A stretch of 64,000 nucleotides of DNA from positions 4,077,001 through 4,141,000 of the forward strand of contig NZ_CP060201.1 of the NCBI RefSeq assembly GCF_013407925.2, read 5' to 3'. The notes under the pieces were generated by a model, which worked only from the letters and a program-made list of their open reading frames with translations, made no database searches and was not told the DNA's origin. This document shows positions 1 through 64,000 of the stretch, in pieces. The translations under genes were made by a program, and so were the position numbers. Position 1 is the stretch's first letter, and every line of letters starts with the position of its first letter. Source of the stretch: Pseudomonas protegens (lineage in GTDB: Bacteria > Pseudomonadota > Gammaproteobacteria > Pseudomonadales > Pseudomonadaceae).

Positions 1-2623
1 CGGTGGCTTGCGGATCGCTCCAGCGCCGGGCCAGTACCGCCTGGGTGCGGCGCTCTTCCAGGGGCGCGTCATCGAGAAAGGTGTAGGGCTTGGCGCTGAG
101 AATTTCCGCCGCCAGGGGCGAGGGCGCCGGCAAATCGCGGCTGAGCAGGCGTACCTGGCCCTGTTCCATGCGCCGCAGCAGGTGCAGCCAGCCTTGGCTG
201 TCCATGGCCTGGTGCAGGCAGTCATCGAGGGTCTGCTGCACCAGGGGGTGATCGGGAATCTCGCGCTCGCCGGCGAGGTTTTCCAGGCAGGCGATCTGAT
301 CGGGGAACACGCTGGCGATCAGGTCTTCGCTTTTCATCCGCTGGATCTGCGGCGCCACTTTGCGTCCACCGCTGTAGCGCGGCAGGGCCAGGGCCACCCC
401 GGCGTTCCAGCGCCAGCGCACGCCGAACAGCGGCGCGTCGAGCAAGGCCTGGATCAGGAGGTGTTCGGCGCTGTGGCTGTGCAGGTAACGCCAGACGTCG
501 TCCAGGGCGAAGCTGTGGCTGGTGGACAGCGACAGGACGATGGCGTCTTCGCTGGCGGCGGCCTGCAGTTCGAAATTGAAGGTGCGGCAGAAGCGTTTGC
601 GCAGGGCCAGGCCCCAGGCGCGGTTGATGCGGCTGCCGAAGGGGCTGTGGATCACCAGTTGAGTGCCGCCGGACTCGTCGAAAAAGCGCTCCATGATCAG
701 CGTGTCCTGGGACGGCAGGGCGCCCAGGGCCAGGCGCGCCGGCGCCAGGTAATCCACCAGTTGCTCGGCGCTGACGCGGTTCAGCCCCAGCTCCTTTTGC
801 AGCCAGTCGATGGCCGGTTGCAACTGGCCCGGAGTCGCGCCGAGCAGGGTGTCGAGTTGCGCCAACAGGCGGGCCACGGCGCTGGACAGCTCGGCGCTGC
901 GGCCCGGGGCCTCGCCCAGCCAGAAGGGGATGTTCGGCGGCTGGCCCTGGGCATCCTCGACCCGCACCTTGCCGCTTTCGACCCGCAGGATGCGATAGGA
1001 GGTGTTGCCCAGCTGGAACACGTCGCCGGCAATGCTCTCCACGGCGAAGTCTTCGTTGACGCTGCCGATGTTCAGGCCCTGGGGTTCGAGCAGCACGCTG
1101 TAGTCCGCGTTGTCGGGAATGGTCCCGCCGCTGGTGAGCGCGGTCAGCCTGGCCCCGCGACGGCCGCGCAGGGTGCGGGTCAGGGCGTCGCGATGCAGAT
1201 AGGCGCTGCGCAGGCCCTGACGACCGTTGAAACCTTCGGCCAGCATCTGCAGCAGGGCCTGATAGTGGGCCTGATCCAGATCGGCATAGGGCGTGGCCCG
1301 GCGCAGCAGGCTCAGCAGGGCGGCTTCCGACCACTCCTGGCAGCTGACCTCGGCAACGATCTGCTGGGCCAGCACATCCAGTGGTGCATGGGGGATCAGC
1401 AGGCTGTCCAGTTCGCCGCGGCGCACGCAGTCCAGCAGGGCGGCGCATTCGATCAGGTCGTCCCGGCTCAGGGCGAACAGCCGGCCTTTGGGCGTGCCGC
1501 CCACCTGATGGCCAGAGCGCCCGACCCGCTGCAGGAAGGCCGAGATCGAACGGGGTGAACCGATCTGGCACACCAGGTCGACATCGCCGATATCGATGCC
1601 CAGTTCCAGGGACGCCGTGGCGATCAGCACTTGCAGCTCGCCGGCCTTGAGTCGTTGCTCGGCGTCCAGGCGCTGTTCCTTGGCTAGGCTGCCGTGATGC
1701 GCGGCCACCGCCGGCTTGCCCAGGCGTTCGCTCAGGTGCCGGGCCAGGCGTTCGGCCAGGCGCCGGGTGTTGACGAATATCAGCGTGGTGCGGTGCTCGC
1801 GGACCAGTTCGGCGAGGCGCTCGTACACCAGCTCCCAGACATCATTGGCCATGACCGCCGACAGCGGCACGGGCGGCACTTCGATGTCCAGGTCCCGGGG
1901 CCGGGCATGGCCGATGTCGACGATTTCGCAGGGCCGCTCATGGCCCACCAGGAACCGCGACACGGCCTCGATGGGTTTCTGCGTGGCGGACAGGCCGATG
2001 CGTAGCAGAGGCTCGCTGCACAGGGCCTGCAAGCGCTCCAGGCTCAGGGCCAGGTGGCTGCCGCGCTTGCTCCCGGCCAGGGCGTGGATCTCGTCGACGA
2101 TCACCGTGCGGGTGCTGGCCAGCATCGCGCGGCCGGAGTCCGAACCCAGCAGCACGTAGAGGGATTCCGGTGTGGTGACGAGAATCTGTGGCGCGCTCTT
2201 GCGCATGGCGTTGCGGTCTTTTTGCGGGGTGTCGCCGGTACGCACCGCGGTGCTGATGGACAGTTCCGGCAAGCCCATGCGGCGCAGTTGCTCGGTGATG
2301 CCGGCCAGCGGCTGTTGCAGGTTGATCTGGATATCGTTGCTCAGGGCCTTGAGCGGCGAGACATAGACCACCAGGGTGGCGTCCGGCAAGCGCCCTCCGG
2401 CGGCCAGGCCCTGGCGGACCAGGTCATCGATCACGGCAAGAAAGGCGGTGAGGGTCTTGCCTGAACCGGTGGGGGCGGCGATCAGGGTCGAGCGGCGCTG
2501 GGCGATCAACGGCCAGGCGCGGGCCTGGGCCGTGGTCACGGCGGCAAAGGTGCGCTTGAACCAGGCGCTGACGGCGGGGTGAAAACCGTCCAGGCCCGGG
2601 CTCACGGATTCGGCAAGGTTCAT
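1..2623 (-). CDS. lhr: Lhr-type DEAD/DEAH-box helicase, 5' part (runs off left edge)
   Basis: Superfamily 2 ATP-dependent nucleic-acid helicase of the Lhr family, probably in DNA repair. About 874 codons are visible and the C-terminal part lies outside the window. Seen: PTGSGKT Walker A at residues 51-57, TPES motif, DEIH box at about 177-180, a SAT motif, and a helicase C domain with a [12 protein letters not shown] motif VI. The start ATG at 2623 gives an N terminus [10 protein letters not shown] and has no strong ribosome binding site. It is divergent from the nucleotide-sugar gene at 2867. The family assignment is confident; whether it is full-length Lhr or a shorter Lhr-core cannot be seen. 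Confidence 0.88.
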
Positions 2624-2866
2624 GAAGGGTTTTATGCGGCCGCTGCGGCCAACTTGCAAGTACCGGGCGCCTTGCCGCCGCTGCCGCCGCCGTGGACAGC
2701 AACTAGAGTTGAGGCAGGGGATGCATCGGCGCGCACCGACACTTTCTCAGTGACGGTTGCGCCACAAACCCGCAAAATGCAACGATTCCGGCAATTCTCG
2801 ACGGTCGAAACCACGGGATTGACCGATCCAAACCATCGTTCTGAACAGACTGGGCCTGCTGACTCT

Positions 2867-3751
2867 ATGCGAATGCGCCTTATGTTACTGGGCGGCGGAA
2901 ATGCCCTTGGGCAGGCGCTGATTCGCCTGGGTGCGGAGGAAGACATCGGTTTCCTCGCTCCCCGTCCCCCGCAAGACGGTTGGGACGCCGCGAGCCTCAC
3001 GCAACTGCTCGATGACACCCGTCCGGATGCCTTGATCAATCTGGCTTACTACTTCGACTGGTTTCAGGCGGAGACTGTGAGTGAGGCCCGCCTGAGCGGC
3101 CAGGAACGTGCGGTGGAGCGCCTGGCGGAGCTTTGCCAGCATCACAACATCATCCTGCTGCAACCTTCGAGCTACCGGGTGTTCGACGGCTCTCGCGCCA
3201 CCGCCTACAGCGAGAAAGACGAGCCGGTGCCTCTGGGGCTGCGCGGTCAGGCGCTGTGGCGGATCGAGCAGAGCGTTCGCGCCACCTGCCCTCAGCACGT
3301 GCTGCTGCGTTTCGGCTGGTTGCTGGACGACAGTGCCGAGGGCATTCTCGGGCGTTTTCTCGCCCGGGCCGAGTCTCCCGAAGAGCTGTTGATGGCGGAC
3401 GACCGTCGGGGCAATCCGACGCCGGTGGACGACGCCGCGCGCGTGATCATCTCGGTGCTCAAGCAGCTCGATTGCGCCGCGCCCCTGTGGGGCACCTATC
3501 ACTATGCCGGCCAGGAAGCGACCACCCCGCTGGCCCTGGGTCAGGCGGTGCTCAGCGAGGCGCGGCAACTGCATCCGCTGGCCATCGAGGCGCCCACTGC
3601 CCAGGCCCACGCGGCCTGCGCCGATGCCGCCGAAGAGCCGCAGCATGCGGTACTGGCCTGCAAGAAAATCCTTCACACCTTCGGGATCAAGCCGCGCGCC
3701 TGGCGTGCCGCGCTCCCGGCCTTACTGGATAGGTTCTATCGTCATGGCTGA
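2867..3751 (+). CDS. RmlD-like sugar nucleotide-binding protein, possibly non-catalytic
   Basis: A 294-residue short-chain dehydrogenase/reductase-fold protein resembling dTDP-4-dehydrorhamnose reductase. Seen: an N-terminal nucleotide-binding glycine motif (LGGGNALG, residues 7-14), an SSYRVFDG segment where RmlD has STDYVFDG, and a NPTPVDD segment near the substrate end. The catalytic YxxxK of the family is not where expected; the aligned stretch reads LRGQA. I therefore infer an altered or lost redox function. Start 2867 (MRMRLML) is chosen because the fold begins directly there; ATG 2873 is an alternative. The stop overlaps the next gene by 8 bases, so the two are translationally coupled. 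From memory this pair precedes oprG in P. aeruginosa too. Confidence 0.8.
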   Translation: MRMRLMLLGGGNALGQALIRLGAEEDIGFLAPRPPQDGWDAASLTQLLDDTRPDALINLAYYFDWFQAETVSEARLSGQERAVERLAELCQHHNIILLQPSSYRVFDGSRATAYSEKDEPVPLGLRGQALWRIEQSVRATCPQHVLLRFGWLLDDSAEGILGRFLARAESPEELLMADDRRGNPTPVDDAARVIISVLKQLDCAAPLWGTYHYAGQEATTPLALGQAVLSEARQLHPLAIEAPTAQAHAACADAAEEPQHAVLACKKILHTFGIKPRAWRAALPALLDRFYRHG

Positions 3752-4673
3752 TGGCCCTGTATTGATCACCGGCGGTGCCGGTTTCATTGGTTCGCACCTG
3801 ACCGATGCCCTGCTCGCCAACGGCTACTCGGTACGGGTGCTGGACGACTTGTCCACCGGCAAACCGAGCAACCTGCCGCTGGATAACCCTCGGGTCGAAC
3901 TGATCGAGGGGAATGTCGCCGATGCCGCGCTGGTCAACCGTGTCATGCAGGGCTGCAGCGCCGTGGCGCACCTGGCGGCGGTGGCGTCGGTGCAGGCTTC
4001 GGTGGACGACCCGGTGCAGACTCACCAGAGCAACTTCATCGGCACCCTGAATGTCTGCGAGGCCATGCGCCTGCATGGCGTCAAACGGGTGCTGTTCGCC
4101 TCCAGTGCGGCGGTGTACGGCAACAACGGCGAGGGTCAGTCCATCGACGAGGACACGGCCAAGGCGCCGCTGACGCCTTACGCCTCGGACAAACTGGCCA
4201 GCGAACACTACCTGGATTTCTACCGGCGCCAGCACGGGCTGGAGCCGGCGATCTTCCGCTTCTTCAATATCTTCGGCCCGCGCCAGGATCCGTCGTCGCC
4301 CTATTCCGGGGTGATCAGCATTTTCAGCGAGCGGGCCCAGCAGGGGCTGCCCATCACCGTGTTCGGCGATGGCGAGCAGACTCGGGACTTCGTCTATGTC
4401 GGTGATCTGGTGCAGGTGCTGGTACAGGCCATCCAGGCGCCGCAGCTGGAAGTGGGGGCGGTCAACGTCGGCCTGAACCAGGCCACCACCCTCAAGCAGA
4501 TGCTTGCGGCCCTGGCCGAGGTGGTCGGCGAGTTGCCGCCCATCAGCTACGGTCCGGCCCGCGCCGGGGATATCCGTCATTCCCGAGCCAACAACCAGCG
4601 CCTGCTGCAGCGCTTCAGGTTTCCCGAACCCACGCCGATGAGTGTCGGCCTGGCGCGCCTGATGGGGCGCTGA
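3744..4673 (+). CDS. NAD-dependent epimerase/dehydratase (GalE-like)
   Basis: A 309-residue extended short-chain dehydrogenase, likely acting on a nucleotide sugar in the cytoplasm. Seen: NAD-binding GGAGFIG at residues 8-14, SSAAVYG with the catalytic serine, YASDK as the catalytic YxxxK, and RFFNIFGPRQ followed by a GDGEQTRDFVYV motif typical of UDP-glucose 4-epimerase relatives. It starts inside the end of the preceding gene (8-base overlap) and is followed by a strong terminator, so the two form an operon. Its partner lacks the YxxxK motif, which suggests a catalytic/non-catalytic pair. The exact sugar is not deducible. Confidence 0.85.
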   Translation: MADGPVLITGGAGFIGSHLTDALLANGYSVRVLDDLSTGKPSNLPLDNPRVELIEGNVADAALVNRVMQGCSAVAHLAAVASVQASVDDPVQTHQSNFIGTLNVCEAMRLHGVKRVLFASSAAVYGNNGEGQSIDEDTAKAPLTPYASDKLASEHYLDFYRRQHGLEPAIFRFFNIFGPRQDPSSPYSGVISIFSERAQQGLPITVFGDGEQTRDFVYVGDLVQVLVQAIQAPQLEVGAVNVGLNQATTLKQMLAALAEVVGELPPISYGPARAGDIRHSRANNQRLLQRFRFPEPTPMSVGLARLMGR

Positions 4674-4690
4674 GGCATATCGCAGACATG

Positions 4691-4720
4691 AAAAAAGGCG
4701 CCTCGCAAGGCGCCTTTTTT
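4691..4720. terminator. Bidirectional intrinsic terminator
   Basis: A perfect GC-rich stem (GGCGCC repeats) with six A residues on one side and six T residues on the other lies between the convergent epimerase and oprG genes. It can terminate both transcripts. Confidence 0.9.
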
Positions 4721-4734
4721 CATCAGCGATGGGC

Positions 4735-5433
4735 TTAGAACTTGTAGCCCAGACCTACCATGTAGACCATCGGATCGACGTCAACGTTGACCTTGGCGCG
4801 AGTGCCTGGGGCCACGCTGTTGTTGTCCACGTAGGCGGTGGTGTTGATGTCGATGTAACGCACTTGGGCGTTGAGCATCAGCTTGTCGGTCAGCATGTAG
4901 TCAGCACCCACCTGCCAGGCCAGGCCCCAGGAGTTCTTGGCGCGGAAATTGTCGAAACCGGCTGCGTTGGCACGGCTGCCGACGTGTTCGTCGTAGATCC
5001 AGGTGTAGTTGATACCGGCGCCGACATAGGGTTGGAACACCGACTTGGAGTCCAGCGGGTAGTAGACCACGCTCAGGGTTGGCGGCAGGTGCTTGAGGGT
5101 ACCGAGCTTGCCATTGGCCGCGGCCAGGGAGGTGTCCTTGAGTTTCACATCGTGTTCGAACGGAGTGGCTGCCAGCAGTTCGATACCGATGTTGTTGGTG
5201 AGCATGTAGGCGAAGTTCAGGCCCAGTTGAGTGTCGCTACCCATGGTGGCCTTGCCACCCAGGTTGGTGCCTGCCGCCGGGCCACGGTCCACTTTGACGC
5301 TGCCGCTGTCGGCTTTCGGGTTTACGGTGATGGCACCGGCGCGGACGAGGATATCGCCAGCTTCATGGGCGTTGGCAATCGGGGCGGCGAGTGCGAGCGC
5401 GATCAGGGAAGCGCTAAGCAGGGACTTGTGCAT
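4735..5433 (-). CDS. oprG: OmpW-family outer membrane protein OprG
   Basis: A 232-residue eight-stranded beta-barrel of the OmpW family that passes small hydrophobic molecules through the outer membrane. Seen: a signal peptide ending in IANAHEAGD, which closely matches the remembered P. aeruginosa OprG, the family phrase LPPTLSVVYYP, and a C-terminal GLGYKF with terminal phenylalanine for barrel assembly. Start 5433 is chosen over 5487 because a GGAG site lies five bases upstream of it and the signal peptide begins there. P. aeruginosa oprG is known to be induced without oxygen through Anr, and a matching box lies upstream here. Confidence 0.93.
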   Translation of the reverse strand: MHKSLLSASLIALALAAPIANAHEAGDILVRAGAITVNPKADSGSVKVDRGPAAGTNLGGKATMGSDTQLGLNFAYMLTNNIGIELLAATPFEHDVKLKDTSLAAANGKLGTLKHLPPTLSVVYYPLDSKSVFQPYVGAGINYTWIYDEHVGSRANAAGFDNFRAKNSWGLAWQVGADYMLTDKLMLNAQVRYIDINTTAYVDNNSVAPGTRAKVNVDVDPMVYMVGLGYKF

Positions 5434-5470
5434 GGGAGCTCCAAAGGACGATTCAAATTGGCTATGTCCA

Positions 5471-5511
5471 ATGGTAAGGATCGTCAAGTTGACCGCCTTG
5501 ACTCAGCTCAA
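5471..5511 (-). promoter_or_regulatory. Candidate Anr/Dnr (FNR-type) promoter of oprG
   Basis: The minus strand carries TTGAGCTGAGTCAA at 5511-5498, matching the FNR-family consensus TTGAT-N4-ATCAA at 8 of 10 defined positions. A -10-like TACCAT lies at 5476-5471. A start site near 5464 would put the box centre at about -41, the class II activator position, about 30 bases ahead of the oprG start. Binding is inferred. Confidence 0.55.
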
Positions 5512-5619
5512 TGAAATGCCAACCCCCGGTGGCAGGGCTGAACTATTCTTTTGTTCTGCACTCTTTTGGCCTGGTGCCCAGACCCTGCCTGAGTCGGCTC
5601 GCTGGCGCCGCTGCCGCAC

Positions 5620-6153
5620 TCACTCCTGCAACTCATAGACATAGATCTTCTGTGCCGCCATCTGGTAGCCGGCGTCCGCCAGCTCGCTGGTCGAGGGCTT
5701 GACCTGCATGTCGCCCTCGATCCAGTAAGGCTGGTACAGCTCATCGAGTTTCACTCCGACCTTACTGGTGACGTGGACGATCTGGTTCGACGGCGGTGGC
5801 GGCACATGGATGCAGGCGCCGAAGTAGGGCACCAGGAGAAACTCGGTGGTGCGGCCTTCCTCGTTGACTTCCAGGGGCACGATGTAGCCGGGCAGGCGCA
5901 CCGACAGGCCGTCCAGGCTCTTGACCACCGGTGCATTGGGCAGGTCCTGCTTGGCGGCGGGGGCCGATTCGGCGGCCAGTGCATCGCTCATCTGCGACAG
6001 GTCGTGCAGCGGCTGCATGTTCGGCACTTCCGGCGGCGCGTCCGGCGGGATCATTTCCGACCAAGTCAGATCCTTCGGCGCGGCCGCCCACAGCGGCGAG
6101 CTGAGCAGCAGCGACAGGGCAAGCAGGGAGCGCAGCAGGCGTTGGGTCTTCAT
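5620..6153 (-). CDS. DUF3299 secreted protein of the zinc-starvation operon
   Basis: A 177-residue protein with a signal peptide (MKTQRLLRSLLALSLLL, cleavage near LWAAA), so periplasmic or membrane-attached. DUF3299 features are visible: LPGYIVPLE, then EFLLVPYFGACIHVPPPPSNQ, where Cys and His may bind metal. It is the last gene of a minus-strand operon (zrgA, ABC ATPase, ABC permease, this gene), 10 bases after the permease. From memory the P. aeruginosa counterparts PA4063-PA4066 are induced by zinc limitation, so a role in handling zinc or another metal ligand is inferred. Start 6153 is preferred to 6186 because it begins the signal peptide. Confidence 0.82.
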   Translation of the reverse strand: MKTQRLLRSLLALSLLLSSPLWAAAPKDLTWSEMIPPDAPPEVPNMQPLHDLSQMSDALAAESAPAAKQDLPNAPVVKSLDGLSVRLPGYIVPLEVNEEGRTTEFLLVPYFGACIHVPPPPSNQIVHVTSKVGVKLDELYQPYWIEGDMQVKPSTSELADAGYQMAAQKIYVYELQE

Positions 6154-6163
6154 AGGGCAGGGC

Positions 6164-7429
6164 TCATAAACGAATCGACAGGCCATCGGCCAAAGATTGC
6201 CGGTAGGCGCGCCAGGCCGGCACGCTGCCCATCAGCAGCGCGGCGATCAGGATACCGCCCAGCAGCGTCCACTCATATTGGCTAGGCCAGGACAATGGCA
6301 GGTACAGGCCATAATTCGATTGCACATAGCCCTGGGCCAGGGCGATGCCCAGGTACAGCAGGCCAAGCCCGGCCAGGACCCCGGTCAGCGCCAGGGCGAA
6401 GGCCTCCAGTACCAGCAGGGTTGCAATATGCCAGGGCCGGGCGCCCACCGAACGCAGAATGGCCATCTCCCGACGGCGCTCGTTGAGGCTGGTGAGGATC
6501 GCCGTGAGCATGCCGATCAGGCCTGTGAGCACCACGAACAGCGACACCACGAACAAGGCCTTTTCGGCGGTGCCCATCAGGCTCCAGAGTTCCTGCAGGG
6601 CCACGCCGGGCAGGATCGCCAGCATCGGCTCGCCGCGGAACTCGTTGATCTCGCGCTGCAGGGCAAAGGTCGAGATCTTGCTGTTCAGGCCAAGCATGAA
6701 GGCGGTGATCGCCTGTGGCGTCAGGTCCATGTTGCGCGCCTGATCGGCACTGATACGACCGTCGCCACGGGCCGGCACGCCGTTGTGCCAGTCGATGTGG
6801 ATCGCCTCCATGCCGCCCAGGCTGATGTGCAGGGTGCGGTCCACCGGGGTCCCGGTGCGCTTGAGGATGCCCACCACGGTGAACGGCTTGTCGTCGTGCT
6901 TGACCAGGCTGATGGCCGCCACGCCATGGGCCAGCACCAGTTGGTCCCCCAGTTTGTAGTGCAGGGCATCGGCGACTTCGGCCCCCAGTACCACCTCGAA
7001 AGGGTCGCTGGCGAAGGCCCGGCCCACGGCCAGTTGCAGGCTCTGCTGATGACCGTACTGGTAGTGCTGGAAGTAGGCGTCGGTGGTGCCCATGACCCGA
7101 TAGCCGCGATGGGAGTCGCCCAGGGAAATCGGGATCGCCCATTTCACTTTCGGGTTGCTGGCGAAATGCTCGAAGCTGTCCCAGCGAATGTTGTTGGTGG
7201 CGTTGCCGATGCGAAACACCGAATACAGCAGCAGATTCACCGAGCCGGAGCGGGCGCCGACGATCAGGTCGGTGCCGCTGATGGTGCTGGCGAAACTGGC
7301 TCGGGCTTCGGTGCGCACCCGCTCCACCGCCAGCAGCAGGCAGACCGACAGGGCAATGGCGAAGGCAGTGAGGATCGCGGTGAAGCGGCGGTTAGCCAGG
7401 CTGGCCATGGCTAGACGGAACAGATACAT
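6164..7429 (-). CDS. ABC transporter permease, MacB/FtsX type
   Basis: A 421-residue inner-membrane permease with the MacB/FtsX layout: one N-terminal membrane helix (residues about 16-34), a large periplasmic domain (about 40-280), and three C-terminal helices, with the family signature LNERRREMAILRSVGARP just before helix 3. Such permeases do not usually form a substrate pore; they transmit ATPase motion to periplasmic partners. The ATPase gene ends one base upstream and the DUF3299 gene follows 10 bases downstream. In this Zur-type operon it likely acts on zinc-uptake components in the envelope, but the transported or moved partner is unknown. Confidence 0.86.
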   Translation of the reverse strand: MYLFRLAMASLANRRFTAILTAFAIALSVCLLLAVERVRTEARASFASTISGTDLIVGARSGSVNLLLYSVFRIGNATNNIRWDSFEHFASNPKVKWAIPISLGDSHRGYRVMGTTDAYFQHYQYGHQQSLQLAVGRAFASDPFEVVLGAEVADALHYKLGDQLVLAHGVAAISLVKHDDKPFTVVGILKRTGTPVDRTLHISLGGMEAIHIDWHNGVPARGDGRISADQARNMDLTPQAITAFMLGLNSKISTFALQREINEFRGEPMLAILPGVALQELWSLMGTAEKALFVVSLFVVLTGLIGMLTAILTSLNERRREMAILRSVGARPWHIATLLVLEAFALALTGVLAGLGLLYLGIALAQGYVQSNYGLYLPLSWPSQYEWTLLGGILIAALLMGSVPAWRAYRQSLADGLSIRL

Positions 7430-7430
7430 C

Positions 7431-8141
7431 TCAGACCTCTGCGGGCGTGGCGGCGCGATTGAGTTCGGCCAGCGACAGGTTGCGATCGAACAGCGGCGCC
7501 AGGCTCTGGTCGTGACTGACGAACAGCAGGCTGGCCCCAGCCTCGCGGCACTCGGCGAACAGCAGTTGGATGAAGGCTTCCCGGGCGTCGTAGTCCAGCG
7601 CCGAGGTGGGTTCGTCGGCGATCACCAGCTCCGGCTGACCGATCAAGGCCCTGGCCGCGGCGACCCGTTGCTGCTGGCCGATGGACAGTGAGTCGGCGCG
7701 ACGGCCGAGCAGGTCGGGGTCCTTCAGGCCCAGGTGGGCCAGCAGGGTGGCGGCCGCCTGATCGACGCTGCCGTGGCGCTGAATGGCGCGGCTGGCCCGC
7801 AGTCTGGAGAAGTGGCAGGGCAGCTCGACGTTCTCGCGCACCGAGAGAAACGGCAGCAGGTTGAACTGCTGGAAGATATAGCCGGTGTGATCGACACGAA
7901 AGCGGTCGCGGGCCCCGGCGGACAGCTCCGTCAGCTCCTGGCCCAGCAGGCGGATGCTGCCGCGACTGGGTTTTTGCACGCCGCCCAAGAGACCCAGCAG
8001 GGTGGTCTTGCCACTGCCGCTGGGGCCCTTGAGGAATAGAGTTTCGCCGGCTTCCAGGCGGAAGGCCGGGATGTCCAGCAACTGAGGGTGGCCGGGCCAG
8101 CTGAAGCCCAGGTCGGACAGTTCGATAAGTGCTTGGGTCAT
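7431..8141 (-). CDS. ABC transporter ATP-binding protein, LolD/MacB-like
   Basis: A 236-residue ABC ATPase. Seen: Walker A GPSGSGKT at residues 39-46, Q-loop QQFNLLPFLS, an ABC signature LSIGQQQRVAAARAL, Walker B ELVIADEPTS and switch histidine FVSHD. The signature, LSIGQ rather than LSGGQ, is a mild variant. It pairs with the permease directly downstream (one-base gap). It follows zrgA after 61 bases that hold a perfect hairpin. It energises the same zinc-limitation system in the inner membrane. Confidence 0.9.
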   Translation of the reverse strand: MTQALIELSDLGFSWPGHPQLLDIPAFRLEAGETLFLKGPSGSGKTTLLGLLGGVQKPSRGSIRLLGQELTELSAGARDRFRVDHTGYIFQQFNLLPFLSVRENVELPCHFSRLRASRAIQRHGSVDQAAATLLAHLGLKDPDLLGRRADSLSIGQQQRVAAARALIGQPELVIADEPTSALDYDAREAFIQLLFAECREAGASLLFVSHDQSLAPLFDRNLSLAELNRAATPAEV

Positions 8142-8167
8142 GTTGGGCCGATCATGCAGTGAGTGGT

Positions 8168-8191
8168 GTAGCCGCCACGGCCGGCGGCTAC
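8168..8191 (-). other. Perfect hairpin between zrgA and the ABC ATPase gene
   Basis: A 9-bp perfect stem (GTAGCCGCC and its complement) with a 6-base loop sits in the only real gap of the zinc operon. There is no T-run, so it is not a standard terminator. It may protect the upstream zrgA message or lower expression of the ABC genes (inference). Confidence 0.45.
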
Positions 8192-8202
8192 TGGTGCAGC
8201 GC

Positions 8203-8808
8203 TTAAAACTTCAGGGTGGCAGCCTTGGCTGTGGCTTCGACACCTTGCTGGCCGTTTGGCGAAATCAGTTGTACCTGAATTTTCTGGGTGGCGGGGAAGG
8301 TCTTGAAGATCTGCCCCAGGTCGAGGTCTTTCAGGGCGTCCGGCTTGGCGCAGGTGAACTGGTAGTGGGCGTGGATTTCACTGTGCTCATGGTGATGCTC
8401 ATGGCCGTCGGTGCTCTTGGCATCTTCGTCGTGGTCGTCATCGTGATCATCGGCATCGGGCTTGTCGCCGAACAGCGGGCTTGCCAGTTCCTGCTTGGCC
8501 ACCGTGCAAGCGGCGGCCTTGGGCAGGCTGAACAGCACCAGGGGCTGTTCCAGCTGGGTACGGGCAGCAGCGACCTTGGCCTTGTCGGCGTCGGTGCTGG
8601 GAGCGTGCTCGAAGCCCACCAGGTTCATGGCCGGGCTTTCCAGCTCCAGCTCCAGGGCCTGGCCGTCGAGCACCGCGTTCAAGCGGGCCACGCCATGTTC
8701 ATGGGCGCCGAGGCTGCCATGTTCATGCTCGTGTTCATGGGCTTGCACGGCCTGAGAGACAGCCAGTGGCAACAGGGCAAACGGCAAGGCGAGGAGCAGA
8801 CGGCGCAT
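8203..8808 (-). CDS. zrgA: ZrgA-family (DUF2796) zinc uptake protein
   Basis: A 201-residue secreted protein with a signal peptide (cleavage near AVQAHEHEH). Two histidine/acid-rich tracts are visible: HEHEHEHG just after the signal and a DDHDDDHDED...GHEHHHEH stretch around residues 118-140. They fit metal capture in the periplasm. The family is the DUF2796/ZrgA zinc uptake family described in Vibrio. It is the first gene of the operon with the ABC ATPase, permease and DUF3299 genes, directly behind a candidate Zur box. Start 8808 (MRRLLLALP) gives the signal peptide. Zinc rather than another metal is inferred from family and context. Confidence 0.87.
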   Translation of the reverse strand: MRRLLLALPFALLPLAVSQAVQAHEHEHEHGSLGAHEHGVARLNAVLDGQALELELESPAMNLVGFEHAPSTDADKAKVAAARTQLEQPLVLFSLPKAAACTVAKQELASPLFGDKPDADDHDDDHDEDAKSTDGHEHHHEHSEIHAHYQFTCAKPDALKDLDLGQIFKTFPATQKIQVQLISPNGQQGVEATAKAATLKF

Positions 8809-8837
8809 AGCAAGTCTCCGGGGCGGCGATGAAAAAA

Positions 8838-8857
8838 TGTTATGTGATCTTATAACA
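8838..8857 (-). promoter_or_regulatory. Candidate Zur box ahead of zrgA
   Basis: An AT-rich palindrome stands out from the GC-rich surroundings. TGTGATCTTATAACA (8843-8857) matches the gamma-proteobacterial Zur core TGTTATAATATAACA at 12 of 15 positions. A second TGTTAT half-site at 8838-8843 adds a wider imperfect palindrome. It lies 30-50 bases before the zrgA start, where repressor binding would block transcription when zinc is plentiful. Confidence 0.55.
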
Positions 8858-8941
8858 ATAGGCCGCAGAGTTTGACCGTCCGCTTGGCGTTGCGCAAGAC
8901 GCGTGGGAGCATGCTCGTCAGAAAAAATCGGGAGCACAGCG

Positions 8942-9289
8942 ATGTTGCGGATTCGTGGAAGCATCGGCGATTGGCCGGTGGATTTGACCCTGGAACTGGA
9001 CGAAGGCGATTGGGCGCAACTGGGCGCGCAGTTGCAGGCGGCCAGGCCTGAAGCGGCGACGCCAACGCCGGTCAACAAGCCGGCCAGCCAGGACGATGCC
9101 TTGTGGCAGACCGCCAAGGAGCTGTTGCGCAAGGCGGGCCAGATCAGCGGGCCGCAGTTGCTGGAGCAGCTGGAGGGGCTGACCGGCAGCGCGGCGGCGG
9201 GCAAGCGCCTGCTGGTGCGCTTGCGCCACTGCGCCGAGGTCAAGGTGGTCAGCGGCGCGGATACACCGCTCTACAGCTGGGTGCAATGA
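8942..9289 (+). CDS. Conserved hypothetical protein, 115 aa
   Basis: A small soluble protein, not recognised. Seen: an N-terminal beta-like segment (LRIRGSIGDWPVDLTLELDE), a Pro/Ala-rich linker (residues about 35-50), and a C-terminal helical-plus-basic region ending YSWVQ. No signal peptide or membrane helix is visible. The C-terminal half (KELLRKAGQISGPQLLEQLEG then basic residues) looks winged-helix-like, but this is only an impression. Start 8942 follows GGGAG at good distance; an in-frame start at 8903 would add residues lacking a ribosome site. It is divergent from zrgA and shares its upstream region. Confidence 0.7.
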   Translation: MLRIRGSIGDWPVDLTLELDEGDWAQLGAQLQAARPEAATPTPVNKPASQDDALWQTAKELLRKAGQISGPQLLEQLEGLTGSAAAGKRLLVRLRHCAEVKVVSGADTPLYSWVQ

Positions 9290-9292
9290 TCC

Positions 9293-9363
9293 TGTAGGAG
9301 CCAGCTTGCTGGCGAACGCGTCCGGTCTGTCAGAACGCTTTCGCTGGCAAGCCAGCTCCTACA
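9293..9363. repeat. REP-type inverted repeat
   Basis: The outer arms TGTAGGAGC and GCTCCTACA and the inner TTGCTGGCGAA/TTCGCTGGCAA arms form a long imperfect hairpin, the standard form of Pseudomonas intergenic REP/BIME repeats. It lies between the convergent hypothetical gene and cnoX and may stop both transcripts. Confidence 0.85.
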
Positions 9364-9394
9364 CAAGCCAGTTGCATGAGCCGGCACTTCTGGC

Positions 9395-10267
9395 TCAGTA
9401 CAGCGCGGCGAAGAGTTTGCGGCGGTAGGCGGTTACCAGCGGATGATCGTTGCCCAGCAGGTCGAAGACTTGCAGCAGGGTCTTGTGGGCAATGCCTTCG
9501 CTGTAGCTGCGGTTGCGCATGAACAGCTTGAGCAGGGCTTCCAGCGCCGCTTCGTATTGCTGGCGGGCCAGTTGCTGGATCGACAGTTGGTACAGGGCCT
9601 CGTCATCCAGCGGGTCTTTGGCCAGGCGCGCCTTCAGCTCCGCGGCGTCCGGCAGGTCGGCGGCCTGCTTGAGGAAGGTGATCTGCGCTTTGGCGCCGGC
9701 CAGGGCGGCCTTGTGTTCATCGCTCTTGACCGCGTCGAGCACGGTCTGGGCTTCACCCAGTTCGCCGCGTTCGGCCAGGCAACGGGCATAGAGAATCAGC
9801 GCCTTGGCGTTGCTGTTGTCTTCACCCAGGAGCACTTTGAGGATGGCTTCGGCGTCGCCGATCCGGCCGTCGCTGAACAAGGCTTCGGCCTGTTCCAGCG
9901 GGTCGGCGGCCGGGGGTGGCGGCATCTGCACATGGGGTTCGAGCATGGCGCGCACCGCGGACTCGGGTTGGGCGCCGGCAAAGCCGTCCACCGGTTGACC
10001 GTCCTTGAACAGCACCACGGTGGGCAGGCTGCGGATGCCGAAGCGGGCGACGATGTCCTGCTCGACATCGCAGTTGACCTTGGCCAGCAGCAGCTCGCCC
10101 TGATAGCTCTCGGCGATCTGCTGCAGCATCGGCATCAGCGCCTTGCAGGGCGCGCACCATTCGGCCCAGAAGTCCACCAGGACCGGCTTGTGGAAGGAGT
10201 TCTCGATCACCGACTGGTCGAAGTCGGCGGTGCGGGCGTCGAAGATATACGGCGTGTCCTGACTCAT
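9395..10267 (-). CDS. cnoX: Thioredoxin-domain chaperone CnoX/YbbN with TPR tail
   Basis: A 290-residue cytoplasmic protein. The thioredoxin domain spans residues 1-110 with the active site WCAPC (about residues 37-41) and cis-proline motif SLPTVV. The rest (about 125-290) is helical TPR-like repeats. The family holds unfolding proteins during oxidative stress and passes them to GroEL/DnaK. E. coli CnoX lacks a full CxxC, but this protein keeps it, so it should be redox active. It is followed by a REP repeat and preceded by a methyltransferase gene 31 bases away on the same strand. Confidence 0.9.
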   Translation of the reverse strand: MSQDTPYIFDARTADFDQSVIENSFHKPVLVDFWAEWCAPCKALMPMLQQIAESYQGELLLAKVNCDVEQDIVARFGIRSLPTVVLFKDGQPVDGFAGAQPESAVRAMLEPHVQMPPPPAADPLEQAEALFSDGRIGDAEAILKVLLGEDNSNAKALILYARCLAERGELGEAQTVLDAVKSDEHKAALAGAKAQITFLKQAADLPDAAELKARLAKDPLDDEALYQLSIQQLARQQYEAALEALLKLFMRNRSYSEGIAHKTLLQVFDLLGNDHPLVTAYRRKLFAALY

Positions 10268-10298
10268 GGGGTATCTCGAATAAGCGGGAATGGAAGCA

Positions 10299-11009
10299 CT
10301 ATAAAGTTGCCAGGGGCAGATCGCTATCGCCTGCGGGCGCCGGTGTTCCGGCCAATGGCCGCTGCGCGTGATACAGGCTCACGTTGCGAAACTCCCAAGG
10401 CTCGGCCAGGTCCGGCAGGGTCAGGGCATGGAGCGTTTCCAGGCGCTGATACAGCGGGTGCTGGAAGTCCCTGACCCGGGAATCCGCCACCAGGGCTTCG
10501 CGGCCGCGGCTGAGGAATTCATCCAGCAGCGGCAGGTTGGCTCGGTCATAGAGCACGTCCGCCACCAGGATCAGGTCGAAGCGATCAGTCTCGGCGAAAA
10601 AATCCGTTGAATAGCCCAGCGCGACGTCGTTGAGTGCGGCGTTGGCCCGGCAGGCAGCGATGGCCAGTGGATCGAGGTCGCAGGCCACCACTTCCAGGGC
10701 GCCGGCCCTGGCCGCGGCAATCGCCGCCACCCCGGAACCGGCGCCGAAATCCAGCACCCGCTTGCCCTGCACCCAGTGCGGGTGCTGGGCCAGATAGCGG
10801 GCCAGAGCCAGGCCGCTGGCCCAGCAGAAGCTCCAGTAAGGCGGCTCGTGGAGAATGCGCCGGGTTTCTTCCGGGGTGAAGGCGCGGTCCATGTTCTGGG
10901 CGTCGATCAGCCAGAGTTTCAGCTGGGTATCGGGCAGCTCGCAGGCCACCAGTTGTGCGTCCCCCAGCAGTTCGCTGAGGGCGTCTTGCAGGTCGAGCGG
11001 TGGGTTCAT
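10299..11009 (-). CDS. Class I SAM-dependent methyltransferase (COG3897-like)
   Basis: A 236-residue protein with a Rossmann-type methyltransferase fold. Seen: motif [21 protein letters not shown], acidic motif II ACDLDP, and ADVLYD as post-motif II. It resembles the family called nicotinamide N-methylase-like or protein lysine methyltransferase (METTL20/ETF-beta type). The substrate is most likely a protein lysine, but this is not proven by sequence. Its start overlaps the stop of the YbaY lipoprotein gene by four bases, so the two are coupled. Confidence 0.82.
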
Positions 11010-11464
11010 GGGGCTTTGACGAACTGCAGTGGTCCCAGAGCCTGGGTGGTGGGTTGGTCGATGCGCACCGCTGGCAGGTGCAGGATCAACTGGCCGGATT
11101 GGCTGGCGCGGCCACGCAGTTCGACCCGGGCTCCGGCGGGGAACGCCTCGGCGGCGAAGCGCAGGCGAAATGGCAGCGCCTGGCTGGTGCCGCTGAGATT
11201 GCTGCTGGCCAAAAGGCGTTGCGGACGACTGCGTTCATCGATCACCAGCAGCGCCAGTTCCACGTCGGCGCCGGCCGGCACGCCCTCAAGGGTGCCGCTC
11301 AGTTCGCGCTGATAGGCCGGCAAGGGCCCAAGATCAGCAGGCTGCTGATTTTTTTTCGTGGTCTGTTGCTGTGGAGAAGAGGGGGCCGCAGGTTTCGGGG
11401 CATCGCTGCTGCAAGCGACCAGCAGGCTGACAAGACTGAGCAAAACGAGCGGTCTGAGCGGCAT
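11006..11464 (-). CDS. YbaY-family lipoprotein
   Basis: A 152-residue lipoprotein: signal [20 protein letters not shown] with lipobox LVAC (Cys at about residue 19). A Pro/Gln/Lys-rich linker follows, then a YbaY beta-sandwich domain ([22 protein letters not shown]). YbaY/HslJ-like domains are of unknown biochemical role in the envelope. Start 11464 is chosen because it gives a proper signal; the upstream start at 11503 would place extra charged residues ahead. It is divergent from nrdR with 129 bases between. Confidence 0.84.
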
Positions 11465-11536
11465 CTGAAGCTCCAACAAGGCGAATTTCCGTGTGCGAAA
11501 CATAATAGTCGGTCTGTATACCGTAAAGGCTATGGC

Positions 11537-11564
11537 TTGTCTTGCCAGTGGGATGCGCTACCAT
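11537..11564 (+). promoter_or_regulatory. Candidate sigma-70 promoter for nrdR-rib operon
   Basis: TTGTCT at 11537-11542 and TACCAT at 11559-11564 are separated by 16 bases. They lie 30 bases ahead of the nrdR start in an intergenic region facing away from the ybaY-like gene. The hexamers are moderate matches only. Confidence 0.4.
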
Positions 11565-11593
11565 GGCCCTCCCTTTTTTTGTTGCCTGCCACC

Positions 11594-12058
11594 ATGCACT
11601 GTCCCTTCTGCGGTGCCAACGACACCAAGGTCATCGACTCGCGTCTGGTCGCCGAGGGCGAACAGGTGCGCCGCCGGCGTGAATGCCTGGCCTGTGGTGA
11701 ACGTTTCACCACCTTCGAAACCGCCGAACTGGTGATGCCGCGCCTGATCAAGACTGACGGCAGCCGCCAGCCCTTCGACGAAGAAAAACTGCGTGCCGGC
11801 ATGCAGCGTGCCCTGGAAAAACGCCCGGTGAGTGTCGAGCGCCTGGAAGCGGCGCTGGTGCACATCAAGCACAAGCTGCGGGCCACCGGCGAGCGTGAAG
11901 TCAAATCCCTGGTCGTGGGTGAACTGGTGATGACCGAGCTGCAGAAGCTCGATGAAGTCGCCTATATCCGCTTCGCGTCGGTCTACCGGCGCTTCCAGGA
12001 CCTCAACGAATTCCGCGAAGAGATCGACCGCCTCGCCCGTGAGCCGGCCAAGTCATGA
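11594..12058 (+). CDS. nrdR: Transcriptional repressor NrdR
   Basis: A 154-residue zinc-ribbon/ATP-cone repressor of ribonucleotide reductase genes. Seen: zinc ligands CPFC at residues 3-6 and CLAC near 31-34, RRRREC, FTTFE, and an ATP-cone domain from about residue 49 ([19 protein letters not shown]) to 140. It senses ATP/dATP and represses nrd operons elsewhere. The length is standard. It heads the rib cluster and overlaps ribD by four bases (ATGA). No NrdR box was noticed in the window. Confidence 0.96.
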
Positions 12059-13188
12059 GCCTGTCCCCGGAGCAAGCGGTGCTCGACGCGCACTACATGG
12101 CCCGCGCTCTGGAACTGGCGCGCAAGGGGCGGTACTCCACCCATCCCAATCCCCGAGTCGGTTGCGTCATTGTGCGCGACGGCCAGGTGGTGGGTGAGGG
12201 CTGGCATGTCCGGGCCGGCGAGCCTCACGCCGAAGTCCACGCCCTGCGCGCGGCCGGCAACCAGGCCCGTGGCGCCACGGCTTATGTGACCCTGGAGCCT
12301 TGCAGTCATCACGGTCGCACGCCGCCCTGTGCCGATGCCCTGGTCAATGCCGGCGTGGCGCGGGTGGTCGCGGCGATGCAGGACCCGAACCCGGAAGTGG
12401 CCGGGCGTGGCTTGCAGCGCCTGGCCCAGGCCGGTATCGACACCCTCAGCGGTGTGCTGGAAGCCGAGGCCCGGGCGATCAACAAGGGGTTCCTGAAACG
12501 CATGGAACACGGCCTGCCTTATGTGCGGGTCAAGCTGGCCATGAGTCTCGATGGCCGTACAGCGATGGCCAGCGGTGAGAGCCAGTGGATCACCGGACCT
12601 GCCGCGCGCTCCGCGGTGCAGCGTCTGCGGGCCGAATCGTCCGTGGTGCTGACCGGTGCCGACACGGTGCTGGCCGATGATGCGCGGCTGACCGTGCGCG
12701 CCGCCGAACTGGGCCTGGACGCTGAACAGACGGCCCTGGCCATGAGCCGGCCGCCGCTGCGAGTGTTGATCGATGGTCGCCTGCGAGTGCCCCTCGACGC
12801 AGCGTTCTTCAAGGCCGGCCCGGCCTTGGTCGCGACCTGCGCGGCGGTGGAAGAGCAATATGCCAACGGTCCGGAATGCCTGATCGTGCCCGGCCCCGAT
12901 GGCCTGGTGGATCTGCGGCGTCTGCTGCTGGAACTCGTCGCCCGTGGCGTCAACGAGGTGCTGGTGGAAGCCGGCCCACGACTGGCCGGGGCCTTTGCCC
13001 AGCAGGGCCTGGTGGACGAGTACCAGATCTTCGTCGCCGGCAAGTTCCTCGGCTCCTCGGCGCGGCCGTTGCTCGACTGGCCGCTGGCGCAGATGAGCCA
13101 GGCGCCCTTGCTGAAGATCATCGAAATGCGCGCGGTGGGCGATGACTGGCGAGTCACTGCCATCCCGGCCCCGCCAGCGAGCGTATAA
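12055..13188 (+). CDS. ribD: RibD, bifunctional riboflavin deaminase/reductase
   Basis: A 377-residue enzyme for steps 2 and 3 of riboflavin synthesis. The N-terminal deaminase (residues 1-150) carries HAEVHAL and [11 protein letters not shown] as the zinc site. The C-terminal NADPH reductase (about 155-370) starts [13 protein letters not shown] and has the GADTVLADD and VLVEAGP motifs. It is coupled to nrdR by ATGA overlap; riboflavin synthase follows after 47 bases. It is an essential step towards FMN/FAD in the cytoplasm. Confidence 0.96.
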
Positions 13189-13235
13189 TTCCCGACTTTC
13201 GCCTACCCGGCGGCCCTGTTCTCGAGGAGGACTCC

Positions 13236-13901
13236 ATGTTCACCGGCATCATCGAATCCATCGGCAGCATTCGCGCATTGACCCCAAAAGGCGGAGATGT
13301 GCGGGTCTATGTAGAAACCGGCAAGCTTGACCTGGCCGACGTCAAACTGGGCGACAGCATCGCGGTGAACGGCGTCTGCCTGACCGCGGTTGAACTGCCG
13401 GGCGATGGTTTCTGGGCCGATGTCAGCCGCGAGACTCTGGATTGCACCGCCTTCCATCAGTTGAAGGCCGGCAGCCGGGTCAACCTGGAGAAAGCCCTGA
13501 CCCCGACCACCCGCCTGGGCGGTCACCTGGTCAGCGGTCACGTCGACGGCGTCGGTGAAGTGGTGGCGCGGGAAGAAAATGCCCGGGCCATCCAGTTTCG
13601 TATCCGCGCGCCGAAGGAGCTGGCCAAGTACATCGCCCATAAAGGCTCGATCACCGTCGACGGCACCAGCCTGACGGTCAACGCGGTCAATGGCGCCGAG
13701 TTCGAGCTGACCATCGTGCCCCATACCCTGGCGGAAACCATCATGGCCGACTACCGGCCGGGTCGGCAGGTCAACCTCGAGGTCGACCTGTTGGCGCGCT
13801 ATCTGGAGCGCCTGCTGCTGGGCGACAAGGCGGCCGAAGCCACCACCGGCGGCACCATTACCGAAAGTTTTCTGGCCGCTAACGGCTATCTCAAATCCTG
13901 A
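13236..13901 (+). CDS. ribC: Riboflavin synthase alpha subunit
   Basis: A 221-residue enzyme that dismutates two 6,7-dimethyl-8-ribityllumazines to riboflavin. The two repeats characteristic of the family are clear: MFTGIIESIG...GDSIAVNGVCLT in the first half and LGGHLVSGHVDG...KGSITVDGTSLTVN in the second. A strong GAGGAGG site lies just upstream. Naming differs between species (ribC or ribE). No FMN riboswitch is seen before it or anywhere in this rib cluster. Confidence 0.95.
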   Translation: MFTGIIESIGSIRALTPKGGDVRVYVETGKLDLADVKLGDSIAVNGVCLTAVELPGDGFWADVSRETLDCTAFHQLKAGSRVNLEKALTPTTRLGGHLVSGHVDGVGEVVAREENARAIQFRIRAPKELAKYIAHKGSITVDGTSLTVNAVNGAEFELTIVPHTLAETIMADYRPGRQVNLEVDLLARYLERLLLGDKAAEATTGGTITESFLAANGYLKS

Positions 13902-13917
13902 CCCAAGGGGGTGCCGC

Positions 13918-15009
13918 GTGGCGCTCAACAGCATCGAAGAACTGGTTGAAGACATCCGCCAAGGCAAGATGGTCATCCTCATGGATGACGAAGACCGCGA
14001 GAACGAAGGCGACCTGATCATGGCCGCCGAGTGCTGCAAGGCCGAGCACATCAACTTCATGGCCAAGCACGCCCGTGGCCTGATCTGCATGCCCATGAGC
14101 CGCGAGCGTTGCGAGCTGCTCAAGCTGCCGCTGATGGCGCCGCGCAACGGCTCCGGCTTCGGCACCAAGTTCACCGTCTCCATCGAGGCCACCGAAGGCG
14201 TGACCACCGGCATCTCCGCCGCTGACCGGGCGCGCACCGTGCAAGCTGCGGCCGCCAAGGACGCCAAGCCCGAGGACATCGTCAGCCCGGGTCATATCTT
14301 CCCGCTGATGGCCCAGCCCGGCGGGACCCTGGCCCGTGCCGGCCACACCGAAGCGGCTTGCGACCTGGCGCGCATGGCCGGTTTCGAACCCAGCGGGGTG
14401 ATCTGCGAGGTGATGAACGACGACGGCACCATGTCCCGTCGCACCGAGCTGGAAGCCTTCGCCGCCGAACACAACATCAAGATCGGCACCATCGCCGACC
14501 TGATTCACTACCGGATGATCCACGAACGTACCGTTCAGCGGATTGCCGAGCAGCCCCTGGACAGCGAACTGGGCCAGTTCAACCTGGTGACCTATCGTGA
14601 TTCCGTGGAAGGCGACGTGCACATGGCCCTGACCCTGGGGGACATCTGCGCGGAAGAACCGACCCTGGTGCGGGTGCACAACATGGACCCGCTGCGCGAC
14701 CTGCTGATGGTCAAGCAGCCGGGCCGCTGGAGCCTGCGCGCGGCCATGGCCAAAGTGGCCGAGGCCGGCAGTGGCGTGGTGCTGTTGCTGGGGCACCCGC
14801 TGGATGGCGATGTCCTGCTGGCGCACATCCGTGAAACCGCGGAACACCAGCCGGTGAAGAAACCCACCACCTACAGCATCGTCGGTGCCGGTTCGCAGAT
14901 CCTCCGCGACCTGGGCGTGCGCAAAATGCGCCTGATGAGTGCGCCGATGAAGTTTAATGCGATATCCGGTTTCGACCTGGAAGTTGTAGAATACGTGCCC
15001 TCCGAATAA
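13918..15009 (+). CDS. ribBA: 3,4-dihydroxy-2-butanone-4-phosphate synthase fused to a degenerate GTP cyclohydrolase II domain
   Basis: 363 residues, GTG start at 13918 with AAGGGG upstream. The N-terminal RibB domain (about 1-200) is intact: DDEDRENEGDL acid loop, GTKFTVSIEA and HTEAACDLARMAG. The C-terminal domain (about 205-363) aligns with RibA but lacks its zinc cysteines: where real RibA reads [19 protein letters not shown], this protein reads RVHNMDPLRDLLMVKQPG. I infer that it supplies only the RibB activity, with a separate intact ribA at 18438. It lies in the rib cluster, 17 bases after riboflavin synthase. Confidence 0.93.
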   Translation: MALNSIEELVEDIRQGKMVILMDDEDRENEGDLIMAAECCKAEHINFMAKHARGLICMPMSRERCELLKLPLMAPRNGSGFGTKFTVSIEATEGVTTGISAADRARTVQAAAAKDAKPEDIVSPGHIFPLMAQPGGTLARAGHTEAACDLARMAGFEPSGVICEVMNDDGTMSRRTELEAFAAEHNIKIGTIADLIHYRMIHERTVQRIAEQPLDSELGQFNLVTYRDSVEGDVHMALTLGDICAEEPTLVRVHNMDPLRDLLMVKQPGRWSLRAAMAKVAEAGSGVVLLLGHPLDGDVLLAHIRETAEHQPVKKPTTYSIVGAGSQILRDLGVRKMRLMSAPMKFNAISGFDLEVVEYVPSE

Positions 15010-15055
15010 AAGCCGGTCGTTTCTGGCTTGAAATTCGCGGTTCAAATATCACTGA

Positions 15056-15090
15056 AGAGCGTGTGCTAGACACGCTCTGGCTCTTTAAGA
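15056..15090 (+). promoter_or_regulatory. boxB-boxA-like Nus leader before ribH-nusB
   Basis: A perfect 9-bp hairpin (arms AGAGCGTGT/ACACGCTCT, 5-base loop, 15056-15078) is followed at once by GGCTCTTTAAGA (15079-15090). The latter contains the nine-base boxA core GCTCTTTAA to which NusB-NusE binds in rRNA leaders. The boxA 3' end overlaps the AAGAG ribosome site nine bases before the ribH start. NusB is encoded by the second gene. Autoregulation by the Nus complex is inferred, by analogy with the published boxA control of suhB. Confidence 0.55.
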
Positions 15091-15100
15091 GATTTGTCGA

Positions 15101-15577
15101 ATGACCCTGAAGACCATCGAAGGTACCTTCATCGCCCCTAAAGGCCGCTATGCCCTGGTGGTCGGCCGTTTCAACAGCTTCGTCGTCGAAAGCCTGGTCA
15201 GCGGCGCGGTTGACGCCCTGGTTCGCCACGGCGTGAGCGAAAGCGACATCACCATCATCCGTGCCCCTGGCGCCTTCGAAATTCCGTTGGTCGCGCAGAA
15301 AGTCGCACAGAAGGGTGAATATGCGGCGATCGTCGCCCTGGGCGCGGTCATTCGTGGCGGTACTCCGCACTTCGAATACGTGGCCGGCGAGTGCACCAAG
15401 GGCCTGGCCCAGGTGTCCATGGAGTTCGGCGTGCCAGTGGCCTTCGGCGTGCTGACCGTTGATTCGATCGAACAAGCCATCGAACGTTCCGGCACCAAGG
15501 CCGGCAACAAAGGTGCTGAAGCTGCCCTGTCCGCCCTGGAAATGGTCAGCCTGCTGGCGCAGTTGGAGGCCAAGTGA
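15101..15577 (+). CDS. ribH: 6,7-dimethyl-8-ribityllumazine synthase
   Basis: A 158-residue enzyme condensing the RibD and RibB products to lumazine, usually as a large icosahedral or decameric assembly. Seen: VVGRFNSFV substrate loop, [24 protein letters not shown] with the catalytic histidine, [10 protein letters not shown], and [14 protein letters not shown] near the end. Length is standard. Its stop overlaps the GTG start of nusB. Its ribosome site overlaps the boxA-like element upstream. Confidence 0.96.
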
Positions 15578-16074
15578 TTAGCGACGAAAGCGATCGTTTC
15601 AACCCGCGCGATCCCAAGCCTGCCAACGCCGGCAAGCCATCCAAGAGCGCCAAGCGTCGCGAAGCCCGTCAGCTCGCGACTCAGGCGCTGTACCAGTGGC
15701 ACATGGCCAAGCATTCGCTGAACGAGATCGAAGCGCAGTTTCGGGTCGACAACGATTTCACTGACATCGACGGCGCCTACTTCCGCGAGATCCTGCACGG
15801 GGTCCCGGCCAACAAGAACGAGATCGACACCGCGCTCGTGCCTTGCCTGGACCTGGCCATCGATGAGCTGGACCCGGTTGAACTGGCGGTTCTGCGCCTG
15901 TCCACCTGGGAGCTGCTCAAGCGCGTCGACGTGCCATACCGCGTTGTGATCAACGAAGGTATCGAACTGGCCAAGGTCTTCGGTTCCACCGATGGCCACA
16001 AGTTCGTCAACGGCGTTCTCGACAAGCTGGCACCACGCCTGCGCGAAGCTGAAGTGAAGGCGTTCAAGCGCTGA
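15574..16074 (+). CDS. nusB: Transcription antitermination factor NusB
   Basis: A 166-residue RNA-binding protein that binds boxA RNA with ribosomal protein S10 (NusE) for rRNA antitermination. Seen: a basic N-terminal extension ([20 protein letters not shown]) and the helical core with [13 protein letters not shown] and [14 protein letters not shown] start at 15574 inside the end of ribH (GTGA overlap). The coupling means that control at the ribH leader would also set NusB levels. Confidence 0.95.
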
Positions 16075-16092
16075 TCCGCGCTTGCAGCTGCC

Positions 16093-17058
16093 ATGGGCGA
16101 GTTTGAGCTGATCCGTCATTTCTTCGCTGCCGCGCCCTGTGCGCAAGGCGGCGAGGGCATTGCCCTGGGGATTGGCGACGACTGCGCCTTGCTGGCGGTT
16201 GCTCCTGGCGAGCAGTTGGCGATTTCCACCGACACCCTGGTGGCGGGTGTGCATTTCGCCGATCCCTGCGAGCCCTTTCTTCTAGGCCAACGCTCTCTGG
16301 CGGTGGCCGTCAGCGACCTGGCCGCCATGGGCGCCACGCCGCTGGCCTTTACCCTGGCCCTGACCCTGCCGACGGTAAGCACCGATTGGCTGCAGGCCTA
16401 CGCCCGCGGTTTGAACCTCATGGCCCAGGATTGTGGCGTGCGCCTGATCGGCGGCGACACCACCCGCGGCCCGCTGACCTTGACCCTGACCGTGTTCGGC
16501 CGGGTTCCCGGCGGTTTGGCCCTGACCCGCAGCGGTGCCCGTGCAGGCGACCTGCTGTGTGTCGGCGGCGAGCTGGGCAATGCGGCCGGCGCCTTGCCGC
16601 TGGTACTGGGGCAACGCCGCGCCGAGGCAGCGCTGGCCGAACCGTTGCTGGCCCACTACTGGTCGCCCCGACCGCAGCTGGCCCTGGGTCAGGCCCTGAG
16701 AGGCAAGGCCAGCGCCGCCCTGGACATCTCCGATGGCCTGCTGGCCGATTGCGGGCATATCGCGACCGCCTCGGCGGTTGCTCTGCAGGTGGACCTGGAA
16801 AAGCTGCCCCTGTCTCCGGCGCTGCTCGGCTTTCTGGGCCTGGAAGGCGCTCGCGCCGCCGCCCTGAGCGGCGGCGACGACTATGTCCTGGCCTTCACCC
16901 TGCCGCCTGCCGAACTGGCGCCGCTGCGGGCGGCGGGTTGGCCGGTGCACGTGGTGGGGCGAGTGCTGGCGGGGCAGGGGGTGACCCTGCTGGATGCCGG
17001 CGGCCAGGACATCACCCCCGGCACCCGGGGTTATCAACACTTTCCGGAGACACCGTGA
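16093..17058 (+). CDS. thiL: Thiamine-monophosphate kinase
   Basis: A 321-residue enzyme phosphorylating thiamine phosphate to thiamine diphosphate. Seen: GIGDDCALL, STDTLVAGVHF, DLAAMGATP, GGDTTRGP, ALDISDGLLADCGHI and SGGDDYVLAF, the PurM/ThiL metal- and ATP-binding set. It starts 19 bases after nusB with a weak ribosome site and overlaps pgpA (GTGA). No thiamine riboswitch is seen, which is usual for thiL. Confidence 0.95.
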   Translation: MGEFELIRHFFAAAPCAQGGEGIALGIGDDCALLAVAPGEQLAISTDTLVAGVHFADPCEPFLLGQRSLAVAVSDLAAMGATPLAFTLALTLPTVSTDWLQAYARGLNLMAQDCGVRLIGGDTTRGPLTLTLTVFGRVPGGLALTRSGARAGDLLCVGGELGNAAGALPLVLGQRRAEAALAEPLLAHYWSPRPQLALGQALRGKASAALDISDGLLADCGHIATASAVALQVDLEKLPLSPALLGFLGLEGARAAALSGGDDYVLAFTLPPAELAPLRAAGWPVHVVGRVLAGQGVTLLDAGGQDITPGTRGYQHFPETP

Positions 17059-17558
17059 CAGATCATCCCAAACAGGTCCCGGCGGAGTTCGTACCGCCGT
17101 CGGTCTGGCGCAATCCCTGGCACTTCCTGGCTTTCGGCTTCGGTTCCGGCACCTTGCCCAAGGCGCCCGGCACCTGGGGCTCGTTGGTTGCGCTACCCTT
17201 TATCCCGCTGTGGCAGATGCTGCCGGACTGGGGCTACTGGTTGATGCTCGGCATCACCATGCTGTTTGGCTTCTGGCTGTGCGGCAAGGTGGCCGACGAT
17301 CTGCGGGTGCATGACCACGAAGGCATCGTCTGGGACGAAATGGTCGGCATGTGGATCACCCTGTGGCTGGTGCCTGAAGGATGGTACTGGCTGCTGGCGG
17401 GGTTCCTGATGTTCCGCTTCTTCGACATTCTCAAGCCGTGGCCGATTCGCTGGGTCGACCGGCATGTGCATGGCGGCGTCGGCATCATGCTCGACGATGT
17501 GCTGGCCGGCGTGTTCGCTTGGCTGGCGATGCAAGGCTTGGTGTGGTGTTTGAGCTGA
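17055..17558 (+). CDS. pgpA: Phosphatidylglycerophosphatase A
   Basis: A 167-residue inner-membrane phosphatase making phosphatidylglycerol. Seen: GFGSGTLPKAPGTWGSL near residues 28-44 with the family acidic/glycine motif, VWDEMVGMW with catalytic acidic residues, RFFDILKPWPI and DDVLAGVFAWL. Three to four membrane helices are visible. GTG start at 17055 overlaps the thiL stop. It is the last clear gene of the nrdR-rib-nusB-thiL run. Confidence 0.93.
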   Translation: MTDHPKQVPAEFVPPSVWRNPWHFLAFGFGSGTLPKAPGTWGSLVALPFIPLWQMLPDWGYWLMLGITMLFGFWLCGKVADDLRVHDHEGIVWDEMVGMWITLWLVPEGWYWLLAGFLMFRFFDILKPWPIRWVDRHVHGGVGIMLDDVLAGVFAWLAMQGLVWCLS

Positions 17559-17568
17559 GGGGTTAGGC

Positions 17569-18324
17569 ATGGACGTGCGCCGCGTGCTGCTGGTACTGCT
17601 GGTTGTCTGGAGCTGCGGCGTCCGGGCCAACGAGTTGCAGGCGCAACCCCAGCACATTCGCATCGCCAGTGAAGAATGGAGCCAGTACACCGAAGCCAAC
17701 GGCGAAGGCCTGGCCTGGGACATTCTGCGTGAAGTGTTCGAGCCCCAAGGGGTGCGCATCGAGCGCAGCAGCGTGCCTTACACCCGTTCGGTGGGCCTGG
17801 TGCAGCGTGGTGAAGCGGATGCGCAAGTGGGCGCCTATCGCGACGAATCCCCCGGCTTGCTGTATCCGCGCTGGAACTACGACACCGACCACATCTACTC
17901 CCTGGGGCTGGCCAGCAACCCCGAGCTGACCCTGGCCAACCTCGGCAGTTACCGTCTGGTCTGGGTGCGTGGCTACAAGTACCAGGACTACCTGCCCAAT
18001 GCCCGGCGCTACAACGAGATTCGCCGGCGCATCGGCATCCTGCCGATGTTGCAGTACGGCCGGGCCGACTATTACATCGACGCCCAGACCGAGATCAGCT
18101 ATGTGCTCGGCCAAGCCCAGGACCCGAGCCAGTTCAAGGTCAGCCACCTGGCCGAGTTGCCCCTGTACCTGGGCTTTGCCGACACCCCCCGCGGCCGTGC
18201 CTTGCTTGCCTTGTACGACCGGCGCATGGAGCAGTTGGTGAAAGACGGTGTGTTGCGGCCGATCTTCCAGCGCTGGAAGCAGCCTTATCCGTTCGACGGG
18301 AGCCCGCAGCCAGCGCCCCGTTGA
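17569..18324 (+). CDS. Periplasmic solute-binding protein (SBP family 3-like)
   Basis: A 251-residue protein with a signal peptide (MDVRRVLLVLLVVWSCGVRA, cleavage before NELQ). The remainder has the bilobed amino-acid-binding-protein look: IRIASEEWSQYTEANGEGLAWDILREVFEP at the start, PYTRSVGLVQRGEADAQVGAY, and a long C-terminal RMEQLVKDGVLRPIFQRW. No transporter genes adjoin it, so it may be an orphan binding protein or a sensor ligand partner. The ligand is unknown. It lies 10 bases after pgpA. Confidence 0.82.
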   Translation: MDVRRVLLVLLVVWSCGVRANELQAQPQHIRIASEEWSQYTEANGEGLAWDILREVFEPQGVRIERSSVPYTRSVGLVQRGEADAQVGAYRDESPGLLYPRWNYDTDHIYSLGLASNPELTLANLGSYRLVWVRGYKYQDYLPNARRYNEIRRRIGILPMLQYGRADYYIDAQTEISYVLGQAQDPSQFKVSHLAELPLYLGFADTPRGRALLALYDRRMEQLVKDGVLRPIFQRWKQPYPFDGSPQPAPR

Positions 18325-18437
18325 TCAAACTTATCGATCTTTATCTCCGATAATTCAGCCTAAGCGTGCAGTGGAGGCTGCTGTTACAATGCCGCCTCTG
18401 CGAATCTCCAGTCCTCATACAGATCAGGAGCACAACA

Positions 18438-19055
18438 GTGCCCGTCGTTTTTGTTGCCGCTTCCAAGCTGCCTACGCCTTTTGCGCAATTCACCATGCAT
18501 GGTTTTCTCGATGAAGCCACCGGTCGCGAGCACGTGGTGCTCAGCCTGGGCGATATCGCCGATGGCGCGCCGGTTCTCGGCCGCCTGCACTCCGAATGCC
18601 TGACCGGCGACGCCCTGTTCAGCCAGCGTTGCGATTGCGGCTCGCAACTGGAAGCTGCCTTGCGCGCCATTGCCCGGGAAGGTCGTGGGGTGCTGCTGTA
18701 CCTGCGTCAGGAAGGGCGCGGCATTGGCCTGTTGAACAAGATCCGTGCCTACGAGCTGCAAGATGGCGGCGCCGATACCGTGGAAGCCAACGAGCGCCTG
18801 GGCTTTGCCGCGGACCAGCGTGACTACGCCATGTGCCTGCCGATGCTCGAGCATCTGGGGGTCAAGGCGTTGCGGCTGATGACCAACAACCCGCGCAAGG
18901 TCAAGGCGTTGACCGACATGGGCATCCAGGTCGCCGAGCGGGTGCCGCTGCACACCGGGCACAACCCGCACAACAAGCTGTACCTGGCGACCAAGGCCAG
19001 CAAGCTCGACCACATGATGGGCAACGAGCACCAGGGCGAGGTCGACCGCGCGTGA
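18438..19055 (+). CDS. ribA: GTP cyclohydrolase II
   Basis: A 205-residue first enzyme of riboflavin synthesis, opening GTP. Seen: zinc-binding cysteines in [23 protein letters not shown] (about residues 50-72), [11 protein letters not shown] with catalytic residues, and MTNNPRKV. The start is GTG at 18438, supported by AGGAG seven bases upstream. It is the intact counterpart of the degenerate C-terminal domain of RibBA at 13918. It is coupled by GTGA overlap to the small membrane protein gene at 19052. Confidence 0.95.
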
Positions 19056-19471
19056 CTCGGGGTCAAGTCAAGCGCCGCCTGGCCGTCAGTTGGTGGCAGT
19101 ACCTGGCCCTGGCCTTGCTGCCGCTGTTTGTGATCAACCTGGTGTTTGGTCAGGGCGAGGCGTTGATGCCTGTGCTGGCGATGCCATTCTTTATCGCCGG
19201 TACGGCCTCGATGTTCGTCAGCCTGCGTTTTTTCAACGGCTACAAGCATGCCTTGATCGCCACCGGCAAAGCCCTCGATACCCCTGAGGAGCCTGCCGCC
19301 TGGATCACCCTGGCGGCCCGTCGTCGCGCCGCCTTCCTGGCGGCATCCTTGCCCGCCTGGATCGGTGCCCTGGCAGTCTTTGTCGGCCTGGAAGCGGTGC
19401 CGCTGATGCTCCTGGCGCTGTCCACCGCGGTGCTGTTCTACCTCTACCGTATTCCTCGTCAGCTGGGCTGA
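19052..19471 (+). CDS. Small inner-membrane protein, 139 aa
   Basis: Not recognised. Four membrane helices are visible: residues about 15-30 ([16 protein letters not shown]), 33-55, 88-110 ([17 protein letters not shown]) and 112-130. A positively charged loop between helices 2 and 3 includes AARRRAA. GTG start at 19052 overlaps the ribA stop, and its own stop overlaps the next start (TGATG), so it is tightly coupled between ribA and a cobalamin-binding protein. A transport-related role is possible, but nothing in the sequence shows it. Confidence 0.72.
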
Positions 19472-20268
19472 TGTGGCGCTGGCTGGCGGTCCTGTGCCTG
19501 CTGGCCGGCACTCCGGCCCTGGCGGCGCAGCGGGTGGTCAGCCTGGCACCGTCACTGTCGGAGATCGTTGTTGAGCTGGGCGCCGCCGATCGGCTGGTCG
19601 GGGTGCTGGATGCCGGCGAACGGCTGCCGGAGCTCAAGGACGTGCCCTCGGTCGGGCGTTACGGCCAGTTGGACATGGAGCGCCTGCTCAGCCTCAAGCC
19701 CGATTTGCTGCTGCTCTGGCCCGCCAGTGTCGGCCCGGCCCAGCGCGATCAGCTGGCCCGCCTGGGCATTCCCGTCTACGTTGCCGAACCCCATGATTTC
19801 CAGCAGTTGCTGGCGCAGATCGCCGAGATCGGCCAGCGCCTGGGTCGGTCCGCGGCGGCCCGGCAATTGTCCACGCAATTGAGCGCACAGTTGGCCGGGT
19901 TGCGTGAGCGCTATCACCGCGATCCCCAGTTGCCGGTGTTCTATCAAGTCTGGGATCAGCCGCTGTACACCGTGGGCGGCGGGCAGATCATCAGTGAAGC
20001 CTTGAGTGTCTGCGGGGCGCGCAATGTATTTGCCGACCAGCACCTGCCGGCGCCCCAGGTCAGCATCGAATCGGTATTGCAGCGTAATCCGCAGGCGATC
20101 CTGGCCACCGCCCAGGGGCAGCTGGATGCCTGGAAGGCCTGGCCGCAGATCGCGGCGGTGCAGCAGGGACGGTTGTTGCTGGTGAGGGACAAGGGCCTGG
20201 AACGGCCCAGCGGGCAGATGGTCGCGGCCACTGCCAAGCTCTGTGCCTTGATCGCACCTGAGCGCTGA
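19471..20268 (+). CDS. btuF: Cobalamin-binding periplasmic protein (BtuF-like)
   Basis: A 265-residue class III solute-binding protein with signal peptide (cleavage near ALAAQRVV). Seen: RVVSLAPSLSEIVVELGAADRLVGV, SVGRYGQLDMERLLSLKPDLLL, the long bridging helix (QQLLAQIAEIGQRLG), and YTVGGGQIISEALSVCGARNVF. It likely hands vitamin B12 from BtuB to an inner-membrane importer; no btuCD genes are nearby. It is convergent with btuB, which supports the B12 assignment. It could also bind another corrinoid or heme-like ligand. Confidence 0.83.
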   Translation: MWRWLAVLCLLAGTPALAAQRVVSLAPSLSEIVVELGAADRLVGVLDAGERLPELKDVPSVGRYGQLDMERLLSLKPDLLLLWPASVGPAQRDQLARLGIPVYVAEPHDFQQLLAQIAEIGQRLGRSAAARQLSTQLSAQLAGLRERYHRDPQLPVFYQVWDQPLYTVGGGQIISEALSVCGARNVFADQHLPAPQVSIESVLQRNPQAILATAQGQLDAWKAWPQIAAVQQGRLLLVRDKGLERPSGQMVAATAKLCALIAPER

Positions 20269-20271
20269 GCC

Positions 20272-20321
20272 CCTTCGCCGGCAAGCCGCGAAGGGAGGCT
20301 GCAGGCGCCGGCTTGCCGGCG
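20272..20321. repeat. Two adjacent hairpins (REP-like) between convergent btuF and btuB
   Basis: CCTTCGC/GCGAAGG arms (20272-20294) and CGCCGGC-TT-GCCGGCG (20306-20321) form two GC-rich hairpins. The CGGCAAGCC motif recurs in REP-like sequences elsewhere in the window. They may act as transcript ends for both flanking genes, although there is no T-run. Confidence 0.6.
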
Positions 20322-20325
20322 GATC

Positions 20326-22218
20326 TTACAGCTCGGGCGTCCAGGTCACGCCGAGCATCCAGGTGCGGCCTTCGCTGCGATAGCCATAGTTGTTGCTGTC
20401 GTAGTGGTAGAGCGCTCGGGAGTAGGACTGGTCGAAAAGATTGTCGAGCTTCAGGTCCAGTCTGATCTCGCGATTGACGGCCCAGCTGCTGCGCAATCCC
20501 ACCAGTCCATAGCCGCTCAGGCGCGCCTGCTTCTGTGGGGACTGATCTTCACGGCTATCGCTGACCAGTTGCCAACTGGCGCCCAGGCCCAACTGCTCGA
20601 ACTGCCGGTCCAGATCCAGGTTCAGGGTGCGCCTGGCCCGGCGAGGCAGCTGCTCTCCGCTCTGACGGTTGCGCGGGTCGATGATGGCCGCGCCAAGGCT
20701 GCTCTGCCAGCCGAACCACTCCTGTTTCAGGGCCGTTTCCAGGCCATTGATTCGCGCCGAGCCGATGTTCTCCGGGCGCTGCGCGGCGAAGTCGAAGATG
20801 ATCGCGTCCCTGATATCGGTGCGGTACACCGACGTTTCCAGGCGGCTGCTTGGCGTCAGTTGGCTGCGCCATTGCAGTTCGTAGCTTCTGGAGTGCTCCG
20901 GCTTGAGGTCCGGGTTGCTGAAGCCCGGGTAATACAGGTCGCTGAAGTTCGGTGCCCGGAAGCCTTCGCTGTAGGACAGCAGCAGGTCGTTGTCCGGATT
21001 CAGCGGCAGGGTCAGGGTGCCGCTCCAGGTGTTCTGGCTGCCGTACTGCTGGTTCTGGTCACGGCGCAGGCCCAGTTCGGTGGAGAAGCTCTGGCCTTGA
21101 AACCGATGCTGGATAAAGGCTGCGCGATTCCAGCGGTGGTCTTCGGCGAAGTACAACGGGGTGTTGTCGATGAAAAAGGTCGGACCGGTATTGAGTCGGT
21201 CCTGGTACCAGTCGGCGCCAAGGATCAGGCTGTGCTGGGCATTCAGGCGCAGATCGTTCTGCCAGGCCAGCGAGTCGCGGTAGGTGTTGAACACGCTGCG
21301 TTGGTCGCTGAGCTTATCGGGCTTGAGGTCGCGGTTCTCGCTGTGGCCCAGCTCCAGTCGCGACTGCCAGCGGTCATTGACTGTTGCATCGATAAAGCCG
21401 CTGACACTGCTGACGGTGAAGTCGGTGTAAGGGTCCTGCTCCGGGCCGAACGGTTCGTCATAACGGCTGCGGCCTCGGTTATCCAGCAGGTTGAAGCCCG
21501 CTTCCAGATCGTCGCTGAGGGCATGGCTGAGGGTGAGGCTCAGGGATTGGTTGCGGTAGCCATCGTGATCTGCATCGCTGGGGTAGGAGGCGTGGGTCCA
21601 GTCGATTCCGGCGCTTTCATCCAGGTTGGCGCCGAGGCTGAAGCGGGTCTGGGCGTCGCCGCCGGAAAGGCCCAGGCTGCGTTCCCAGGTCTGGTTGCTG
21701 CCAGCGGCGACACGCATGCGCCCATGCAGCCCCGAGTCGGCGCCGCGCCGGGTGAAGATCTGGATCACCCCGCCAATGGCGTCGCTGCCGTAGATCACCG
21801 AGCGCGAGCCACGCAGCACTTCCACCCGTTCGATCTGCTCGACGCTGATGAATTGCAGGTTGCTGTCGCCGGAGGATGAACTGCTGATGCGCTGGCCATC
21901 CACCAGCACCAGGCTCTGGGCCGAGCTGGTGCCACGAATGAAAATGTTCGGCAGGTTGCCGCGTCCGCCGCTCTGGGCAACCTGGACCCCGGGCACCCGC
22001 TGCAGCAGGTCGGTCAGGCTGGTGGGTTGCAGGCGGTCGATGTCTTCCCGGGTGAACACGGTGTTGGCGGCGCTGCTGTCGTTGCGTGCTTCCACCTGGC
22101 GGTTGGCGCTGATCAGCATCTCCGGCAGTTTCAGGGCCTGATCGCGCTCGGAGCTGTCGGCCAGCAGATCGGTGCAGGGCAGAAGGCAAAGTGGCAGGGC
22201 CAGGCGAGAGAGTTTCAT
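20326..22218 (-). CDS. btuB: TonB-dependent vitamin B12 receptor BtuB
   Basis: A 630-residue outer-membrane receptor. Seen: signal peptide, TonB-box-like LPEMLISA at about residues 31-38, plug domain with TSLTDLLQRVPGVQVAQSGGRGNLPNIFIRGTSS and VEVLRGSRSVIYGSDAIGGVIQIFT, and a barrel ending GVTWTPEL. The length and plug resemble E. coli BtuB. It sits tail to tail with the cobalamin-binding protein gene. I looked for a cobalamin riboswitch in the 119 bases between it and dxs and did not see one, so B12 repression may act differently. Confidence 0.88.
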   Translation of the reverse strand: MKLSRLALPLCLLPCTDLLADSSERDQALKLPEMLISANRQVEARNDSSAANTVFTREDIDRLQPTSLTDLLQRVPGVQVAQSGGRGNLPNIFIRGTSSAQSLVLVDGQRISSSSSGDSNLQFISVEQIERVEVLRGSRSVIYGSDAIGGVIQIFTRRGADSGLHGRMRVAAGSNQTWERSLGLSGGDAQTRFSLGANLDESAGIDWTHASYPSDADHDGYRNQSLSLTLSHALSDDLEAGFNLLDNRGRSRYDEPFGPEQDPYTDFTVSSVSGFIDATVNDRWQSRLELGHSENRDLKPDKLSDQRSVFNTYRDSLAWQNDLRLNAQHSLILGADWYQDRLNTGPTFFIDNTPLYFAEDHRWNRAAFIQHRFQGQSFSTELGLRRDQNQQYGSQNTWSGTLTLPLNPDNDLLLSYSEGFRAPNFSDLYYPGFSNPDLKPEHSRSYELQWRSQLTPSSRLETSVYRTDIRDAIIFDFAAQRPENIGSARINGLETALKQEWFGWQSSLGAAIIDPRNRQSGEQLPRRARRTLNLDLDRQFEQLGLGASWQLVSDSREDQSPQKQARLSGYGLVGLRSSWAVNREIRLDLKLDNLFDQSYSRALYHYDSNNYGYRSEGRTWMLGVTWTPEL

Positions 22219-22289
22219 GGCTATTCCATTAGCGCGGCTCGGCCTTCGCCGCAGTGTGTGAAGCCGGATAAGGAAGGGAGCAAAAGCGA

Positions 22290-22332
22290 CGCCCGCATGG
22301 CGGGCGCGCAGCAGCGGCTACAGGTAGCCGCT
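22290..22332 (-). terminator. Tandem hairpins after dxs
   Basis: Two perfect hairpins follow the dxs stop on the minus strand: AGCGGCTA/TAGCCGCT (22332-22313) and CGCCCGC/GCGGGCG (22306-22290), the second followed by a weak TTTT run. They probably end the xseB-ispA-dxs transcript before btuB. Confidence 0.5.
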
Positions 22333-22337
22333 GTGGG

Positions 22338-24239
22338 TCAAGCCAGGCCCAGCAGCGCCAGGCGCTGGCGCACCGAAGCTTCGATGCCGGCTTCGTCGAG
22401 GCCGCATTCGGCGAGCATCTGCGCCGGCTTGGCGTGCTCGACGTAGGCGTCGGGCAAGCCCAGGTGCAGGATCGGCTTGAGGATGCTTTCGCGGGCCAGG
22501 AACTCGCTGACGGCGCCACCGGCGCCGCCCATGATGGCGTTCTCTTCGATGGTCACCAGCAGTTCATGGCTGCCGGCGATCTCGCGCACCAGGGCTTCAT
22601 CCAGGGGTTTGACGAAACGCATGTCGACCACGGTGGCGTCGAGCTTTTCGGCCACTTGCAGGGCCTCGGCCAGTTGCACGCCGAATACCAGCAGGGCCAC
22701 TTGCTTGCCCTGGCGGCGGATCACGCCCTTGCCGATCTCGATCGGCTCCAGGTCCTTGTCGATCGGCGCGTTGGGGCCGGTGCCGCGCGGGTAACGCACG
22801 GCTGCCGGGCCGTTGTACAGGTGCCCGGTGCTGAGCATCTTGCGCAGCTCGTTCTCGTCGCTCGGGGTCATCACCAGCATGCCGGGGATGCAGCGCAGGT
22901 AGGACAGGTCGAAGCTGCCGGCGTGGGTCGGGCCGTCTTCGCCCACCAGGCCGGCGCGGTCGATGGCGAACAGCACGTCGAGGTTCTGCACCGCCACGTC
23001 GTGGATCAGTTGGTCGTAGCCGCGCTGCAGGAAGGTGGAGTAGATCGCCACCACCGGCTTGGCGCCTTCGCAGGCCATGCCGGCCGCCAGGGTCACCGCG
23101 TGCTGCTCGGCAATCGCCACGTCGAAATAGCGCAGCGGGAACCGCTCGCTGAAGGCCACCAGGTCCGAGCCTTCCTTCATCGCCGGGGTGATGCCCACCA
23201 GCCGCGGGTCGGCGGCGGCCATGTCGCACAGCCACTCGCCGAAGACGCCGGAATACTTCGGACCGCCGGCCTTTTTCGGCGCGGCTGCCGGAGCGTCCAG
23301 GGGCTCCAGCTTGGTGATCGCGTGGTAGCCGATCGGGTCGACTTCCGCCGGGGCGAAGCCCTTGCCCTTCTTGGTCACCACATGCAGGAACTGCGGGCCC
23401 TTGAGGTCGCGCATGTTGCGCAGGGTGGCGATCAGGGTCGGCAGGTCGTGGCCGTCGATGGGGCCGATGTAGTTCCAGCCCAGTTCTTCGAACAGGGTGC
23501 CGGGGACCAGCATGCCCTTGGCGTATTCTTCGGTGCGGCGGGCGATTTCCCAGGCACCGGGCAGGCGCGACAGCACTTTCTTGCTGCCTTCGCGCATGCT
23601 GGCGTAGGTGCGGCTGGAGAGGATCTTGGCCAGGTAGTTGGACAGCCCGCCGACATTGCGCGAGATCGACATGTCGTTGTCGTTGAGGATCACCAGCATG
23701 TTGGCGTCCACTTCCGGCGCGTGGTTCAGCGCCTCGAAGGCCATGCCCGCGGTCAGGGCGCCGTCGCCGATCACCGCGATGGCCTTGCGCTCGCTGTGCT
23801 GCAGGCGGGCGGCGATGGCCATGCCCAGCGCGGCACTGATGGAGGTGCTGGAGTGGCCGACGCCAAAGGTGTCGTACTCGCTCTCGGAGCGCCGCGGGAA
23901 GGCGGCCAGGCCGTCTTTCTGGCGCAGGCTGGCCATCTGTTCGCGACGACCGGTGAGGATCTTGTGCGGATACGCCTGGTGACCCACGTCCCACACCAGC
24001 CGGTCGTCCGGGGTGTCGAACACGTAATGCAACGCGATGGTCAGCTCGATGACGCCAAGGCCGGCACCGAAATGCCCGCCGGTCTGGCCGACCGTGTAGA
24101 GCAATTCCAGGCGCAATTCATCGGCCAGGGTTTCCAGCTCGGCTTCGCCTAACCGGCGCAGGCCGTCCGGCGTCTGGGCACGGTCGAGCAGCGGCGTGGT
24201 CGGGCGTTTGCGGGGAATCTCATGAAACGTCGTGGGCAT
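22338..24239 (-). CDS. dxs: 1-deoxy-D-xylulose-5-phosphate synthase
   Basis: A 633-residue thiamine-diphosphate enzyme for the first step of the MEP isoprenoid pathway. Seen: [15 protein letters not shown], the ThDP motif [15 protein letters not shown]...LNDND, and pyrimidine-domain motifs [15 protein letters not shown], followed by the C-terminal transketolase domain. Length matches the family. It is the third gene of xseB-ispA-dxs, the order found in many gamma-proteobacteria. Thiamine diphosphate and FPP synthase links place it functionally near thiL and ispA. Confidence 0.97.
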
Positions 24240-24340
24240 CAGGCGAATCGTTATAGGTATAGAAAGAGGCGGCAGTTTACCTTATGCATCGCAAGCTGCC
24301 CACGCGGAGCACTGAACTTGGCCGATATGCGGCGCGTCGA

Positions 24341-25228
24341 TCAGTGGCGCCGCTCGACGATATACCGCGCCAGCTCGCGCAGGGGCTCGGCCGCTGCGTC
24401 AAACGGACGCAGCGCATGCAGCGCCTGGTCCCGCAGCTCCAGCGCGTATTCCTTGGCCGCGGCCAGGCCCAGCAGTGCCGGGTAGGTCGGTTTATCCCGG
24501 GCGATGTCGGCGCCTTGGCGCTTGCCCAGGGTCGCGGTATCGCTTTCGACGTCGAGGATGTCGTCCTGCACCTGGAACGCCAGGCCGATAGCTTGAGCGT
24601 AGGTCTGCAGGGCCTTGAGTTCGTCTTTTTCCGCCCGGCCGCTGGCCAGGGCGCCGAGAATCACGGCGGCTTCGATCAGCGCGCCGGTCTTGTGCCGGTG
24701 CATGTACTCCAGGGCCTTCTGGTCGAGCTTGAGCCCCACCGAACCCAGGTCGATGGCCTGGCCACCGACCATGCCCGCCGGGCCTGCGGCCTGGGCCAGG
24801 GTGGTGACCATGCGCAGGCGGATCTCGGCGCTGGCGTCGCTCAGGCCCGGGTCCAGCAGGGCGCTGAAGGCCAGGCTCTGCAGGCCGTCGCCGGCGAGGA
24901 TCGCGCAGGCTTCGTCGAAGGCCTTGTGGGTGGTCGGCTGGCCGCGACGCAGATCGTCATCGTCCATCGCCGGCAGGTCGTCGTGGACCAGGGAGTAGGC
25001 GTGAATCAGTTCCACCGCGCAGGCGGCGCCGTTGGCTTGCTCGGGCCTGCCGCCCAGCGCCTCGCAGGCGGCATAGGCCAGCAGCGGGCGCACGCGCTTG
25101 CCGCCATTCATCACGCTGTAGCGCATGGCTTCATAAAGGCGGGCAAGTTCGGGGCTTGGAGCGGTGAACAGGGTGTGCAGTGCAGCGTCGACGCGGGCCT
25201 GGCTGGTGGCCTGATAAGCGGCAATCAT
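24341..25228 (-). CDS. ispA: Farnesyl diphosphate synthase
   Basis: A 295-residue trans-prenyltransferase adding isopentenyl units to give farnesyl diphosphate. Seen: first aspartate-rich motif [14 protein letters not shown] and second DDILD, plus [10 protein letters not shown] and GGKRVRP. It overlaps xseB by four bases (ATGA) and precedes dxs by 101 bases. Length is standard. Confidence 0.96.
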
Positions 25229-25467
25229 TCTGGCTGTTCCGCATCGAAGGGCTGTTCGGCCAGTTCGCCGTCGCGCTCCAGCAGGATCTGCACCTTCTGC
25301 TCGGCCTGGGCCAGGGCCGCCTGGCAGTCACGGGTCAGGCCGATGCCTTGTTCAAAGGCGGTCAACGAGTCTTCCAGCGACAGCTCGCCGTTCTCCAGAC
25401 GCTCGACCAGGGTTTGCAGGTCGGCGAGGGATTGTTCGAAATCTAAGGCAGCTTTTTTGCGGGCCAT
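25225..25467 (-). CDS. xseB: Exodeoxyribonuclease VII small subunit
   Basis: An 80-residue helical subunit: [32 protein letters not shown] is the family signature. It joins XseA (elsewhere) to form exonuclease VII for single-stranded DNA. It is first in xseB-ispA-dxs; its stop overlaps the ispA start. About 190 bases upstream up to 25661 hold no gene and presumably contain the operon promoter; no clear hexamers were identified. Confidence 0.95.
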
Positions 25468-25661
25468 GGCGGCTATCCCGGTTGACGTTAAACCGGCGCG
25501 ACACTAGCAGACACCGGGGTTTCGGGCAAATGAGAAGCGCTCGCTGGCGCACCCGTACCCGGGCGCCGCGAGGCGCTCTGCGGTCCCGTGGACGGGGCGT
25601 ATGGCGGATCGGCCCTGTGGCCAAGCGACCCGGCTTGGCCTTCATTTGAGCCGTGCCTGTA

Positions 25662-26831
25662 TCAGCGGGATCCGGCCTCGGCCTCGACCGGGAACTCCCC
25701 GTTGACCTTGCTCGGTTGTACCCGCCAGGCCAGCAGCAGGGCGAACAGCGAAAACATCAGGTAGAAAGCGTTGTGGCCGTAGAGGTTCATCAATGCCCCG
25801 CTGAGCAGCGGGCCCAGGCAGGCACCGACGCCGTGGGTGGCCAGGAGCATGGCGCTCAGGGCCACGCGTTGGGGTTGCTCGATGTGGTCGTTGGCCAGGG
25901 CGACCGCCAGCGGGTAGAGGCTGAACAGCAGCAGGCCGCTGAGGCAGGCGAACAGTAGCAACCAGGAGAACGACAAGCTGAACAGCCCCCACAAAGGCAC
26001 AGTCACCAGGCACAGCAGCAGCGCACAGGCGCGGATCAGCCGCGCGCGATCCAGGCGATCCGAAAGCCAGCCGAGCGGCCACTGGCCGCACAGGCCGGCG
26101 AGGATCGCCACGGCGACAAAGGTGCCGGCCTGGGCCGTGTCCAGGCCGCTCAAGGTGATGAACACCGGTGCCAGGGCGTAGAACGAACCGACCAGCAGTC
26201 CGGTGATGAATACCGTGCTCAGGGCTTGCGGCACCCGGCGCCAGAAAAAACCGATCTGCAGCGGCGCCGCTTCCAGTTTGGCCGGGTGCAGGCGGCGGGT
26301 CAGGGCGACCGGCAACAGGCAGGCGGCGAAGCACAGGGCGACGATCAGCAGCGGCTTGAAGTCCAGCTCGGGGCGCCAGATCAGCACGCCCTGGCCAAGC
26401 ATCAGGCCCAGGGACACCGCCACCATGTAGCCGGCGAACACCGCACCGCGCTGCTGGTTGCCGGCCTGCTCGTTGAGCCAGCTCTCGATCACCATGTACT
26501 GGTTCATCATCACCAGGCCGGTGATGAAGCGCAGCGCCAGCCACAACCACAGCGCCTCGAACAGCAGGTGCAGGAGCACGATCATGGTCGCGGCACCCGC
26601 GCAGGCCACATAGGAACGGATGTGGCCCACCGCGGCGATCATCCGATGGCCGAACTTGGCGCCGCAGACCATGCCGGCGTAGTAGGCGGCGGTCAGGCCG
26701 CCGATCCACAGCTCGCCGACCCCGTCGCTGGTCAGGCGCAGGCCGATAAAACTGAAGAACAGCCCGTTGCCGGCGAGCATCAACAGGGTGGCGCAGTAGA
26801 GCGCGGGGAAGGTCAGCAGGGTCAGGTTCAT
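25662..26831 (-). CDS. MFS transporter, YcaD-like
   Basis: A 389-residue inner-membrane protein with about 12 helices. Seen: the MFS loop GAKFGHRMIAAVGHIR (helix 2-3), WLSDRLDRARLIR (helix 8-9), and ATHGVGACLGPLLSGALMN, which recall the YcaD subgroup. Substrate unknown. It follows the LysR gene by 21 bases on the same strand, so it could be cotranscribed and regulated with it. Glutamate-rich tail. Confidence 0.86.
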   Translation of the reverse strand: MNLTLLTFPALYCATLLMLAGNGLFFSFIGLRLTSDGVGELWIGGLTAAYYAGMVCGAKFGHRMIAAVGHIRSYVACAGAATMIVLLHLLFEALWLWLALRFITGLVMMNQYMVIESWLNEQAGNQQRGAVFAGYMVAVSLGLMLGQGVLIWRPELDFKPLLIVALCFAACLLPVALTRRLHPAKLEAAPLQIGFFWRRVPQALSTVFITGLLVGSFYALAPVFITLSGLDTAQAGTFVAVAILAGLCGQWPLGWLSDRLDRARLIRACALLLCLVTVPLWGLFSLSFSWLLLFACLSGLLLFSLYPLAVALANDHIEQPQRVALSAMLLATHGVGACLGPLLSGALMNLYGHNAFYLMFSLFALLLAWRVQPSKVNGEFPVEAEAGSR

Positions 26832-26852
26832 GAAGTCGTCAGGTCGGGGCGG

Positions 26853-27791
26853 TCAAGGACCGGTTTCGTGGGCGAGGTGGGTGTGTTCCAGCAGCCATTG
26901 GCGAAAGCGGCGCACGGCGGCTGGGGGATTGCGGTGGTGCGGTTGCATCAGGTTCAGGCGCCCGCGGCTGGGCATGCAGTGCGGCAGCGCGCGTTGCAGG
27001 CGTCCGGCGGCGAGTTCGTCCTGCAGCAGGCTTTCCCAGCCCAGGGCCACGCCCTGGCCCATCACCGCCGATTGCATCAGCAACTGGTAGCTGTTGGTGC
27101 GCAGGGCGTGTTGCGGGGAGTGATAGGTCGCGCCCACGGCGCTGAACCAGTCGGACCAGGTCAGCCAGTCGTGATAGTGGTCTTCGACGATCAGCAGCCG
27201 GTGTTCCTGCAGCAGGTGTTGCGGGTCGCGAATCGGTCCCTTGCGGCTCAGGTAGTCCGGGCTGCAGACGCAGATCACCTGCTCCCCGGCAAATACCGGG
27301 GTCAGCTCCAGGCCCAGGGGCGCCGGCAGCTCGTCCAGGTGATAGAACAGTCCCAGGTCGTACTCGCTGACATCCAGGTGCGACGGGCTTTCGCTGCAGA
27401 GGATGCGGATGTCCAGCTCCGGATACAGGCTCTGGAACGCAGGCAGCAGGCGCGCCAGCCAGATCGAGCTGATGGTCGGGGTGCTGGCCAGGGTCAGCTG
27501 GCGCTCGGCGCCGCGTCGGCGCAGTTCCGCCGACTCGCGGTCCAGTTCCCGCAGCAGGCGTTGGATGGTGCGAAAGTAGCGCTCCCCCGCCGGGGTCAGG
27601 CTGATGCCCAGGTTGTGGCGGTGGAACAGCGGTCGGGCGAGGTTTTCCTCCAGCCGCTTGATCTGACGGCTGACCGCGCTCTGGGTCAGGTTCAGTTCCT
27701 GGGCGGCCCGGGTAAAGCTCAAATGACGGGCCACGGCCTCGAAAGGCTGCAGGCAGTTGAGGGGGGGCAGATCGACGTTGCGATGCGACAT
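26853..27791 (-). CDS. LysR-family transcriptional regulator (GcvA-like)
   Basis: A 312-residue regulator. The N-terminal winged helix (PPLNCLQPFEAVARHLSFTRAAQELNLTQSAVSRQIKRLEENL) resembles GcvA/AmpR-like members. The C-terminal effector domain spans about 95-300. It lies between the CocE hydrolase gene (78 bases upstream, same strand) and the MFS gene. Likely targets are the BCCT-porin-hydrolase unit or the MFS gene; the effector is unknown. The intergenic hairpin at 27863-27880 spans the hydrolase stop codon. Confidence 0.88.
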   Translation of the reverse strand: MSHRNVDLPPLNCLQPFEAVARHLSFTRAAQELNLTQSAVSRQIKRLEENLARPLFHRHNLGISLTPAGERYFRTIQRLLRELDRESAELRRRGAERQLTLASTPTISSIWLARLLPAFQSLYPELDIRILCSESPSHLDVSEYDLGLFYHLDELPAPLGLELTPVFAGEQVICVCSPDYLSRKGPIRDPQHLLQEHRLLIVEDHYHDWLTWSDWFSAVGATYHSPQHALRTNSYQLLMQSAVMGQGVALGWESLLQDELAAGRLQRALPHCMPSRGRLNLMQPHHRNPPAAVRRFRQWLLEHTHLAHETGP

Positions 27792-27869
27792 GCGGGTACC
27801 AGTCTACAGGGGGCGGGCGCTGTGTCCTGCGTCCCGCCGAGTCTCGGAGATTGGGCATCCTGCCACGCT

Positions 27870-29876
27870 TTACAGCGTGGATCGGGCGATCCGTTTGTGC
27901 CACTGGCGTTGATGAATCTGCCGGCCATCGAGTCGCGCAACCTGGGTGGCCTGCAGGTAGAACCACTGCGCGTCGGCGTGCAGGCCCAGGGTGCTGTCCA
28001 CTTCCACCGACCAGGTGCCGCGACCGGCCCGGTACTGCCATTGGATGTCGGCCCGGGTCGACAGCGGGTCCCAGGGCAGGGTGCGGTACTGCTCGGTGCA
28101 GCGCTGGTCGACCCACAGGCCGTGATCGAGCAAGCGCATGGCGCCCAGGTCGTCGTCGATACGCACGCAGACTTCGCCGCTGGCCACGTCTTCGCTGAGG
28201 GTGCGCTTGGGGGCGGCGGCGCGGATGATTTCCAGGTTGGCCGGCGGCGCGCTTTGCGGGGCTTCGAACGGACACGCCACGGGTTCGCCGATGAACACCG
28301 GCAACTGCACGCTCTGCACCTCGGGCAGCAGGGTCAGGGTGGTCAGCTCCCGGGCCGGCCACAGCAACGGGAAGCTGGCGGTGCTCAGCGCCAGGCGCAG
28401 GCGATAACCGGCCGGCAGGCGATAACCGACATGGTCGAGGTTGAAGCGAACCTGCAGCGGCGCGCCGGGCTCGGGTGGGCTGGCCACGGCGAAGTCGTCG
28501 CGCAGCGACAGGTTCAGGGTGCCGTAGGTGATCTGCGCCACCTGACCGTCCGGGGCCACCGCGTTGAGCCGGGCGACGATCTGCCCGCAAGGCCGGTCCG
28601 AGGTCAGGCGCAGGTCCAGGCGCACATCACCCAGCAAGGCCAGGGGCTCGCTCAAGGGCTGGCTGTCGAAGCACAGCGAATGGGCGTCATCCCGGCGCTG
28701 GTCGGTGGGGCCGTCCGGGCCGAACCAGATGGCGCAGTACTCGCCCTGATGCAGGCCGGTGGTCAGGGGCGAGCAAATGCTGCGACTTGCGCTCAGCGCT
28801 TGGGCTCCCGCGCTGAGCCCGTTGTCGCTGAGGCTGAAGGTTTGCCACTGGACCTGCGGATCGGGCCAGCCGGCGGTCTGCACCCAGACGCCCGGGCGTT
28901 CGGCGTAGCTGGCCTTGGGCGGCACGGCGTCCTGCAGGTAGAAGGTGCAGGCTGGCTCGTCCATTACCCCGTTGTCGATGCCCTTGAGCCAGTGGTCCCA
29001 CCAGCGCTTGGCTTCCTGGAGAAAACCGATGGCCGGGTTGGGCACGGCAAAGTGCGGGTACTTGTGGATCCAGGGGCCGAGCAGGGCTTTCTTCGGGCCG
29101 CTCAGGTGCTGCATCAGGCGCGGCACGCTGTTCTTGTAGGCATCGCCCCAGCCGCCGATGCAGTACACCGCGGCCTTGATCGCCGCGTAGTCCTCGCACA
29201 CCGAGCCCTGGCGCCAGTAATCGTCGCGGGTCTGATGCTGCAGCCAGGTTTCGGCCAGCATCGGCATGGCGTCCAGGCGTTGCTGCCATTGCACCTGCCA
29301 GTCCTGCACCAGCAGCGGGTCGGGCACGGCGGCGCTGAAGTTGAGCATGGTGGCGGCCCAGCCCTGGTTTTCCATCAGCAGGTTGCCGCCCTTGTAATGA
29401 ATGTCGTCGGCGTAGCGGTCGTCGGTGGAGCACAGGGTAATGATGGCTTTCAGCGCTGCGGGTTGATGGGCCGCCACTTGCAGGCCGTTGAAGCCACCCC
29501 AGGAGATGCCCATCATCCCCAGGTTGCCGTCGCACCAGGGTTGGGCGCAGAGCCAGTCGAGCACTTCCAGGGCGTCCTGTTGTTCCTGAGGCAGGTACTC
29601 GTCGGCCATCAAGCCCTGGGACTCGCCGTTGCCGCGCATGTCCACGCGCACGCAGGCGTAACCCTGGCCCGCCATCCAGGGATGGGTCAGGGCATCGCGC
29701 ACCGCGGTGCCGTCGCGCTTGCGGTAGGGCAGGTATTCGAGGATCGCCGGGTAACGCCGGGTGCCGGCATCGGCCGGCAGCCAGATGCGCGCGGCCAGTT
29801 GGGTGCCGTCACGCAGGGGGATCAGGCAGTGCTCGATCTCGCGGATCGGATGGGGAAAGTCGCGGATGACGTCCAT
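27870..29876 (-). CDS. CocE/NonD-family serine hydrolase (S15 peptidase-like)
   Basis: A 668-residue alpha/beta hydrolase without signal peptide. Seen: DMRGNGES oxyanion segment, nucleophile elbow MGISWGG with serine at about residue 125, and a C-terminal PepX-type jelly-roll domain (from about 380; VRLDLRLTSDRPCGQIVARL). Members cleave esters or amides, including cocaine esterase, glutaryl-7-ACA acylases and X-Pro dipeptidases. It follows the OprD porin gene by 49 bases. With the BCCT transporter it suggests hydrolysis of an imported ester or amide. The actual substrate is unknown. Confidence 0.86.
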   Translation of the reverse strand: MDVIRDFPHPIREIEHCLIPLRDGTQLAARIWLPADAGTRRYPAILEYLPYRKRDGTAVRDALTHPWMAGQGYACVRVDMRGNGESQGLMADEYLPQEQQDALEVLDWLCAQPWCDGNLGMMGISWGGFNGLQVAAHQPAALKAIITLCSTDDRYADDIHYKGGNLLMENQGWAATMLNFSAAVPDPLLVQDWQVQWQQRLDAMPMLAETWLQHQTRDDYWRQGSVCEDYAAIKAAVYCIGGWGDAYKNSVPRLMQHLSGPKKALLGPWIHKYPHFAVPNPAIGFLQEAKRWWDHWLKGIDNGVMDEPACTFYLQDAVPPKASYAERPGVWVQTAGWPDPQVQWQTFSLSDNGLSAGAQALSASRSICSPLTTGLHQGEYCAIWFGPDGPTDQRRDDAHSLCFDSQPLSEPLALLGDVRLDLRLTSDRPCGQIVARLNAVAPDGQVAQITYGTLNLSLRDDFAVASPPEPGAPLQVRFNLDHVGYRLPAGYRLRLALSTASFPLLWPARELTTLTLLPEVQSVQLPVFIGEPVACPFEAPQSAPPANLEIIRAAAPKRTLSEDVASGEVCVRIDDDLGAMRLLDHGLWVDQRCTEQYRTLPWDPLSTRADIQWQYRAGRGTWSVEVDSTLGLHADAQWFYLQATQVARLDGRQIHQRQWHKRIARSTL

Positions 29877-29925
29877 GGGCTACTCCAGTCGAAAAAGGGG
29901 CCGGCACCGGGCCGAGCGCGGTGGA

Positions 29926-31227
29926 TCACAGCAGGCTGAAGGGGTATTCGGTGACCAGGCGGATGTGGTCGACATCGCCGTTCGAGGTTCCGTGAATGCG
30001 GTAGGTGCCCTGGCGCAGGCTCAGGGACAGGTCCTTGGCAACGCCGCTCTGCACCTGGTAGCTGAGGTCGATGTCCCGCTCCCAGTGGCGCTCCTTGTCG
30101 GCGTAGTAGCGGTAGGGGCTGCCCTGGGGGATCCGCCGGCCGTCGACATGACTGCCCCGGATGTAGCGGGTGCCGAAGGACATACCGGGCAGGCCCAGGT
30201 GTTCCAGGTCGAGTCGGTAGCCCAGGCTCCAGGAGCGTTCGCCGGGGCCGTTGAAGTCGGCGATCAACGAGGCGTTGGCCAGGTAGATCGAGCCGTGGAA
30301 GCCGCCGCCGCTCAAGGCCAGATAGTCGAAGGGCTGCTGGCCATGGATGCGTTGGTGGGCCAGGGTCACGGTGTGCGGGCCCTCCTTCAGGGCCAGCGCC
30401 GCCGACCAGGCCGTTACGGCGATATCCCCGGCCAGGGCCTTGCCATCGTCCAGGGAGCGGTAGAGTCGCAGGTCCAGGTTCAGGCTGCGCCGATCCTCGG
30501 CGTCCAGGGGCTGGTCGAGGTTGAGGTTGACGTAGTGCTGGCGCCACAGGTCCTGGTAGCGCGAGCTGTAGAGCCCCAGCCCCACCTGCGGATGCACCTG
30601 GTAGGTGCCGCCCAGATAGCTGGCGTCGCCGCCCTCGACCCTGGCGTAGCCGGCGTGGAAGCCACCGCGGTGACCGGTCTGGTTGAAGTCCCGGGAGGCG
30701 GTGAAGTGTCCGCCCTCCAGCAACAGGCCTTCTACCTCGCGGCTGCTGAAGGCCAGGCCAGTGGCGGTCGCCGGCATCAGTCGGTTGTCGGCCAGGACCA
30801 GCACCGGGGTCTGGGGCCGCAGGTCGCCGTACTTGAACTCGGTATTGGACAGGCGCATTTTCAGCGCCGCCCCGGCAGTGGCCGACTCCCGCTTGCTGCT
30901 GCCGTCGCTGTCGCTGACCAGCATCATGGTGCGCGCCCGGCCACCGCCGCTGTCGAGTCGGGTGGCGAAATAGGCATGGGCATCCAGGCCCCAGCCCAGG
31001 GTGCCCTGGGTGTAGCCGGAGGCGTAGTCCAGCTGCAGGCCCTGGCCCCATTCGCGGGCATCCAGGTCCAACTGACGATGGTCGTTGTTGCGGTAGTTGT
31101 TGCGCACCAGGCCGTTGATTCGGCTGTCTTCGACAAAGCCCCGGGATTGCGCCTGACTGGCGTGGGCCAGCACGGGGCAGAGCAGCGTCAGGCCCAGGCC
31201 GCCCAGGATCAGGAGACGGACGTTCAT
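29926..31227 (-). CDS. OprD-family outer membrane porin
   Basis: A 433-residue barrel with signal peptide (cleavage near LAHASQAQSRGF). OprD features: FVEDSRINGLVRNNYRNNDHR at the N terminus, SGYTQGTLGWGLDAHAYFATRLD, and SLGYRLDLEHLGLPGMSFGTRYIRG near the C terminus. OprD-type porins take up amino acids or aromatic acids. Start 31227 overlaps the stop of the BCCT gene by four bases, so the porin is directly coupled to an inner-membrane importer. The barrel end (YPFSLL) lacks the common terminal Phe. Confidence 0.89.
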   Translation of the reverse strand: MNVRLLILGGLGLTLLCPVLAHASQAQSRGFVEDSRINGLVRNNYRNNDHRQLDLDAREWGQGLQLDYASGYTQGTLGWGLDAHAYFATRLDSGGGRARTMMLVSDSDGSSKRESATAGAALKMRLSNTEFKYGDLRPQTPVLVLADNRLMPATATGLAFSSREVEGLLLEGGHFTASRDFNQTGHRGGFHAGYARVEGGDASYLGGTYQVHPQVGLGLYSSRYQDLWRQHYVNLNLDQPLDAEDRRSLNLDLRLYRSLDDGKALAGDIAVTAWSAALALKEGPHTVTLAHQRIHGQQPFDYLALSGGGFHGSIYLANASLIADFNGPGERSWSLGYRLDLEHLGLPGMSFGTRYIRGSHVDGRRIPQGSPYRYYADKERHWERDIDLSYQVQSGVAKDLSLSLRQGTYRIHGTSNGDVDHIRLVTEYPFSLL

Positions 31228-32795
31228 GGGGTAGGCCCTCGTGGCGAGTGGCTTGCCCCGGGCTCGTCCGCGGGCAGCGGCGGTGTCAGCAGGGACGGAT
31301 TTTTCATCCAGATGATCAGTGCGCTGCTGGAGAGCAGGACAATCAGCATGCCCGGCAGGCCGCCCAGGTTGGAGAGCATCTTGACCCCGTCGATGCCGAC
31401 GTAGGCCACCATCACCCAGGACACGCAGCCGATGATCGCGCCCCAGATCACCTTGAGCAGCGGGCTGCCGTCCAGATCGGAATCGGCGGTGACCCCGCGA
31501 CTGCACAGATTGCCGATGACATCGGTGCTGGAGTCGGCAGCGGTGACAAAGGAGATGAAGGCAATGAACAGCAAGAAGGCAATGATCAGGCCGCTCGCCG
31601 GCAACTGCTGGAACACCTGGTACAGCACATGCTCCACCCCCTGCTCGTTGAGCACGCGGTTGAGTACCCCATCACCCTGGGCGTCGAAGTACAGGCTGCT
31701 GCCGGAGAAGATGCAGATCCACAGGGCGGTGAACAGCGCCGGGTAGAGCATGGAGATGTGGATGAACTCGCGCACGGTGTAGCCACGGCCGATCTTGCCC
31801 AGGAACATGGCGCTGACCGGGGCCCAGGCGAACCACACCGACCAGTAGAACACCGTCCAGCTCTGGGGCCAGTTGTCGCCACTGGCTGCGCCGGTGAACA
31901 GGCTGCGGCCGAAGAAGGTCTGCAGGTAGGTGCCGAAGGACTCGATGCCGAGGCTGAAGATGTACAGGGTCGGCCCGCAGACCAGGACGAACAGCCCCAG
32001 GGCCAGCATGATCCAGGTGTTGAAGGTGGAGAACTTGACGATGCCCTTCTGCAAGCCGCTGGCGGCAGAGAACACGAAGGTGGCGACGATCACCGCGATG
32101 ATCAGTCCCAGGCGCAGCGGCGTGGTGTCACCGCCGATGTACTGGCTCAGGCCACCGGACAGGGTCAGCGCGCCGGTGCCCAGGGAAGAGGCCATGCCCG
32201 CCACCAGGGCGAACATCGCCAGGGTGTCGATCAGTCCGGCATGGCGCTTGACCCATGCTGCGCCGAGCAGGGGTTGCAGCATGGCGCCGATGGAGAAGTG
32301 GCCGCGCAGGTTGTAGAAAACCAGGGCGAACACCAGCGAGGGCACCAGATAGATGGCGTAGGGCGTCAGGGTCCAGTGCAGGAACATGCTGGACATGGCG
32401 AAATGCTTGGCCTCGCTGCTGCCGGCTTCGATGTCCAGGCTCGAAGGCGGGCCATACAGGTGATAGAGCGGCTCGGCGGTGGTCCAGAACAGCACGCCGA
32501 CCGCCAGGGTGGTGCACAGGGCGACCATGAACCAGCGCGGCTTGCTCAGCAGGGGCTTGGCGTCTTCGCCACCGATGCGCACCCGCCCCAGGGGCGAAAA
32601 GTAGACGATGACGGTCAGTACCAGGAGAAAGAAGCTGCCGGCACTGAACAGCCAGGAAAAGTTGTCGAGGATGATCCGGTTGAGCTGCCTGCTCACCGCC
32701 AGGAAACCCTGCAGATCAAGGTAACTGGCGATCACCGCTGCCAGCAGAATCAGAAAGGTGGGCCAGAAGACCCAGGCTCTTAACGGATACTTCAT
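31224..32795 (-). CDS. BCCT-family transporter
   Basis: A 523-residue inner-membrane transporter with 12 predicted helices. Seen: VLFWTTAEPLYHLYGPP, family tryptophan segment FYWSVWFAWAPVSAMFLGKIGRGYTVREFI, and FISFVTAADSSTDVIGNL. BCCT carriers move quaternary amines such as betaine, choline and carnitine. This one lacks long osmosensing tails, so substrate catabolism rather than osmoprotection is likely. Start 32795 is chosen because GGGAG lies upstream; 32846 is an alternative. First gene of BCCT-oprD-cocE. Confidence 0.87.
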   Translation of the reverse strand: MKYPLRAWVFWPTFLILLAAVIASYLDLQGFLAVSRQLNRIILDNFSWLFSAGSFFLLVLTVIVYFSPLGRVRIGGEDAKPLLSKPRWFMVALCTTLAVGVLFWTTAEPLYHLYGPPSSLDIEAGSSEAKHFAMSSMFLHWTLTPYAIYLVPSLVFALVFYNLRGHFSIGAMLQPLLGAAWVKRHAGLIDTLAMFALVAGMASSLGTGALTLSGGLSQYIGGDTTPLRLGLIIAVIVATFVFSAASGLQKGIVKFSTFNTWIMLALGLFVLVCGPTLYIFSLGIESFGTYLQTFFGRSLFTGAASGDNWPQSWTVFYWSVWFAWAPVSAMFLGKIGRGYTVREFIHISMLYPALFTALWICIFSGSSLYFDAQGDGVLNRVLNEQGVEHVLYQVFQQLPASGLIIAFLLFIAFISFVTAADSSTDVIGNLCSRGVTADSDLDGSPLLKVIWGAIIGCVSWVMVAYVGIDGVKMLSNLGGLPGMLIVLLSSSALIIWMKNPSLLTPPLPADEPGASHSPRGPTP

Positions 32796-32846
32796 CAGTG
32801 AGGCACTCCCGTTGCTTATCTTTTTTATGGCCAGGCGAGGCCGCAA

Positions 32847-33388
32847 TCACAGGGCGCCGCGGTGCAACACCGCGGCGCTCCTAGATAAGCGTTGAGCGGC
32901 GTGCTCTAGCAATCGACTAATGGGTATGGGGTCATTCCCTGAGGGAATGCGCGATGGCCCCTGGCTGCCATGGGCGCAGGCCGGGCCGATTGGCGCAACG
33001 GGCATTCCAGAGCGCTCGCCGCAGGGGCCAGTGGAGGCTGTCGGCGGTGTGCGGCAAGGCGCTTGCGAGTGCTGGAGCGGCGGACCCTTTGGGGCAGATT
33101 CGTACTTGAACTAAGGCTGTTTCTTGGCGGGCGGCGGAAAGCGCCAATAGTGGCTGGAAGCCACCTTTTTCGGCGTGTGTAATGTCGCCGTAGTGGCACT
33201 TGCGCGGCGGGTTTCAGCGGGGTGTCGATTGCCTTGCAAAATCCCGGTCCGGCAATTGTGTAACAGACGGCAAATCGCTAATCTGCGGCCTTTCCGACGC
33301 CCGCAGTCGCTGGGCCGTTTTCCGAATGTTTGCAGCCGCGCCGAGGATCTGGCGCCAGGGTTTCCCCATGCATGGCAGGACGCAGTAC
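32847..33388. other. Intergenic region between BCCT gene and magA, with perfect hairpins
   Basis: No convincing gene is seen in these 542 bases. They hold a perfect 11-bp hairpin with a 3-base loop (GCGCCGCGGTG-CAA-CACCGCGGCGC arms, 32854-32878) in the BCCT leader, and a CATTCCC-TGA-GGGAATG hairpin near 32934-32950. The divergent promoters of BCCT and the mag operon must lie here. TTGTGT (33256) and TAATCT (33279), spaced 17 bases, are a weak candidate for the mag promoter. Confidence 0.6.
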
Positions 33389-34180
33389 ATGCGCGTTTTA
33401 TCCTCCCTTCTGCTGACCTTGCTGCTGGCCGGTATGGCGCTCGCCGAGCCCTCCGCCGAGCTGCAGGAACCCCTGGCCGGCTGGCGCTATTCCGGCTTGC
33501 TGGACCGCACCGAGCAGGACCGCGTGGCCTACCCGACGCCCCCGATCGATCGTGGCATCCAGCGCAACCGCACCCTGATCGAGGGCCAGCTCAAGGCCAT
33601 CGGTCATCTGCGCCAGCCCCATAGCCTGTCGGTCAACGGCAACCCGCTGAACCTCTACACCGACGAACAGGGCCGCTTCGCCCGCCCTTATGCGTTTGGC
33701 GCCGGTTCCAACAGCGTCGAAGTGCGCAGCTCCGAGGGCAAGTCCCTCAAGCGCGTGCAGTTCTACGAAGCCAATCAGAACAAGACGCCGCCGCGGATCC
33801 GCGTGGTGCTGGGCTGGGACGATCCCAAGGCCGAGCTGGACATGCACATCATCACCCCGGACGGTCAGCACGCGTTCTTCGGCCACCCCGGCCTGACCAA
33901 TGGCGGCGGCCTGGACCCGGACGGCGTCGACGGCCCGGGCCCGGAAATGTTCACCATGACCGCGCCGCTGCGCGGCACCTACCTGATCTACGTGAACTAC
34001 TGGGGCAATTTCGGCAGCGGCGGGTACAACTTCGACGAAGGCAGCAATCAGAACGAGGTGATCACCTCGCAGATCAACCTGATCCTTAACGAAAACACCG
34101 TCGATGAGAAACGCGAGACCTTTATCGTGCCCATGCGGGCCATCGGCGACCTGTTGCTGGTCAAGTCTTTCAACTATTGA
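33389..34180 (+). CDS. magA: MagA, DUF2135 periplasmic protein
   Basis: A 263-residue secreted protein, first gene of the six-gene mag operon. Signal peptide MRVLSSLLLTLLLAGMALAEPS. The DUF2135 core reads RIRVVLGWDDPKAELDMHIITPDGQHAFFG, then PEMFTMTAPLRGTYLIYVNYWGN and ETFIVPMRAIGDLLLVKSF. It is a paralogue of MagF at the end of the operon. In P. aeruginosa, MagA was found in an inner-membrane complex with MagD, MagB and MagF. AGGA lies eight bases before the chosen ATG; in-frame 33368 is possible. Confidence 0.87.
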   Translation: MRVLSSLLLTLLLAGMALAEPSAELQEPLAGWRYSGLLDRTEQDRVAYPTPPIDRGIQRNRTLIEGQLKAIGHLRQPHSLSVNGNPLNLYTDEQGRFARPYAFGAGSNSVEVRSSEGKSLKRVQFYEANQNKTPPRIRVVLGWDDPKAELDMHIITPDGQHAFFGHPGLTNGGGLDPDGVDGPGPEMFTMTAPLRGTYLIYVNYWGNFGSGGYNFDEGSNQNEVITSQINLILNENTVDEKRETFIVPMRAIGDLLLVKSFNY

Positions 34181-34217
34181 ACATCCCGCACCACGGATGA
34201 ATTGGGCTTTGTGAATC

Positions 34218-35930
34218 ATGAGCGAAAACACCGCATCCCCGGCGGCCGGCGTGCCCGGCACTGAACAACCCGCCAGCAAGCGGCGCTGGCCGGTCCTGGT
34301 CATGGGCCTGTGCCTGGTGGCGGCCGCGATCACCGGCGTGGGCTGCAAGCCCAAGAGCACGGTGGCCGAGCTGGCCGGCGACAAGCTGGGCCTGAGTCGC
34401 CCCGACGGGCTGCTGGAAACCCATTCCCTGACGCAACTGCCCAAGGACCTGCTGGCGGTGCCTTTCCTCAAGGACACCCTGACCGAGGACTTCGTCTTTT
34501 ATTACCAGGCCCACGCCGACCGCTTGGGGCTGATCGGCAGCCTGCGGCGGATCATCTACGAGCATGACCTGAAACTGCAGGACAACCTGATCGAGCAACT
34601 GTTCGACCAGCCGGCGGATGTGGCGCTGTGGCGTGGCGCCGACGGGCGTCTCAAGGACTTCCTGCTGGTGATGGACCGCGGCGGTCTGGCCAAGCTGCTG
34701 GAACCCCTGGCCAAGGTCGCCCTGGACGATACGCAATTGAGCAAGCTGGCCGAGCTCAAGGTCGGCGGCGATGCGGTGACGCTGTACCAACTGAACTACA
34801 ACGCCGGCAAATCCCTGGCGTTCGCCTCTTACGGCGACAAGCTGGTGGTGTTGTCCAACCCGGGCAAGCTGTACGACCTGAGCCAGGGCGCCGACGATGA
34901 ACACGGCGCCGTTTCCACGGCCGCGCTGGAGGCGCTGCTCAAGGGTGACAAGCTGTTCCCCGAGGCCTTCGGCCTGGAGGCGCGCAAGCCTGAGGTGCAG
35001 CAGCGGCTGGCGGTCAACGCCGGTGTCTTGGCCATGGGTTACCAGCGCTTCATCCCCAACTTCGCCGGTTTGCGTTTCGACATGGACGGCCAGGGCTGGC
35101 ACAGCTACCTGGCCCTGCAGGAGCAGGACAACCAGCCGGACTTCGACTTCAAGCCGATCTGGCAGGCCATGCCCATGGGCGCCAGCGCCTGCGTTGCGCT
35201 GCCTCTGGCGGCGCAGCAGCAGAAGCCGCTGCTGGTCAAGCTCGGTGCCGAAGAGGCGGTGGCCACCACCCTGACCGAACACATGGCCGGTACCGCCGGG
35301 CTGTGCTGGTACGCCGACTCGCGGCTGTACACGCCGCTGCTGGTGGCCAGCCTCAAGGACAAGGACAACGCCAAGCTCGATGCGGACCTGGGCAAGCTGT
35401 TCGGTTCCATGGTCGGGGCCCGGGAAAGCAAGGTACCGGAGCGCATCTTCCCCGTGGTCGAGCAGCAGAACGGCGAGGTGCACCAATGGCAGCGCCAGGT
35501 CAGTTCCAACTTCGGCCAGTACCCGGCCAAGGAGGCCAAGGACCCGCAAGCCATCACCGGCCGCGCCTTCATGCAGGTCAGCCTGGCTCGCCATGGTTCG
35601 ACCCTGGTGTTCTCCCTGGACGACAAGCTGGTGACCAAGGCCCTGGGCACCCTGGACAAGCGCTTCCCGCCCCTGGCCGACGTGGTGCCCAAGGATGTGC
35701 TGATGCCGGTGTACCTGGGCCCGCAATCCCTGGCGCAGTTGATCCAGCAGGAAACCTTCGACAGCCTGCCCCAGGACATGGAGCCGGTGTTCAACAACGC
35801 CGCGCAAACCTACCTGGTGCCCAAGCTGCGCACCTTGGGCGGTTACGGCAAGTACGCCCTGACCCTGCCTGAAGGCAGCGAGCCCAACGGTCACTGGCAA
35901 TGGCTGCCGCTGCAATGGCGCGCGCTGTGA
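34218..35930 (+). CDS. magB: MagB, DUF2138 inner-membrane-anchored protein
   Basis: A 570-residue protein with a short cytoplasmic N terminus, one membrane helix at about residues 24-43 ([20 protein letters not shown]), and a large periplasmic part. DUF2138 has no known enzymatic role; I see no catalytic motif. It corresponds to E. coli YfaA and P. aeruginosa MagB, reported as a MagD complex partner. The helix would anchor the macroglobulin complex in the inner membrane. Its stop overlaps the chosen magC start (GTGA). Confidence 0.86.
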
Positions 35931-36574
35931 GTGCATGGCGCAAGAGTCTGTCCAGCCTTGGCCTGTTGGCCCTGTTGCTGAGCAACGCCGTGGGCGCGAC
36001 CCAGGCGCCGCCGTTGGACGTGCAGCAGTCCCAGGTGTTTCGTGCCTGGTTCGTGCGCATCGCCCAGGAGCAACTGAGCCAGGGGCCGAGCCCGCGCTGG
36101 TATCAGCAGGACTGCGCCGGGCTGGTGCGCTTTGCCGCCAACGAAGCGCTCAAGGTCCACGACAGCAAGTGGCTGCGGGCCAACGGCCTGTCCAATCGCT
36201 ACCTGCCGCCGGAGCTGCAACTGAGCGAAGGCCAGCGCGGCCTGGCCCAGCAGTGGCAGCAGGGCGGCGGGCAGACCGGGCCCTACGTCAATGCGATCAA
36301 GCTGATCCAGTTCAACAGCCATCTGGTCAGTCGTGACCTGGGCCAGGCGCGCCCCGGCGATCTTTTGTTCTTCGACCAGGGCGACGACCAGCACCTGATG
36401 ATCTGGATGGGCCGCAACATCGCCTATCACACCGGCACCACCACCCCCACCGACAACGGCATGCGCTCGGCCAGCGTGCAGCAACTGATGACATGGAAGG
36501 ACACCCGATGGATACCCGACCCCGCCAACCCCAACTTCATCGGCATCTATCGACTGAACTTCCTCACCCAATGA
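35927..36574 (+). CDS. magC: MagC, DUF1175 protein with NlpC/P60-like catalytic motifs
   Basis: A 215-residue secreted protein (E. coli YfaT counterpart). The GTG start at 35927 gives a clean signal peptide ([23 protein letters not shown]) and couples to magB; ATGs at 35900 and 35915 are alternatives. Visible motifs mirror NlpC/P60 cysteine peptidases: [10 protein letters not shown] with Cys63, [19 protein letters not shown] with His156, and IAYHTG with His168. I infer a peptidoglycan or peptide endopeptidase fold. No activity has been shown that I know of. It precedes magD with ATGA overlap. Confidence 0.83.
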
Positions 36575-39500
36575 GCGAATCGCGTATGTGGCGTTTTCTG
36601 TTTCGACTGACTGTTGTTCTGACCCTCGTGGCCCCCGCGAGCCTGGTCAATGCCGAAGACTCGGTGCCGTCCAGCGATTACGCGGCGGTCTCCGGCGAGA
36701 GTTTCTTCCTCCTGGCCGACAGCAGCTTTGCCAGCGACGAGCAGGCCATGGTGCGCCTTGAGGCCCCGGGCCGGGATTACCGGCGCTTTCGCATGGAACC
36801 CTACGGCGGCGCGGACATCCGGGTGTACCGGATCAACCAGCCGCTGGACTTCCTCAAGCGCCAGAAGAACCTGCACCGGGTGGTCAGTGACGGCCAGTTC
36901 AAGGGCGAGGGGCTGTCCAACACCCTGGCCTACCTGTGGGACAACTGGTATCGCAAATCCCGCCGGGTGATGCAGCGCGCCTTCTCCTACGAGTCACGCA
37001 AGCAGGTGACCGAGGAGGTGCCGGAATTGAAGGTCGGCAATTCGATGCTGGCGCCGACGCCCTATGACGCCCAGCCGCAATTCGCCCTGATCCCGGGGCT
37101 GCCGCTGGTGACCCAGTTCCGTTATCCGCTGTGGCAGGCCAAGCCGATCCAGCCGCCGGCCGGGGTTGACCTGTCCGGTTCCTCCAGCCAGTTCATCAAC
37201 GTCGCGCCGGGCAACGTCTATATCCCGCTGGGGCAACTCAAGCCGGGCCTGTACCTGGTGGAAGCCCTGGTGGGCAAGTACCGCGCCACCACCATGGTCT
37301 TTGTTTCCAACACCGTGGCGGTGAGCAAGATTGCCGGCGACGAGCTGCTGGTCTGGGCCGCGGGCAAGCATGAAGGCAACTCGGTGCCCAAGGTCAACGT
37401 GCTGTGGACCGATGGCCTGGGCGTGATGAACAGCGGCGCCACCGACGAACAGGGCCTGGTGCGCCTGAAACACGTCAGCCCCGAGCGCTCCTACGTGATC
37501 GGCGAGGACCAGGAAGGCGGGGTGTTCGTCTCCGAGAACTTCTATTACGACAGCGAAATCTACGACACCAAGCTTTATGCCTTTACCGACCGGCCGCTGT
37601 ATCGCCCGGGGGACTGGGTATCGCTGAAAATCGTCGGCCGCGAGTTCAAGAACGCCCGGGATTCGGTGCAGCCGGGAGCCGGGACGGTGAATGTCAGCGT
37701 GCTGGATGCCGCGGGCACCACGCTGCAGAACCTGACCCTGAATCTGGATGCCAAGTCCGGCGCCCAAGGCCGCTTCCAACTGCCGGAAAACGCCGTGGCC
37801 GGTGGTTATGAGTTGCGTTTTGCCTACAAGGACCAGGTCTACAGCAGTGCCTTCCGCGTGGCCGAATACATCAAGCCGCATTTCGAGATTTCCCTGAGCC
37901 TGGCCAAGGCGGATTTCAAGACCGGCGAGCCGGTGAAGGGCAATCTGGTGCTGCTCTATCCGGACGGCAAGCCGGTGGCCAATGCGCGCCTGCAACTGAG
38001 CCTGCGGGCTCAGCAACTGTCGATGGTGGACAACGAGCTGCAGTACATGGGCCAGTTCCCGGTGGAACTGACCAGCGCCGAACTGACCACCGACGCCAAG
38101 GGCAGTGCCACCCTCGATCTGCCGGCGGCCAGCAAGCCGAGCCGCTACATGCTCACCGTGTTCGCCAGCGATGGCGCCGCATACCGGGTCAAGACCACCA
38201 AGGAAATCCTCATTGAGCGTGGCGCGGCAAGCTTCAGCCTGAGCGCGCCGCAGCGTTTCAGCGCCGTGGGTGACAAGGTCCAGTTCAGCTACGCCAACCA
38301 GAACACCAGCGAGCAGAGCAAGAACGTCAAGCCCAACCGCTACAGCTGGGTGCGCCTGGAAGACCAGTCCACCGGCGAGGGCAAGCTGGGCGAGGCCGAC
38401 AAGGGCTTTGCCCTGGCCTTCGAGCGGCCCGGCACCTACAACCTGACCCTGAAGGACGAGCACGATCGGGTCCTGGGCGGCACCAGCCACTCGGTCACCG
38501 GCGAAGGCGTGAAAGCGGTGCCGGGCACCGTGGAAATCGTCCTCGACAAACCCGAGTACCAGGCCGGTGACGAAGCCCTGGCGCTGATCACCTTCCCCGA
38601 GCCGATCAACGATGCGCTGCTGTCGCTGGAGCGCGACAAGGTCGAGGCCACGGCGCTGCTGTCCAAGGGCGGTGACTGGCTGAAAGTGGAAAAACTCAGC
38701 CCTACCCAATACCGCGCACGGGTGCCGGTGAAGGACAACTTCGCGCCGAACCTGACCTTCTCCGTGCTCTACACCAAGGGCGGCGAGTACAGCTTCCAGA
38801 ACGCCGGGATCAAGGTGCTGACGCCGCAGATCGATGTGGCGATCCACACCGACAAGGACAAGTACCAGCCGGGTGACCTGGTCACCGTGGACCTGTCCAC
38901 CCAGTTCGCCGGCAAGCCGGTGCCGGCGCACCTGACGGTCAGCGTGGTGGACGAAATGGTCTACGCCCTGCAACCGGAAGTGGCGCCGAGCATCGACCAG
39001 TTCTTCTACCACCCACGGCGCAACAACGTGCGCACCAGCGCCAGCCTGTCGTTCATCAGCTACGACGTGGCCCTGCCGGGCAGCCCCACGGCCCCGGGCA
39101 AGGCCAACCGCAGCGAACGCGGGGTCAAGGTGCTGGAGCGGCCACGGCGTGAAGACGTCGACACCGCTGCCTGGCAGCCGGAACTGGTGACCGACGGCAG
39201 CGGCAAGGCGCGTTTCACCTTCCGTATGCCCGACTCCCTGACCCGCTGGCGCATCACCGCCCGGGCCATCGCCGATGACGGCCAGGTGGGGCAGAAGAAG
39301 CAGTTCGTGCGCTCGGAAAAAGCCCTGTACCTGAAGTGGAGCGGCCCGACCCGTTTCCGCGCGGGCGACAAGCCGGACCTGGGGGTGTTTGTCTTCAGCC
39401 AGTCCGAGCAGACGGCCAAGGCCGAGCTGGTGGTTCGTTATGCCGGGGAGTCCCAGCGTCTCCCGCTGACCTTGAACAGCGGGATCAACTACGTGGCGCT

Positions 39501-41148
39501 GCCGGCCATTGCCCCGGGCAATGGCGAGTGGAGCGCCGAGCTGGTGCAGGGCGGCAAGACCGTGGATGCCCTGGCCGTGCGCCTGCTGAGCAGCGCGGCC
39601 GGTTGGCAGACGCTACAGACCCAGAGCCTGGACGTGGCTGGCACCAGCACGCCGTTGGGCCTGCCGGCCGATGCCACGCAGATCCGCCTGCGCCTGGACG
39701 ACAGCCCGCAAGTGCTGTTCCGTTCGGCCCTGGATGACCTGCTGGAATACCCGTATGGCGGCGTCGAGCAGACCGCCAGCCAACTGCTGCCATTGAGCGT
39801 TGCCTACCCGGCGCTGGCCAGCAATCCGCAGGTTCGCGATCGCTTGCGCCTGATGATGCAGAACAGCCGTCTGCGCCTGGTACACATGGCCGGGCCGGAA
39901 GCGGCGTTCACCTGGTGGGGCGAGGATGCCGATGCCGACGCCTTCCTCACCGCTTACGCCTATTACGCCGATTGGCATGCCAGCAAGGTCATGGACCTGA
40001 ACCTGCCGCCGGAGCACTGGCAGCGGGTGCTGGAGGTCTACGCCAAGCAGGCCGGCAACACGCCGTTGCTGCAACGGGCGCTGATCCTGTCTTTTGCCCG
40101 TGAGATGAACCTGCCGATCGCCACGCTGGTCAGGGGCCTGATGGACGATCTGGCCAAGGCCGGCAGCGGTCCGGCTGACAGCGTGGACGCCGGCGGCAGC
40201 GACAGCCTGGTGATGGCAGACCCGGATTCGGCCCTTGGTCTGGCCAGTGCCCGGGTATTGACCGCGGCCCTGGCGCGGGACGCCAAGGTCACCCCGCCAC
40301 CGGCCTTCGTGGCGCAGTTGGAGGCGGCACAGCAGCAGGTCGACATCAGCTCGCAGCCGTTCGCTCAGGCAATGAATCTGTCCTTGAAGCCTTTCGATCA
40401 AGCGACGGCGCGCGCATTGCTGCAACGCCTGCTGCCATCGCAACCGACCCTGGACCGGGCCCTGGCCCTGACCTGGCTGCAGCGCAGCGTGACTCAGGCA
40501 GCACCGGCCGTGGCCCTGAACCCGGGGCAGGGCTGGCAACCGCAGCAGGGCGCCAGCGGTGAACGCTACTGGCTGTGGCAGGGCCCGCAGGTGCCTGCGG
40601 TGCTGACCCTGGATCCGTTGCCGGAGCGGCCGTTGCGCGCTTCGCTCAGCTACCAGAGCCAGCAGGCGGCGGGCACGCCATTGCCGGTGAACATCACCCG
40701 TCGTCTGTTGCGCCTGGTGCCGGGCGACGAGGCGTTCACCTTCAAGCTGGAACCGGTGGGCAACAAGCCGATCGCCAGTGACGGCCTGTACCTGGACGAA
40801 GTGATCATCGCCAACGAGAGCAAGCGGCCGCTGCTGTACGGCATGCTCGAAGTGCCGTTGCCGCCGGGCGCCGATGTCGAGCGCACCACCTGGGGCATCA
40901 AGCTGGCCGGTCCTGCGGGTACGGAAGCGGCGTCCCTGGAGAAGGCCCGCTTCGAACCCGGGCAGATGAGCTACGCGGTGCCGCTGGATGCCTTGAACGA
41001 CAGCAGCGAGGTGCGTCTGCGGCACTTGATCCGCTTCTCCCAGAAGGGCCAGTTCAACTTGCCTGCGGCGCGTTTCTACCAGGTCTATGCACCGGAGCAG
41101 CAGGCTCAGGAACGCACGCCGGCACTGGGTCAGGTCACGGTCAAATAA
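36571..41148 (+). CDS. magD: MagD, bacterial alpha-2-macroglobulin without thioester
   Basis: 1525 residues; signal peptide [10 protein letters not shown]...SLVNA, not a lipoprotein. Macroglobulin domains, a bait-like region, and the A2M segment around residues 900-960 ([33 protein letters not shown]) are clear. At residues 1062-1067 the protein reads YGGVEQ where thioester members have YGCxEQ, so Cys is replaced by Gly and no thioester can form. P. aeruginosa MagD is known to bind elastase and to be cleaved and inner-membrane associated. Length fits. It likely traps foreign proteases in the periplasm. Confidence 0.93.
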
Positions 41149-41149
41149 C

Positions 41150-42793
41150 ATGACGCGGTGTTGGGCCTGGTTGTGCCTGTGTCTACTCCCTGGGCTGGTG
41201 ACAGCCCAGGACGAGCCTCTGCGCCTGGCCTGGAAAACCGCCCCGGACAGCGAGCTGGTGAGCCTGAGCAAGACCCAGGTGCTGGCTCGCGAGCCGTTGC
41301 CGCAGGACCTGCAGGCGCCCCTGGGCAGTGTCTGGAAGCTCTTCGTCTATGCCTGGTTGGTGGACACCGGCGCGCAAGAGCCGGCCTATGCCTGCCAGGG
41401 CAAGTCCAGGGACGAGGTCTATTGCTGCACGAGCGGTGGCAGCATCGCCCGGGACCAGGCCCTGGTCCGTTCCTGTGGGTTGTACTTCGAGCCGCAACGC
41501 TTGCAGTTGTCCAGCGCCGACTGGCGCCAGTACTGGCAGGCCCGCCATGCGCCCGAGTGGTTGCGCGACCTCGACCGCCTGCAGCCGCAGACCCGGGTGC
41601 CGGTGGCGGAGCTGTTGCAGGTGCTGGCGCAGTTGCCGGCCCAGGAGACGGCGCGCCGGGTGCTGCTGGATGTGCTGCTCAACGCCTCCGATGGCGCGGT
41701 GTTGGGAGCCTTGGGCGGGCGCCTGCGGGTCAAGACCTGGAGCTGGCTGGCGGACCAGGACCCGCAGTCGCGCCAGGGCGGCTTTGCCGGGTGGCTGGTG
41801 GACGGCACGCCGCTGTGGGTGGGTGGACGAGGCACCAGTCAGCGGGTGTTGAAGGATTACGCCCAGGTTCTGGACCAGGTGCTGCCGCAGCGTCCGGCGC
41901 TGGACAAAGGCCGCTGCGTGGAGGTCGGCCTGTTCTCCCGCTATCCGCTCAAGAGCGTCAGCCAGAATGCCCGCGCCGCCAGGCCAGGTGCCCTGCAAGG
42001 GGATTACCGGGTGGAGTTCGCCAATGGCAATCAATTGGATATCCACAGTGGCGGCGAGCTTTTCCTGCAAGCCAACGCCTCGGCCCTGCAACTGGTGGCC
42101 CGTCTGGACCGCGAGGAGTACGTGGCCCGGGTGCTGCAGCGCGAGGCCTCCAGCGAACCCCGGGAAGCCGCCAAGGCCCTGGCCGTGGCGATCCGCACCT
42201 ATCTGTTGCAGAACGCCGGGCGCAGCGGCGAATGCCTGAGCATCGACGACAGCAGCAATCGCCAGCGGGTCGCGCCGCGTCCGGCCACCGCCGAGGCCCG
42301 GGCCATCGCCGCCTGGACTGCCGATCTGGTGCTGGCCGGAACCCAGGTCACCTACCATTCGGATCTGCAGGCACCGGACAAACTGTCCTGGCAACAGGCC
42401 GTGGAACAGGCCCGCGCCGGCCAGGGCTACGACGCCATCCTGCTTCATGCTTACCCGCGGGCCAGCCTCAGCCGCTGGGACAATCCGCAGGCTTCCTGCG
42501 AACCCTTGCCGGCCGCTCAAGAGTGGCTGCTGAACCAGCGTCGACGCTGGCGTCAGCCCCTGGAACAGGAAGTCGGCTACAACGAAATCAGCCAGTTCGC
42601 CGTGTGCCGCCTGAGCTTCGGCCGGCCCTACGTCGACCGCGAACGGCAACGCATCTACGTGCGTGGCGTGCTCTCGCTGCAAGATCGCCTCGACCTGACT
42701 CACGAATACCTGCACCTGGCCTTTGAGGCGCATCCCAACGGCCAGGATGAAACCTACATCGAAGGGCTCGCCCGTCATCTTTTATTGGAATAG
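41150..42793 (+). CDS. magE: MagE, DUF2300 protein with PBP-like, SpoIID-like and HExxH segments
   Basis: A 547-residue secreted protein (E. coli YfaQ counterpart), signal peptide ending LVTAQ. Three parts are visible. Residues about 55-240 resemble penicillin-binding/beta-lactamase folds: PLGSVWKLF (SxxK, Ser60/Lys63), RSCG at 107-110 (SxN-like), and RVKTWSW at 193-199 (KTG-like). Residues about 318-405 resemble SpoIID: REEYVARVLQREASSEPREAAKALAVAIRTYLL, with Glu332 at the SpoIID catalytic position. HEYLH at 518-522 is an HExxH metal motif. Function is inferred as peptidoglycan-directed. It starts one base after magD. Confidence 0.82.
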   Translation: MTRCWAWLCLCLLPGLVTAQDEPLRLAWKTAPDSELVSLSKTQVLAREPLPQDLQAPLGSVWKLFVYAWLVDTGAQEPAYACQGKSRDEVYCCTSGGSIARDQALVRSCGLYFEPQRLQLSSADWRQYWQARHAPEWLRDLDRLQPQTRVPVAELLQVLAQLPAQETARRVLLDVLLNASDGAVLGALGGRLRVKTWSWLADQDPQSRQGGFAGWLVDGTPLWVGGRGTSQRVLKDYAQVLDQVLPQRPALDKGRCVEVGLFSRYPLKSVSQNARAARPGALQGDYRVEFANGNQLDIHSGGELFLQANASALQLVARLDREEYVARVLQREASSEPREAAKALAVAIRTYLLQNAGRSGECLSIDDSSNRQRVAPRPATAEARAIAAWTADLVLAGTQVTYHSDLQAPDKLSWQQAVEQARAGQGYDAILLHAYPRASLSRWDNPQASCEPLPAAQEWLLNQRRRWRQPLEQEVGYNEISQFAVCRLSFGRPYVDRERQRIYVRGVLSLQDRLDLTHEYLHLAFEAHPNGQDETYIEGLARHLLLE

Positions 42794-42796
42794 GCC

Positions 42797-43615
42797 ATGA
42801 AACTTCCTGCTCCCCCGGTCCTCCTGTTCCTTTGTGGAATGTTCAGCCTGCCCATGGCCCTGGCCGACAGCGGCATCCGCCTCGACACCCCCAAAGGCGG
42901 CTGGCGGACCCGCGCCGTCGATGGCGAGCAATACATTCAGGAGGTCAACTACCCGGCTTCCTCGGTCAACACCCCTCAGGGGCAGGCCGATACCGCGCGC
43001 ATTCGCGGGCAGATCAAGGGCGCGCCCAAGGCGAGCAAGGAGCCGGGCAAGCTGATCGTCAACGGCGTCAGCATGCCGCTCAAGTTCGACGAGCAAGGCG
43101 GTTTCGACCGGCCTTATTCCTTCCCCAACGGCAGCAACAGCGTGGAGGTGCGCAGCCCGGACGGGCAGCAGCGCAAGCGCGTGCAGTTCCTCAATACCGG
43201 CGGTGGCGTGACCCCGCCCAAGTTGCGCGTGCTGCTTTCCTGGGACAGCGACAACACCGACCTCGACCTGCACCTGGTGACCCCCGATGGCGCGCACATC
43301 TGGTACGGCGATCGCGTGGCCCCCAACGGCGCGACCCTGGACGTGGACGTGACCACCGGCTACGGCCCGGAGATCTTCTCCATGCCGGCGCCGCTCAAGG
43401 GCCAGTACCTGGTCTACGTGAACTACTACGGTGGCGGTTATCGCAGTGATGACGATGAAGACGGCGGCCAGGAAAACGCCGTGCAGCCGCTGACCACGGC
43501 CCAGGTCACGGTGATCACCGAGGAAGGCACGCCGGATGAGAAGAGCGAGTCGTTCATCGTGCCGATGCGGGCGCCCGGGGAGCTGACCCTGGTGCGCAGT
43601 TTCAGCTATCCATGA
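42797..43615 (+). CDS. magF: MagF, DUF2135 periplasmic protein
   Basis: A 272-residue secreted paralogue of MagA. Signal peptide ends SLPMALA. DUF2135 core: LRVLLSWDSDNTDLDLHLVTPDGAHIWYG, an acidic turn DDDEDGG, and ESFIVPMRAPGELTLVRSFSYP. The DxDxDLH-type acid cluster could bind calcium (inference). P. aeruginosa MagF is a MagD complex member. It begins three bases after magE and ends the operon. Confidence 0.87.
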   Translation: MKLPAPPVLLFLCGMFSLPMALADSGIRLDTPKGGWRTRAVDGEQYIQEVNYPASSVNTPQGQADTARIRGQIKGAPKASKEPGKLIVNGVSMPLKFDEQGGFDRPYSFPNGSNSVEVRSPDGQQRKRVQFLNTGGGVTPPKLRVLLSWDSDNTDLDLHLVTPDGAHIWYGDRVAPNGATLDVDVTTGYGPEIFSMPAPLKGQYLVYVNYYGGGYRSDDDEDGGQENAVQPLTTAQVTVITEEGTPDEKSESFIVPMRAPGELTLVRSFSYP

Positions 43616-43653
43616 TCGAGCTCAACCCCTGCGCCTGCCCGGGCATGGCTTCA

Positions 43654-43667
43654 TTGCCCTGAGACAA
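43654..43667 (+). promoter_or_regulatory. Candidate Dnr/NnrR-type (FNR family) site before nirK
   Basis: TTGCCCTGAGACAA has the 14-base FNR-family length with intact TTG/CAA ends but altered inner positions. TGCAAT at 43690-43695 is a possible -10. The geometry would give a start near 43702, about 18 bases before nirK. Nitric-oxide or low-oxygen control is expected for nirK; the site itself is inferred. Confidence 0.4.
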
Positions 43668-43719
43668 TACGAGCGCCCGGCGTTTGCCTTGCAATGAAGC
43701 ACCATTCATAGGCAGGGAA

Positions 43720-44817
43720 ATGCGCAACATGGGTGCTTTTCAATCGTGGTTGAAGTGCTGTGTGGTGGCCGGCAGCTGTGTCTCCGGCCTGGTGATGGCC
43801 GCGGGCGCCGACGGCTTGCAGCGGATCAAGGTGGATCTGGTGGCGCCGCCCCAGGTGCATGCCCATGAACAGGTGGTCAGCGGACCGCCTAAGGTCGTGC
43901 AGTTCCGCATGAGCGTGGAAGAGAAAAAGATGGTGGTGGACGATGAGGGCACCACCCTGCAGGCCATGACCTTCAACGGCTCCATGCCCGGTCCGACCCT
44001 GGTGGTGCACGAGGGCGACTACGTCGAACTGACCTTGAGCAATCCGGCCAGCAACAGCATGCCCCACAACATCGATTTCCATGCCGCCACCGGCGCCCTG
44101 GGCGGGGCCGCGCTGACCCAGGTCGTACCAGGCCAGGAGGTGGTGCTGCGTTTCAAGGCCGATCGTAGCGGCACCTTTGTCTATCACTGCGCGCCGTCGG
44201 GAATGGTGCCCTGGCACGTGGTCTCGGGCATGAGCGGAACCTTGATGGTGCTGCCGCGCGATGGCTTGAAAGACCCTGCCGGCAAGCCCTTGCACTATGA
44301 CCGGGCCTACACCATCGGTGAGTTCGATCTGTATATCCCCAAGGACCAGGACGGGCATTACAAGAGCTACCCGGACCTGGCCTCCAGCTACCAGGACACC
44401 CGTGAAGTGATGCGCACGCTGACCCCGAGCCATGTGGTGTTCAACGGTCGGGTCGGTGCTCTGACCGGAGCCAATGCGCTGACCGCCAAGGTCGGGGAAA
44501 GCGTGCTGTTCATCCACTCCCAGGCCAACCGCGACAGCCGTCCGCACCTGATTGGCGGCCATGGCGACTGGGTCTGGACCACCGGCAAGTTCGCCAATGC
44601 CCCGTTGCGCAATCTGGAAACCTGGTTCATCCCCGGCGGGTCGGCGCTGGCCGCGCTCTACACCTTCAAGCAGCCGGGCACCTATGTGTACCTCAACCAC
44701 AACCTGATCGAGGCCATGGAGCTGGGGGCCCTGGCTCAGGTCAAGGTCGAAGGCACCTGGGACGATGACCTGATGACCCAGGTAAAGGCCCCCGGGCCCA
44801 TTGTTCCGGCCAAGTGA
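43720..44817 (+). CDS. nirK: Copper-containing nitrite reductase
   Basis: A 365-residue periplasmic two-domain cupredoxin reducing nitrite to nitric oxide. Ligands visible: MPHNIDFH (His116 type 1, Asp119 catalytic, His121 type 2), [13 protein letters not shown] (His156 type 2, Cys157, His166) and Met171 in SGMSG. The second domain has [19 protein letters not shown] and YLNHN. The signal region is short and Cys-bearing. Start 43720 versus 43729 is unsure: AGGG is close to the first, far from the second. No nor or nos genes are near, so it is isolated. Confidence 0.94.
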
Positions 44818-44850
44818 TAGCGGCCGGGGCTCAGGTCCCGGTGCCTGGTA

Positions 44851-45927
44851 TCAGAGGTTCAGGGCGAATTTCAGGTAGCCCGGGTACGCCTGGCGCCAGT
44901 CGTCCTGAAAGGTGTGGCCCTCAGCATGTTCATGGCTCTGGACCTGGTTGCCGGGCTCCAGGGCCTGCTGCGTCGTGGCAGTGAGTTTCTGGTTGCTCTC
45001 GTGTTCCTTGGCGCCATGGACAATGACGATACGCTTGTCCCGGGCCCGGGTTTCGCCGAACGGAATCCGGTAGCCGCCGGGGGACAGCAGCAAGGCGCCG
45101 CTGTAGTGCTGCGGGTACTCGGCGATCAGGTGCGAGGCGTGCTCGGCGCCTTGGGAAAAGCCCATCAGGACGATGCGCGAGCGATCGATGCGGGTCTGCT
45201 TTTCCAGTTTCTTCAACGCCGCGCTGACCGCCCCCTGGGTCGGAGCCACCGAATGCTGGTGCCACATGAACTGGTGCTCGTCGCGCTTGAGGGTGCCGTT
45301 GATGCCCACCAGCACGGCTTTATCGCCCACAAGATCGGCGCGCATATCGACGCCGTCGCTGCCCTCGGTGCCGAATCCCGAGAGCCAGACCACCACCGGC
45401 CAGCCTTCGGCCGGGGCCTTGCCCTGGGGAATACTGAAGGCCGCAAGGCCGGCATCCTTGGCCTTGGCCGGGTAGTTCTGCTCGGCGGCTTGCAGCAGCT
45501 TCTGGTAGGCCGGGGTCTGCTGCAGGGCTTGCAGCTCGTCGTCTTCCTTGAGGATCACCAACTGCCAGAAGCCTCGCTCGCGGGCCTGATCGAGGAACTC
45601 GGCGGCGCGCTTGTTCTTGTCCATGGCGGCCAGGCTGCCAGCCGCCTGGTACGAGGCGTAGGCATTCTTCGGGTCGAGGCGGGCGGCGGTCAGGTAGTAG
45701 GCGAGGGCGCCGGCGTAGTTGTCGTGCTGGCTCTTTTCGTTGTCGCCGGCTTCGATGAAATCGGCCGGCGTGGCCTCATCCAGGTACAGATTGGCCATGG
45801 CCGCCAGGCCTTGCCAGCGGCCCTTGGCGACATCCTGCTGGTCATCGGCGTGGACGCTGGTGAGGCTGAGGGCGGTAGATAGGCAGAGGAACGACAGCGG
45901 TAGGCGGACAGCGGCCGGCAACGACAT
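44851..45927 (-). CDS. Secreted TPR plus alpha/beta-hydrolase (esterase-like) protein
   Basis: A 358-residue protein with a signal peptide (cleavage near VHADDQQ). An N-terminal TPR-like helical part (residues about 35-150, NYAGALAYYLTAARLDPKNAYASYQAAGSLAA) is followed by an alpha/beta-hydrolase domain: PVVVWLSGFG, nucleophile GFSQGAEH (Ser near residue 249), IVHGAKEH, and EHAEGHTF with a likely catalytic His. It resembles phospholipase/carboxylesterase or dienelactone hydrolase members. It is convergent with nirK. Substrate unknown; the TPR fusion suggests a protein partner. Confidence 0.78.
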   Translation of the reverse strand: MSLPAAVRLPLSFLCLSTALSLTSVHADDQQDVAKGRWQGLAAMANLYLDEATPADFIEAGDNEKSQHDNYAGALAYYLTAARLDPKNAYASYQAAGSLAAMDKNKRAAEFLDQARERGFWQLVILKEDDELQALQQTPAYQKLLQAAEQNYPAKAKDAGLAAFSIPQGKAPAEGWPVVVWLSGFGTEGSDGVDMRADLVGDKAVLVGINGTLKRDEHQFMWHQHSVAPTQGAVSAALKKLEKQTRIDRSRIVLMGFSQGAEHASHLIAEYPQHYSGALLLSPGGYRIPFGETRARDKRIVIVHGAKEHESNQKLTATTQQALEPGNQVQSHEHAEGHTFQDDWRQAYPGYLKFALNL

Positions 45928-46064
45928 GACTGAGAGTCCTTTTTCAGTGGAAGAGGCTTCGCGCGGGTGCCCGAAACGGCGCGCAGCTTAACATGGCAGG
46001 TCGCGTCCCTCGACGACCTGCGCATTTGCCGTTGTCAGTGTTGCGGCGGGGGAGAGCTCGCCGT

Positions 46065-46520
46065 TCAGTCGCTCTGATCGGTGGTGGAAAGCACTTCGTC
46101 GATCTTCCAGCAGCCCTTGTCCTTGATCATCCGCACATCGACGATCTGGGTGGTGTCCGGGGTGCTGCCCAGCGTGACCTGCTCCTTGGCGCTGGAGCCC
46201 TGGATCTGCGGCTCGCTGACCTTGATCTGGGTCAGCCACTCATCCATGTAGTCCTGGGCCTTGAGGAAATAGTCCTCTTCCAGGCCATCGGGGCTGGCCA
46301 TCTGCTTTTTGATCTTGGCGATCAGCGAGTCGGAGACGTACTTCTTCATCTCCGGGACGCTGTCGGTGATCGGGTCCTTGTCTTCGCTGAAGGTTTGCAG
46401 GTACCAGCTGTAGAACGCCTGGGTGACAGGCTTGGGCGAACTGGCGCAGTCGGCCAGGGCCAGTGGTTGATGCAGGGCGACGGCGGCCGCGGCCAGCAGC
46501 GAGCAGAACAGCATTCTCAT
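46065..46520 (-). CDS. DUF3828 secreted protein, likely immunity partner
   Basis: A 151-residue protein with signal peptide (cleavage near ALADCASS) and two Cys in the mature part (CASS near the start, KGCWKIDEV near the end) that could form a disulfide. DUF3828 features: KPVTQAFYSWYLQTF and VDVRMIKDKGCWKIDEV. It lies 10 bases after a leaderless amidase-like gene on the same strand. This is the usual arrangement of a type VI peptidoglycan amidase effector followed by its periplasmic immunity protein. Immunity role is inferred from context only. Confidence 0.8.
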   Translation of the reverse strand: MRMLFCSLLAAAAVALHQPLALADCASSPKPVTQAFYSWYLQTFSEDKDPITDSVPEMKKYVSDSLIAKIKKQMASPDGLEEDYFLKAQDYMDEWLTQIKVSEPQIQGSSAKEQVTLGSTPDTTQIVDVRMIKDKGCWKIDEVLSTTDQSD

Positions 46521-46530
46521 GGAAGACCCC

Positions 46531-46902
46531 TTACGGATGGCGATAGATTTTGTAGGCAGGCTTCTGCACCCGATAGGAATGCCCTGGATAGAAACCGTGC
46601 AACTGCTTGAAGTCTGACACCCAAAGTGAGCCGTTGAACATCGCCATATGGCCGTGGGGGTGGCCGGGAATGGGCTGGATGATCACCACATCGCCCGCCG
46701 CGGGCGTCTGACCAGCTGGTTGCTCGATAAAGCCGGCCGAGGTCAGGGATGAGCCAAAGTCCTTGGCCGAATGCTTCCTGTGCAGAATCACCCCACCGCC
46801 ACCGGCTTCGATCGCCTGGCGAGTGTAGGCCGCACAGCGTCCGGTGCTGCCCGCGTGGGCATGCGCGTTCAAGTGATCGATAGCGGCTTGTTTATTCCAC
46901 AT
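46531..46902 (-). CDS. CHAP/NlpC-like amidase, candidate type VI effector
   Basis: A 123-residue protein lacking any signal peptide. A cysteine amidase layout is visible: GRCAAYTRQA (Cys23), TPAAGDVVII (residues about 66-75), HPHGHMAMFNG (His85 most likely) and WVSDFKQ (Asp97). Size and layout fit small Tae-type type VI peptidoglycan amidases such as Tse1. It is followed after 10 bases by a secreted DUF3828 gene. No secretion gene (vgrG, hcp, tss) is in the window, so export would use a distant apparatus. Family assignment is inference. Confidence 0.76.
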   Translation of the reverse strand: MWNKQAAIDHLNAHAHAGSTGRCAAYTRQAIEAGGGGVILHRKHSAKDFGSSLTSAGFIEQPAGQTPAAGDVVIIQPIPGHPHGHMAMFNGSLWVSDFKQLHGFYPGHSYRVQKPAYKIYRHP

Positions 46903-47068
46903 TCCTTGTTATCCGAGAGTCCTTGAGAGCGGCGAGTTTATGCTTGCGCAGGGGCGCCGGAAATACTGGCTAAGTGCCTTTTTTCGGGCTTTGGGGGGGC
47001 GCATCACAGTTATCGTTCAGACCGGCAAACCGCGCAGAGTCAACGCCAGCGAAGGGTGCCCTGACTGT

Positions 47069-48244
47069 TCAGCCTGGCTGTAGCGCAAGGGCACTGCGCG
47101 ATGCCGTTTGCACTCGGTTGCGCCCCCGGTCCTTGGCGCCATACAGCGCTTCATCGGCCAGGGAGAGCAGGCGCGGCAGATCGTAGCCCTGGGTTTCACT
47201 GGTCACCACACCGATGCTGACACTCAGTAACCCTGGTTCCAGGAGAGGCAAGCGGGCGAACGCCTGGCGAATCCGTTCGGCCACCCGCACGGCGGCCTGC
47301 TCATCGGTCGACTCCAGCAAGCAAGCGAACTCTTCACCGCCGATGCGGGCAAACACGTCTTTGCCGCGCAGGGTTTCTGAGAGCACCCGGCTGAATGCGA
47401 TCAGCGCCCGGTCGCCGGTCTGATGGCCGAAGGTGTCGTTCAAGCGTTTGAAGTGGTCCAGGTCGCACAGCAGCAAGGCCAGCGGCGCGCCTCGGCGCTG
47501 GCATTCGATCAGCATCCGCTCGCCATGGACCATGAATGCCCGGCGGTTGCCGATGCCCGTCAGGGCGTCGCAGAAAGCCGCGGCCTTGAGGCGCAGTTCG
47601 ACCCGCTCCTTGACCATGCACAGGGTTACGTAGGCAATGCCGATCACATACATCATCGATTCGAACAACATGAACGAGAACAGCGGCACTCCGGCACCGT
47701 AGCCTTTCAACGCCTGATCCCAGGCCAGGCCCTGGTCAATCAGCGCGCGCACGCTGTAGAACACGGTGTGTAGCAGGGTCAGGGCCAGGGCAGGCATATA
47801 GGCAACTTCCAACTGCCGACGGCTGCGCCAGAACTCCAGCATGATCAGCAGGCCATAGCCGGCCACCAGCAGCGAATACACCGAGACTCGAACCATCATC
47901 GACTGGTAGAACGCCGGAACCATGCACAGGGCCAGCCAGATGCCGGCCCCGGCGAGCATGCCCGGAGCATGGGGCGAACGTCCGGAGAAGACCCGCATCG
48001 CCGTCCAGTTGAGACCGGCGCTCAGCAGCAGGACCACGTTGCCCAGCACTTTCGGTACGAAGTCCATGCCCATATCGCGCAGGCTCACCAGCACCATCCC
48101 CGCGGCGGCCAGCAGCATCATGCCGCCCAGGTAGGCCAGCGGGCGCTCACGGGTTTCCCGTAGCCAGGCGTGGAAGGTCAGCAGGCTCATGAGGAAGAAA
48201 ATGAACACCGAGACGACCAGCAGGGTAGGGATATGCAGGGCCAT
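47069..48244 (-). CDS. Membrane diguanylate cyclase (GGDEF)
   Basis: A 391-residue protein with an N-terminal membrane region of about six helices (residues 8-205) and a C-terminal GGDEF domain (from about 225: DALTGIGNRRAF). The active-site motif is GGEEF, a functional variant. An RxxD inhibitory I-site (RGKD) stands five residues before it. It likely makes cyclic di-GMP at the inner membrane with product feedback. No partner sensor domain is recognised in the helices. It is monocistronic. Confidence 0.92.
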   Translation of the reverse strand: MALHIPTLLVVSVFIFFLMSLLTFHAWLRETRERPLAYLGGMMLLAAAGMVLVSLRDMGMDFVPKVLGNVVLLLSAGLNWTAMRVFSGRSPHAPGMLAGAGIWLALCMVPAFYQSMMVRVSVYSLLVAGYGLLIMLEFWRSRRQLEVAYMPALALTLLHTVFYSVRALIDQGLAWDQALKGYGAGVPLFSFMLFESMMYVIGIAYVTLCMVKERVELRLKAAAFCDALTGIGNRRAFMVHGERMLIECQRRGAPLALLLCDLDHFKRLNDTFGHQTGDRALIAFSRVLSETLRGKDVFARIGGEEFACLLESTDEQAAVRVAERIRQAFARLPLLEPGLLSVSIGVVTSETQGYDLPRLLSLADEALYGAKDRGRNRVQTASRSALALQPG

Positions 48245-48382
48245 GTCCGGGGTACTCGTGATGTCGCGTTCAAGGGCGGGGAAGCAAAGCCGCGGCCGGA
48301 AGCGGGCGAATTGCCATCATTGGGCGCGATTGTAGCGAGAACTTCCGGGCCTTGGTGGATGTTGCTGCAGGAAGTGCCCGGT

Positions 48383-48787
48383 CTAGCGAAATACGCCGCA
48401 GACCGCGTTGCCCTGGTAGCCGTGCGCGATCGGTCCGAGAAACATGAGCGGACCACAAGCGTAGAGATCCGAACTGATTTTCCGATTTGTGTACAGCAGC
48501 GGCACTTCGACGCCATTGATATCGTCGCCATAGGCGGTGGCGCTGTAGGACTCGCAGACTGGCAGCTTGAGTGGAATCGGCAGGATCACGACCAAGAGGG
48601 TGGTGCCGCACCACTGGCGTTCGGGTGTGCTCTTTTGTGTGTGAGTGATGACCGGTTTCATGGAGTTGCCGATGAGCCTCTGGTGAGCATCGGTTTTCGA
48701 TACTTGCATGTAGGGCATATCCACCCATGCGCCCACGCAGCCGCTTAGGCCAAGGGCTGCAAGCGTGGCAACCAGCGCGCTTTTCAT
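48383..48787 (-). CDS. Putative lipoprotein, 134 aa
   Basis: A 134-residue lipoprotein: signal MKSALVATLAALGLSGCVGAW with lipobox LSGC (Cys17). The mature part has Cys residues (QWCGTT, LPVCESYS, LYACGPL, NAVCGVF) that could pair, and short hydrophobic beta stretches. It somewhat resembles YceK/YidQ lipoproteins, but I am not sure. Start 48787 is chosen for the signal; 48886 would add an unrelated N terminus. Location is presumably the outer membrane inner face. Confidence 0.7.
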   Translation of the reverse strand: MKSALVATLAALGLSGCVGAWVDMPYMQVSKTDAHQRLIGNSMKPVITHTQKSTPERQWCGTTLLVVILPIPLKLPVCESYSATAYGDDINGVEVPLLYTNRKISSDLYACGPLMFLGPIAHGYQGNAVCGVFR

Positions 48788-48940
48788 GGCTCGCCGCACG
48801 GGCTGCTGGAGCACCAGGCTGGGGTTCACGGCCGGTGCTTCGGGCTTGGATTCCAGGGGGGCGGCAAAGCTGCGTAGGTCGTGCATCCTGCACCTGCTGT
48901 CGAAGTGGCCGAGCCTTCCCGTACCCGGGTTTCAGGCATT

Positions 48941-48967
48941 AAAAAGCCGGCTTGTGGCCGGCTTCTC
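48941..48967 (-). terminator. Intrinsic terminator with no obvious upstream gene
   Basis: AAGCCGGC-TTGTG-GCCGGCTT forms a strong stem and the minus-strand transcript would continue into TTTTT. The closest minus-strand gene upstream, ppa, already has its own terminator at 49255-49280, so another transcript from 48968-49254 is suggested. Confidence 0.7.
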
Positions 48968-49254
48968 GGGGACTGGCTTGGTTCATTTTTGGTAAACCGC
49001 ACCAGCCTTCAAAACGTACACCCAGCTCTTGCGGCTGGCTGTGGGACTGGGCGGGAAAGTCATCCGCTTCGTCGGGCGATCTGACCGCAGGAAGGGTCGA
49101 TGCGCAAATGTGGGGCGCAGCATACGCATGTTCGCCGGCAATTCCCAGTGCAATGCGCTATCCAGAGGCCTTGAAGCTGCAGAAAGTGCGGGAAATGTGT
49201 TGCTGGATGCGTGATGTTCGCCGGCAAGCCGGTTCCTGCGGCAAGTCGCGGGCG
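48968..49254. other. Unassigned 290-base stretch with REP-like fragments
   Basis: No recognised gene. Two copies of a GTTCGCCGGCAA motif occur at about 49129 and 49216, the second inside a REP-like hairpin. A minus-strand frame ends at 48983 with WVYVLKAGAVYQK, just 20 bases before the terminator at 48967. It may be the tail of a decayed gene or of a small transcript; no credible start is seen. Confidence 0.4.
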
Positions 49255-49280
49255 CAAAAAAGCCCCGATCACTCGGGGCT
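49255..49280 (-). terminator. Intrinsic terminator of ppa
   Basis: AGCCCCGA-TCAC-TCGGGGCT followed on the minus strand by TTTTTT, located 40 bases after the ppa stop. Confidence 0.88.
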
Positions 49281-49319
49281 TTCTCTTGAGGCTTGTCACT
49301 CGAAGCTTGCAGCTGCTTC

Positions 49320-49847
49320 TTAGCCTTTGTAGGCCGCAACCGACTTCAGGATCTCGGCGCGGGCCGCGTCAGCGTTGCCCCAGCCGTCGATCTTCACCCA
49401 CTTGCCTTTTTCGAGGTCTTTGTAGTTCTCGAAGAAGTGCTTGATCTGCTCCAGCAGCAGGGCGGGCAGGTCGGTGTATTCCTTCACGTCGACGTACAGC
49501 TGGGACAGCTTGTCGTGAGGCACCGCGATCACTTTGGCATCGCCGCCGCCGTCGTCGGTCATGTTCAGGATGCCCACTGGACGGGCACGGATCACCGAGC
49601 CTGGCGCCACTGGGTACGGGGTCACGACCAGCACGTCGAGGGGGTCGCCGTCGTCAGCCAGGGTGTTGGGGATAAAGCCGTAGTTGGCCGGGTAGAACAT
49701 GGGGGTGGCCATGAAACGGTCAACGAACAGGCAGTCGCTGTCTTTGTCGATTTCGTACTTGATCGGCGCGTGGTTGGCCGGGATTTCGATCGCGACGTAG
49801 ATGTCGTTCGGCAGGTCTTTGCCCGCCGGAATCTTGCTGTAGCTCAT
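49320..49847 (-). CDS. ppa: Inorganic pyrophosphatase
   Basis: A 175-residue family I soluble pyrophosphatase that hydrolyses pyrophosphate and drives biosynthesis. Seen: [41 protein letters not shown] (metal-binding aspartates in the DGDPLD motif), and [11 protein letters not shown]. Length is standard. Monocistronic with its own terminator. Confidence 0.97.
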
Positions 49848-50087
49848 TGGGCGTTGCCCCCGTTAGTTGACCAAATGACTTGGCCGGATTGACCAAAAAG
49901 TGGCGGCGATTATAGACACACTCCGCCACCGTTGCTACGTGCCAAGGGTCGTAGAACCTTGGTTGTACTGTCGCGCAGAGCTGTTCGGGCAGGCCTTGCG
50001 ACCGGCGGTTTTGCCATCGGTCGGCAGGCGCGGCAGTGGTCTTTCAACTGGCCTTCAGATGAACAACTTAAATAGCGCGACAGGGTA

Positions 50088-50900
50088 TTAGTGGTGCGTT
50101 TGATAGACCGGGTCTTCAGCTTGAAGTTGCTGCAGTCGGGCCAATGGATTCTGCCGATAAAACAGCTGCAGCTGTGCATAGACTTTCGGATAGGCCGCCA
50201 CCAGCAAGTCCGGGGCGCTGAAGAAGTATTCGCTGGTGACGGCGAAGAACTCGGCCGGGTTTTCCGCCGCGTAGGGGTCGATGGCGGTTTCGGCGTCCGG
50301 GTCGTGGTCGAGCTGACGGTTGAGGTCGTCGTAGGCGCTTTGCATCACCTGGGCCCAGTCGCTGACCCGCATGTCGCTGTGCAGCGGCGGCAGGCCGTTG
50401 GCGTCGCCATTGAGCATGTCCAGCTTGTGGGCCAGTTCGTGGATCACCAGGTTGTAGGCTTCCCAGCCGCCGCTGGCTTGCACCCCGGGCCAGGCGAGGA
50501 TGATCGGCCCCTGCTGCCAGGCTTCGCCACTGTGCTCGCCATCCCATTCATGCTCGACGCCGCTGGCGTCGCGGTGGCGCTGGGGGCTGAGGAAGTCGTC
50601 TGGGTAGAGAATGATTTCGTGGAAGCCCTGGTACCAGTTCAGGTCACCCAGGTGCAGCAGCGGCAGTTGCGCCTGGGCCGCCAGCAGCAGGCGCTGTTCC
50701 TGATGCAGTTCCACGCCGGGCAGGAGGGTGAGGTGCTTGTCGTCGAGGAACAGCACGCTGGCTTCCCGTAGCCACTGGTCCTCGGCGGCGCTGATGCCGT
50801 CGAGGAACGGTAGTTGCTGGCGTACTCGTTGCCAGGTGTCGTCGCTGACCGGATGCTTGGCCAGCCGGCGCTTGCGGCGCCAGGCACTGAGGGACCACAT
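50088..50900 (-). CDS. mtfA: Zinc-dependent peptidase MtfA (M90)
   Basis: A 270-residue cytosolic metallopeptidase. Seen: HELAH catalytic zinc motif in YNLVIHELAHKLDMLNG, the third ligand region AENPAEFFAVTSEYFF, and N-terminal LPFLDGISAAEDQWLRE. In E. coli MtfA titrates the glucose repressor Mlc; the Pseudomonas target is unknown. It follows the dedA-family gene by five bases on the same strand. About 240 bases between this gene's stop and ppa hold no recognised feature. Confidence 0.93.
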   Translation of the reverse strand: MWSLSAWRRKRRLAKHPVSDDTWQRVRQQLPFLDGISAAEDQWLREASVLFLDDKHLTLLPGVELHQEQRLLLAAQAQLPLLHLGDLNWYQGFHEIILYPDDFLSPQRHRDASGVEHEWDGEHSGEAWQQGPIILAWPGVQASGGWEAYNLVIHELAHKLDMLNGDANGLPPLHSDMRVSDWAQVMQSAYDDLNRQLDHDPDAETAIDPYAAENPAEFFAVTSEYFFSAPDLLVAAYPKVYAQLQLFYRQNPLARLQQLQAEDPVYQTHH

Positions 50901-50905
50901 GCGGT

Positions 50906-51562
50906 TTAGCGGGTTTCGGCTTTTTCAGCGTTGCGGCTGAAGCGGCTGCGCAGTACGCCAATGATCATCGGTACCAGGGACAGCAGGATAATGGCCACCA
51001 CCAGCAGCGAGAGGTTCTTCTTGATAAAGGGCACGTTGCCGAAGAAGTAGCCCAGGGTCACCAGGCCGCCGACCCAGAGGATGGTGCCGGCCACGCTGAA
51101 GGCGAAAAAGCGCGGGTAAGGCATGCGGGCCACGCCGGCGACGAAGGGCGCGAAGGTGCGGATGATCGGCAGGAAGCGCGCCAGGGTTACGGTCTTGCCG
51201 CCGTGCTTCTCATAGAAATCGTGGGTTTTCTGCAGGTAGTCGCGGCGGAAGATCTTCGAGTTGGGGTTGCTGAACAGCCGTTCGCCCGCTGTTCGCCCGA
51301 TCACGTAGTTGGTGCTGTCACCGAGGATCGCCGCCAGCATCAGCAGGCCGCCCAGCAGCACCGGGTCCATGCCGCCGCCCGCAGCGACTGCGCCGGCGAT
51401 GAACAGCAGGGAGTCGCCAGGCAGGAACGGTGTCACCACCAGGCCGGTTTCGCAGAAAATCACCAGGAACAGGATGGCGTAGATCCAGGGCCCGTAGTTG
51501 GTCACCAGCATGTCGAGATAAACGTCGAGATGAAGGATTAGGTCGATCGGGTTGAAATCCAT
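50906..51562 (-). CDS. DedA-family membrane protein
   Basis: A 218-residue inner-membrane protein. Seen: [24 protein letters not shown], the family motif [55 protein letters not shown] with its conserved Arg and Glu, and re-entrant helices. DedA proteins act as undecaprenyl-phosphate or phospholipid flippases and help maintain proton motive force. Co-directional with mtfA, five bases apart, so probably one operon. Confidence 0.92.
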
Positions 51563-51644
51563 GGGGGCACCTGTGGTGACAGCCTGGCTCGGCAGGCCTG
51601 TGCGATGACTCGGAGAAAGGGACTACAAGGGGATGTAGCTTTTC

Positions 51645-51673
51645 TTACGATTCGAAAAGTTCGGCATTATAAA
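51645..51673 (+). promoter_or_regulatory. Candidate promoter of a plus-strand small RNA
   Basis: TATAAA at 51668-51673 is close to the -10 consensus, with TTACGA 17 bases upstream. An imperfect TGTA...CTTACG inverted element overlaps the -35. On the plus strand no gene follows before the terminator at 51771-51794. Confidence 0.4.
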
Positions 51674-51679
51674 GGCTGA

Positions 51680-51794
51680 AAGGTGAAATGCGCGTTCAGA
51701 TTGTAGCCGGGCGTTTCGGCTTGCGAGGGAGGAGCAAGAGCAGAGGATTTGGCGGTTGCTGGAGCAGATAAAGCGGCCCTGAGGCCGCTTTTTT
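51680..51794 (+). ncRNA. Candidate small RNA with GGA motifs
   Basis: A predicted transcript of about 115 nt would run from the promoter above to an intrinsic terminator. It contains four GGA motifs, two of them in the loop of a CTTGC/GCAAG hairpin (51721-51739), the presentation recognised by RsmA/CsrA. A 20-codon frame (MRVQIVAG..., from 51688) also exists. RsmX/Y/Z need a distal TGTAAG-N6-CTTACA site, which is not seen intact. The RNA is inferred, not recognised as a known family. Confidence 0.35.
51771..51794 (+). terminator. Intrinsic terminator, strongest on the plus strand
   Basis: AAGCGGCC-CTGA-GGCCGCTT followed by a T-run (51789-51794) on the plus strand; the minus strand reads a weaker TTTATC. 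It ends the candidate small RNA and could also end the GNAT transcript. Confidence 0.8.
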
Positions 51795-51799
51795 GTGGG

Positions 51800-52258
51800 T
51801 CAGTCATCGCTCAGCGGCAATATGTAGTTCTTGAATTCGGTGTCTTCGCGAAACCCCATGGACTCATAGGTTTTCTGTGCCACGGCGTTGTTGCTGCTGG
51901 TGGAAACCCTTAGCCGCACGGCATTGGACTCCTTGGCCATTTTCTTCGCGGTACGCATCAGGTTGTCGGCCACCAGCTGGCGGCGGGCGTCTTCGGCGAC
52001 ATAGATGTCGTTGAGAATCCACACGCGCTTGAGCGACAGGGAAGAAAAGCTTGGGTACAGCTGGCAAAAGCCCAGTAACTTGCTGCTGTCATCATCGGCC
52101 AGGGCCAGGTAGATCACCGATTCCTTGCGTCGCAGGCGCTTTTCCAGAAAGGCCCGGGACGAGTCCGGGTAAGGCAGAGCGCCATAGAACTCACGGTATT
52201 TGACGAAAAGCGGGGTCAACAGATCCAGGTGCTCGAGGGTTGCTTGAGTAATCCGCAT
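51800..52258 (-). CDS. GNAT-family N-acetyltransferase
   Basis: A 152-residue acetyl-CoA-dependent transferase. Seen: YLALADDDSSKLLGFCQLYPSFSS beta strands, WILNDIYVAEDARRQLVADNLMRTAKKMAK with the acetyl-CoA pyrophosphate loop region, and NNAVAQKTYESMGF. The acceptor is unknown. It lies 107 bases after eutC on the same strand and may be read through weakly. Confidence 0.88.
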   Translation of the reverse strand: MRITQATLEHLDLLTPLFVKYREFYGALPYPDSSRAFLEKRLRRKESVIYLALADDDSSKLLGFCQLYPSFSSLSLKRVWILNDIYVAEDARRQLVADNLMRTAKKMAKESNAVRLRVSTSSNNAVAQKTYESMGFREDTEFKNYILPLSDD

Positions 52259-52339
52259 GGGTAGCTCTCAACTTCAAGTGGATGTGACGGCACAGGTTGG
52301 ATGACTCGGGCAGCCGTGTCCCGATGCTGCCCAAAGCGG

Positions 52340-52365
52340 GAAAAAAGCGCAATCGCCTTGCAACG
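52340..52365 (-). terminator. Weak terminator after eutC
   Basis: A short GCAA/TTGC stem followed by a six-T run on the minus strand directly after the eutC stop. The stem is short, so termination may be incomplete. Confidence 0.35.
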
Positions 52366-53190
52366 TCAGGGCTGTGGCGGGTCCAGCAGGAAGTTGCCCT
52401 TCATATTCGCCGGTGAATCGCTGTCCAGGGTCTGTATCTGGGCCTCGTCCTTGAGGTTCACTCCCGACAGTTGCCGACGGCAGGCCTCGCGCATCAGGTA
52501 CAGCAGGCGGTGGGCGGCCATGCCGTAACTCAGGCCCTCCAGGCGCACGTTGGAGATGCAGTTGCGGTAGGCGTCGGTCAGGCCGACTTTCGGCTGATAG
52601 GTGAAGTACAGCCCCAGGCTGTCGGGCGAGCTGAGGCCGGGGCGTTCGCCGATCAGGATCACGGTCATCTTCGCCCCCAGCAGCTCGCCGATCTCGTCGG
52701 CCACCGCCACCCGGCCTTGCTCCACCAGGATCACCGGCGACAGCGACCAGCCCTCGGCGGCGGTCTGCTCTTCCATGCGCGCCAGGAATGGCAGGGTGTG
52801 GCGATGCACCGCCAGCGCCGACAGGCCGTCCGCCACCACCACCGCCAGGTCGACCCCGCCGGGATGGGCGCTGGCGTAGTCGCGCAGGCTCTGGGCCGAT
52901 TCATCACTGAGCCGACGCCCCAGATCGGGGCGTTGCAGGTAACTGTGGCGATCCGTGGCGGCGCTATGGAGCAGCAGGCTGTCACGGCCGCGCTCGGCCA
53001 GTTGGGCGCTCAGGCCGGCGTGGTCGAACGGCAGGTGCACCGCGTCCCGGGCCTGGGCGTGGGCGAACTGGAAGTCCAGCTGGGCGCCGGTGGGCAGGCT
53101 GGTGCCGGTGCGGCCCAGGGCAATGCGGGCCGGGGTCAGGCGGCGCAGTTCCAGCCAGGGGTTTTGCGAGTCGCTCGGATGTTTTTGCAT
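52366..53190 (-). CDS. eutC: Ethanolamine ammonia-lyase small subunit
   Basis: A 274-residue small subunit of the adenosylcobalamin lyase. Seen: [67 protein letters not shown], all hallmarks that help hold the cofactor. It starts 11 bases after eutB. Together with EutB it converts ethanolamine to acetaldehyde plus ammonia. Start 53190 (MQKHPSDS) is chosen. Confidence 0.95.
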
Positions 53191-53201
53191 GAGCCTGTTC
53201 C

Positions 53202-54596
53202 TTATCCCAACTGGGCCAGTGCCTGGCGGAACGCCGGTGGCAGGTTGTTGCCGAAGTGCACCTTGCCGTCGGCCTGGGTGAAGATCCCGGTCCTGGCCAG
53301 CCACTGCTCGAATTCGGGGGCGGGTTTCAGGCCGAGGGTCTGGCGGGCGTAGAGCGCGTCGTGGAACGAGGTGGTCTGGTAGTTGAGCATGATGTCGTCG
53401 GAGCCGGGGATGCCCATGATGAAGTTGATCCCGGCCACGCCCAGCAGGGTCAGCAGGGTGTCCATGTCGTCCTGGTCGGCCTCGGCGTGGTTGGTGTAGC
53501 AGATGTCGCAACCCATGGGCACGCCCAGCAGCTTGCCGCAGAAGTGGTCTTCCAGGCCGGCGCGGATGATCTGCTTGCCGTTGTACAGGTATTCCGGGCC
53601 AATGAAGCCGACCACGGTGTTCACCAGGAACGGCTTGAAATGCCGGGCCACGGCGTAGGCGCGGGTTTCGCAGGTCTGCTGGTCGACGCCGAAGTGGGCA
53701 TTGGCCGACAGGGCGCTGCCCTGGCCGGTCTCGAAATACATCAGGTTCTGCCCCAGGGTGCCGCGGTTCAGGCTCAGGCCTGCCTCGTAGCCTTCCTGGA
53801 GCACATTGAGGTTGATGCCGAAACTGGCGTTGGCCGCTTCGGTGCCGGCGATCGACTGGAACACCAGGTCCAGGGGCACGCCGCGGTTGATCGCCTCGAT
53901 GGAGGTGGTGACGTGGGTCAGCACGCAGGCCTGGGTCGGGATTTCGTAGCGCTGGATGATGGCGTCGAGCATTTCCAGCATGGCGCAGATCGAGGCAATG
54001 CTGTCGGTGGCCGGGTTGATGCCGATCATCGCATCGCCGTTGCCGTACAGCAGGCCGTCGAGAATGCTCGCGGCAATGCCCGCTGGCTCGTCGGTGGGGT
54101 GGTTGGGTTGCAGGCGGGTGGACAGGCGCCCGCGCAGGCCCAGGGTGCCGCGGAACTGGGTCACCACGCGGATCTTCTGCGCCACCAGGACCAGGTCCTG
54201 CACGCGCATGATCTTCGACACCGCGGCGGCCATTTCCGGGGTCAGGCCCGGCGCCAGGGCCCGCAGGCTCTGCTCGTCGGCGGCGTCGCTGAGCAGCCAG
54301 TCGCGAAAGCCGCCAACGGTGAGGTGGCTGACCGTGGCGAAGGCTTGTTTGTCATGGCTGTCGATGATCAGCCGGGTGACTTCGTCGGTTTCGTAGGGAA
54401 TCAGCACCTCTTCGAGAAAGTGCTTTAAGGGGATGTCCGCCAGGGTCATCTGGGCGGCGACCCGCTCGCCGTCGTTGAGGGCGGCAACCCCGGCCAGGAA
54501 GTCGCCGGAGCGGGCCGGACTGGCCTTGGCCATGACGTCCTTGAGGCTGTCGAAGCGATAGGTCTGAGAACCTACGCTGTGGGAAAATTGGGCCAT
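53202..54596 (-). CDS. eutB: Ethanolamine ammonia-lyase large subunit
   Basis: A 464-residue TIM-barrel catalytic subunit. Seen: [58 protein letters not shown], and [20 protein letters not shown]. These include the Arg, Gln, Asn and Glu residues known to bind ethanolamine in the E. coli enzyme. It lies 51 bases after the fused EutBC gene and is followed by its own EutC, so the operon encodes two lyases. Confidence 0.96.
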
Positions 54597-54647
54597 CTCA
54601 GTCTCCGTTTCAACGATATAGGGGCGTTGCCGAGTGCTGGCGGATCA

Positions 54648-56843
54648 TCAGGATGCCACCTTCTTCAGCAGGTTTTCCAGGCGGTTGCCGGCAGCCCGGT
54701 GCTGGAGGATGGCAAAGGCCTTTTCCGCCACCAGACTGCCGCCTTCCAGCGGTGGCAGGCCACCGCTGTAGATGTTCGAGATCACCGTGTATTCGTAGCG
54801 AATGTCCGGGTTGCCGCTGAATTGCGCGGCGGCGCGGCGCGCCTGGTCGTCCGGCAAGCGGTAGCCCAGGTAGGCGGACATGCTGCGCGAGGCCAGGGCA
54901 TCGCCGCCGGGACGCTCGCCGATCAGCACGATGATCAGTTGTGGTTGCAGGGCTTCGCCCACCGACTCCGCCAGCTTGACCCGGCCATAGGGCGCGAGGA
55001 TCGGCTGGCCGATGCGCAGCTCGCGACTCTGCAGGCCATCCAGCAGCACCGGCAGCAGTTCGGGAATGTTGTGGTGGATGGCTTCGGCGCTAAGGCCATC
55101 TGAAATCACGATCTGCACGTCGTTGTATTCCGGTTGCAGGCGCCGCAGCACTTCCTCGGTCAGCCGTGCGCCCAGTTCCGGGTCTTGCAGGTGGGCCAGC
55201 TTGTCCGGGGCCGCGGTGCGCAGCTCGCGCAGGGCAATGGCGCCGATTTCGCTGGGGCGCAGGTCGACGTAGATCGCTTCCCGGGCCACCGCCAGGTTGG
55301 CCCGCACGGTGCGCGACACGCTGTTGGCCGGGCGCGGTCCGGCGTTGTCGAAGCCGTAGGTGGCCGGGGTGGATTCCAGCAGGCGCTGGAAGTCGATGTC
55401 CGACTTGCAGAAGATCCTCGGGTTGCCCCAGTTCGGCCCGCGTTCCACGTTGCCGTGGGCGTCCTCCTGGAAAATCCCCTTGCCCAGGGCCCAGCGCAGG
55501 TATTCCGGGGCCGGCGCCAGGTCGTGGACTTCGCGCAGGGTCTGATTGTCATGGGCGCTGGTGTCGAAGTAGGCGAGCATGCGGTCGGTGCTCAGGTACA
55601 CGTCCATGAAGAAGTTAGCGCCGGCGGCGGTCAGCAGTTCGGTGGCCATCTGCTGGCCTTCCAGGGTCACCTGGGAGTGCAGGGTGTAGCAGGGCGCCAT
55701 GCCCATGGGCAGCCCCAGCAGCTTGCCCATGAACTGGTCCTGCAGGCAGGAATAGGTCATCTCGAAGTTGTCGAGGTGGGTTTCCGGGCCGATGAAACCG
55801 GTGACGTTGTTCACCATGTACGGCCGATAGCGCCGGGCCAGCCCGTAGCACAGGGCTTCGCAGGTGGTCATGTCGATGCCTTCGTGCTTGCCGTAGGTCA
55901 GCTCGCTGCCCTGGCCGGTCTCGAAGTACATGAAGTTTTCCGCCACATCGCGCAGCGGGCCGCGCTCGGCCATGGTCTGCCAGGCCTGGTCCAGCAGTTG
56001 CACGGTGACGTCGAACTCGTCGGTCAGGGTGCGTTCGGTGCCGGCCAGGCTCTGGAACATGATCTCCACCGGTGCGCCCTGGTCGAGGCAGGCCAGTTGG
56101 GTCTTGATGTGGGAGAGCACGCAGATCTGCGTCGGCGCTCCGGTTTCCCTGCGCAATTTATCCAGGTGGTGCAGGGTGGCACTGATGTTGTCCACGGTGT
56201 CGATGGCCGGGTTGAGGCCGATCAACGCGTCCCCCGAGCCCATGCTCAGCCCGGTGTAGACCAGCAGGCTGATGCCGCTGAGGTTGTCGGTGGGATGGTT
56301 GGGCTGCAGCCGCGACGACAGGGTGCCGGGCAGGCCCACCAGGGTCCGGGCCTTGGCCGCCGCGCCGCTCTTGAGCTTTTTCGACAGCAGGATCAGTTCA
56401 TGCACGTCCAGCAGCTTGGCCAGGGCCGCCGCCATGACCCCGGTCAGGGCCGTGCCGATGCGGCGTATTTCAGTGCCATGGCTGCGCAGCAGGCGATCTT
56501 TCAGGGCGCCCAGGGTCAGGTCGGCGATCTCGCCAAAGACGCTGTGGTCGATGTCGTAGTTGACTTGCATGACGCTGTCGATGCGCCCGTGGCGGTCGGT
56601 CAGCGGATGCTCGAAATAGTGCCCCAGGGTCAGCTCCGAGAGCACCTTGCGCGCCGCTTCGCGGGTGATCTCATCCGCGGCGGCCAGCCCCGCCACTCGG
56701 TCGCCGGCCTTGCTGATGTCGGCGGCGCCGAGCACCGCCTTGAGGCTGCTGAAGGCGATCTCGCGATCCAGCACCCGGGTGCTGTAGCCACGCTCGGCCG
56801 GGATGGCGGGAAGGCGGATGTGCTGCAGTGCGGTGAGTGACAT
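54648..56843 (-). CDS. Fused EutB-EutC ethanolamine ammonia-lyase homologue
   Basis: A 731-residue single chain. Residues about 1-465 are EutB-like ([52 protein letters not shown]); about 500-731 are EutC-like (VVISDGL-type IVISDGLSAEAIHH, LIGERPGGDAL). Changes: the Eut[11 protein letters not shown] segment reads STDRMLAYFD, and the EutC SSPDSLG and RNCISN motifs are replaced (YLGYRLPDD, YTVISNIY). It may act on a different amino alcohol (inference). GGAG nine bases upstream supports start 56843. Confidence 0.88.
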   Translation of the reverse strand: MSLTALQHIRLPAIPAERGYSTRVLDREIAFSSLKAVLGAADISKAGDRVAGLAAADEITREAARKVLSELTLGHYFEHPLTDRHGRIDSVMQVNYDIDHSVFGEIADLTLGALKDRLLRSHGTEIRRIGTALTGVMAAALAKLLDVHELILLSKKLKSGAAAKARTLVGLPGTLSSRLQPNHPTDNLSGISLLVYTGLSMGSGDALIGLNPAIDTVDNISATLHHLDKLRRETGAPTQICVLSHIKTQLACLDQGAPVEIMFQSLAGTERTLTDEFDVTVQLLDQAWQTMAERGPLRDVAENFMYFETGQGSELTYGKHEGIDMTTCEALCYGLARRYRPYMVNNVTGFIGPETHLDNFEMTYSCLQDQFMGKLLGLPMGMAPCYTLHSQVTLEGQQMATELLTAAGANFFMDVYLSTDRMLAYFDTSAHDNQTLREVHDLAPAPEYLRWALGKGIFQEDAHGNVERGPNWGNPRIFCKSDIDFQRLLESTPATYGFDNAGPRPANSVSRTVRANLAVAREAIYVDLRPSEIGAIALRELRTAAPDKLAHLQDPELGARLTEEVLRRLQPEYNDVQIVISDGLSAEAIHHNIPELLPVLLDGLQSRELRIGQPILAPYGRVKLAESVGEALQPQLIIVLIGERPGGDALASRSMSAYLGYRLPDDQARRAAAQFSGNPDIRYEYTVISNIYSGGLPPLEGGSLVAEKAFAILQHRAAGNRLENLLKKVAS

Positions 56844-56873
56844 GGCAAGAGGCTCCTTGGCCGGCATCGGCAT

Positions 56874-58310
56874 CTAGTGCACGCCGTAAAAGGCGACGGG
56901 CACGATGTGCCGATGGGGGGTTCCCAGATTGATGAAGTGCGCCGAACGCTCGCGCACTTCATCGATGACGATCAGGTTGCAAGAACTGCGCCCCCAATCC
57001 GTGGCGTAGTTGCCCAGGACCTTGCCGACGTTGCTTTCCAGCAGCAGTACCAGTGGCCACTGCGGGGCGGGTCGTGCCTGCTCCAGGGCGCGGGCCAGGC
57101 GTGCGCCCAACTGTCGGATGTCTTCCAGGCGTGGCGCCTGAGCGTTGTCGAGCAATTGCAGGCACGCGCCGTCGCGACTGCTCAGTGCCAGGGCCAGTGC
57201 GTCGTCCAGTTGCTGCTCGGTGGCATCCATGGGCAGCCGGGCGACGATGGGCAGATCCTTGAGGGGCAGCACCTCGGGCTGTGGCAGAAACAGGGTGCTG
57301 CCGGAGATTTCGGTGTTGTGCAGGGTCAGGCCGTAGACCGTGGCCCGGCCGCGGTTTTCCGGCAGCAGACGACCGGCGTCGCGCACCAGCCGCGGGTGAC
57401 GGGCAATCGCCAGGGCCAGATCGATGCCCAGGTCGCCGTAATGGGTGGTGCCCGGAATGGGCTCGCCTTGCAGGTGGCGATAGAGCAGTTCGCCCACGCC
57501 ACCGGAAAAAGTCAGGGCCGGGGCGGCCTTGTGATCGGGGAGGATCAGCGGCAGTTGCTCGGTCAACTGGCCCAGCGGGCTGGCAAAGAACGAGCGATCA
57601 CCTTCGGCAATGGCGACCAGGGCGTCGACGTACCAGTCGATCACTGCGTCCAGCTCCGCACGGTCGAGGACTTGTCCAGAGCTCTTGTGGATTGCCAGGT
57701 GATCGAGCAGTGCCTGACCGAACTCCGAGACGCCGCTGAGGCGATAACTGCCCGGCTCGAACTGCAAGTGCCGGGCTCCGATGAAATGACAGCCGCTGGC
57801 CAGCACATTGCCGTCCTGGCCCCAGGCGGCATTGGTGGTGCCGCCGCCGATATCCAGGTTGAGCAGCGGTTGTTGTGGATAAAAGCGGCTCAGGGTCGAA
57901 CAACTGCCCATGAACGCCAGCCAGGACTCCAGCCCGCCATCGTCGGCGCGGGAGATCAGCACGTTACCGATCAGTTGCTCCACCCGGCGTGTCAGGGCCT
58001 GGGCGTTGTGCCGCCGCGCCGCCAGGCCGGTAATGATCACACCTGCGGAAAACAGCTGTTCCGGGCGCACGCCGGCTTGCTCAAGCCAGCATTGGATCAG
58101 GCCCTGGATGGCCGCTTCATCGATGATCCGGTCCTTGAACGGGGTAAACACCGGCTCGCCGCGAAACAGCACCCGGGGCTCGTTGAGGGCCATGCGTCCG
58201 GTGACGCAATGGCTGCTCAGGCTGGCCTGGGCAATCAGCGCGCTGCTGGTGGTGGAGCCGAAATCCAGCCCCAGCAGCAATACCGATGTGCCGCCCGTGA
58301 TGGCTTGCAT
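56874..58310 (-). CDS. eutA: Ethanolamine ammonia-lyase reactivating factor EutA
   Basis: A 478-residue ASKHA-type ATPase that removes damaged cobalamin from the lyase. Seen: GLDFGSTTSSALIAQ phosphate loop, LNLDIGGGTTNAAWG second loop, LTFSGGVGELLYRH, and a conserved C-terminal VIDEVRERSAHFINLGTPH. It precedes the fused lyase by 30 bases. It is shared by two lyases, which may both need reactivation. From memory, the P. aeruginosa eat operon lacks it. Confidence 0.9.
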   Translation of the reverse strand: MQAITGGTSVLLLGLDFGSTTSSALIAQASLSSHCVTGRMALNEPRVLFRGEPVFTPFKDRIIDEAAIQGLIQCWLEQAGVRPEQLFSAGVIITGLAARRHNAQALTRRVEQLIGNVLISRADDGGLESWLAFMGSCSTLSRFYPQQPLLNLDIGGGTTNAAWGQDGNVLASGCHFIGARHLQFEPGSYRLSGVSEFGQALLDHLAIHKSSGQVLDRAELDAVIDWYVDALVAIAEGDRSFFASPLGQLTEQLPLILPDHKAAPALTFSGGVGELLYRHLQGEPIPGTTHYGDLGIDLALAIARHPRLVRDAGRLLPENRGRATVYGLTLHNTEISGSTLFLPQPEVLPLKDLPIVARLPMDATEQQLDDALALALSSRDGACLQLLDNAQAPRLEDIRQLGARLARALEQARPAPQWPLVLLLESNVGKVLGNYATDWGRSSCNLIVIDEVRERSAHFINLGTPHRHIVPVAFYGVH

Positions 58311-58335
58311 GCAGGCGTTCCTCGCCGCGCCGGAG

Positions 58336-59616
58336 TCAGGCGGTGGCCTTCTGGCCCGCAGGTTCTGGGGTTTCCAGCGCAGTGCCGCCCAGGTACTCGC
58401 CCGGGGCGATGATCCCCGCAGCCCGATCCTGGGCTTCCAGTTGCAGCGCCTTGGGCACCGACAGCCAGTAGGCCAGGCCGACGGCGACGAAACCGGCGCT
58501 GATCTTGCCGATCAGCACCGGCAGGATGATGGTCGGCTGGAAGTTGGCGGTGAACGACAGGTGGTCCCCCAGGAGGAAGGCGGCGCAGACGCCGAAGGCG
58601 ATGTTCACCACCTTGTCCTTGGGCGGCATGAGGCGCACCAGGCGGAACATGGCTAGGATGTTGGCGATGGTCGCCAGCATGCCGGCACTGCCCACGGCGC
58701 TGAGGCCGATCTTGCCGCCGAGGTTTTCCAGAGGCTTGCCCAGGTATTTGCGCAGCAGGTAGACCATGGGGAAGGCGCCGGCCAGCATGATGCCGATGTA
58801 GCCGGCGGTTTCCAGGGCGCGGGTCTGGTCCTGGGCGTCGGCGATGATCGGGTGGAAGCCCCAACTGCCGAACACCGCGGAGAAGGCCCCGGTGAAGTAC
58901 TCGACGATGGAGAACACCAGCACCAGCTTGATCGCTGCGTCCATGGCCCGGCCGAAGATGATGAAACCCTTGATCATCATGTCCGGCAAAAAGCGCAGGC
59001 CCAGGGCCAGGGCGACGACGAAGATCAGGATCGGCAGCAAGTTGGCGAAGATGCTGCCCAGGCCCAGGGCCAGTTGGTAGCTGGCTTCACCGTTGGTGCT
59101 CACCAGTTCGCGTACCACCGGGTTGCTGAAGGCCAGGATCAGGCTGGCGATCATCACCCCGACGGGGATGGTGAGGATGCCGGACATGATCCCTAGGGCC
59201 ATGTACTTGTGGTCGCGCTTGTCGAGCATCGCCAGGCCCATGGGGATCGAGAAGACGATGGTGGCGCCGCCCATGAAGCCGGTGATCAAGGCCATCACCA
59301 GGGCTTCCTTGCTCGCGGCCAGGGCCGAGGCCAGCTGATAGCCGCCCATGTCCGAGGCGATGATCATGGTCGCCGCCAGGGCCGGGTCGGCGCCCAGGGA
59401 ATTGAAGAACGGTCCGAAGACGGTTTCGATGACCACGGTGAGATAGGGGATGGAAGCCATGATCCCCGCGGCCGGCACGAAGATGTAGCCGGTGGCGTGG
59501 ATGCCTTCCATGAATTCTTTGCCCAGGCCCCGCTCGCTGTCGTAGATGGCGGCGAAGGCGCCGAGTACGGCGCAGAGCATGATGAGGTAGAGCACGTAGT
59601 TGCCGATCTGATCCAT
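58336..59616 (-). CDS. eutH: Ethanolamine transporter EutH
   Basis: A 426-residue inner-membrane carrier with about 11 helices. Seen: IYDSERGLGKEFMEGIHATGYIFVPAAGIMASIPYL, ASDMGGYQLASALA, and LLGDHLSFTANFQPTIILPVLIGK, characteristic of EutH. It admits ethanolamine for the lyases. It lies between exaC (177 bases upstream, with a hairpin) and eutA (25 bases downstream). Confidence 0.93.
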   Translation of the reverse strand: MDQIGNYVLYLIMLCAVLGAFAAIYDSERGLGKEFMEGIHATGYIFVPAAGIMASIPYLTVVIETVFGPFFNSLGADPALAATMIIASDMGGYQLASALAASKEALVMALITGFMGGATIVFSIPMGLAMLDKRDHKYMALGIMSGILTIPVGVMIASLILAFSNPVVRELVSTNGEASYQLALGLGSIFANLLPILIFVVALALGLRFLPDMMIKGFIIFGRAMDAAIKLVLVFSIVEYFTGAFSAVFGSWGFHPIIADAQDQTRALETAGYIGIMLAGAFPMVYLLRKYLGKPLENLGGKIGLSAVGSAGMLATIANILAMFRLVRLMPPKDKVVNIAFGVCAAFLLGDHLSFTANFQPTIILPVLIGKISAGFVAVGLAYWLSVPKALQLEAQDRAAGIIAPGEYLGGTALETPEPAGQKATA

Positions 59617-59760
59617 TGCGTTTGTCCCTTGTTATTGTTTTTCAAGCAGGGTCTGTGCACGACTGGTTTGGCGCAGAACTTCCGACAGCAGTGTCCCGTC
59701 CGGCAAGCCTTCGGCACCGGATCAGAGCAGGTGAACGGGCGCGGCGGGGCCGCGAAAAGG

Positions 59761-59788
59761 CCTCCCGGCGACCTGGGTCGCCGGGAGG
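59761..59788 (-). terminator. Terminator/attenuator between exaC and eutH
   Basis: A perfect 12-bp stem (CCTCCCGGCGAC/GTCGCCGGGAGG, 4-base loop) five bases after the exaC stop, followed on the minus strand by CCTTTTC. Partial termination would give more exaC than eut message (inference). Confidence 0.7.
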
Positions 59789-59793
59789 ATCGA

Positions 59794-61314
<1,521 letters not shown>

Positions 61315-61378
61315 GGTGGGTATCTCCTGGCTTTTATGCTTATGGGGGAGGGAGCGCTTTTGCGCATGTAAAGCGTAG

Positions 61379-61394
61379 AGCAAAGGTCGGGCCA
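61379..61394 (-). promoter_or_regulatory. Sigma-54 promoter of exaC-eut operon
   Basis: The minus strand reads TGGCCCGACCTTTGCT, matching TGGCACG-N4-TTGCW at 11 of 12 defined positions, with GG and GC exactly 10 bases apart. It lies 65 bases before exaC. The divergent neighbour is a sigma-54 activator. GTGAC repeats at 61459, 61483 and 61514 are candidate activator sites. Confidence 0.8.
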
Positions 61395-61689
61395 GCGTGG
61401 TGGGAGCCATGTGCATCAAGGGTTTGCGGATGTTTCGATCAGGCGCCGGCACGGTGTTGTGACGGATCCGGTACAGGGGCAAGTGACAGTTTGTAACGTT
61501 ATTGGCACAACCTGTGACCTGTGGGTCAGGCTGGCATTGCAATGGAGCAGCGGCTGGAGGATGCTGGTTCGCGTGTCGAATCTTGTCGGACAAGTCTGAT
61601 GAGCATTCCTCCTTCGTAGTCGATTGCAGCCCGGCAGTGGCGACGGTATTTCGTCTGAGCGTGTCAGCGCAGCAGGAGAATAATAAGAA

Positions 61690-63609
61690 ATGCACAGTAG
61701 TAATCACTTGAGCCGGCATGCCCAGCAGGTGCTCACCGTGGCCCAGGGCAAGGCCCATCTGCAGGGCCCGGGCAGCGATCCTTCTATCGCCCGTTCCTGG
61801 CTGCGTTGTCTTGAGGACTATCATCTGGATCCGGCCCAGGCCATGGCGCCCACGGTGCTGGAGCACGGGCGTCTGCTGGAGAGCCGCGAGCGATTGCAGG
61901 ATGTGCTGCAGATTGCCGGAACCGAGATGACCAACCTGCATCAGCAATTGTCCGGCGCCGGGCATGCGGTGCTGTTGACCGATGCCCGGGGGGTGATCCT
62001 CAACTGCATCACCGCCCCCAGCGAGCGCAAGATCTTCGAGCGCGCGGGCCTCTGGCTCGGCGCCGACTGGAGCGAGGCGCGTGAGGGCACCAATGGCATC
62101 GGCACCTGCCTGGTGGAGCGCCAGTCGCTGACCATTCACCAGGACGAGCATTTTCGCGGCCGGCACACCGGCCTGACCTGTTCGGCGAGCCCGGTGTTCG
62201 ATCCCCATGGCGAGTTGCTGGCGGTGCTGGATGTGTCCTCGGCGCGCCAGGATGTTTCCCGCCAGAGCCAGTTCCACACCATGGCGCTGGTCAACCTCTC
62301 GGCGAAGATGATCGAGAGCTGCTATTTCCTGCGTTATTTCGAGAACCAGTGGCTGTTGCGCTTTCATCTGCAGGCGGAGTCGGTGGGGTTGTTCAGCGAG
62401 GGCTTGCTGGCGTTCGACGGCGAAGGGCGAATCTGTGCGGTGAACCAGAGTGCCCTGAACTTGTTGGGGCACATTCGTGGCGGTTTGCTGGGCAAGCCGG
62501 TGGAGAGTTTTTTCGATTGCTCCCTGGATGAGTTGTTCAGTCGCGCCAGCATCAATGCCAGCGCCAGTTGGCCTTTGCGCACTCGGGATGGACGGCGCCT
62601 GTTCGCCTTGTTGCGCGGCCAGCCGCAGCCGGCTTCGGCGCCGGTGCTGCGCTCGCCGGTGGTCATTGCGCCGCCGCGCCCGGCTGGCATCTGCCTGGGG
62701 GATGACGGCCTGCAGAACGATTTTCGCCGGGCTTCGCGAGTCTTCGAGCGCGATGTGCCGCTGCTGATCAATGGCGAGACCGGCTCCGGCAAGGAGGCGT
62801 TTGCCAAGGCGGTGCACCAGGGCAGCGCCCGGGCGGACAAGGCGTTTGTCGCGCTCAACTGCGCGGCGATCCCGGAAAGCCTGATCGAGAGCGAATTGTT
62901 CGGTTATCGCGGTGGCAGTTTTACCGGGGCGCGCAAGGAAGGCATGCGCGGCAAGTTGCAACAGGCCGATGGCGGCACCCTGTTCCTCGATGAAATCGGC
63001 GATATGCCCCTGGCCTTGCAGACCCGCTTGCTGCGGGTGCTGGAGGATCGGCTGGTGGTGCCGATTGGCGGTGAGCCGCAGGCCGTCAACGTGCGCATCA
63101 TCAGTGCCACTCACCGGGACCTGCTGGAGCGGGTGCGTGATGGCAGTTTTCGCGAGGACCTGTATTACCGGCTCAATGGCCTGGAGATCGCCTTGCCGGC
63201 TTTGCGTGATCGCAGCGACAAATCCCAGTTGCTGGACTTTCTCCTGGCCGAAGAGGCGGGCGAGCAGCCCGTGGTGCTGGACGAGGGCGCGCGTCAGGCC
63301 TTGCTGAGCTATTCATGGCCAGGCAACGTGCGCCAGCTGCGCAACGTGCTGCGGACCCTGGCGGCCTTGTGCGAGAACGGTCGCATTGCTCTGGAGGACC
63401 TGCCGCCGTTGATCCGCCACAGTCGCCCGGCACCGATCAGCGAACCGATTGCCGAGGTGCAGGAGCGGCCCCTGGACGATGCCGAGCGGGTGGCGTTGCT
63501 GGCAGCCCTGGAGCAGCAGCGCTGGCACATGACCCACACCGCCGAGCAACTGGGGGTCAGCCGCAACACTCTTTATAGAAAGCTGCGCAAGCACGGTATC
63601 GCGCGCTAA
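61690..63609 (+). CDS. eatR: Sigma-54 enhancer-binding regulator EatR (AcoR-like)
   Basis: A 639-residue activator. N-terminal GAF/PAS sensor region (about 60-330), central AAA+ domain with GETGSGKE Walker A, SFTGA loop ([10 protein letters not shown]; canonical GAFTGA) and [11 protein letters not shown]alker B, and a C-terminal Fis helix-turn-helix ([21 protein letters not shown]). It is divergent from exaC. Its P. aeruginosa counterpart (PA4021, EatR) is reported to control ethanolamine catabolism with RpoN. About 375 bases lie between the divergent starts. Confidence 0.92.
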
Positions 63610-63746
63610 GCCCGGCCTGTGGCCGCTGGGACCGGGTTGCGCGACTGGTGCCGGCGCCGGCGAGGGCGGGCAACCTCCCGTTCAGCTAATGGGTGCGATT
63701 TGTAGCCCTCTAGGCTAACCTGCGCCGATGTTTTTCGAGGTCGACT

Positions 63747-64000
63747 ATGCACATCCATATTCTCGGTATCTGCGGCACATTCATGGGGTCGATGGCGGTT
63801 CTGGCCAAAGAGCTGGGCCATCGCGTAACGGGCTCCGACGCCAACGTCTATCCGCCGATGAGCACCCAGTTGCAGGCCCAGGGCATCGAACTGACTCAAG
63901 GCTATGATCCTGCGCAACTGGACCCGGCGCCGGATCTGGTGGTGATCGGCAATGCCATGTCCCGGGGCAATCCGGCCGTGGAATATGTACTGAACAAGGG
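63747..64000 (+). CDS. mpl: Mpl murein-peptide ligase, 5' end (runs off right edge)
   Basis: The first 84 codons of UDP-N-acetylmuramate:tripeptide ligase, which recycles murein tripeptide. Seen: MHIHILGICGTFMGSMAVLAKELGH nucleotide-binding start, GSDANVYPPMSTQL and NAMSRGNPAVEYVL. It lies 137 bases after eatR, which matches the remembered mpl/eatR order in P. aeruginosa. Confidence 0.95.
   Translation, partial: MHIHILGICGTFMGSMAVLAKELGHRVTGSDANVYPPMSTQLQAQGIELTQGYDPAQLDPAPDLVVIGNAMSRGNPAVEYVLNK

Follow-up and report, generated by a model that had tools for sequence, protein, structure and literature searches.

MagE of Pseudomonas protegens is almost certainly a fusion of three modules: an SxxK-serine-enzyme fold, a SpoIID-type domain and a minimal gluzincin-like domain. 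The domain anatomy, the conservation of the key residues, the linkage to the mag operon and the existence of a metallopeptidase-only form are established by computation. We give a probability of about 0.45 to the reading in which the functional core of the protein lies in its metallopeptidase, and rank it ahead of a direct role as a cell-wall enzyme, then of an inactive scaffold and, last, of a strict counterpart of the BlaR1/MecR1 switch. The idea of a penicillin-binding protein (PBP) joined to a SpoIID enzyme, which an earlier note on this DNA had put forward, is already published for the E. coli protein YfaQ, described as transpeptidase-like and SpoIID-like with a proposed role in peptidoglycan turnover or assembly (PMC12282094, mSystems 2025). 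New here are the recognition that the metallopeptidase-like domain is a module of its own, the most widely kept one of MagE, and the BlaR1-like combination of folds.

The gene lies within the window, the stretch of 64,000 nucleotides analysed here, and the coordinates of its features are collected in the table. The gene order fits the mag operon of PMC5764988, from which the names magA to magF are taken: by Pfam, the neighbours of magE encode DUF2138, DUF1175, alpha-2-macroglobulin and DUF2135 proteins, and a second DUF2135 frame lies upstream. The ATG of magE at 41150 is one base past the magD stop codon (41146-41148), and inspection suggests that magD probably begins at the ATG of 36571, which overlaps the stop codon of magC. 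The association is constant across the 80 loci collected: magD adjoins magE at all 74 with upstream sequence, a DUF2135 gene adjoins it downstream at all 79 testable ones, and magB, magC, magD and magF are all present at the 71 with more than 8 kb upstream (71/71).

Coordinates of the mag operon and of the features of MagE in the window
Feature	Position	Strand	Basis or remark
magA open frame (DUF2135)	33200..34180	+	extent of the open frame
magB (DUF2138)	34218..35930	+	Pfam
magC (DUF1175, NlpC/P60-like)	35900..36574	+	Pfam
magD open frame, type II alpha-2-macroglobulin	36493..41148	+	Pfam
magE coding sequence, orthologue of E. coli yfaQ	41150..42793	+	547 aa and stop; Pfam DUF2300 and SpoIID
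Putative Sec signal peptide, residues 1-19	41150..41206	+	cleavage after VTA, by eye; next residue at 41207
Module 1, SxxK-serine-enzyme fold, residues ~20-249	41207..41896	+	nearest class D beta-lactamase / BlaR1 sensor
SxxK motif SVWK, residues 60-63 (S60, K63)	41327..41338	+	Ser 318/318, Lys 317/318
Second motif SCG, residues 108-110, replacing SxN/SxV	41471..41479	+	318/318
Third motif KTW, residues 195-197, replacing KTG	41732..41740	+	KT 318/318; W/Y/F third
Module 2, SpoIID lytic-transglycosylase-like domain, residues ~253-446	41906..42487	+	Pfam, profile and fold searches
Glu332, aligned with Glu residue 101 of SpoIID 5txu	42143..42145	+	counted in alignment; 318/318
Module 3, minimal gluzincin-type metallopeptidase-like domain, residues ~447-547	42488..42790	+	fold searches; separate gene in L011-L016
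HEYLH, residues 518-522 (putative zinc ligands H518, H522; general base E519)	42701..42715	+	318/318
E534xxxE538, candidate third zinc ligand, next helix	42749..42763	+	318/318; 9/9 rows
magF (DUF2135)	42797..43615	+	Pfam

Other genes in and near the operon show features of their own. magA and magF, the first and last genes of the operon, form a DUF2135 pair that match each other; in some other genomes (L072, L082, L092, L168) two DUF2135 genes lie side by side 3' of magE. In MagC, a conserved His accompanies a stretch of NlpC/P60 type, DCAGLVRF. NLPC_P60 is matched at E<=0.1 by 10/10 homologues (best 4.7e-06), MagC of the window falls 0.6 bits below the cut-off, and the family has a solved structure (7bk8). 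This family, DUF1175, is NlpC/P60-like and has been described as inactive and peptidoglycan-binding (PMC10318531). The operon is followed on the same strand by a multicopper oxidase (43684-44817, three Cu-oxidase Pfam matches). About 2.5 kb past the operon, on the reverse strand, a small CHAP-like protein (46531-46902; 20.7 bits, cut-off 26) adjoins a DUF3828 protein (46065-46520) with a signal-like N-terminus, judged by eye; the pair resembles a wall-amidase effector and its immunity protein.

MagE is probably exported, as argued by its signal-peptide-like N-terminus (12-residue hydrophobic maximum 2.27), by eight cysteines invariant in 318 of 318 homologous sequences, which suit an oxidised periplasmic protein, and by the Sec signal reported for YfaQ (PMC12282094). 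In PMC5764988 the protein was thought to be cytoplasmic, possibly a chaperone or a helper of signal-peptide processing.

The conservation counts refer to an alignment of 318 distinct full-length sequences, made up of 75 sequences from the collected loci, 117 and 118 from two protein lists, six further genome sequences, MagE of the window and YfaQ. Of the 80 loci, L055, L064 and L091 were dropped because they are partial or multi-segment, and the length and identity filters removed another two, which left 75. The protein lists comprised the best 120 of 883 and the best 120 of 909 matches; removal of duplicates and of sequences outside 500-620 aa left 117/120 and 118/120. Since only best matches are listed, Pseudomonas, Burkholderiaceae and Massilia-type sequences dominate the set, with identities to MagE of 42-92%, below 60% for 190 of the 317. 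S60 is present in all 318 sequences and K63 in 317. S108, C109, G110, K195, T196, E332, H518, E519, H522, E534 and E538 are each invariant (318/318), while position 197 is occupied by W in 196 sequences, Y in 83, F in 39 and Gly in none (0/318). A smaller alignment of eight sequences, in which E. coli, Paraburkholderia, Massilia and Pseudomonas are represented, likewise keeps the key residues.

The existing family definition does not follow this anatomy. DUF2300 (PF10062) matches MagE as two stretches of 140.6 and 126.7 bits (residues 84-206 and 410-530, window positions 41399-41767 and 42377-42739), which fall in different predicted folds and whose boundaries cut across the three predicted domains; the family may need splitting. 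A tandem repeat of one domain was rejected, hhalign giving a probability of 0.2% between the two stretches. A PDB search with the single MagE sequence found nothing, and none of the 16 pattern stretches on viral contigs proved to be a relative.

Among solved folds, VIA-align ranks class D beta-lactamases and BlaR1 sensors highest for module 1. The suggestion of a PBP-like domain holds at the level of the PBP/serine-beta-lactamase fold but not of the PBP families: Pfam yields none at E<=10 for any of eight MagE members, with filters dropping most matches above 0.1, and a PF00905 search of the own genome marks five places, magE not among them. The three active-site motifs proposed in the earlier note are found in the proposed order, highly conserved and at near class D-like spacing; the distances from S60 to S108 and K195 are 48 and 135 residues, against 47-50 and 137-147 in nine class D-like comparators, which were labelled by their motifs and picked with a loose motif pattern, one of them having KSG. 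SCG and KT[WYF] are, however, non-canonical, and true SxN and KTG are absent, so that MagE retains only the SxxK element (317/318) of the PBP triad SxxK/SxN/KTG, and of the class D series SxxK-SxV-KTG likewise lacks the second and third members. With two of the three motifs altered, penicillin binding by MagE is only putative.

The fold assignment of module 1 is drawn from the fold searches and not from the hhalign comparisons. Residues 24-255 against 34 PBPs gave a probability of 21%, P 0.001 and a score of 34.6, not decisive alone; within the stretch that hhalign aligned, the first two motifs are in register, and the third comes into register only when a full-length alignment is forced. The other 17 of the 18 comparisons scored 11.3-18.2, and two of them were genuine tests that gave a negative outcome. 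The nine class D-like proteins scored 18.2 against 18.1 for the reversed control, their three motifs aligning without significance. An S11/class A set, flawed by the wrong-frame sequences L123 (80 aa), L129 (116 aa) and probably L113, scored 16.0, and a smaller set of five PBPs also contained one wrong-frame sequence (L107).

Module 2 bears out the predicted SpoIID stretch with a Glu at the catalytic position. SpoIID (PF08486) scores 34.2 bits against a gathering cut-off of 23 over residues 311-373 and is matched at E<=10 in all eight members of the MagE alignment A1 (best 3.6e-09); a profile match to 4rwr has an E of 0.0011, and the predicted fold is that of SpoIID. The residue with which Glu332 aligns, E101, is catalytic in C. 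difficile SpoIID (PMC6221140). NCBIfam SpoIID_LytB (TIGR02669) reaches 23.5 of the 83.3 bits of its curated cut-off, and SpoIID is absent from the precomputed Pfam column for 18 of 120 Massilia-type homologues among the matches listed. Predicted structure and motif conservation therefore both agree with the earlier idea: PBP and SpoIID folds are present, and their motifs are conserved among homologues.

These two modules invite the view, shared by the earlier note and the YfaQ paper, that MagE is a cell-wall repair or remodelling enzyme, in which the SxxK and SpoIID modules would act directly on peptidoglycan and the metallopeptidase would serve as a peptidoglycan endopeptidase or as a regulator. 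A SpoIID domain with an invariant catalytic Glu is what such an enzyme would show, and the NlpC/P60-like MagC and the protection by magD against peptidoglycan-targeting effectors (PMC12663445) point the same way. So does the deletion of yfaQ, after which the cells are wider and the profile shows links to genes that include mepS, mepK and nlpI (PMC12282094). The annotation of E. coli K-12 MG1655 makes the magD orthologue yfaS (L026, 4799-9403) a pseudogene and gives yfaA, yfaT, yfaQ and yfaP as coding sequences; the yfaQ phenotype is therefore probably not exerted via MagD. Even so, a direct wall enzyme appears rather unlikely. The replacement of SxN and KTG makes ordinary transpeptidation or carboxypeptidation doubtful, the reading does not account for the changes in MagD when magE is deleted, and six operons carry the metallopeptidase-like part alone, in genomes without a Pfam SpoIID match.

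That part is module 3. The HEYLH motif had been taken for a tail of the protein; the HExxH motif is indeed universal (318/318), but it sits at the centre of a domain of its own, with the fold of gluzincins and minigluzincins, in which E534 and E538 stand at the start of a predicted helix (534-546). An alignment of this domain (A4) has nine rows, namely the window domain, six short genes, P0243 and P0244; they represent eight distinct proteins, P0243 being contained within L013, and L015 is entered in shortened form. The residues of the putative metal site are kept in 9/9 rows, as is C486, and C450 is found in 8/9, the ninth being the shortened row.

The six short genes come from a survey of 398 Pseudomonadota genomes, 16 of which have DUF2300 matches: nine full-length (the own genome included), six C-terminal only and one doubtful. 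The last, in G009, scored below the cut-off (E 7.2e-4), contained five stops and was set aside. A named relative is a Magnetococcales bacterium. In the six short-form genomes (L011-L016, L162-L167), all outside the class of the window, the mag operon carries the HExxH domain alone in place of MagE. The frames span 134-237 aa and the genes about 125-145 aa where the start is visible. Four of the short genes can be read from a Met, and their products begin with a hydrophobic segment (maxima over 12 residues 1.15-2.39); a clear start was not found for the other two. magF directly follows the short gene in 6/6; magD and magC lie upstream in 4/6, the four whose contig reaches that far, and magB in three of those four, the fourth contig ending first. 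No MagE parts beyond residues 434-546 were found in the six genomes, and none has a SpoIID gene elsewhere at the Pfam threshold (0/6; one genome is 78% complete). The metallopeptidase-like domain is thus the part of MagE common to every operon examined.

Conservation of this kind also bears on the proposal that MagE is an inactive scaffold, whose three retired enzyme modules would bind peptidoglycan and aid the folding or localisation of MagD, as MagC may. The non-canonical SCG and KT[WYF], the peptidoglycan-binding but inactive character ascribed to DUF1175/MagC (PMC10318531) and the chaperone role suggested for MagE (PMC5764988) would suit such a protein. Retired enzymes, on the other hand, usually lose catalytic residues in some lineages, whereas H518, E519, H522, E534, E538 and E332 are invariant (318/318) and the metal site is intact in all nine A4 rows (8 distinct proteins); we regard the scaffold as improbable.

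The metallopeptidase core is favoured because modules 2 and 3 keep their catalytic residues without exception (318/318) and because, in six genomes outside the class of the window, magE consists of module 3 alone. That it would act on a partner within the Mag system is suggested by the constant adjacency of magE to magD (74/74) and to a DUF2135 gene (79/79), and by the altered amount and additional higher-mass forms of MagD seen upon deletion of magE in PAO1 (PMC5764988); MagE and MagD are described there as forming no stable complex. The eight invariant cysteines would place this activity in the periplasm. We infer a secreted, zinc-binding and proteolytic protein, with gating and glycan cleavage contributed by its other modules and MagD as a substrate; the simplest target would be MagD itself, or a protein needed for its cleavage. 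Stem peptides and denuded glycan would be what modules 1 and 2 recognise, so that the protease would be placed at, or switched on by, a damaged or remodelled wall. MagE docked at or gated by the wall while serving the Mag system is a tentative proposal, and one in which we have somewhat less trust than in the core itself. It draws on the role of magD in guarding against some peptidoglycan-degrading T6SS effectors, since in P. aeruginosa it protects from VgrG3 and, to a limited extent, from Tae1 of A. baylyi (PMC12663445), and on the wider cells and mepS/mepK/nlpI-linked profile of the yfaQ deletion (PMC12282094). The fusion beside magD offers three separately testable active sites for the route to MagD protection, and is a concrete candidate for why deletion of magE disturbs MagD.

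A more elaborate scheme would make MagE a soluble periplasmic analogue of BlaR1/MecR1 that responds to cell-wall damage and not to antibiotics. The class D-like sensor, with the SpoIID domain reading or cutting glycan, would detect abnormal peptidoglycan and switch on the fused gluzincin, which would cleave MagD or another Mag partner; the macroglobulin complex would thereby be armed against wall-degrading attack, and the stand-alone protease-like genes outside the class of the window would be ungated forms. We consider this scheme speculative and unlikely. Least probable of all is a strict soluble BlaR1/MecR1 counterpart, in which acylation of S60 or peptide binding at that site would switch on the gluzincin of the same chain.

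Several known systems resemble MagE in part. YfaQ, its orthologue at 54% identity, is called bipartite in PMC12282094, against the three modules found here, and is reported there to carry a Sec signal and to affect the envelope; nowhere does the main text of that paper mention metallo, zinc, macroglobulin or YfaS. In the main texts of open-licence papers no account was found of the tail as a separate metallopeptidase-like domain, of module 3 alone standing for MagE in six operons, or of MagE as a BlaR1/MecR1-type combination of SxxK sensor fold and gluzincin. The pairing of type I alpha-2-macroglobulin with PBP1C (PMC5764988) shares with MagE a macroglobulin gene beside a gene for a penicillin-recognising fold and differs in its partner, no Pfam PBP family being matched at E<=10 in 8/8 MagE members (filters drop most matches above 0.1). 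Compared with SpoIID and SleC lytic transglycosylases, MagE has the core alone, some 195 residues, inside a three-module Pseudomonas protein. Minigluzincins such as selecase and abylysin resemble module 3 in a fold of about 100 residues with HExxH. They use a third His (PMC6925264), whereas module 3 has an ExxxE helix and a conserved cysteine pair (C450/C486), and occurs either as part of the MagE fusion or as the product of a separate gene next to that of an alpha-2-macroglobulin. BlaR1 and MecR1 share with MagE a class D-like SxxK sensor fold and a gluzincin-like fold in one chain; in MagE the order is reversed, SpoIID lies between, the motifs are altered and no membrane-embedded M56 domain is evident in the models. 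MagE would add a pairing of penicillin-sensor fold and gluzincin outside BlaR1/MecR1.
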